This document shows, piece by piece, positions 1 to 25,760 of a DNA stretch of 25,760 bases; positions within the stretch are counted from its first letter, which is position 1, and every line of letters starts with the position of its first letter. The stretch comes from a virus. A model generated the notes under the pieces. It worked only from the letters and a program-made list of their open reading frames with translations. It was not told the DNA's origin and ran no database searches. Made by a program: the position numbers and the translations under genes. The stretch spans positions 1-25,760 of IMG/VR virus record IMGVR_UViG_3300037847_003628; one strand, 5' to 3'.

Positions 1-6
1 TATTTT

Positions 7-13
7 CCTCCTT
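7..13 (-). promoter_or_regulatory. Shine-Dalgarno for a gene beyond the left edge
   Basis: Read on the minus strand, AAGGAGG overlaps the stop codon of the small membrane protein gene (12-407) and is followed by AAAATA to the window edge. This strong ribosome binding site has no start codon inside the window, so another leftward late gene probably begins within a few bases outside it. Confidence 0.6.
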
Positions 14-407
14 ATTTGATTGATGATGAACCAAAGTAGTATCCTACTATGGCTAAAACTGTTTGTCTCACTTCTGGTAGTATAACATACCCTTCAAGTG
101 TTTTATATGATGTGCTATCAAATAATCCAAATAGGAATGTGCTAGATGTACCAACAGTAATTCCTTCTGGACTATGTGCTAGGATAAATGGTGCTACAAC
201 GACTGCAAATAATACAACACATACAATTAGTCGCCTTACCCATTCTCCCCCTCGCTTCGAGGCTTTATCATGACTAGCATCGGCTATCTCCTGCTTTTGA
301 AGCATTGACTGTATATTAGTCTGCTGTGCTTGCACAAGAGAACCTATGAGCTTAAAAATAAAGCCTGAAAATCCACCTCCTAAGAGGGCTATAAGTTCAG
401 TTGTCAT
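12..407 (-). CDS. small membrane protein, holin candidate
   Basis: This 131-residue protein has three hydrophobic stretches: a Gly-rich one at about residues 5-26, a long one at about 60-78 (core VCVVLFAVVVAPFILA), and a weaker C-terminal one at about 112-126. A charged segment around residues 42-60 contains KASKRGGEWVRR. Its ATG overlaps the stop of the upstream 50-residue membrane protein as ATGA, so the two are probably translationally coupled. Two small membrane proteins in tandem after the fibre-like genes at the end of a late operon fit a lysis cassette. The topology resembles phage holins with two or three membrane spans, but no lysin is visible beside it. A membrane-associated virion or lysis-regulation protein is the alternative. 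The membrane character is seen; the holin role is inferred. Confidence 0.6.
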   Translation of the reverse strand: MTTELIALLGGGFSGFIFKLIGSLVQAQQTNIQSMLQKQEIADASHDKASKRGGEWVRRLIVCVVLFAVVVAPFILAHSPEGITVGTSSTFLFGLFDSTSYKTLEGYVILPEVRQTVLAIVGYYFGSSSIK

Positions 408-556
408 TTCTTTAATATATTAATTATCGATAAAGTAGCATGAATTATTGTAGCAAGAGATGCTATGGATGCTAGAATCAAGCTAATATCCATTAGTCCC
501 CAAGAAGCCAATACTCCGAAGAATGATACTGTTAATCTGTTTACTAAGTCTTCCAT
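404..556 (-). CDS. 50-residue membrane protein, possible small holin
   Basis: This short gene is read from ATG at 556-554 to TGA at 406-404 and encodes 50 residues, beginning MEDLVNRLTVSFFGVLASWG. Residues 10-47 are almost continuously hydrophobic, with two possible spans separated by a single Asp near residue 23, and the end is a short basic tail (LKK). The start overlaps the upstream stop as TGATG, and its own stop overlaps the next start as ATGA. This double coupling is strong evidence that it is a real gene. Small two-span proteins next to another membrane protein in a late operon are often holins or antiholins. That role is inferred; only the membrane-protein character is seen. Confidence 0.6.
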   Translation of the reverse strand: MEDLVNRLTVSFFGVLASWGLMDISLILASIASLATIIHATLSIINILKK

Positions 557-1560
557 CATGAGAATATTACAAAGGGTTGATAAAAATGTATAGAACCAGT
601 AGCTGTACCTGTTCCATCAATATTTCCTTGGTTTTCTCCAAAGAAAAGATTGAATGTCATCTTTCTGTTTGTTCCTCCTGCTAGTGTTACCTCTTTCTCT
701 ACTTTCCTGAACTGCCTATAGTCGCTTGAACTCACATAATCTACACTTTGTATAGTGGTAGAATCATTCCATCTTCTTTTATCAGAATTATCTTTAAAGT
801 CAGGTCTCAATCCAGACCAATTTTGTTGTGATACTAATCCTTGAGCTATACTTCCTGTAAGGAAAGTGAAACTGTCTGCACTTCTTTTAGCTGTAATAGC
901 ATTTATGGTATAAAATGTTGGATAACTCAAGTTAGTCCATTGTGCTATATATATACCACCACAATTTTTTGCCCTAAAATCATCATCTGATGGCACTCTT
1001 ATATATGCACCAAAAGTTACCTTAGTTGCACTATTAGGTATATCTACAGATTGTGTCCATTCGTTTCTGCACCAACAGGTATTATCTGGGAAACTACCAA
1101 TAGTAGTTGTTTCTGACATTCCCACTAAAGGGATTCTATTTGTTGCCTCATTTCCAGTATAACTTCTGGAGTTATTATTATTACTATTATCACCAGATGT
1201 AACACCAAAGTCACTACCTGAACCAAATAGTTTTAATACCTTCTTTTGGTCATCTAAATTACTTCCTAAATCCTTAAATGCAGGAAAGTTTGCTAAAAAA
1301 TTATTACCTACGAATGTTTGCGTATCAGTAGTATTTGTATATAATTGGCTTAGTTGTCCCCAATCATCAAAATATGTAATTCCTGCAAATTGTGAACCAA
1401 ATGGAGGATTAGATTCAGCTACATCTAAAGTAGGATGCTCTAATGCATTCCCTACAACAGAAGGCACTAACTCATTATTACCATTGGGCTTGCCATTGCT
1501 CCAAGCTGAAGCAAGACCACCATTAAGTAGATTAATATTAGCCTGTGATGCTATAGACAT
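556..1560 (-). CDS. fibre or surface-type virion protein (hypothetical)
   Basis: This 334-residue protein is rich in Asn, Ser, Thr, Gly and aromatic residues, lacks hydrophobic segments and looks predominantly beta-stranded. Residues 115-135 hold an Asn-rich loop (GDNSNNNNSRSYTG), and a Cys-Trp-Cys motif lies near residue 165. The C-terminal half, with stretches such as TKVTFGAYIRVP and KMTFNLFFGENQG, reads like a jelly-roll or carbohydrate-binding beta-sandwich and ends in an aromatic tip. Its start overlaps the preceding stop as TAATG. Its place at the distal end of the late operon fits a tail fibre, tailspike or other receptor-binding component. No catalytic motif or known family was recognised, so the product is named by composition and position only. 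Confidence 0.5.
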   Translation of the reverse strand: MSIASQANINLLNGGLASAWSNGKPNGNNELVPSVVGNALEHPTLDVAESNPPFGSQFAGITYFDDWGQLSQLYTNTTDTQTFVGNNFLANFPAFKDLGSNLDDQKKVLKLFGSGSDFGVTSGDNSNNNNSRSYTGNEATNRIPLVGMSETTTIGSFPDNTCWCRNEWTQSVDIPNSATKVTFGAYIRVPSDDDFRAKNCGGIYIAQWTNLSYPTFYTINAITAKRSADSFTFLTGSIAQGLVSQQNWSGLRPDFKDNSDKRRWNDSTTIQSVDYVSSSDYRQFRKVEKEVTLAGGTNRKMTFNLFFGENQGNIDGTGTATGSIHFYQPFVIFS

Positions 1561-1904
1561 TAGTCGGTAAACTGTGAAGCCCCAATTACTGCATCTCCAC
1601 CTACTCGAATGAACTTAGCGTTCTTAGCTGTCTGTACACTCCAAGTATATGAGTTTCCTGCATATAGGATATGACCTAAGTCATCAGCAGGTGTCTCTCC
1701 TGTATATGTTACATATACATCATTGTCTTGTACATCAAGAGATACATATTTAGTATTTGAACTAAATGTATATCCACCATCGGTAAGCTGTACTACAGAA
1801 TCAGATACATCAAGCATCTTCATGTTGACTGTAGCAGATGTTTCACCTTGGTCAATAGCTGGGTTAGTTGGTTTTGGGTATAGATTTACAATTTTTGAAT
1901 TCAT
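1560..1904 (-). CDS. small structural-type protein, unknown function
   Basis: This 114-residue protein appears all-beta: alternating hydrophobic stretches (VSLDVQDNDVYVTYTG, YTWSVQTAKNAKFIRVGG) and a conserved-looking C-terminus ending ASQFTD. It has no membrane span and no signal peptide. The start codon overlaps the stop of the upstream adaptor-like gene (TAATG), and its own stop overlaps the next start in the same way, so three genes are coupled. Its size, fold and position between a probable head-tail protein and a fibre-like protein suggest a small virion decoration, tail-completion or fibre-attachment protein. No family was recognised. Confidence 0.5.
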   Translation of the reverse strand: MNSKIVNLYPKPTNPAIDQGETSATVNMKMLDVSDSVVQLTDGGYTFSSNTKYVSLDVQDNDVYVTYTGETPADDLGHILYAGNSYTWSVQTAKNAKFIRVGGDAVIGASQFTD

Positions 1905-2983
1905 TATCTTGATTGTTTATTTACATATGTTGAAAATTTTCTGGTAGCATTATTACTATTGCTTATTATATCATTCCTTTCAAGTTGTAGGTCTAGGGCA
2001 TCAGATGCTATACCTTCTTCCACAACAGCCTTCTGGTGTTGTCCATCCATTCTTAGGAAGTCTGCATATGAAGCATGAGCAATAAATGCAAAAAACTCTT
2101 CAGGTACTTTTTCAGGTGATATACTATAATTACTATCTGTCGTGAATGGTGTAAATTTTCTCTTATATGTTACAAATGCATGGTTATCTGATGCATTCCC
2201 AATATTGAGAATATTAGCTCCTTGAACATCTACATAAAAATCATATTCTAAAGATGAATCATTTACCAATGCTTCTTTTCTATGTATTCTTAAAAAATCA
2301 CCAATGACAATAGTCTGTGTGAATGTATTATACATATGCTCATCAAATGGTATGAAGTTATCAAATGTTTTAAATACAAGATTTCCCTCTACAGGTGGTA
2401 CAAGATTATTATCTTCCCATGTTCCTAAATGAGCATATGGGACTTCTTTTGTAGTATCAAATATACCATCATCATCATTAACATCAACAGTCTGATATAG
2501 AGTTACACCTGTTCTTACAATATTGGTAAATACATTATCTTGTGGATTATGTAATGAATATTTACTATTACCAGAACTACCTTGAGTATATGCTTCACCT
2601 AAAGCCCAATCGCTAAAAAATAAACTTACATCTTTATATAGGGTATATGTTCCAGCTTCACCAGCTTCTAAATCATCTACTGTTGAGTATACAGGAGTAT
2701 CATTATACATCCCTACCCAATAAAATTTTCTAGTAATGCTTTGTGAAGCAGGTGCAGAAGCATTTCCATTCGGATTAAATGTAATCTCATAATATCTAGG
2801 TTGAAAAAATCTTTTCTCTGATGGGACTAGATACCGAACCCAATTTTGTGACATATTATATGCTTGAAAATATCTACGATTGATAAATCGAGATATATCA
2901 GCTTGTTCTTCGGTTGTAAATGCATTAACACCAGCTAATGATTTAACTAGGTTAAATAAATCTCCATATGTTCTAGTTTGCAT
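1904..2983 (-). CDS. probable head-tail adaptor or tail structural protein
   Basis: This 359-residue protein has a helical N-terminus (residues 1-50, RTYGDLFNLVKSLAG then DISRFINRRYFQAYN), a long beta-rich middle, and a helical C-terminus (about 275-345, EEFFAFIAHASYADFLRMDG) with conserved-looking aromatic residues. N- and C-terminal helices packed around a beta insertion resemble adaptor or connector proteins that sit under the portal, and it follows the capsid genes as such proteins usually do. Length exceeds that of simple gp6/gp15-type adaptors, so a tail-tube or nozzle component is possible. The ATG overlaps the upstream stop as TAATG. Structural role is likely from context; the exact role is inferred. 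Confidence 0.45.
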   Translation of the reverse strand: MQTRTYGDLFNLVKSLAGVNAFTTEEQADISRFINRRYFQAYNMSQNWVRYLVPSEKRFFQPRYYEITFNPNGNASAPASQSITRKFYWVGMYNDTPVYSTVDDLEAGEAGTYTLYKDVSLFFSDWALGEAYTQGSSGNSKYSLHNPQDNVFTNIVRTGVTLYQTVDVNDDDGIFDTTKEVPYAHLGTWEDNNLVPPVEGNLVFKTFDNFIPFDEHMYNTFTQTIVIGDFLRIHRKEALVNDSSLEYDFYVDVQGANILNIGNASDNHAFVTYKRKFTPFTTDSNYSISPEKVPEEFFAFIAHASYADFLRMDGQHQKAVVEEGIASDALDLQLERNDIISNSNNATRKFSTYVNKQSR

Positions 2984-3294
2984 TATATTTTATTAGGAGA
3001 TAAGTCTGAAAACTTTTTGTTATAATATCTTAAAAATTCTTTAGAATGAACAGTATCATGTCCATACTTTGATGTAAGACGGAAGAACTCTCTAGCTGGC
3101 ATTGTAGCTACGCACTTACCCAATACAGGGTGGGTCTTACCCTTGTGCTCCTGTGCTTCCTTCCGAGCGATTCCAACACGCTCTTGTTCTGTACGCCTTT
3201 CAATCTCGAAACCATTTAAGATTTCTTTCATGAAAGCCTCTTCTACCTCACCATCTGTAATACTTCGAGGTATATCTGTAATTATATCAACCAT
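2983..3294 (-). CDS. conserved phage protein, unknown function
   Basis: This 103-residue, charged, mostly helical protein has an N-terminal acidic segment (SITDGEVEEAFMKEILNGFE) followed by a basic helix (EIERRTEQERVGIARKEAQE) and a globular end around PAREFFRLTSKYGHDTV. It has no membrane span. It lies just downstream of an internal terminator and upstream of the adaptor-like gene, with which it overlaps (TAATG). Its local GC content looks higher than its neighbours' at about 3100-3200. A role in assembly (chaperone or tail completion) is possible from position alone; no family was recognised. Confidence 0.45.
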   Translation of the reverse strand: MVDIITDIPRSITDGEVEEAFMKEILNGFEIERRTEQERVGIARKEAQEHKGKTHPVLGKCVATMPAREFFRLTSKYGHDTVHSKEFLRYYNKKFSDLSPNKI

Positions 3295-3298
3295 AGTA

Positions 3299-3323
3299 TT
3301 AAAAGCAGGGGGCTTTCGCCCCC
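3299..3323 (-). terminator. intrinsic terminator inside the late operon
   Basis: On the minus strand the sequence is GGGGGC-GAAA-GCCCCC, a perfect 6-bp GC stem with a GNRA tetraloop, followed by TGCTTTTAATA. It lies just after the decoration-like gene and before the gene at 2983-3294. It would let capsid and decoration transcripts end here, with partial read-through to the distal genes. Confidence 0.75.
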
Positions 3324-3339
3324 ATACTTGAAATAATTC

Positions 3340-3819
3340 TTAGTTAGCGTCTAACTTGTTATAGCTTAACTTGAACTCACCTGCTGTGATTCCAGAGATA
3401 GCTGTGCCTGCTGTAACACGAACGAAGATATGACCATCAGCACTATAAATGTGACCGATAGTTGCATCTGCATCTGAACCACCCTCATTGATAGAGAGTT
3501 TAGCTCCTGTGTTACGGATATATCCAGCTGACCCTAAGTTATCGGAAGAGCTAACGATGAAGCTACCGATGTTTGAAGAGTTGTCGTGACCGACATCAAC
3601 TTTAACATCTGCATCACCATCGAATGCTGTTACGATTTTAACTGTAGCATCTTGGATGATTTCTCCAGCACTAACTGGAATCTTGAAGGTTACTGCTGTT
3701 GCTGTAACTGTATCTGTACCTGCATCGCTTGCATTAGCTGTAGTTACATCAGTATGATTGATTGTAACTTTATTTGTATACTGTTGCAATGATGCTTCGT
3801 TTACTGTTAATTCTGCCAT
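3340..3819 (-). CDS. probable capsid decoration or head fibre protein
   Basis: This 159-residue protein is rich in Ala, Thr, Ser, Val and Asp, has no Cys and has no membrane span. It reads as repeated short beta strands, for example VTATAVTFKIPVSAGE, ATVKIVTAFDGDADVKVDVG and GHIFVRVTAGTAISG. A strong AGGAGG site lies about 9 bases before its ATG. It directly follows the major capsid gene (17-base gap) and precedes a strong terminator, so it is likely made at high level together with the capsid. Acidic, Ala/Thr-rich, all-beta proteins in this slot are commonly head decoration or surface proteins. That role is inferred from composition and position. Confidence 0.55.
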   Translation of the reverse strand: MAELTVNEASLQQYTNKVTINHTDVTTANASDAGTDTVTATAVTFKIPVSAGEIIQDATVKIVTAFDGDADVKVDVGHDNSSNIGSFIVSSSDNLGSAGYIRNTGAKLSINEGGSDADATIGHIYSADGHIFVRVTAGTAISGITAGEFKLSYNKLDAN

Positions 3820-3836
3820 AGTAGTTTACCTCCTAA

Positions 3837-4874
3837 TTATTGTTCGATTTTACCATGTGCTTGTGGGTGATATACTCCTAATGTTAGAGAGCAATCAACA
3901 TAACCACGCTCACCACCACCTAAGTTAGGTAGACGAGTTGAGCCCATAGGGATTAGTTCATGAACACCATAGTATTCAGGATTTACGATATAACCATCAT
4001 TGAAGTTAGAACCACCAGCAAGAGTTGCAGGAGCAGTATCTGGATTCATGTTGACGATTGATACACGACCGAAGTCAGACTCGTAAATCTCAACGCTTAA
4101 CTTAATGGTTGTTGAATCACCATTGTAATTTACATTACGAAGTGATGCATTACCATTACCATCGAAGTCAGAACCTGTTCCAACAAAACGAGCAAAGTTA
4201 GAGATTGTCTTACGAAGACCTGTATCTGCAACTAATGTTAGGTTTTGTGTAGAACCAGTATGACGATAGATTGTTGAAATGATATTGTTCAAATCGGACT
4301 CTTGGAATGCACCTGCGTCAGAATCACTAATGTCAAAAACTTGACCAGCATCTGGGCGATATGCTTCAGGTGTTTCAGGAGCACTATCTGTCTGTGCACC
4401 AGTTTGAATCCATTTGCCTAAGCCACGCATTTTGTAAGGGACACCTGCACCATTTTCGATTTGTGCATCACCAGTTCCAATAAGAGTAGCTTCAACATCT
4501 CTTTTAAGTTCACGAATTGCTTTAGCCTCAGCTTGTGCTATTTTCGCAGGACCTACAGAATCCACAGCATCTTGTAAATCAGATACCATGTAATCTCTAC
4601 GGAACTTTTGAATATAGTTACCAAGACGAGCACGACCACTAAATTTGTCGGTGAATGTTGATACATCAGCACCTTCTGAGATACCTGTAGTTACAGGTGA
4701 TGCTAATTCGTCAACTGTCCACTCAGCAAATGTAGCACTAGCTTTCTGCTTTGAAGCAGATGAAAGGACTGGTGTTTCTTCAGGAGCGAGAATAGTTAAG
4801 ACATCTGTCAAATCCTCACGATTGGAAACAGCAGAACCTGTATTTGTAGTGTCAAATGTATTTGAAAATGACAT
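3837..4874 (-). CDS. major capsid protein, SU10-like
   Basis: This 345-residue protein would form the icosahedral shell. It matches the SU10-type major head protein family (HK97 fold) in length and in hallmark stretches: an N-terminal segment with LAPEETPVLSSASKQKA, a helix with KFRRDYMVSDLQDAVDSVG (about residues 88-107), ELKRDVEATLIGTG, and a C-terminus with YYGVHELIPMGSTRLPN and SLTLGVYHPQAHGKI. It is preceded by the scaffold gene and followed by a decoration-like gene, the usual order. Its upstream region carries only a weak purine-rich site (GAAAG), surprising for an abundant protein. No separate head protease is visible, so maturation may not need one. Family recognition is by eye. Confidence 0.85.
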   Translation of the reverse strand: MSFSNTFDTTNTGSAVSNREDLTDVLTILAPEETPVLSSASKQKASATFAEWTVDELASPVTTGISEGADVSTFTDKFSGRARLGNYIQKFRRDYMVSDLQDAVDSVGPAKIAQAEAKAIRELKRDVEATLIGTGDAQIENGAGVPYKMRGLGKWIQTGAQTDSAPETPEAYRPDAGQVFDISDSDAGAFQESDLNNIISTIYRHTGSTQNLTLVADTGLRKTISNFARFVGTGSDFDGNGNASLRNVNYNGDSTTIKLSVEIYESDFGRVSIVNMNPDTAPATLAGGSNFNDGYIVNPEYYGVHELIPMGSTRLPNLGGGERGYVDCSLTLGVYHPQAHGKIEQ

Positions 4875-4892
4875 AATTTTATACTTTCTATT

Positions 4893-5966
4893 TTAACGAT
4901 TATTTAACTGTTTTGTTCTTAGAGCTATAAAATCACTAATATTGCCGTTTTGTTTATATTGTTGGCTAAGATTCTGTAGAGCCTTAGCTGATACTGTTTC
5001 AGTTTTTTCAGAACGAGATGCAGTTGGTGTACTTTTAGGTGGTGTTAATGTTGGGGACTTAGTACCACTATCTGTTATAGGTCTGCGACCATACATAGAT
5101 TGTGTAGCATGAGCTAAAATGTATGGCATTTGTGCACCTAATTCAGGATTTCTTGTTAGTGGTATTAACCTTCTATCATTCAACATAGCCTCATATTTTT
5201 GATTCAACTCATTGTTTTCATCTCCAACCCAAGGTAGTTCTTGTTTTGCCTTTGCAATAAGTTCTTTGCGAACCATTTGTGATTCGTGAACTTTTTTGAT
5301 TTTGTGCATCTGTGCAGGAATATACTTTTTGAGCATATCTTTTGAGTGCTTTAGACTTTTTCTGACATCTGCTTTAGTAAGTTCTTTTCCCTTAACTTCA
5401 GCAATGACATCATTAACTCCATAGTCACCCTTCTCAAATAGTAAATCTTCTGCCCATTCAATTACCTCTCTAGCAGATTTAGCCTTAGCTTGTAACTGCT
5501 TTGGGTCTTTTACCTTAGCTAGTGGATTGTTTTTTACAACAGGAACTTCTTCAGCTTGCTTTTGTTGCATTTCACGCATTTGGGCTTCCATTGCCTGCAC
5601 ACGCTCTTCTGCTTGTTTTCGCCTAGCTGTTAGTTCACCAAATCTAGCTACTGCACGACTTCCGAGTTTCTCAGATATTTCTCTGAGCTCCTCATCGGAC
5701 ATCTCCTCTAAATTAAACTGTGAAAGAGCATCTTCAGAAACTGGTTCTTGTATAGACTCCTCTGTGTTACTCTGCTCCACATCGGCTTCTACATTTTCAC
5801 TAGCTTCCTCAACAACTGGGGTCTCCTCAGATAAGGGTGCTTCTTGAGCAACCTCCTCTTGGTTTCCCAAGCGTCTGTTGACAAAATCAGACGCTGACAT
5901 ATTTGACTGTTCCGTAGGATTTATTTTACCTGCTTCCTCGACAACAGGAGTGATTTCTTCTGACAT
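4893..5966 (-). CDS. capsid scaffolding protein
   Basis: This 357-residue protein would template procapsid assembly and then leave the head. Residues 1-90 are extremely acidic and rich in Glu, Val and Pro (repeated TPVVEEA-like units at about residues 5-12 and 48-55). Residues 85-140 are a probable coiled coil (MSDEELREISEKLGSRAV, then RRKQAEERVQAMEAQ). A helical, Lys-rich middle follows, and the C-terminus is polar. Acidic N-terminus, central coiled coil and basic C-terminal half, placed between portal and capsid genes, is the classic scaffold layout. No protease motif was seen. The start lacks a clear Shine-Dalgarno sequence. Confidence 0.75.
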   Translation of the reverse strand: MSEEITPVVEEAGKINPTEQSNMSASDFVNRRLGNQEEVAQEAPLSEETPVVEEASENVEADVEQSNTEESIQEPVSEDALSQFNLEEMSDEELREISEKLGSRAVARFGELTARRKQAEERVQAMEAQMREMQQKQAEEVPVVKNNPLAKVKDPKQLQAKAKSAREVIEWAEDLLFEKGDYGVNDVIAEVKGKELTKADVRKSLKHSKDMLKKYIPAQMHKIKKVHESQMVRKELIAKAKQELPWVGDENNELNQKYEAMLNDRRLIPLTRNPELGAQMPYILAHATQSMYGRRPITDSGTKSPTLTPPKSTPTASRSEKTETVSAKALQNLSQQYKQNGNISDFIALRTKQLNNR

Positions 5967-6029
5967 AATATTTTACGCTATTAACGCCCAGCGATGGCGA
6001 TGTTTATATTTTAACATACTATGCAACCC

Positions 6030-6251
6030 CTAGTTAATGAACTGGCTATGCCTCTTTTTTAATTCAGCATATTTGCACATAACCAAGATTTGGTCATAGG
6101 TTAAAATCTTTCCAGATACCTGTTGTATAGTATCTGTATCAGCTTGATGTAACTCAGCTATAGACTCCTCACGGAGACTATTTAAAAACTCAAGAAACTG
6201 TGCGAACTGATGATGATTAGATAAGTCGTTTAGTATTTTTTCTATATCCAT
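6030..6251 (-). CDS. small late-operon protein, unknown function
   Basis: This 73-residue helical protein (MDIEKILNDLSNHHQFAQFL...) has mixed charge, a single Cys and no membrane span. Its ATG overlaps the portal stop codon as TAATG, indicating translational coupling to the portal. A 63-base gap separates it from the scaffold gene. Small proteins between portal and scaffold in related phages are usually uncharacterised; an assembly or portal-associated role is only a guess from position. Confidence 0.5.
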   Translation of the reverse strand: MDIEKILNDLSNHHQFAQFLEFLNSLREESIAELHQADTDTIQQVSGKILTYDQILVMCKYAELKKRHSQFIN

Positions 6252-8338
6252 TATTCCATATTTTGTGTATTCATTCCACCCATTTGTGCAGGGTCTGTTC
6301 CAATTCTACCAATCTGTGCATTCTGTGCTTGTTGTTGCATGAATTGATATTGTTGTACATATTTTTCAAAACGAGCCCTGAATGATTCGTCAGACTGTAG
6401 TCTTTGTTGTATATCAGGTTGTTGTGCATAGTTCTGAATAATCTGCATTGCAATTCCTGCACCATTAGGTCTAGCAGGAACTTCAATACCAGCAAAGATT
6501 TTTGCTAGGTCATTGGTAACATTTTCTAGCATCTCTTGTTGTGCAACCTCAGCAGGTTGTAAGATGCTATCTGCTAATACTGGGTCTATAGCATTTGCCA
6601 TAGCCTCAAGCAAGAAGTCAATATTAATTCTATTGCTTCGGTCTAATCCAGTAAGATTTACAATTTGTTGTAATTTCTTCTCCTGAATATCTGGGTCGTT
6701 ATTTAATACATCATATGTAATAATAACATCATAGTTCTCATTAGGGTTTCCCTTATTGAAAGTTGTTGCCTCTGGTGCACCAGTTACTTTGAAGAATACA
6801 GAATCTGGTCCAAATCTTTGGAAACACTTAAAGCACATCTTCAATACTTGTGCACAATGCTCTAGGTATTTATCAACCAGAAACTGTCTACGAACCTTAG
6901 ATAATGGGTTTTGAACATCTAGTCCGACTAAACTATCAGCTTGCATCTCAAGTGTAGATTCAATCTCGATAGAACCATTAGGTGCTGGGGGCGTAGGTCC
7001 GAACTCTAAGTCACCCTTTCTACGATATGGAATCATTCTAGCTGGTCCATAGTCTGTAGGTGCTTGACCTATTGGGTGTAGTATCGGAGGTAAAGTAGCC
7101 AAACTGTTCCTGTCTATTCTGGAGTCTCTTTCTACTTTAACTTGATTTTGTATCCCTCTTAATAAGTCAGGAACAGTTGTGGTATCATAAAGTCTTTTGC
7201 TATCTTCTGATAATTTAGTCACCACAACAGGGTAGTCCTCATAGCCATTTAGTAATTCAAACTTAGCATATCCCTGCACAGTATCATTACCATCAAACTC
7301 TTTGTGGAATATAGTTTCATATATACCTTCAGCCCCATCTTCCTTGTCGACTAGACGCTGGTATCCATGAACAATCTCGATTAGCTCATTAGCCTCATAT
7401 GCATTATCGGTAAGTGATATACTTCTGCGACCTTCTTGCTCTCTCTCGATGCTATCAATATTTACGCCACGATATTTAGCTATCATGAGCTCAACAAATC
7501 CTGCATCCCATCCGTCTGTGATAACCTTATTCTCTAGTTCTTGTGCTGTATAGTATGTACGCCAAAAACAATATGGTGCTCTCTGTGGGTCAGTTACATA
7601 TGGAGGAAAGAAGAAGTCACCATCTGGTGCTAGTGTTCTAACCTCTGGTGCATCTACCTGTCTTTGAACAACTGGTAAATCTGCAAATCCTGTTTTCCGT
7701 AATTGATTCAATGCCTTCTGAGCTCTTTTCTCACTCATGTTAGGGAAGTACATCTTGAAGGACTCTATCAGCATATCATCTGCTGTTTCATCCATAAACA
7801 TCTGTGCCATATCAGGAGACATTTGAGCTATCTGATTAAGGTCTAGCTTTTGTATAAATGTTCTATCCTCTCTTAGCCATCCGACATATGTAATTAAAAT
7901 GCCTCGCTCTAGCAGATAGTTAGCACCTAGCTCCATCTCTTTGTAGAATCTAGGTATATATCCAGAGTTGGACATCCACTTCAGGAAACCAGATACCATC
8001 TTTGCTCTTGGTATATCACCTACACTCACAGGAAAGGCTTTTACATTAGCCCTCTGTAGCGAAGTAATAAACATAGATACAAGACGAGTAATTCTTTCGT
8101 CAATAGTATGAGCCTCCATATCGGATGCTCCTTCCCATGGGAATGCATCTGCTCCATGCTTCCTGTGGTCACGAGACTTACCAGCCCACCAGTTACGCCT
8201 ATCATCATATGATGTTCGACATAAATCAAAGTATGCTTCTAGTTCGGTGACTGTTTCGTCATATGCATATCTCAATGTAGGAACATCTGGCTTCTCGCTA
8301 AGATATGTCAGAGAATTAGAAATATTATCGTTGTCCAT
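6251..8338 (-). CDS. portal protein
   Basis: This 695-residue protein would form the dodecameric DNA channel at one capsid vertex and serve as terminase docking site. The N-terminus resembles portal proteins of podovirus and SU10-type phages: RTSYDDRRNWWAGKSRDHR followed by PWEGASDMEAHTIDERI. The middle carries clip/wing-like sequence (VVVTKLSEDSKRLYDT, PPILHPIGQAP, PYRRKGDLEFGPTPP). The C-terminal 100 residues are Gln-rich (QQYQFMQQQAQNAQ), as is common in portal barrels or tails. Length and position downstream of the large terminase agree. The ATG has little Shine-Dalgarno complementarity. It overlaps the downstream 73-residue gene at the stop codon. Confidence 0.9.
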   Translation of the reverse strand: MDNDNISNSLTYLSEKPDVPTLRYAYDETVTELEAYFDLCRTSYDDRRNWWAGKSRDHRKHGADAFPWEGASDMEAHTIDERITRLVSMFITSLQRANVKAFPVSVGDIPRAKMVSGFLKWMSNSGYIPRFYKEMELGANYLLERGILITYVGWLREDRTFIQKLDLNQIAQMSPDMAQMFMDETADDMLIESFKMYFPNMSEKRAQKALNQLRKTGFADLPVVQRQVDAPEVRTLAPDGDFFFPPYVTDPQRAPYCFWRTYYTAQELENKVITDGWDAGFVELMIAKYRGVNIDSIEREQEGRRSISLTDNAYEANELIEIVHGYQRLVDKEDGAEGIYETIFHKEFDGNDTVQGYAKFELLNGYEDYPVVVTKLSEDSKRLYDTTTVPDLLRGIQNQVKVERDSRIDRNSLATLPPILHPIGQAPTDYGPARMIPYRRKGDLEFGPTPPAPNGSIEIESTLEMQADSLVGLDVQNPLSKVRRQFLVDKYLEHCAQVLKMCFKCFQRFGPDSVFFKVTGAPEATTFNKGNPNENYDVIITYDVLNNDPDIQEKKLQQIVNLTGLDRSNRINIDFLLEAMANAIDPVLADSILQPAEVAQQEMLENVTNDLAKIFAGIEVPARPNGAGIAMQIIQNYAQQPDIQQRLQSDESFRARFEKYVQQYQFMQQQAQNAQIGRIGTDPAQMGGMNTQNME

Positions 8339-8367
8339 CAGCTTATAAGTATATCATACATATCAAG

Positions 8368-8757
8368 TTATTTTTGTGGTTCGTATATTGATGGTGGTGG
8401 AGCATACTGATAATACTGTATGCCATCATCTGTATATGCATCTAAGTAGATAAATTTACCTACTAATAACCCACCTCTAAGCGTATATGGAACTCTTACA
8501 GGTACTTTCATTGGTATCTCTTTTATGTATACCATAACGAATCTAGGGTTAGGGGCAACGGATAATACTCTACCTCTGTATCGTATAGGCATTGGACTAT
8601 GATTGTCGAGGAGCTCTTGACCCTCTTCATTAATCCAAGTATTCTTTCCCTTACCTGTAACCATATCTTCGGATAGTTTATGTACTACGATTTCATAGGC
8701 TTCTTCAAATTTTACGCCTAATTCATCTGCTATATCTTTTAATCTTTTCTTAGCCAT
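8368..8757 (-). CDS. conserved phage protein with helix-turn-helix-like N-terminus
   Basis: This 129-residue protein begins with a basic helical segment (RLKDIADELGVKFEEAYEIV, residues 5-24) that resembles a small helix-turn-helix or IF2-N-like fold. The rest is beta-rich (GRVLSVAPNPRFVMVYIKE, then VPVRVPYTLRGG) and ends in a Tyr/Pro-rich tail. A strong AGGAGG site about 5 bases before the ATG lies inside the end of the terminase gene, and the start touches the terminase stop codon. Its location between terminase and portal suggests a packaging or head-completion accessory, possibly DNA-binding. The function is unknown; the fold hint is inference. Confidence 0.5.
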   Translation of the reverse strand: MAKKRLKDIADELGVKFEEAYEIVVHKLSEDMVTGKGKNTWINEEGQELLDNHSPMPIRYRGRVLSVAPNPRFVMVYIKEIPMKVPVRVPYTLRGGLLVGKFIYLDAYTDDGIQYYQYAPPPSIYEPQK

Positions 8758-10412
8758 TAATATCCTCCTTTGCCTCTTATCGTTGTGACGAGACTATGTT
8801 CATCTTGATGGTCTGGTCCATCACCTCCATTTGCCATACGAAGGTAACGAATCAAATCAAAAAAGTCTTTTAGTGCTTCATCATTTTTGCCATTGGAGTT
8901 GTAATTAATGATACTATCTATCAGGTTGCCACAATCCTCGTGGATGTAGCACATAGGTTTATTGGACTCATCTATCTCCACATTCGGATTGTAGCTGAAC
9001 CAGTCATCGAGTGAAGCAATACCAACTGCTTCCATTCTACCATCCGATGGGACAAAGTTCATCCCATAGTCATAGAATGATGTGAAGAGGTCATCATTAT
9101 CCTCATTCTGTCTAGCGAAGTAACGACTATCACCTATACGCTCGAATACTTCTATATCTAAGTCTTCTTCTATCTGCTTGAAGAGATTTACATATCCTTC
9201 AATATTGTATCCAATTTTTTTAGAAGCTGGACCATATCGCCACTTAGGTTCTCCGAATAGTGCCCATTCACCATATGTATTCCTGTCAGGGAATTCACTC
9301 CTAATATAGACCTCACCTTTAGCATTAACTCCAGCCCAAATTGCTGAATAGTTTCTAGCTCCTGCTGGGTCGACCACCTGATAACAAGTATATTCTCGTT
9401 TATTAGAAATATTTGGAAATCGCTTTCCATACTTATTGGGCTTATCAGATAATACATTGATTTCAGGGGTGAACATCGGAAGGAGTGATGTCATAGATTT
9501 GACAGGTACGCCATATGCTCTGACAAGTATTTCTTCCTCGTGTTTATTTTTTAGGTCTTTAGCTATTCTATCATACCCTCCAAATGGGTTTTCATCTGTA
9601 TGTAAATAGCATATAGATGCATCCATCTCTGGAGAGTATTGTTTTACAGGAACAGGCTTGTTTAAGAGCTCTGCATTCCTAGTCTCTAGGGTCTCTGCAC
9701 CTCGAAGGTAATCAGAGATAAATGGCGTATAGCCATCGATGGGTGTAAACCCTATCAGCAACTTAGAGTCTCTGGTAGCTAATCGGAATCTAAGAGTATT
9801 AACTAGGGTAGCATCCCCAAGATACTCATCAAGCCATGCACCTATATTGAGGTACTTGGGTTGCTTAAAGCCGAACTCGAAACCCTCAAGTATTGTCTGA
9901 TTGTTAGTAAATTGTGTATAAGTCTTAAAATCCACCCTAGTCTTGGTATCTGGGAAAATGAAGCTAGACCCTGTAAAGCCATTCTGCATAGAGTAATTAA
10001 TATATCCCTCTATGCCCTTAGTCTTCTTCTTGAACTCTTTGGGCATCATATCCCATATAGCAGACTGTTGAACCTTTACAGATGTATCAGCATTCTGACT
10101 GAAGCATACTATATGCCCATTTTCTGATTTGGTAACAGCCTCCATAACTATCTTAGCACAGCCAGTAGTTTTACCACTTCTATTACCACCGAGGGTTAGA
10201 CACTCATTATACTTAGATAGCCCATCTCGTATTCTATCCCAGCCATCTAAATCAAAGCCATGATATAGTGGATTCTCAATGCTATCTTCTATTCGCTTCT
10301 CATGAAGCCCATGCATCTCAGATAGAAGTTTAGGGTCATTCTTGAGTAAGAGTAATATATCCTCGTCAGAGGGGGTATCTAGGAATGGGTGCTGTGTAAA
10401 TACTATCTCCAT
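8757..10412 (-). CDS. terL: terminase large subunit
   Basis: This 551-residue protein would be the ATP-driven packaging motor and headful nuclease. The ATPase domain has Walker A GGNRSGKT (residues 75-82), a Walker B-like WLDE (193-196, with the acidic pair D195-E196) and a coupling motif LIGFTP (219-224). The RNase H-like nuclease domain has VVDPAG (346-351) as the first acidic strand and IGDSR (426-430) as the second. The length is typical. The ATG overlaps the upstream stop (TAATG), and a GAGGAG site formed by the acidic end of the previous gene lies just before it. The call is secure. Confidence 0.95.
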   Translation of the reverse strand: MEIVFTQHPFLDTPSDEDILLLLKNDPKLLSEMHGLHEKRIEDSIENPLYHGFDLDGWDRIRDGLSKYNECLTLGGNRSGKTTGCAKIVMEAVTKSENGHIVCFSQNADTSVKVQQSAIWDMMPKEFKKKTKGIEGYINYSMQNGFTGSSFIFPDTKTRVDFKTYTQFTNNQTILEGFEFGFKQPKYLNIGAWLDEYLGDATLVNTLRFRLATRDSKLLIGFTPIDGYTPFISDYLRGAETLETRNAELLNKPVPVKQYSPEMDASICYLHTDENPFGGYDRIAKDLKNKHEEEILVRAYGVPVKSMTSLLPMFTPEINVLSDKPNKYGKRFPNISNKREYTCYQVVDPAGARNYSAIWAGVNAKGEVYIRSEFPDRNTYGEWALFGEPKWRYGPASKKIGYNIEGYVNLFKQIEEDLDIEVFERIGDSRYFARQNEDNDDLFTSFYDYGMNFVPSDGRMEAVGIASLDDWFSYNPNVEIDESNKPMCYIHEDCGNLIDSIINYNSNGKNDEALKDFFDLIRYLRMANGGDGPDHQDEHSLVTTIRGKGGY

Positions 10413-10639
10413 TACTCCTCGTCTTCCTCCATCTCTATAACTAGCTCTATATCATCTTTGCTCATCTCCGATGAGGCTTCCTTGAAGAGCATCTTGCCTA
10501 TATAGTATTGTGAATAATCATACTCCAATATCTCCTCTTCATCTAAGACGACTACACCAAAATGCTCGAAATGCTCTGATAGTATAGAGCATACCTTCTT
10601 GAATGCATCTTTCTGGTGCTTATTGAATCTCTTCGCCAT
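10412..10639 (-). CDS. small acidic protein between terminase genes
   Basis: This 75-residue protein has a basic first 15 residues (MAKRFNKHQKDAFKK) and a strongly acidic C-terminus (MEEDEE). The centre, SILSEHFEHFGVVVLDEEE, looks like a helix and strand. It overlaps the upstream probable small terminase by 20 bases and the downstream large terminase at the stop/start. The codons of its acidic tail also supply the ribosome binding site for the large terminase, so translation of the two should be coupled. The function is unknown; an accessory role in packaging is suggested by position only. Confidence 0.55.
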   Translation of the reverse strand: MAKRFNKHQKDAFKKVCSILSEHFEHFGVVVLDEEEILEYDYSQYYIGKMLFKEASSEMSKDDIELVIEMEEDEE

Positions 10640-11171
10640 CTATTATCTCTGCTTCTTTGATTTGTTTAAGTCTAGCCTCTACTGCCTTCTTAGTCTCCAT
10701 ATAGTCATCCTGTGTATGCACCTTTCTCTCCTCTGATATAGAGGATACCTCTCCACGAGCTGTGAGAGCCTCTCTAGAGGCATTTGCCATAGCAATGGAC
10801 AAATCCTTCAAATCTCTGATAGAAGGCTCTATATCACCACTTTCTACTCGATTACGGATATTATCTACTAAGTCCTCTGATAGTGATGTCATATTAATGT
10901 AATTCTTAGCAGAGAGCTTACCACCAAGTTCACGGAACTTGTTCTTATAATCTGCATAGTCTACCAATGTATTTATAATAGTCTCTCTATCTATCTTATA
11001 CTTCTTGACCATCATAGTCTGGGATACGCCAGTAGAGAAAAGATATAGTATCTTAGCTACCTTATCAGGATTATACCTAGATAAAGACTTGATTCCTTCT
11101 ATTTCTTTCTTCTGGGCTATATCCTGTATAGCACTATTTATCTCTGAGCTTAATATTTCCTTAGTAGACAT
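10620..11171 (-). CDS. terS: probable terminase small subunit
   Basis: This protein probably recognises phage DNA and regulates the large terminase. Its N-terminal third contains a helix-turn-helix-like segment (KILYLFSTGVSQTMMVKKYK followed by IDRETIINTL). Long helices follow (ENLVDN-like SEDLVDNIRNRVESGD, then IRDLKDLSIAMANASREAL), as in small terminases that oligomerise through central helices, and the tail is acidic. It is the first gene of the late operon, two genes upstream of the large terminase. An ATG at 11171 preceded by GGAAAA gives 183 residues; a TTG at 11183 would add four (MENL) but would lie against the predicted promoter. Role is from order and fold, so moderately sure. Confidence 0.6.
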   Translation of the reverse strand: MSTKEILSSEINSAIQDIAQKKEIEGIKSLSRYNPDKVAKILYLFSTGVSQTMMVKKYKIDRETIINTLVDYADYKNKFRELGGKLSAKNYINMTSLSEDLVDNIRNRVESGDIEPSIRDLKDLSIAMANASREALTARGEVSSISEERKVHTQDDYMETKKAVEARLKQIKEAEIIDGEEIQ

Positions 11172-11186
11172 AAGATTTTCCAATAT

Positions 11187-11212
11187 GGTAAAACCTATAC
11201 CCTATGTATATA
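11187..11212. repeat. 26-bp direct repeat, copy A (late promoter)
   Basis: GGTAAAACCTATACCCTATG followed by TATATA matches 15874-15899 at 24 of 26 positions in the same orientation. Copy A sits in the predicted late promoter, just upstream of the small terminase start. Read on the plus strand it would encode VKPIPYV, the same residues as copy B, and one of the two differences is synonymous. Confidence 0.75.
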
Positions 11213-11220
11213 TATGTCAA
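11194..11220 (-). promoter_or_regulatory. putative late-operon promoter
   Basis: On the minus strand TTGACA (11220-11215) is followed after 15 bases by TATAGG (11199-11194). The predicted transcript start near 11187 lies about 16 bases before the ATG at 11171. The -35 is a consensus hexamer, but the spacer is shorter than the usual 17, so the promoter may be weak or need an activator. Confidence 0.45.
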
Positions 11221-11223
11221 TAA

Positions 11224-11550
11224 TAAAATGTATAGGTCTTTCTTTTTTGGAATATGAGTATTTAAGCCCTATCGGAGAGGATTTTTTTTAGAACCCACCT
11301 TATATATAACGATTTAAAAAGTAAAAAAAAAAAATAACCCCCTCCTCCCCTAGTGAGGAATAAAACTTAATTAGACATAATATTTATTATGCGATGCTAG
11401 AAAAATGCTAGAAAAAATGACATAGCCAGAAAAAAAATCGTCCCTTGAGTGAGTGTTTTTTTCGGCAAGCTCGATATCATTTCAGGGAGAGGAAAAGGGA
11501 GGGAAAATTTCCTTCTGTCCCTGACTCAGGAGCTCTTAAAATCATGACAT
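11224..11550. other. non-coding region between late operon and accessory island
   Basis: This is about 330 bases with no credible gene. It contains long A and T runs, a C-rich stretch at 11337-11350, and two direct copies of ATGCTAGA at 11394-11401 and 11405-11412, 11 bases apart (one helical turn). The same octamer forms a palindrome at 15360-15376. This is likely a regulatory spacer upstream of the late promoter. Confidence 0.5.
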
Positions 11551-11586
11551 AAAAAAAGCCCTCAGAATTGCTCCTGAAGGCTTTTT
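11551..11586 (-). terminator. intrinsic terminator of the 11596-11913 gene
   Basis: The two arms AAAAAGCCcTCAG and CTGAaGGCTTTTT pair over 12 of 13 positions around the loop AATTGCTC. On the minus strand the stem ends in a run of seven T, ten bases past the stop codon. The plus-strand arm also ends in T5, so it may work in both directions. It is nearly identical to the hairpin at 12218-12253. Confidence 0.8.
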
Positions 11587-11595
11587 AAGTTTTCC

Positions 11596-11913
11596 CTAAG
11601 CTCTATATCCGAATTTGCCTATTTCGCTTCCTGTAGCGTGTCTGAGAGCCTCCTCCAATGAATTGGAAATGTGCTCTGACTGCTCAGAATAAGGAGGAGT
11701 ATTTTCGAGCTCCTCCAATGTGGGAGAGTCGAGCCCTGAAGCTTCGAGAAACAAATCCTTTTTAAAGTTTCTGTTATCTCTTTTCAGGAAACTCAGGAGC
11801 TGAGTTTTGAAATAATCTCCGAAAATAATCTTCCCTTCGAGGGAGTTAAATTCGATTAGATTATCTCTGATAATTTCAGCTAATTCGTTATAGTGTTTTC
11901 TTGTTAGACTCAT
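11596..11913 (-). CDS. small conserved protein of the accessory island
   Basis: This 105-residue protein starts MSLTRKHYNELAEIIRDN, a pattern seen in many small uncharacterised phage and plasmid proteins, with amphipathic helices up to about residue 60. A Pro/Glu/Ser-rich segment follows (LEELENTPPYSEQSEHISNS), and the end is short and basic. The start at 11913 is preferred because GGAG lies nine bases before it; an ATG at 11928 would put that site inside the gene and has none of its own. Two terminators bracket it (at 12218 and 11551), so it probably has its own promoter. It contains TCAGGAG like the rest of the island. The function is unknown. Confidence 0.6.
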   Translation of the reverse strand: MSLTRKHYNELAEIIRDNLIEFNSLEGKIIFGDYFKTQLLSFLKRDNRNFKKDLFLEASGLDSPTLEELENTPPYSEQSEHISNSLEEALRHATGSEIGKFGYRA

Positions 11914-11945
11914 GATTTTTTTCTCCATTTTTTTGGTTATGTTTT

Positions 11946-11970
11946 TTCCTCCTGAGTCATTCAGGAGGAG
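11946..11970. other. hairpin with inverted TCAGGAG pair
   Basis: TCCTCCTGA (11947-11955) and TCAGGAGGA (11961-11969) form a perfect 9-bp stem around the loop GTCAT. On the minus strand an AGGAGG lies in the 3' arm, about 20 bases before ATG 11928, so the hairpin could mask a ribosome-binding-like sequence. No T run follows it on the minus strand; on the plus strand only scattered T follow. It is made of two inverted copies of the island's repeated word. Confidence 0.5.
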
Positions 11971-11983
11971 TTAAAATTTTATC

Positions 11984-12163
11984 TCATGAGCGAGGGAAAA
12001 CTGAGAAAGAACATAAGAGCATAATTACAGAAAAGTTTCTTTTGTCGATGCTAAAATCTCCTAGGAAAAAATGCTCTGTCCCTGACGCCTCAGGAGCGAA
12101 AATTTCATTACCAGCATAGATTGCTGCTTTTTGCCTTTTAAATATTTTATCTATTATATCCAT
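11984..12163 (-). CDS. doubtful small ORF
   Basis: An open frame from ATG 12163 encodes 59 residues (MDIIDKIFKRQKAAIYAGNE...), ending in a hydrophobic stretch (NFSVIMLLCSFSVF). A TTG at 12205 would extend it to 73. It lacks a clear ribosome binding site and begins just after the terminator of the MoxR-VWA operon, so it would need its own promoter; a TATAAT at about 12150-12160 (minus strand) lies inside the frame and more likely serves the next gene. The composition is protein-like, but the evidence is thin. It may be a decayed gene. Confidence 0.25.
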   Translation of the reverse strand: MDIIDKIFKRQKAAIYAGNEIFAPEASGTEHFFLGDFSIDKRNFSVIMLLCSFSVFPRS

Positions 12164-12217
12164 GCTCAGATACGCCTGAGGCAAGGCAATCGAATGTGAT
12201 GGCAATTCAAGGCAATT

Positions 12218-12253
12218 AAAAAGCCTTCAGATTTGCTCCTGAAGGCTCTTTAA
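12218..12253 (-). terminator. intrinsic terminator of the MoxR-VWA operon
   Basis: The arms AAAAAGCCTTCAG and CTGAAGGCTCTTT pair over 12 of 13 positions around the loop ATTTGCTC. On the minus strand the stem ends in TTTTTAATT, about 20 bases after the VWA stop codon. It is a near copy of the hairpin at 11551-11586, including the loop and the TCAGGAG word. Confidence 0.8.
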
Positions 12254-12274
12254 TGATTTATATGATAGATTGTA

Positions 12275-13843
12275 TCAGATTGCTTTCATGCAATGCTCTA
12301 GGATTCTTTTTGAGACGCTGAGAGCATTCGTATCTATAAATGATTTAGTAAAGTAAGAGTTGCATGCATCTCTCATTCGAGAAACTTCTGATTCCTCGCA
12401 AATGCATGAGGCTATCAGATTAATTCCTCTCTTACGATAGGAAGGCTCATCAGGAATATTGCCCGTAAGATATCCATCAGTAAAGAGTAAGCATAAATCT
12501 TGCTTGGCTAAAATAGCATCATACTTCTTTAGATTATTATCGAAATTTTCATGTCCTCCACATGGCTCGATATTCATCAAATCATTGAGTGGTCTATTCG
12601 TGATATCATAATTAAATTGATTAAATGATATCACCATCCTGAGCTCGATAATCTTATTATCATGGAGCATTTTAAGAGCTCCTAAAAACTCTTTTCCTCC
12701 ATAATGCTTAATCACATTATTCATTGATGTGCTGAAATCGACTAAGCAAAAAACTTTCAATTTATTGCCTGACTTCCTGAAGCTCCTGAATGAGTTTTCT
12801 AATCGAGCAATAGCATTCTTAATATACAATCTATTGCCTGATGTGGAGATAGCATTCCGATGGCTATAAGCTCTCTTACAGATGGGTCTGAGAGCATTAT
12901 AGATTCGTCTCATGAGATTGGTTTCTCCTTCTGTAGCATCATAGCCTCGATTAAGGATATCCTCATAATCTATGTTATCAGTAATCCCTTTATCAGAGCC
13001 TCCTTTGCCTATTCCTGATTTACCATTTATAGGACAATCTTTTCCATCGAGTTTTGTCTCTCTCTCATATACTTCAGGAATCTCGATTCCAAAAGTTTTA
13101 ACCCATCTCATGACTATCTGACATAGTTGCCATGAGTCAGGAGCATTGCATGCATCCCTATAATAATTTGCTATAGCGACAGTTGCATTAAGCTCCTTCA
13201 TATGTCCTTTAGTGTTATAATAAATGACTCTTTTCTTTAGTGTATTTTTATAACTTAATTCAGGTAAGAATCTAGTCAGGTTATTTGATTTTGATGAGCT
13301 CATTCGAGTCATGGATTCCTTAGCCTTCAGAACATAAAATGCTCCTGATGCTATATCAGTTTTTTCATCAATATCGAAATATCTATTCCAAAAGAATTTT
13401 TTATAGATAGGAAAATCCTGAAGGAATTTAAATTCGATTCTAGCATCCTCGAAAAGATTGAATAGAGCAAAAGGAATTCTTTCATCCTCCAATATATTTA
13501 CAATGCTTTCGAGGTCTCTTTTTGTATAAAGAGCATGACATAACTCATGACGATACACCTCCTTAAAAAAGTTTGTGGAGTGTGCTAATGAGTTTCTAGT
13601 TTTAACATTAGTTGCCTTATGAATCTTTTCTGAGGATGTGATAATGTGCTGATTATTTCCCTTATCAAATCTCCAATGAAAAGAGTCAGAATTAGAATCA
13701 TGCTCGAATTTAATTCGCTCTCCTTTTATTGGAGATGCTGAATCTGAGAGAAGGAATCTTGCGACTCCTGAGATGGATTTATTTCTGTAAAAAATCCTTC
13801 TGTAAGCATTGCGAATGCATCGTGAAATATCTGTAATTTTCAT
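12275..13843 (-). CDS. VWA-domain protein with zincin-like HELCH motif, CobT-like
   Basis: This 522-residue protein probably acts with the MoxR ATPase encoded upstream. The N-terminal half has HELCH (residues 99-103), matching the HExxH metallopeptidase motif, followed by NILEDERI (116-122) and LFEDARIE (130-137), like the E-D-x-R-(I/V)-E signature of CobT-type proteins and a possible third zinc ligand. A Gly/Lys-rich linker lies near 273-286. The C-terminal VWA domain has the metal-binding motif DFSTS (369-373), GGHENFDNNL (429-438, compare ENxDG in CobT) and FTDG (454-457). The usual MIDAS Thr is not obvious. GGAAG lies 11 bases before the ATG. MoxR-VWA pairs assemble, insert metal into or remodel protein complexes; the target here is unknown. 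Domains are seen; protease activity is inferred. Confidence 0.8.
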   Translation of the reverse strand: MKITDISRCIRNAYRRIFYRNKSISGVARFLLSDSASPIKGERIKFEHDSNSDSFHWRFDKGNNQHIITSSEKIHKATNVKTRNSLAHSTNFFKEVYRHELCHALYTKRDLESIVNILEDERIPFALFNLFEDARIEFKFLQDFPIYKKFFWNRYFDIDEKTDIASGAFYVLKAKESMTRMSSSKSNNLTRFLPELSYKNTLKKRVIYYNTKGHMKELNATVAIANYYRDACNAPDSWQLCQIVMRWVKTFGIEIPEVYERETKLDGKDCPINGKSGIGKGGSDKGITDNIDYEDILNRGYDATEGETNLMRRIYNALRPICKRAYSHRNAISTSGNRLYIKNAIARLENSFRSFRKSGNKLKVFCLVDFSTSMNNVIKHYGGKEFLGALKMLHDNKIIELRMVISFNQFNYDITNRPLNDLMNIEPCGGHENFDNNLKKYDAILAKQDLCLLFTDGYLTGNIPDEPSYRKRGINLIASCICEESEVSRMRDACNSYFTKSFIDTNALSVSKRILEHCMKAI

Positions 13844-13872
13844 AATTTTTTTTACTTCCAGCGTATGATTTT

Positions 13873-15255
13873 TTAACTTCCAGCTTTTTCAAATGTGGAT
13901 GTATACACATCGTTAATAACTGTCTTTAATTCGTCTCTAGACTCCTTTAAAGAATCTCCTGAATCAGGATTCCAATTTGAACAATCGTCAAAACATGAGA
14001 GAGCTAAATCCTCCCATAAATCTTTATAAGTTTCTCCTGACATAGATTCGAGAGAAGCCTTCAGGTTTCTGAAATCTATAGGGAATTGAATAGAGCCCTC
14101 GATTGCTAACTTGCGAGTTTCATCCATGAGTTTAGCAAAGCCTGCAATGAAATTACCCATACCGAATTCCTTTTCAGAATCAGAATAATCCTTGATGCTA
14201 TAACCTGATAGAATTGCCTTTGCCGTATCCATGCAAAAGCCAAGATTGAAATCAAATCTTAGCTTTCTGAATCGACTCCAAAAAGCTTGAATAGGAATCT
14301 CCTGAGTAAGATTTGCTCCTGAGATTATGTGCAAGTTTTTGGATGGAGATTCTATCACTTCAAGACTCCCATTATTATTTTTTCTAGTGGTTAATCTATA
14401 GAATTTTTCCCTGACTCCATTAACAGTTTTTTCAACTCCATTCAGGAAGGTTAAAAGGAAAGCCTGAGTGTTTTCATTCCATCTCAAAATTTCATCAAGA
14501 AATAGTAAGACAGATTTTCCTTCTGAGGCTTCTCTCATTGCCTGAGTTAAAACTCCATCGACATTAACAAATCCTGAGCCTGAGGAATCAGGAATGATAT
14601 TTCCGATTAGAGTGGTAATCTCATCAATATCACTAGAGCAATTATGCTCTAAGAAACTATCATAGGTATCTCCTAAGATTCTTACTGAGTGAGATTTTCC
14701 AAATGATGGAGGAGATAATAACATGACATTAGTATTAGCCTCCTGAGATGGAGTATAATACTTAGTTATAGCATTTAGCATTTTATTATTTCCTGAAGCC
14801 TTAGCCTGAATAACTTTAATGTTTTTCTTAACTTCAGGAGTCTTTAATGCATCCCTGAGAGTGTTAATCTCATCGTCAATATGACAGATGCTAGAAGCCA
14901 TTGCATCAATGCTTTTATCTAATTTATTTTCAATATAACTCTTAAAATTATCGAGCTCCTTATTGGAGATTGATGAGTTATTTTGATTGGATGCTATAGC
15001 ATTGCTTAACGCTGACAATGCATCCTGAATTGATTGATTAGACTCCTGAGTTTCTGACTCATAAGTTTCTAATTCATTAGCTGACTCATAGTTTTCCTGA
15101 GCCTCCTGAATGATTGTATCACATTCATTTGAGTTTAGCATATTTGTATCACTAGCCTTAATTGATTCGACTAAGCAATTAGAGATTAGCTCTCTAATGA
15201 TTTTTCTTTTTTCGATAACTGAGAGCTCCTCAGTATTTATATCTTTTGGATTCAT
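13873..15255 (-). CDS. MoxR-type AAA+ ATPase, CobS-like
   Basis: This 460-residue protein has a long acidic, Ser/Asn/Glu-rich helical N-terminus (residues 1-145, likely coiled coil) and a AAA+ domain. Visible motifs are Walker A SPPSFGKS (181-188; the usual first Gly is Ser), Walker B LFLDEI (251-256), sensor 1 HIISGAN (309-315) and a probable arginine finger in FWSRFRK (325-331). GSGFVNVDGVL (226-236) fits the pore or insert region of MoxR/CobS proteins. Phage homologues are often named CobS, but cobalt chelation is not implied. The VWA partner follows after 29 bases in the same operon. No clear ribosome binding site precedes the ATG. The island's word TCAGGAG occurs repeatedly inside the gene in more than one frame. 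Confidence 0.85.
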   Translation of the reverse strand: MNPKDINTEELSVIEKRKIIRELISNCLVESIKASDTNMLNSNECDTIIQEAQENYESANELETYESETQESNQSIQDALSALSNAIASNQNNSSISNKELDNFKSYIENKLDKSIDAMASSICHIDDEINTLRDALKTPEVKKNIKVIQAKASGNNKMLNAITKYYTPSQEANTNVMLLSPPSFGKSHSVRILGDTYDSFLEHNCSSDIDEITTLIGNIIPDSSGSGFVNVDGVLTQAMREASEGKSVLLFLDEILRWNENTQAFLLTFLNGVEKTVNGVREKFYRLTTRKNNNGSLEVIESPSKNLHIISGANLTQEIPIQAFWSRFRKLRFDFNLGFCMDTAKAILSGYSIKDYSDSEKEFGMGNFIAGFAKLMDETRKLAIEGSIQFPIDFRNLKASLESMSGETYKDLWEDLALSCFDDCSNWNPDSGDSLKESRDELKTVINDVYTSTFEKAGS

Positions 15256-15282
15256 AATTTTTGATTTTTGGATTAATAATTT

Positions 15283-15300
15283 TCATGCAACATTGCATGA
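15283..15300. promoter_or_regulatory. 18-bp palindrome upstream of the MoxR gene
   Basis: TCATGCAA-CA-TTGCATGA is a perfect inverted repeat with 8-base arms and a 2-base centre. It lies 28-45 bases upstream of the MoxR start and just downstream of its putative promoter, a typical place for a dimeric repressor operator. Confidence 0.5.
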
Positions 15301-15309
15301 GTCAGATAA

Positions 15310-15336
15310 AAAATATTAATTTCAGGATTCTGACAA
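15310..15336 (-). promoter_or_regulatory. possible promoter of the MoxR-VWA operon
   Basis: On the minus strand TTGTCA (15336-15331) is followed after 15 bases by TATTTT (15315-15310). The match is modest and the region is AT-rich, so this is a candidate only. It would give a leader of roughly 50 bases containing the 15283-15300 palindrome. Confidence 0.3.
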
Positions 15337-15359
15337 GATTATTTTACTCAGTTTTTCTC

Positions 15360-15376
15360 ATGCTAGATTCTAGCAT
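15360..15376. promoter_or_regulatory. 17-bp palindrome ATGCTAGA-T-TCTAGCAT
   Basis: This is a perfect inverted repeat with 8-base arms and a 1-base centre, between the divergent MoxR and replication operons. Its half-site is repeated in tandem at 11394-11412 at the far end of the island. It is probably a binding site for a dimeric regulator. Confidence 0.45.
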
Positions 15377-15398
15377 CCTTCTGGTAATAAAAAAAAAC

Positions 15399-15427
15399 TT
15401 GACTATTTTTTTTTAAAAAAATAAAAT
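15399..15427 (+). promoter_or_regulatory. putative early promoter
   Basis: TTGACT (15399-15404), a 17-base A/T-rich spacer and TAAAAT (15422-15427) match a sigma70-type promoter well. A transcript would start near 15434, inside the inverted repeat at 15423-15456, and then run through the iteron-like repeats into the replication operon with a leader of about 140 bases. Confidence 0.5.
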
Positions 15428-15456
15428 CCATGTGTTCCCTCCAACACATGGATTTT
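15423..15456. terminator. perfect 14-bp inverted repeat, terminator or operator
   Basis: AAAATCCATGTGTT and AACACATGGATTTT pair perfectly around CCCTCC. On the minus strand the stem runs into ATTTTTTT, so it could stop leftward transcripts before the MoxR operon. It also overlaps the -10 and start of the plus-strand promoter, so it could equally be an operator for a dimeric repressor. The sequence alone does not decide between these. Confidence 0.6.
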
Positions 15457-15474
15457 AAAATTAACATATATCAT

Positions 15475-15528
15475 TCGGCAGTTGAACCTAATCGGCAGTC
15501 GAACCTGACGAAACTTTCGGCAGTCGAA
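15475..15528 (+). repeat. three iteron-like direct repeats TCGGCAGTYGAA
   Basis: Copies lie at 15475-15486, 15492-15503 and 15517-15528, with starts 17 and 25 bases apart; the first two also share the extension CCTRA. They stand just before the first gene of the replication operon, which encodes a winged-helix protein. Such arrays are typical of initiator or repressor binding sites. Confidence 0.7.
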
Positions 15529-15538
15529 TGGAAAGTGT

Positions 15539-15565
15539 TTGACAGAATGGTAAAATGGCTATAGC
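15539..15565 (+). promoter_or_regulatory. second possible promoter for the replication operon
   Basis: TTGACA (15539-15544) and TATAGC (15560-15565) are separated by 15 bases, the same short spacing as at the putative late promoter. The predicted start near 15572 is only a few bases before the ATG at 15575, so the transcript would be nearly leaderless; no Shine-Dalgarno precedes that ATG. Confidence 0.35.
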
Positions 15566-15574
15566 AATGACCCT

Positions 15575-15943
15575 ATGTCCAAATATTTTTTTAGAAAAGA
15601 AGTAGCAAATGCCTATGGTGTCAACGAGGCTATAATATTAGAAATGATTCATTTCAGGATTGGGAAGTCGAATCATAATGCAAATGGTCGCAAGTGGTGG
15701 TATGGCTCTGTAAGACATATAGCATCACACTTTCCATTCTTTACAGAGAAACAGGTATGGAGGATAATGAATAGCCTTGAGAAGCAGGGAGCATTGGTCG
15801 TCTCTAACTATAATAAAAAGAAATATGACAGGACGAAGTGGTATTCAGTTACCGAAGAAGCCTTATCCCATTTGGTAAAACCAATACCCTATGTAAATAA
15901 TAATAATAAAGAATTTGAAATACCAACTTATAAACCTCTATAA
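15575..15943 (+). CDS. winged-helix DNA-binding protein, possible replication initiator
   Basis: This 122-residue protein has an N-terminal helical stretch (MSKYFFRKEVANAYGVNEAI) and a winged helix-turn-helix at about residues 44-90, in which SVRHIASHFPFFTEKQVWRI and MNSLEKQGALVVSNYNKKK match the recognition helix and wing of phage replisome-organiser N-terminal domains. The tail is Asn-rich. It is the first gene of the replication operon, directly behind three direct repeats, so it may bind them as initiator or autoregulator. No Shine-Dalgarno precedes its ATG. Its last codons contain copy B of the 26-bp repeat. The DNA-binding fold is well supported; the initiator role is inferred, with a transcriptional regulator as the alternative. 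Confidence 0.7.
   Translation: MSKYFFRKEVANAYGVNEAIILEMIHFRIGKSNHNANGRKWWYGSVRHIASHFPFFTEKQVWRIMNSLEKQGALVVSNYNKKKYDRTKWYSVTEEALSHLVKPIPYVNNNNKEFEIPTYKPL
15874..15899. repeat. 26-bp direct repeat, copy B (3' end of winged-helix gene)
   Basis: GGTAAAACCAATACCCTATG plus TAAATA lies within the coding sequence and encodes VKPIPYVN; it matches 11187-11212 at 24 of 26 positions. A weaker split version (GGTAAAA at 15549 and ACCCTATGT at 15570) lies at the start of the same gene. Confidence 0.75.
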
Positions 15944-15945
15944 AA

Positions 15946-16674
15946 ATGCATATATACGATTATACAAATCCTGATTCTCCATTCCTGTCGGAAGAAACAT
16001 CCATAACATCTATCAGAAAGAATATAAATTTATTCCCATCTGTTACCACAATATTAAAAATGATTCCAAATCCTTTCTTGGATAAATGGAAATGTAGTAA
16101 GTATGTTGAACTCGCTAGAAAGTATCCTGAGAAATGTCCACAGGAGATATCAGACCTAGCATGGGGACAGGTGAGAGACCCTTACGGAAATATGCTATCA
16201 TCATCAGATTTTGGTACACTAGCACATAAATGCTTAGAGGATTATATCAATGGCGATGATATGGATGAAGCATGGAAAGAGTTTGTATCGAAGGTTATAT
16301 TTGAGATAGATGATTTAAATTTAAATGATATGGAATCAGAATATCTCATAGCAGATGAACAACTCAGAGTAGCAGGTACAATAGATTTACTTGCCAAGAA
16401 AGATGATAGATATGTTTTGTTAGATTATAAATTTAGAAACTGTAAAGGAACAGGTAAATTTTATGATAGTGATTGTTATCAGCTGTCGATAGAATCTTTT
16501 TTTGTACAGCAGAGATTTAACCTAACTTATCTACCAAAAATATGTAGTATATGTGTAGATGTTAATACAGGTTTACCATATTTAAAATGGTGGTCTCAAA
16601 AAAAACTTGACAAAGGTATACAGGTGTTTTTAGATGCAAGAGATTTATATTTTACTATGAATAATTTAGATTAA
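15946..16674 (+). CDS. PD-(D/E)XK exonuclease, RecB/Cas4-like
   Basis: This 242-residue nuclease carries the core motifs of the RecB/lambda-exonuclease-like fold: an upstream His in GTLAHKCLED (H94), GTIDLL (D147), LLDYK (D160-x-K162) and a following helix with CYQLSIES (Q179), the usual Q-x-x-x-Y/x position. Such proteins resect double-stranded ends for recombination. The ERF annealing protein, SSB-like protein and endonuclease VII encoded downstream support that role. The start follows the upstream stop by two bases and lacks a Shine-Dalgarno, so expression probably relies on coupling. The nuclease fold is quite sure; the polarity of degradation cannot be read from sequence. Confidence 0.8.
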   Translation: MHIYDYTNPDSPFLSEETSITSIRKNINLFPSVTTILKMIPNPFLDKWKCSKYVELARKYPEKCPQEISDLAWGQVRDPYGNMLSSSDFGTLAHKCLEDYINGDDMDEAWKEFVSKVIFEIDDLNLNDMESEYLIADEQLRVAGTIDLLAKKDDRYVLLDYKFRNCKGTGKFYDSDCYQLSIESFFVQQRFNLTYLPKICSICVDVNTGLPYLKWWSQKKLDKGIQVFLDARDLYFTMNNLD

Positions 16675-16691
16675 TCCAACAATCAAAAACA

Positions 16692-17018
16692 ATGAAGCAA
16701 AATTATACAAAACAAATGCAGACCGACAAGGTCTTGTCTGAGCTATTACATATAGCAGACGAAGATATCAAGCGTAACGGAGATACAACGCTTATGAGTC
16801 ATATCATTGAGGCTATGCAAGTAGTCGAACAACAAACAGGTAATCTTTTCGCAGAAAAATCTATCGACCGAGCGAAAGTTATATCTTTACTTAGAGAGTT
16901 AGAAGTTGACCTAGTATGTGCAAAGCATAATTGCGAGAGTCAAGATGTAACTAAGGTTTTAGATTGCATGGGAAGAACTCTTACGATTGCTATTGAGGAG
17001 GTAGATTCAGATGGCTGA
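16692..17018 (+). CDS. hypothetical early protein
   Basis: This 108-residue, largely helical protein has mixed charge and three Cys in its second half (VCAKHNC, VLDCMG). It has no membrane span and no recognised motif. It follows the exonuclease gene by 17 bases without a good ribosome binding site. Its last codons include GAGGAGG, which is the ribosome binding site of the next gene, and its TGA overlaps that gene's ATG region by 8 bases. A role in early host takeover or replication is possible from position only. Confidence 0.5.
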   Translation: MKQNYTKQMQTDKVLSELLHIADEDIKRNGDTTLMSHIIEAMQVVEQQTGNLFAEKSIDRAKVISLLRELEVDLVCAKHNCESQDVTKVLDCMGRTLTIAIEEVDSDG

Positions 17019-17286
17019 TAAAAACGAAAAATATAGTCATTGGTTATTAACACTCGAAATCAGAGATGGCGAGTTTGAATATACTGATAGATATGTTGTC
17101 AATACACGAGAGCCTAGGGATGAAAATTCAGCATGGAAATATATTACCAATGAAGAATTAGATTACCTAGATTTCAACGATGAGGAAGAGGGCGAAGCAG
17201 AGGATTATAATGGCAGATATTTTAATATTGGTATTGACCCTGTAGAGACTGAACATTTAGAAGTATTAGACAAATACATGAGATGA
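17011..17286 (+). CDS. small acidic early protein
   Basis: This 91-residue, strongly acidic protein has a Glu/Asp cluster at about residues 47-65 (DYLDFNDEEEGEAEDYN) and a beta-rich N-terminal half (HWLLTLEIRDGEFEYTDRYV). It has a strong GAGGAGG ribosome binding site within the preceding gene, and its stop overlaps the next ATG as ATGA. Small acidic phage early proteins often mimic DNA or bind host enzymes, but nothing specific identifies such a role here. Confidence 0.55.
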   Translation: MADKNEKYSHWLLTLEIRDGEFEYTDRYVVNTREPRDENSAWKYITNEELDYLDFNDEEEGEAEDYNGRYFNIGIDPVETEHLEVLDKYMR

Positions 17287-17792
17287 ATATCTTTTGCATA
17301 GATAAAGACCCAATACAATCAGCAAGATGGTTATGTGACCAACATTGCAACAAAATGGTATTGGAGTCAGCACAGATGGTAGCAAATTGTTTTCCAACAG
17401 AGGCACTAGAACTTGCACCCAAAACACAAAAAGGTACAACTAGAAAATATTCTTATTGGAAACATCCTTGCTCCATATGGGCTAGAGAAACTATGGGCAA
17501 CCTAGCTTGGCTTCTGTTACATTCATTAGAGATGGAAGAGGAGCGTAAGGACAGAGGATTCAATCCACACTTTTCAGCCGACTTTCTCAAGTGGGCTTTA
17601 CATAATATGCATCTATCAAGTAACAACGAATCAAATGAAGTTACTGATTTTGCTATCGCTATATCAAGTGACATGAAGTGTAGGCAAGTACCCAACTTTG
17701 ATAACTTAGATGCAGTAAATAAATATAGACTCTATTACAAGTACGACAAACCTTTCGCTACTTGGAAACAAAACAAACCAAAATGGATATAA
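17283..17792 (+). CDS. conserved phage protein of unknown function
   Basis: This 169-residue protein belongs to a family common in tailed phages: a MNIFCIDKDP start, then CDQHCNKMVLESAQMVAN (residues 18-35, with conserved Cys, His and Lys), the central KHPCSIWARE (59-68), and a C-terminus with NKYRLYYKYDKPFATWK. The invariant His, Cys and Lys/Trp positions suggest an enzyme or nucleic-acid-binding protein, but I know of no established activity. It overlaps the upstream gene by ATGA and sits among small early genes. Family recognition is by pattern. Confidence 0.65.
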   Translation: MNIFCIDKDPIQSARWLCDQHCNKMVLESAQMVANCFPTEALELAPKTQKGTTRKYSYWKHPCSIWARETMGNLAWLLLHSLEMEEERKDRGFNPHFSADFLKWALHNMHLSSNNESNEVTDFAIAISSDMKCRQVPNFDNLDAVNKYRLYYKYDKPFATWKQNKPKWI

Positions 17793-17796
17793 AAAA

Positions 17797-18012
17797 ATGA
17801 AAGATACACAAATATTAGATGAAATAGCTATCAAGCTAGAAAACACAATCGACATGGATGCAGAATTGCAAATCGAAGGGCAAGAAAGCGTAGATAAATT
17901 AACGCTTGACACATCAGCAGAAGTGGCAAATTATTGCTCTGAGCTTTTACATTTTATATGGCAACAGAGATTACAAGAACAGAAGAAGGAGAAAAAGCAA
18001 GTGATGGTCTAA
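17797..18012 (+). CDS. hypothetical early protein
   Basis: This 71-residue helical protein has an acidic first half (MDAELQIEGQESVDKL) and a basic tail (QEQKKEKKQ). It starts 4 bases after the preceding stop. The 3' end overlaps the next predicted gene by 55 bases, which is long for this operon, so one of the two starts may be wrong. No family was recognised. Confidence 0.45.
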   Translation: MKDTQILDEIAIKLENTIDMDAELQIEGQESVDKLTLDTSAEVANYCSELLHFIWQQRLQEQKKEKKQVMV

Positions 18013-18200
18013 ACCATATTGATATGGCAATGAAATCCGTATCATATTGTTACTTTCAAGCTAAGGCTTCAGATGATAGAACCTTCAATGGTATATCATC
18101 TGAGTCTTGGCTTTCTTGTATAAACTTTTTAGGACAATTTAAAATGAATTATGACACTACCTCAAGACCCACAGAAGAGAAAAGAGATTCCAATATATAG
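17958..18200 (+). CDS. hypothetical early protein
   Basis: This 80-residue protein has its clearest core after residue 20 (HIDMAMKSVSYCYFQAKASD). It overlaps both neighbours, by 55 and 50 bases. No Shine-Dalgarno precedes ATG 17958; an internal ATG at 18024 would remove the upstream overlap and give a protein of about 58 residues starting within the conserved-looking part. No known domain was recognised. Confidence 0.4.
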   Translation: MATEITRTEEGEKASDGLNHIDMAMKSVSYCYFQAKASDDRTFNGISSESWLSCINFLGQFKMNYDTTSRPTEEKRDSNI

Positions 18201-18423
18201 TGGATTCATCAAATACTTTCCTGATGCTATAGTCGAAGTTACTAAACTTTCTGTAGCAGGAAGTAAACAACATCATCCTGATGCTAGTTTGCATTGGGAT
18301 AAATCTAAATCAAAAGATGAACTAGACGCAATGATGCGTCACCTGCTTGAAAAGGATTTTGCTTCTGTAGCATGGCGTGCTATGGCTAACCTACAAAGAG
18401 AATTAGAGAAAGATGAAAGATAA
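18151..18423 (+). CDS. DUF5664-type protein, dATP/dGTP diphosphohydrolase N-terminal-like
   Basis: This 90-residue protein matches a widespread phage family by its pattern: KRKEIPIYSGFIKYFPDAIV (residues 9-28), VSVAG-type AGSKQHHPDASLHWDKSKS (about 36-54), DELDAMMRHLL (56-66) and a C-terminal VAWRAMANLQRELE. The family has been linked to dATP/dGTP diphosphohydrolase proteins (MazG/HD-type nucleotide clean-up), but the activity of stand-alone copies is not something I can confirm. The conserved His, Asp and Lys residues suggest metal or nucleotide binding. It overlaps the next gene by 11 bases. A dNTP-pool role during replication is inferred. Confidence 0.65.
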   Translation: MTLPQDPQKRKEIPIYSGFIKYFPDAIVEVTKLSVAGSKQHHPDASLHWDKSKSKDELDAMMRHLLEKDFASVAWRAMANLQRELEKDER

Positions 18424-18670
18424 CCCTCACCTAGAATATTACCAAGAAATAGTAAATGAAAATGCAATACAATTTGATGACCTCGATTATGCTATTGTGG
18501 GCGTTAGCCATGATGGTTTGTTTATTTATGACTATGATAGGCTTGTTGAATCTTTTATAACAGATACAGAAATGACTATCGAAGAAGCCGTTGAATGGAT
18601 AGATTTCAATGTGCTAGGCACAAATGGTGGGCAAGGCTTCATCATAATGTATAGCAACGAAGATATATAA
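18413..18670 (+). CDS. conserved small phage protein
   Basis: This 85-residue acidic protein has the pattern seen in many uncharacterised phage proteins: a hydrophobic strand in DYAIVGVSHDGLFIYDYDRL (residues 25-44), MTIEEAVEWIDFNV (55-68) and a hydrophobic end GFIIMY. It overlaps the upstream gene by 11 bases, and its TAA overlaps the next ATG (TAATG). The function is unknown. Confidence 0.6.
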   Translation: MKDNPHLEYYQEIVNENAIQFDDLDYAIVGVSHDGLFIYDYDRLVESFITDTEMTIEEAVEWIDFNVLGTNGGQGFIIMYSNEDI

Positions 18671-18873
18671 TGGCTAACAAATACGAAATAATTTATAAGC
18701 ATTACGATATGCATCCTGACTACAGGGGATATCAGGTTCGATGGGCAAGAGACAAAGCTCAGGCAATAAGTTACATATGTCCTACTAAACCAAATAAGGA
18801 CGGAGTTGGCGTTACGAAGAAAGGTGCTACAATAAAAATTTTAGAAGTAAATGAAATACCTCCCTCAGAATAA
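18670..18873 (+). CDS. small hypothetical protein
   Basis: This 67-residue basic protein has alternating strands and helices (KYEIIYKHYDMHPDYRGYQV, KAQAISYICPTKP) and a beta C-terminus (ATIKILEVNEIPP). Its start overlaps the previous stop (TAATG), and its end overlaps endonuclease VII by 23 bases. It resembles the many small beta-alpha phage proteins of unknown function. No motif was recognised. Confidence 0.5.
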   Translation: MANKYEIIYKHYDMHPDYRGYQVRWARDKAQAISYICPTKPNKDGVGVTKKGATIKILEVNEIPPSE

Positions 18874-19300
18874 AATAAAGCAATATCGAGAAGATAATAT
18901 GCCTGACAAATGTCCAATCTTTGGCGTTAAGATGAATTATCCTGTGCTAGACCATTGCCATAAGAACTATAAAGTAAGGGGCGTTATAGATAACTATGCC
19001 AACTTATTTATCGGCAAGATTGAGAATGCATACGATAGATTTGGACAATCTTCAAAATTAGGCTTGACAGATGTTTTGAGAAATGTAATTATCTATCTCG
19101 AAAATAAGCAACCGAACATTTTACACCCTGTAGGATTTCGGCAGATGACCAAACACTTTAAGAATTGTAGCAAGATTGACCAAATATTATTAATGAAGCA
19201 CGAAGGTATAAGTAAGGCAGATATAGATGATTGCAGTAATTCACATGAGAGACTTTCTTTATACAGATTAACCATAAAACAAAAATGCAAAAATATATAA
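18851..19300 (+). CDS. recombination endonuclease VII-like
   Basis: This 149-residue His-Me finger nuclease probably cuts branched DNA before packaging. The catalytic block is at residues 30-57: PVLDHCHKNYKVRGVIDNYA then IGKIEN, matching the family pattern LDHDH..G.VRG.L...N...G. D34, H35 and H37 fit the active site. The C-terminal region (HPVGFRQMTKHFKNCSKIDQ, then EGISKADI) resembles the T4 gp49 C-terminal helices. Only one of the usual four zinc Cys (C21) is obvious; the others are replaced (CPIFGVKM; DNYANLF). It overlaps both neighbours. The identification is good; the missing zinc site is a real oddity. Confidence 0.75.
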   Translation: MKYLPQNKIKQYREDNMPDKCPIFGVKMNYPVLDHCHKNYKVRGVIDNYANLFIGKIENAYDRFGQSSKLGLTDVLRNVIIYLENKQPNILHPVGFRQMTKHFKNCSKIDQILLMKHEGISKADIDDCSNSHERLSLYRLTIKQKCKNI

Positions 19301-19737
19301 ACCAAAAACTTCAGCTAGTATCAGTTGAGGTAAAATGTAAAAAGAGTAATTATAACTCTTTCGGCAAATATTCATATTGGAACATAGAGGATATTTGCGA
19401 GGCAATCAAACCCCTCCAAGAAAAACATAATGTAGTATTCACTTTAGATGATGAGATTGTAAACATCGGTGATAGATTTTATGTAAAGGCAAAAGCAAGT
19501 GTCACTTGTACAGAGTCAGGCGAATCAATATCTGTTGTAGGATATGCTAGAGAGCCTGAATCCATCAAGCAAATGAACCCAATGCAGATTGTGGGAGCTT
19601 GCTCAAGCTATGCTCGCAAAAGAGCAATGAGTGGTCTACTGATGCTAGATGACACAAAGGATGCAGATTCTTTTAACAAACACGAGGATGAACCCTCAAA
19701 TATTAACAATGAAAATGGAGACGATGACTTACTATGA
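19285..19737 (+). CDS. erf: ERF-family single-strand annealing protein
   Basis: This 150-residue protein matches ERF recombination proteins: FGKYSYWNIEDICEAIKPLQ (residues 26-45), a beta strand pair around DRFYVKAKASVTCTESGESI, AREPESIKQMNPMQIVGACS (88-107) and SYARKRAMSGLLMLDDTKDA (107-126), ending with an acidic tail (NGDDDLL). Such proteins anneal complementary single strands made by a partner exonuclease; the PD-(D/E)XK nuclease upstream is the obvious partner and the SSB-like protein follows directly. The start overlaps endonuclease VII by 16 bases, and the stop overlaps the next ATG (ATGA). The identification is confident. Confidence 0.85.
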   Translation: MQKYINQKLQLVSVEVKCKKSNYNSFGKYSYWNIEDICEAIKPLQEKHNVVFTLDDEIVNIGDRFYVKAKASVTCTESGESISVVGYAREPESIKQMNPMQIVGACSSYARKRAMSGLLMLDDTKDADSFNKHEDEPSNINNENGDDDLL

Positions 19738-19976
19738 GTTATGTACAAAAAGAAGGGACAGGAGCTTCCTTTCAAAATAAAAAGAAAAGCTCTGAAAAAT
19801 CGCCATCACTATTAGGAACAATTACAATTCCAAGTGATATGGCAGGCAAGCAAGTTAATATTGCTTCTTGGATGAATGAAAAGAATGGTAGCAAATACTA
19901 TTCACATAAGTTATCACATATACAACAAAAGGAGGAATCCAATAATTCCGTTGAGTTAAACGAAGACCCTTTTTGA
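19734..19976 (+). CDS. SSB-like protein with acidic tip (DUF736-like)
   Basis: This 80-residue protein has an N-terminal KEGTGASFQNKKKSSEKSP, an OB/strand-like core LGTITIPSDMAGKQVNIASW and SKYYSHKLSHIQ, and a C-terminus VELNEDPF, which resembles the acidic Phe-terminated tip of bacterial SSB proteins. The layout resembles small phage proteins of the DUF736 type, often found beside recombination genes. It is coupled to ERF by an ATGA overlap. Single-stranded DNA binding is inferred from the tip, the core and the neighbours. Confidence 0.55.
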   Translation: MSYVQKEGTGASFQNKKKSSEKSPSLLGTITIPSDMAGKQVNIASWMNEKNGSKYYSHKLSHIQQKEESNNSVELNEDPF

Positions 19977-20003
19977 TTTAGCGTAAGCGAACCATTATCT
20001 ACC

Positions 20004-20798
20004 TTGAGTAAAAAAGCCAAGATAAACCGACTTTATTGGGATATAGAAACATCTCCCAATGTCGGTTTATTTTGGCAATCAGGGTATAAGGTAAATATAT
20101 CTCATGATAGCATAGTCCAAGAAAGAGCGATTATGTGCATATGTTATAAATGGGAACACCAAAAGACAGTCCACAGCTTGGAGTGGGACAATGGTGATGA
20201 TAGAAAGATGATAGAAGAGTTTATAGATGTTCTATCAATAGCAGATGAAACTGTAGCACATAATGGAGATAACTTTGATATTAAGTTTTTCAACTCAAGG
20301 GTTATCTTTCATGACTTAGTACCACCAAGACCCTGCAACTCCGTTGATACTTTGAAGTTAGCAAGGAAGAAATTTAGATTTAATTCAAATAGACTAGATT
20401 ATCTAGGCAAATATCTATTTGAAGATGGCAAGATTCATACCTCATTCGACCTATGGAAAGATATTCTTCTCAAGAATTGTGAGAAGGCTATGAGAAAAAT
20501 GGTAAGATATTGCAAGAAAGATGTATTATTACTTGAAAAGGTATACCAAAAGTTATGTAATTATGATGAACATAAGACCCATGTCGGAATGCTAAATGGA
20601 TATGACGGATGGAGTTGCCCTGAGTGTGCATCAATAGATGTTATCAGAGATGGTATTAGGGTAATGAAAGCATCCAAGAAGTATCGTATGAGATGCAAAT
20701 GTTGTGGGAGAGTTTACCAAATATCACAAGCCAATATAAATAAATTTTATGAGTACAGAAAGTTTGAAAAACCTCAAGACAGAAGAGCAAAACCTTAA
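20004..20798 (+). CDS. DEDD-type 3'-5' exonuclease with C-terminal zinc ribbon
   Basis: This 264-residue protein has an RNase H-like exonuclease domain: LYWDIETSPNVG (D13, E15; Exo I), AHNGDNFDIKFF (D89/D92; Exo II) and MVRYCKKDVLLL (Y169 and D173; Exo III, DEDDy type). This resembles the proofreading domain of family B DNA polymerases, but there is no polymerase domain. Residues 203-240 form a probable zinc ribbon with CPEC (205-208) and CKCC (231-234). The start is TTG at 20004, since no ATG lies before the Exo I motif. The 3' end overlaps a small coiled-coil gene by 50 bases. A proofreading, repair or nuclease role in replication is inferred; the domains are clear. Confidence 0.8.
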   Translation: MSKKAKINRLYWDIETSPNVGLFWQSGYKVNISHDSIVQERAIMCICYKWEHQKTVHSLEWDNGDDRKMIEEFIDVLSIADETVAHNGDNFDIKFFNSRVIFHDLVPPRPCNSVDTLKLARKKFRFNSNRLDYLGKYLFEDGKIHTSFDLWKDILLKNCEKAMRKMVRYCKKDVLLLEKVYQKLCNYDEHKTHVGMLNGYDGWSCPECASIDVIRDGIRVMKASKKYRMRCKCCGRVYQISQANINKFYEYRKFEKPQDRRAKP

Positions 20799-20961
20799 AG
20801 AATGTATACAAGGAATAGAAGTATTAAAAGATTTGACATACTCTTTATCAGAGGGAAGATTCGATGAAACAAATTCAATTTTAGTAAAATCCATAAAACA
20901 AACATCTACAGAACTAGAAAGGCAAATGAAGCAAATATATGAGAGAATCAGAACCCCCTAA
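20749..20961 (+). CDS. small coiled-coil protein
   Basis: This 70-residue protein appears almost entirely helical with heptad-like spacing (LKNLKTEEQNLKECIQGIEV, then TSTELERQMKQIYERIR). It overlaps the exonuclease by 50 bases and DnaB by 23 bases. Its location directly before the helicase raises the possibility of a helicase-associated or loader-like accessory, but it has no ATPase motif and no known family. It may alternatively be a coincidental frame; the overlaps and composition support it moderately. Confidence 0.5.
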   Translation: MSTESLKNLKTEEQNLKECIQGIEVLKDLTYSLSEGRFDETNSILVKSIKQTSTELERQMKQIYERIRTP

Positions 20962-22258
20962 TTCAGTCGAAGCAGAGAAGATATTATTATCTTGTTGCAT
21001 CAGAGAGACAGAAAAATTCGAGGAATCAATGTCAATACTCGATGTTGATGACTTTTACTACGAAAACCACAAGGTTATCTACTCAGCCCTCAAGAAGATT
21101 TTCAATGACAACAAGCCCATAGATGAACTATCGCTTGTAGAGGAACTCAAATCTAGGAATGCAATAGATGATGTAGGAGGCATTCCATATATATATGAAG
21201 TTATGGATGCTACAGAGACATCTCTGAGAGCCAAAACATCAGCAATCATCATTAAGGAGAACTCGAACAAGAGGCAACTTATAAGAACATCACGAGAGGC
21301 TATCGAATCTATACAGTCAGGTAGTGATTATCAAGATGTATTAGGCGATATTGAGAAGTCGATTGACAGACTAGACTCAAACTTTTCTCAGAATACAAAG
21401 CTAGGAGATAATGTTAATAGTTTCATAGAGAATATAAAATCTATGAAAGATGGAACATATCAATCACATAAGCTACCAACAGGAATATCACATTTAGATG
21501 AAAAGTTATCTGAGGGTGGCATTGGCAGAGGTGAAGTCATGGTGATATCTGCACCAACATCATGTGGTAAATCACAACTAGCATTGAATGTAGCACTCAA
21601 GACTGCTATATCAGATGGCAAGGGTGTTGCTATATTTTCATTTGAAATGCCATCAGAGCAGATAATGAAGAGGATGACACAAATATCATCAGGCAAGAAT
21701 ATTGCTCATACTCTGACTAAACTAGAGGAGAATAAACAAAAAGATTTCATTGAGATAGATAGCTCTATCCAAAAATTGCAGGAAGCAAATATTCATATCA
21801 TACATTATGTCAAGGGTATCACGGAGCTCAAGGCAAAGTGTAGGCAACTCAAGCGTAAGAATGATATAGAACTTATTGTGATAGATTATCTACAGCTAAT
21901 CACATGGGACAGAAGAATGTCTAAGTGTGATGGCATAGCAGAAGTATCACATGGCATAAAGCAGATGGCAATGGAACTAGATTTACCTGTTATATTATTA
22001 GCACAGATAAATCGTGAAGGAGCTAAGAGTGGCAAACCTAATATCTATAGCTTAAAAGATTCAGGCGATGTAGAGAATGATGCAGATATTATTTTAATGA
22101 TGTATCCAAAAAATGTTGACCTAGCACAGTCAAAAAAACTTGACAAGAATGGTAAGCCATATGTAGAATTAGAATATAAATTAGTAAAGAATCGAGAAGG
22201 CGAAAGAGATGTTGGAGGAATATTTGTATTCGATAATTATGTAGGCAGATTTTTATGA
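20939..22258 (+). CDS. dnaB: replicative DNA helicase, DnaB family
   Basis: This 439-residue helicase would unwind the fork 5'-3'. The N-terminal domain (residues 5-95) has the typical PPNSVEAEKILLSCCI and DDVGGIPYIYEVMD patterns. The RecA-like domain contains Walker A APTSCGKS (205-212), FSFEMPSEQIMKRM (233-246), Walker B IVIDYLQLI (313-321) and AQINREGAKSGKPN (355 on), followed by LKDSGDVENDADI. Length is typical. No helicase loader or primase is recognised nearby, so host factors or the winged-helix and coiled-coil proteins may help. It is followed by a structured 83-base gap. The identification is firm. Confidence 0.95.
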   Translation: MRESEPPNSVEAEKILLSCCIRETEKFEESMSILDVDDFYYENHKVIYSALKKIFNDNKPIDELSLVEELKSRNAIDDVGGIPYIYEVMDATETSLRAKTSAIIIKENSNKRQLIRTSREAIESIQSGSDYQDVLGDIEKSIDRLDSNFSQNTKLGDNVNSFIENIKSMKDGTYQSHKLPTGISHLDEKLSEGGIGRGEVMVISAPTSCGKSQLALNVALKTAISDGKGVAIFSFEMPSEQIMKRMTQISSGKNIAHTLTKLEENKQKDFIEIDSSIQKLQEANIHIIHYVKGITELKAKCRQLKRKNDIELIVIDYLQLITWDRRMSKCDGIAEVSHGIKQMAMELDLPVILLAQINREGAKSGKPNIYSLKDSGDVENDADIILMMYPKNVDLAQSKKLDKNGKPYVELEYKLVKNREGERDVGGIFVFDNYVGRFL

Positions 22259-22263
22259 TTTAA

Positions 22264-22330
22264 GAGGATGAGAGGTGTCGGTAACGCCCTCTGCTTTGTT
22301 TCGCTTCATTTTCAAAGTTTGGACATCCTC
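22264..22330 (+). ncRNA. putative structured RNA, three-way junction after dnaB
   Basis: In an operon with almost no gaps, the space between dnaB and the next small gene folds into three helices: P1 GAGGATG/CATCCTC (22264-22270 with 22324-22330), P2 AGAGGTGT/ACGCC-c-TCT (22271-22278 with 22284-22292, one bulge, loop CGGTA) and P3 CTTTG/CAAAG (22294-22298 with 22313-22317). Joining strands are 0, 1 and 6 bases. No T run follows, so it is not an intrinsic terminator. The last strand ends 11 bases before the next ATG, so a translation control element is possible. No known RNA class was recognised. Confidence 0.4.
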
Positions 22331-22341
22331 AATAACTTTTT

Positions 22342-22512
22342 ATGAAACAACCAAAACCACTATCATTAGAAGAAATAGAAACTAGAATACATCTCTACAG
22401 AGATGAGTCTAGAACGATATCACATAGAGTTGATGCTCTTACTGATAGAAGAAAAGAAATCAATGAAAAGATTAAGGAATTAAAAGAACAGGCAAAGGTT
22501 CTTAAATCTTAA
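22342..22512 (+). CDS. 56-residue charged coiled-coil protein
   Basis: This short gene runs from ATG at 22342 to TAA at 22510-22512 and encodes 56 residues, beginning MKQPKPLSLEEIETRIHLYR. It is helical and rich in Glu, Lys and Arg (RRKEINEKIKELKEQAK). It follows the putative structured RNA by 11 bases, has no Shine-Dalgarno, and ends in a 4-base convergent overlap with the long minus-strand gene. Its composition is protein-like and in phase with the operon. A DNA-binding or helicase-accessory role is a guess. Confidence 0.6.
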   Translation: MKQPKPLSLEEIETRIHLYRDESRTISHRVDALTDRRKEINEKIKELKEQAKVLKS

Positions 22513-25500
22513 TTATACATATTCATTAACGATTGCATTGCAGGCATATTTTGCAGTTCGTTTTGCACTTCTTGTTCTGCTTGCATTTCTGCTTGCTTTC
22601 TCTCTGCTTCAAGTTGTCTTGCTTGTTGTATATATGCATCGTCTTTTGCTTGTTCATATCTTGCCATTTTACCTGTTGTGGAGGCTTCTTGCTGTAAGAA
22701 GTGAAGCATTGATGCATTTGTTGTAGCATCAACAAGCAATGGTTCTATCATATCATTTGAAGCCATCATATATGCAAAGGAATTTTTAAATCTCTCTGCA
22801 ACTATCGGAGAGTCCTTATCATACATTTTTACATTCGGAGGGAATACTTTTTTAAGAACTGGAGTTGTAGCTAGTCTACCATATAATTTATTTGTAACTG
22901 CTGGAACTAAGTCTGAGAAAACAATAGTAAAGAAATTAGGTGCAGATGCTATAACTCTACCTCCAGCATCTCTCATTCTGGTTTCTCTGCTAAATTTTAA
23001 AATCTCTGCTGAGTCTTTTATCTGTCTTATTGTAGTCTTACCTAGTAACAATTCAGCATTTTCTTTTATAGCACTACCATCTCTTAATATATTTAACATA
23101 TCAACAGGGTTAAATATAGTATCATCCATACCTCTCTCTGCTGAATCTGTTCCCTTCTTGGCTATGAACTCTAATCTTTCTATTAGGCTCGCTCTGATTG
23201 AATCTTTAGATGCATCAGGCAATGTATCCATATATTTTGCGAATAATCTTACTGTATTCTTATCAGCTTGAAGAAGATATTCAGTAAGCATATGTGGACT
23301 AAGTACAAACTGTGGGTCATCTATAACAGATTTGATTACCTTGTTAGCCATCATTCTTCTATTTTGAGCCTCTAACTTCATTCTGTTAGCTATTCTCTCT
23401 GATATTGTCTTCATAGCTGAAGGCGAAGATGCACTAAATAAGCTAGTTAGCTCTCTCTCTGATGCATTTAAAATTAATGATGGGTTTGACTCGGCTACTT
23501 TATTTATATTTTTTATTGAAGACTGAATTGCTTTTAGTTCAGCATCTCCAGTTCCTATTAATTTTCCAGCACCATCTCTTTTACCATATAGCTGTCTTAG
23601 TATATTTACATCATACTTTAACTTAGCACCTGCATTTATTTCTATTTCACCCATAGCACCATTTTGTTGGTGATATTTTTTACGCAATATTCCTATAGCA
23701 CGATTTCTATCATTCGGTGATAATAGTTTTAAATATCTTTCTACATTTTCTGGTGTTTCTAATATAGTTCTTAATGCTACAGAGCCACCAACTTTATATT
23801 CTTGATTATATCTAAATCCTGCACCTTTTCTTATTAAGTTTCCATCTGCTAGATTAAAGAATGGCAAATAATTCATATTATAATATTCTTTAGCTCTGGT
23901 TAGTGCTTCTGCTGTTCCTTCAAATCCTGCTACAGGTTTTTGACCCTTACCTTTATATACTTTGCTATCACGAAGGTTTCTTAATGCATTTGAGAATGTT
24001 TCATTCAGTATCTCTTCTGAAGACTTCTTTGGGCTATTCTTTACATAGTTAGCCTTATCTGCATAGTATTTAATTATATCATCTAACTGCTCCATATTTA
24101 AAGATAGGGTAGGTTTCTGCACTACCTTCTCTCCTAACTTAGCAGGTAATAACTTTTGAAGATATGTAGGTAAATTAGCAACTCCCTTAGGTAATACTTT
24201 TCCACCACTTGTTCTCTTTGCGAGCTCTTCTAAATGCTTTACACTCTTTATCTTTGTTCCCATTGCTGTACTGAGAACTTTAAATACTGGCTTTAAATCA
24301 TCATCGGTTAGCTTATTTTGTTTCGCTACTTGCCTTAATTTTAAATATACATCTTTGGCTGTGTAAGATACACCTTCATCATCTGCTATTTTATATACAG
24401 TTTTATATTTAGCATCCTTTATCTTTTTAACTGAGTTAAAAGAACTAAATAGCATATTCTGTGATATGAGTCCAAACTTCTTAGCATCGAAGTTACCATC
24501 TATTCCATTTTTCGTTAAGGCTCTGTTTAATGCTTTATTTAATTCACCTTTCAGGGCTTCATCATTTTTGGCAATCTTATTAATTAGAGAATTATAATCT
24601 CTTCTTATATTCTGAGTCGTAATTTGTATAGCTTCTTCTATACTTCCACCATCTCCAGTCTTCAATGATTGCATGACTTTTTCAATGGCTACTCTATTTC
24701 TCTGCATTAATCTCTTAATTGCATTTGAATATTCAGATGCTTCAATGCTTCTTGTGATTCCTCCAGCACTTCTTTTAGCACCCTCTGGTAGTTGTACTTT
24801 AACTGCCTCTTGGAAGAAATCCTTATTTAATCTCTCCATAGATGACATTAGATTTTTGGCAAATTTATCTGGTCCGAATCCTTCAACTCTAGTTAGATAG
24901 CTTCCAGCCTTCAATGTTGCTAAATCTATAACACCTTGGAATGAAGCCTCTGCTAAATTATTTTTAGCTCTATCCCATGCATATTCTGCAAATGGTTGCT
25001 TATCTATTCCTTCTTGAGCCTGTGCATCAGAACCTTCAGCAAATGACATACCTCTATCATATGCACCAACTGCTAAATCCTGAAATGTTTTAACTCCAAA
25101 ATCTAGTGTAGCCAATCCTGTTGCAAGCAATGCTGTGCCTCCTACTTTTGTCGTTAAGGTAGGTTCAGGTGTTGCCATAAGGGCAGTACCAGCAAGAAGT
25201 GCTCCAGTACCTATAACAACTCTAGGTATATCTCCTGCCATATCACCGAAGTCAGAGAATGTAAATCCCTCACTATCCATGTAGATATATCTGGGCTGGT
25301 CATCTAGACCTTTTGTATCTAGCATCATTCTAGGCTTTCCTGCTACATTCATTACAAATACAGAATCCTTTCCGTATTTACCTTGAAGGTATTCTAGCTT
25401 CTCTCTTGGGTTTACACGAAAGTCTAGTTTTGCCTTATCGCCTAAACTCAAGAAATCATTATCTGCATCAACTTGGTCAGGTGATACACCTAAGAATAGT

Positions 25501-25751
25501 GCAGTATCATATTCCAACTGCTTTATTCTAGTTGGGCTTATATTTCCTATATTGCCACTTAGTTTTTTATCTAACTTATTGTAGTTCTCATACATATATG
25601 AGCCAGACTCCAAGTTATATACTGCTTCGTTATTTCTTCTTCTAACGAAGTCTAGCATCATATCAGGTGTAACCTCCTTACCCTCCATCACCTTCATGGT
25701 ATATGGAGTATTGGTGGCATTATCCATAAATGTAAAATCTTTAACGGACAT
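22509..25751 (-). CDS. large internal virion (DNA ejection) protein
   Basis: This 1080-residue protein has a globular N-terminus, two adjacent hydrophobic segments at about residues 175-193 (VVIGTGALLAGTALMA) and 203-221 (VGGTALLATGLATLDFGV), and a long helical, Lys/Asn-rich body. Its Gln/Glu-rich C-terminus (residues about 1045-1075) is followed by LMNMYN. Very long helical proteins with a short membrane-active segment are typical of podovirus internal virion or ejection proteins that form the DNA-entry channel. No lysozyme or protease motif was recognised. It converges on the replication operon, so it would be the last gene of a late operon; its upstream neighbour and promoter lie outside the window. 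The role is inferred. Confidence 0.65.
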   Translation of the reverse strand: MSVKDFTFMDNATNTPYTMKVMEGKEVTPDMMLDFVRRRNNEAVYNLESGSYMYENYNKLDKKLSGNIGNISPTRIKQLEYDTALFLGVSPDQVDADNDFLSLGDKAKLDFRVNPREKLEYLQGKYGKDSVFVMNVAGKPRMMLDTKGLDDQPRYIYMDSEGFTFSDFGDMAGDIPRVVIGTGALLAGTALMATPEPTLTTKVGGTALLATGLATLDFGVKTFQDLAVGAYDRGMSFAEGSDAQAQEGIDKQPFAEYAWDRAKNNLAEASFQGVIDLATLKAGSYLTRVEGFGPDKFAKNLMSSMERLNKDFFQEAVKVQLPEGAKRSAGGITRSIEASEYSNAIKRLMQRNRVAIEKVMQSLKTGDGGSIEEAIQITTQNIRRDYNSLINKIAKNDEALKGELNKALNRALTKNGIDGNFDAKKFGLISQNMLFSSFNSVKKIKDAKYKTVYKIADDEGVSYTAKDVYLKLRQVAKQNKLTDDDLKPVFKVLSTAMGTKIKSVKHLEELAKRTSGGKVLPKGVANLPTYLQKLLPAKLGEKVVQKPTLSLNMEQLDDIIKYYADKANYVKNSPKKSSEEILNETFSNALRNLRDSKVYKGKGQKPVAGFEGTAEALTRAKEYYNMNYLPFFNLADGNLIRKGAGFRYNQEYKVGGSVALRTILETPENVERYLKLLSPNDRNRAIGILRKKYHQQNGAMGEIEINAGAKLKYDVNILRQLYGKRDGAGKLIGTGDAELKAIQSSIKNINKVAESNPSLILNASERELTSLFSASSPSAMKTISERIANRMKLEAQNRRMMANKVIKSVIDDPQFVLSPHMLTEYLLQADKNTVRLFAKYMDTLPDASKDSIRASLIERLEFIAKKGTDSAERGMDDTIFNPVDMLNILRDGSAIKENAELLLGKTTIRQIKDSAEILKFSRETRMRDAGGRVIASAPNFFTIVFSDLVPAVTNKLYGRLATTPVLKKVFPPNVKMYDKDSPIVAERFKNSFAYMMASNDMIEPLLVDATTNASMLHFLQQEASTTGKMARYEQAKDDAYIQQARQLEAERKQAEMQAEQEVQNELQNMPAMQSLMNMYN

Positions 25752-25760
25752 AATTTAAGG

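Follow-up and report, generated by a model that had tools for sequence, protein, structure and literature searches.

Chi sites are very short words that are over-represented, with an orientation bias, across a replicating genome, in both coding and non-coding DNA, and are recognised by an enzyme of the RecBCD/AddAB type; the 5-bp site of Bacillus subtilis is an example. Phage morons are cargo cassettes that have a promoter and terminator of their own and can be spared in lytic growth. DNA uptake sequences are over-represented throughout the genome of a naturally competent host and form inverted pairs in terminators. The DNA uptake sequence (DUS) is a conserved motif of about 12 bp, and genomic islands of Neisseriaceae keep the DUS dialect of their former host (PMC7371117). 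Marine T4-like and jumbo phages exhibit a peptidase-VWA and MoxR/CobS pair, in which phrog_459 has CobS neighbours (PMC7824862). Here we describe a phage block that resembles each of these systems in part. It lies in a window of 25,760 nt, belonging to the 38.9-kb virus record of the phage (G000).

The segment 11356-15454 is best read as a cargo cassette, with a putative MoxR-type ATPase, a metallopeptidase-VWA protein, two small ORFs and its own terminators (Table 1). As in the T4-like and jumbo phages, an N-terminal HExxH motif is followed by a VWA domain in one protein, and an AAA+ gene adjoins. The 522-aa protein matches phrog_459 'peptidase' (E-value = 7.8e-5) and its segment 92-158 matches the HTVC008M peptidase (hhalign E-value = 4e-8); its predicted structure, with a pLDDT of 42, was set aside. 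Unlike the known pairs, this one resides in a phage of about 39 kb and has its own compositional dialect, and its AAA+ protein exhibits no significant match to the HTVC008M CobS. The cassette is located between the replication and terminase modules, in a slot that is variable in relatives. The same slot harbors amidoligase and gamma-glutamyl cyclotransferase genes in three of them (C75C1, L022 and L023) and small ORFs in two others (L036 and L018). In its variable slot, its different cargo in relatives, its own terminators and its deviating composition the block is similar to phage morons and cargo cassettes. Unlike in usual morons, the composition still deviates in a homologous cassette of only about 60% identity. 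An Rfam scan gave nothing near gathering score, and no clear minus-strand promoter was found upstream of 15255.

Table 1. Features of the cassette and its TCAGGAG sites (positions in the window)
Feature	Position	Strand	Remarks
Cassette with own oligonucleotide dialect	11356..15454	.	order-3 model trained on L009 cassette
MoxR-type AAA+ ATPase, 460 aa	13873..15255	-	AAA_5 E 4.6e-5; PPSFGKSH Walker A-like, LLFLDE Walker B-like
522-aa metallopeptidase-VWA protein	12275..13843	-	HExxH (residue 99), VWA MIDAS-like DFSTS (369), TDG (455)
Probable 59-aa ORF (MDIIDKIFKRQ...)	11984..12163	-	counterpart in L009
110-aa ORF, no function assigned	11596..11928	-	conserved in L009, L015, L010
Terminator hairpin, one TCAGGAG	12212..12258	-	-21.5 kcal/mol, z -6.8
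Terminator hairpin, one TCAGGAG	11548..11596	-	-20.1 kcal/mol, z -4.7; conserved in three phages
Hairpin, inverted TCAGGAG pair	11936..11975	-	-15.4 kcal/mol, z -5.6
TCAGGAG	11526..11532	+
TCAGGAG	11571..11577	-
TCAGGAG	11793..11799	+
TCAGGAG	11949..11955	-
TCAGGAG	11961..11967	+
TCAGGAG	12090..12096	+
TCAGGAG	12236..12242	-
TCAGGAG	12783..12789	-
TCAGGAG	13137..13143	+
TCAGGAG	13342..13348	-
TCAGGAG	13765..13771	-
TCAGGAG	13956..13962	-
TCAGGAG	14034..14040	-
TCAGGAG	14299..14305	-
TCAGGAG	14316..14322	-
TCAGGAG	14740..14746	-
TCAGGAG	14834..14840	+
TCAGGAG	15043..15049	-
TCAGGAG	15103..15109	-

The word TCAGGAG/CTCCTGA occurs 19 times in the island and four times elsewhere in the whole 38.9-kb record, every start given in the initial annotation being exact on recount. 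The outside copies (4375, 4780, 6680 and 7812) are all in the left arm; the right arm has none, nor has the record's other 13 kb. Dinucleotide shuffles of the whole window contain 3.34 copies (sd 2.07) versus 23 observed, and none of 100 reaches 23. Markov models of orders 0 to 3 predict 0.26, 0.79, 2.47 and 10.4 copies in the island, the model of order 3 itself holding most of the word. Synonymous codon shuffles yield 2.9 coding copies (sd 1.5) versus 13, a number reached in none of 2000 shuffles. The 19 copies are reproduced neither by the Markov models nor by codon shuffling, the two checks proposed at the outset. A related count, that of CTCAGGAG, is nine in the island and zero outside. 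The excess is therefore not explained by codon choice, as the initial annotation had stated, nor by protein sequence or base composition. It is a feature of the DNA itself and is confined to the island, with copies on both strands, in all frames, and in coding and non-coding DNA. Part of the DNA described earlier as non-coding is probably coding (59-aa ORF). The presence of the word in terminator hairpins, as first noted, is confirmed: two strong terminator hairpins carry it, each with one full copy on one arm, while the one perfect inverted pair (11949/11961) forms a non-terminator hairpin. The latter includes the AGGAGG of the 110-aa ORF (a Shine-Dalgarno hairpin), and its word pair does not differ between G000, L009 and L015. 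The idea that a longer terminator or dyad element recurs in other genomes was rejected: pattern scans led back to this phage group or to unrelated contigs whose TCAGG density is ordinary. The scans also matched L098, a GC-rich contig with 6.6 TCAGG per kb.

The real unit is TCAGG(A), with 50 copies of TCAGG within 3.9 kb, spread over both orientations and all frames. Only 7.8 (order 1) or 13.0 (order 2) copies are expected, confirming the strong enrichment of the core that was noted initially; the density is 12.8 per kb in the cassette versus 2.0 per kb in the backbone. The backbone is at expectation, having 25 TCAGG over the replication, terminase and neighbouring stretch. The cassette copies are 34 sense and 16 antisense. 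They are followed by A in 33 of 50 cases, with variable flanks and no consensus past 5-6 bp, and their spacing is irregular, with no convincing helical phasing. Close inverted pairs (CCTGA-N1..5-TCAGG) number five versus 1.1 expected (P = 0.004), all five being also present in L009, and the reverse arrangement does not occur. A TCAGG-rich zone at about 27.5-34.5 kb was considered as a second site and rejected as a different phenomenon: it encodes the tandem repeats (DSDGDGVGDN), rich in Asp and Gly, of a protein of 2468 aa, words other than TCAGG prevail and TCAGGAG is absent.

TCAGG(A) is the most prominent word of a dialect that runs through the whole cassette and is strand-symmetric. With the L009 cassette as training set, an order-3 model recovers the cassette as the maximal segment in G000 (score 267.9; next best 8.8), and the same segment when TCAGG is masked (score 154.3). 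In L010 the same model recovers 8833-12552 (score 109.7; next 12.1), and a model trained on L010 returns 11529-15373 in G000. AC/GT, GAAC/GTTC and CCAG/CTGG are avoided, whereas TCAG, GGAG and AGGA are preferred; rho(AC/GT) is 0.48 in the cassette versus 0.82 in the rest, and 0.54/0.41 on the coding strand. With protein and codon usage removed, the 4-mer preferences of the cassettes correlate at 0.88 with each other, at 0.45-0.48 with L010, and at -0.15 to 0.20 with their own backbone; backbones mostly correlate at 0.31-0.58 among themselves. The block does look foreign to the phage backbone, as first supposed. Similar genes in marine T4-like phages exhibit neither AC poverty (rho 1.06 and 0.98) nor TCAGG excess (1.6-1.9 per kb). 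Thus the dialect is not a requirement of what the genes do, and a word required by the function of the MoxR-VWA pair is ruled out.

The comparison of homologous islands suggested in the initial annotation gave a divided result. The TCAGGAG excess is present in the closest ones, L009 and L015 (a fragment). It is absent in L010, whose homologous cassette has these genes in the corresponding slot and shares the rest of the dialect, being 59-61% identical at the amino acid level (direct neighbours, 79-89%). At 4-mers that differ between G000 and L010, the genes of the cassette have a mean score of about +0.01 versus -0.03 to -0.05 for backbone genes, and AC/GT frequencies of 0.064-0.071 versus 0.084-0.114; they are thus still less backbone-like. 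Fourfold-site divergence between G000 and L009 is 0.20 in the cassette and 0.15-0.23 in several neighbouring genes, indicating that the cassette has been in the lineage as long as its neighbours. If it were merely passive, a foreign signature would be expected to fade over that time, but TCAGG has been retained. Of the 50 cassette copies, 44 are kept between the two closest phages versus 30.5 expected, and 17 of 25 in the backbone versus 15.8; a general low mutability of TCAGG is ruled out, since the backbone copies are not over-conserved. TCAGG ranks top of 134 five-mers and TCAGGA top of 119 six-mers in over-conservation. A synonymous-only test is weaker (TCAGGA, 47 of 51 kept versus 40.7, P = 0.0099; TCAGG, P = 0.03), with no effect in the backbone. 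In the six copies that the three long ORFs do not include, none of 42 positions is substituted, versus 21% in their surroundings. Viral-contig searches with alignments found no loci beyond the same two.

Several explanations of the excess were weighed. Ordinary codon or amino-acid usage has next to no chance: the cassette is indeed rich in the pairs Ser-Gly and Gln-Glu and in the codons TCA, CAG and GGA, but synonymous shuffles with protein and codon counts fixed refute it for TCAGG (14.5 versus 40 coding copies, 0/2000) as for the heptamer, and the word is also found antisense and outside long ORFs. It is also improbable that TCAGG is a by-product of word avoidance, being the context in which CAG can mostly still be used. 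The lineage shuns GATC, GGCC, GCGG and others, seven 4-mers being absent from the whole 38.9 kb (for GATC, 395 expected on both strands), and the cassette shuns further words. T precedes CAG in 88 of 110 cassette cases, and GCGG, forbidden in G000, contrasts with L010, which writes some Ser-Gly pairs as AGCGGA or TCGGGT. However, the backbone lacks the same words without being rich in TCAGG, and avoidance alone does not predict retention above expectation. We consider it unlikely that the cassette gained TCAGG while living in the genome of a host that uses it throughout, be it as an uptake sequence or as a Chi-like site. Both orientations, inverted pairs and hairpins would fit, and as in the Neisseriaceae islands a short word is dense within a single acquired block and sparse in the surrounding DNA, indicating another gene pool. 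In contrast to those islands, with their 12-bp word and identified donors, only 5-6 bp are constant here, no host was found and the whole dinucleotide signature is foreign. TCAGG resembles Chi in its shortness and its over-representation in coding and non-coding DNA, but the excess is limited to 4 kb of the phage rather than extending across a replicating genome, and has no link to a recombination enzyme or host. Identity with uptake words or Chi, to which the word was likened initially, is not supported, in view of the short consensus, the rest of the phage at expectation and the L010 island.

Somewhat less doubtful, yet still improbable, is that TCAGG(A) serves the cassette alone as a recognition word under active maintenance, a code running through coding and non-coding sequence that marks the cargo block for a sequence-reading factor and differs between lineages; other repeated words, GGGTACCC and GGGTGACCC, are found in the same slot region of relatives. 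The strongest of the alternatives, although tentative, is a selected cis-acting site, to which a protein of the host or the phage would bind and so act on the cassette transcription unit, for instance in silencing, anti-silencing or cargo regulation. The top-ranking over-conservation, the synonymous signal specific to the cassette, the unchanged outer copies and the conserved close inverted pairs all point in this direction. Fifty sites, mostly within coding sequence, are unusual for an operator, however, with no flanking consensus, irregular spacing and variable spacers in the inverted pairs. Several of the six outer copies are in terminators, the Shine-Dalgarno hairpin or the probable small ORF, which may explain their retention. 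Moreover, the synonymous effect is modest and seen in two lineages only, and L010 lacks the excess although its slot holds these genes too.

We favor, with a probability of about 0.55, the reading that the dialect of the cassette stems from a different gene pool and that its commonest word is still being retained to some extent. The cassette would have evolved in, or would still recombine with, such a pool, TCAGG(A/G) being the commonest word of the dialect in the lineage of G000. TCAGGAG would then accumulate at Ser-Gly, Gln-Glu, Pro-Glu and Leu/Phe-Arg codon pairs and in hairpins. That TCAGG is kept in related phages suggests either an origin in a foreign or exchanging pool, or a word still useful in the block; we infer weak selection or continuing exchange rather than a demonstrated binding site. 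Counting against the gene-pool reading are the residence in the lineage as long as that of the neighbours, with TCAGG yet retained, and the TCAGG peak, which lies outside the dialect common to L010. It also counts against this reading that two genome scans, plasmids and named phages yielded no relative and hence no donor.

Once in a phage, foreign genes should gradually approach the phage composition. This cassette keeps a strand-symmetric dialect although protein identity between its copies has fallen to about 60%, and a 5-bp word has been lost less than expected. There are two readings: phages may tap, time and again, a pool of cargo cassettes that has a dialect of its own, or the cassette DNA may be read by some factor. 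The gene-pool reading, if true, would allow the origin of phage cargo to be traced by composition.

The word TCAGGAG (CTCCTGA on the other strand) occurs 23 times in the window, and 19 of these copies lie between 11526 and 15109, at precisely the starts listed in the initial annotation. The last 13 kb of the record, which is 38,946 bases long and opens with the 25,760 bases of the window, hold none. Dinucleotide shuffles of the window contain a mean of 3.3 copies (sd 2.1), none of 100 reaching the observed 23. Markov models fitted to the MoxR-VWA cassette (11.4-15.3 kb) predict 0.8 (order 1) and 2.5 (order 2) copies there; the order-3 expectation is 10.4, this order including the word's own 4-mers. 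Codon usage was also correctly discounted as the cause: the three long ORFs hold 13 coding copies versus 2.9 (sd 1.5) after synonymous codon shuffling (0/2000). A 7-mer this strong is rare, not unique, in the phage group: of 734 3.6-kb windows taken from 94 loci, 23 reach an order-1 score of at least 20 for one 7-mer or another. The cases examined were palindromic words in related phages and a gene of tandem repeats. What is unusual about TCAGGAG is its spread through coding sequence in every frame.

The real unit is the core TCAGG, with 50 copies in 3.9 kb (12.8 per kb versus 2.0 elsewhere). It is followed by A at 33 sites and preceded by T or C at 36, no other position being constant. All 13 Ser-Gly pairs in the cassette genes are written TCA-GGN and all seven Pro-Glu/Asp pairs CCT-GAN, and T precedes CAG in 88 of 110 cases versus 205 of 662 in the comparison backbone. 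Relative to the genes, 34 sites are sense and 16 antisense. Close inverted pairs (CCTGA-N1..5-TCAGG) number five versus 1.1 expected (P 0.004), all shared with the close relative L009; the reverse arrangement is absent from the cassette. One hairpin consists of two inverted TCAGGAG words and contains the AGGAGG of a 110-aa ORF, the translation of which it could regulate.

The cassette encodes a MoxR-type AAA+ ATPase (AAA_5, E 4.6e-5) and a second protein in which HExxH and VWA motifs are combined. The N-terminal part of this protein matches the 'peptidase' adjacent to CobS in Pelagibacter phage HTVC008M (phrog_459 E 7.8e-5; hhalign E 4e-8). A MoxR-vWA pair, its vWA protein carrying an N-terminal metallopeptidase, has been described in jumbo phages, with a proposed role in virion assembly (PMC7824862). 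The 110-aa ORF, a probable 59-aa ORF and two strong terminator hairpins complete the block. The probable 59-aa ORF and another stretch, perhaps what is left of a second such ORF, code for peptides that resemble each other (APEASGTE and APESGTE) and are shared by relatives in conserved form. The slot lies between the replication and terminase modules and varies in content: in the related phage C75C1 (terminase 74% identical) it is occupied by an amidoligase and a gamma-glutamyl cyclotransferase, and in other relatives by small ORFs. The block is a cargo cassette, probably moron-like.

GATC, GGCC, GCGC, CGCG, CCGG, ACGT and CCGC have zero copies in the whole 38.9-kb record, about 395 GATC being expected on both strands. 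Relatives either lack GATC or carry about 2-5 copies per kb, and such an on/off distribution resembles restriction avoidance. In the slot and early region of relatives, other palindromic words are repeated, bordered by A-runs and lying mostly outside long ORFs: GGGGTACCCC (GGTACC sites 15, 22 and 9) or GGGTGACCC/GGGTCACCC (about 14), all nearly absent from structural genes. GATGCTA/TAGCATC is enriched in the window backbone (30 versus 5.7, order 1) and also lies close to both cassette borders. Beyond the window, local GA and TCAGG richness is due to tens of DSDGDGVGDN-type, calcium-binding-like repeats in a 2468-aa protein. An unrelated GC-rich viral contig that surfaced in the terminator-pattern search has 6.6 TCAGG per kb.

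Coordinates of the features (this phage unless another locus is given)
Feature	Locus	Position
Segment picked by L009-trained model		11356-15454
Segment picked by L010-trained model		11529-15373
Segment picked by L009-trained model	L010	8833-12552
GATGCTA/TAGCATC at cassette borders		about 11396, 15365
Hairpin of two inverted TCAGGAG		11936-11975
Small unannotated ORF (APEASGTE)		11984-12163
Perhaps remnant of second such ORF (APESGTE)		11500-11540
2468-aa repeat protein	whole record (L014:7914-15320)	~27.4-34.8 kb
Repeated palindromes	L023	215-3607
Repeated palindromes	L029	764-8916
Repeated palindromes	L012	8824-23061
Repeated palindromes	L022	182-4216

The word excess is one part of a dialect that runs through the whole cassette. 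The relative abundance of AC/GT is 0.48 inside versus 0.82 outside, strand-symmetrically, and that of GA/TC 1.41 versus 1.14. Trained on the L009 cassette, a model picks out the block here with a score of 268 (runner-up 8.8) and the homologous cassette of the distant relative L010 with 110 (runner-up 12), although the proteins of the L010 cassette are only 59-61% identical to those here; training on L010 again recovers the block, and masking TCAGG leaves the segment the same. Once the effects of protein and codon usage are taken out, 4-mer preferences in the three cassettes (the homologues found being these and one fragment, L015) intercorrelate at 0.88, 0.45 and 0.48, versus -0.15 to 0.20 with their own backbones and 0.31-0.58 among the backbone sets. 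Even at 4-mers differing between this phage and L010, cassette genes still resemble the backbone less than backbone genes do, and contain less AC/GT. Because the dialect is shared with so diverged a cassette and is still unlike the backbone at changed 4-mers, it has persisted, or been imported anew, over a long period. Two marine T4-like phages have related genes that lack it, and gene function therefore has no need of it.

The TCAGG excess is a lineage feature added to this dialect. It is present in L009 (95/93% identical) and in L015; in L010, about 4 kb hold 14 TCAGG with no excess of TCAGGAG, and most sites of this phage have other sequences as their counterparts there. Every conservation test compares a single phage pair, this phage and L009. 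There, 44 of 50 TCAGG are intact versus 30.5 expected, first of 134 5-mers tested (backbone control, 17/25 versus 15.8). Retention is owed in part to protein conservation; when the count is restricted to third codon positions where the amino acid is unchanged, and codons are matched, TCAGG retains 53 of 59 (47.2 expected, P 0.03) and TCAGGA 47 of 51 (40.7, P 0.01), with no such effect in the backbone. The six copies outside long ORFs show 0/42 substitutions versus 21% in their surroundings, though several of them lie in terminators, a Shine-Dalgarno hairpin or the probable 59-aa ORF. At fourfold sites the cassette has diverged by 0.20, about as much as several of the genes next to it (0.15-0.23), so the retention took place inside the phage. 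The data argue with moderate strength that weak selection or exchange is still going on.

The main rival reading takes TCAGG as a cis-acting site with a function. The likeness to uptake words or Chi-like sites noted in the initial annotation gives a weaker reading, because the consensus goes no further than the short core and enrichment is absent outside the cassette. A by-product of forbidden words is possible, but would leave the retention of TCAGG unexplained. Most likely, the cassette originated in a gene pool having this dialect, or exchanges sequence with one by recombination; in this lineage TCAGG is the word that the dialect uses most. We infer the donor step, neither two genome scans nor plasmids nor named phages having yielded a relative. 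Islands in Neisseria preserve a former host's uptake-sequence dialect (PMC7371117), and the cassette would be alike in being an acquired block that retains the dialect of another gene pool.
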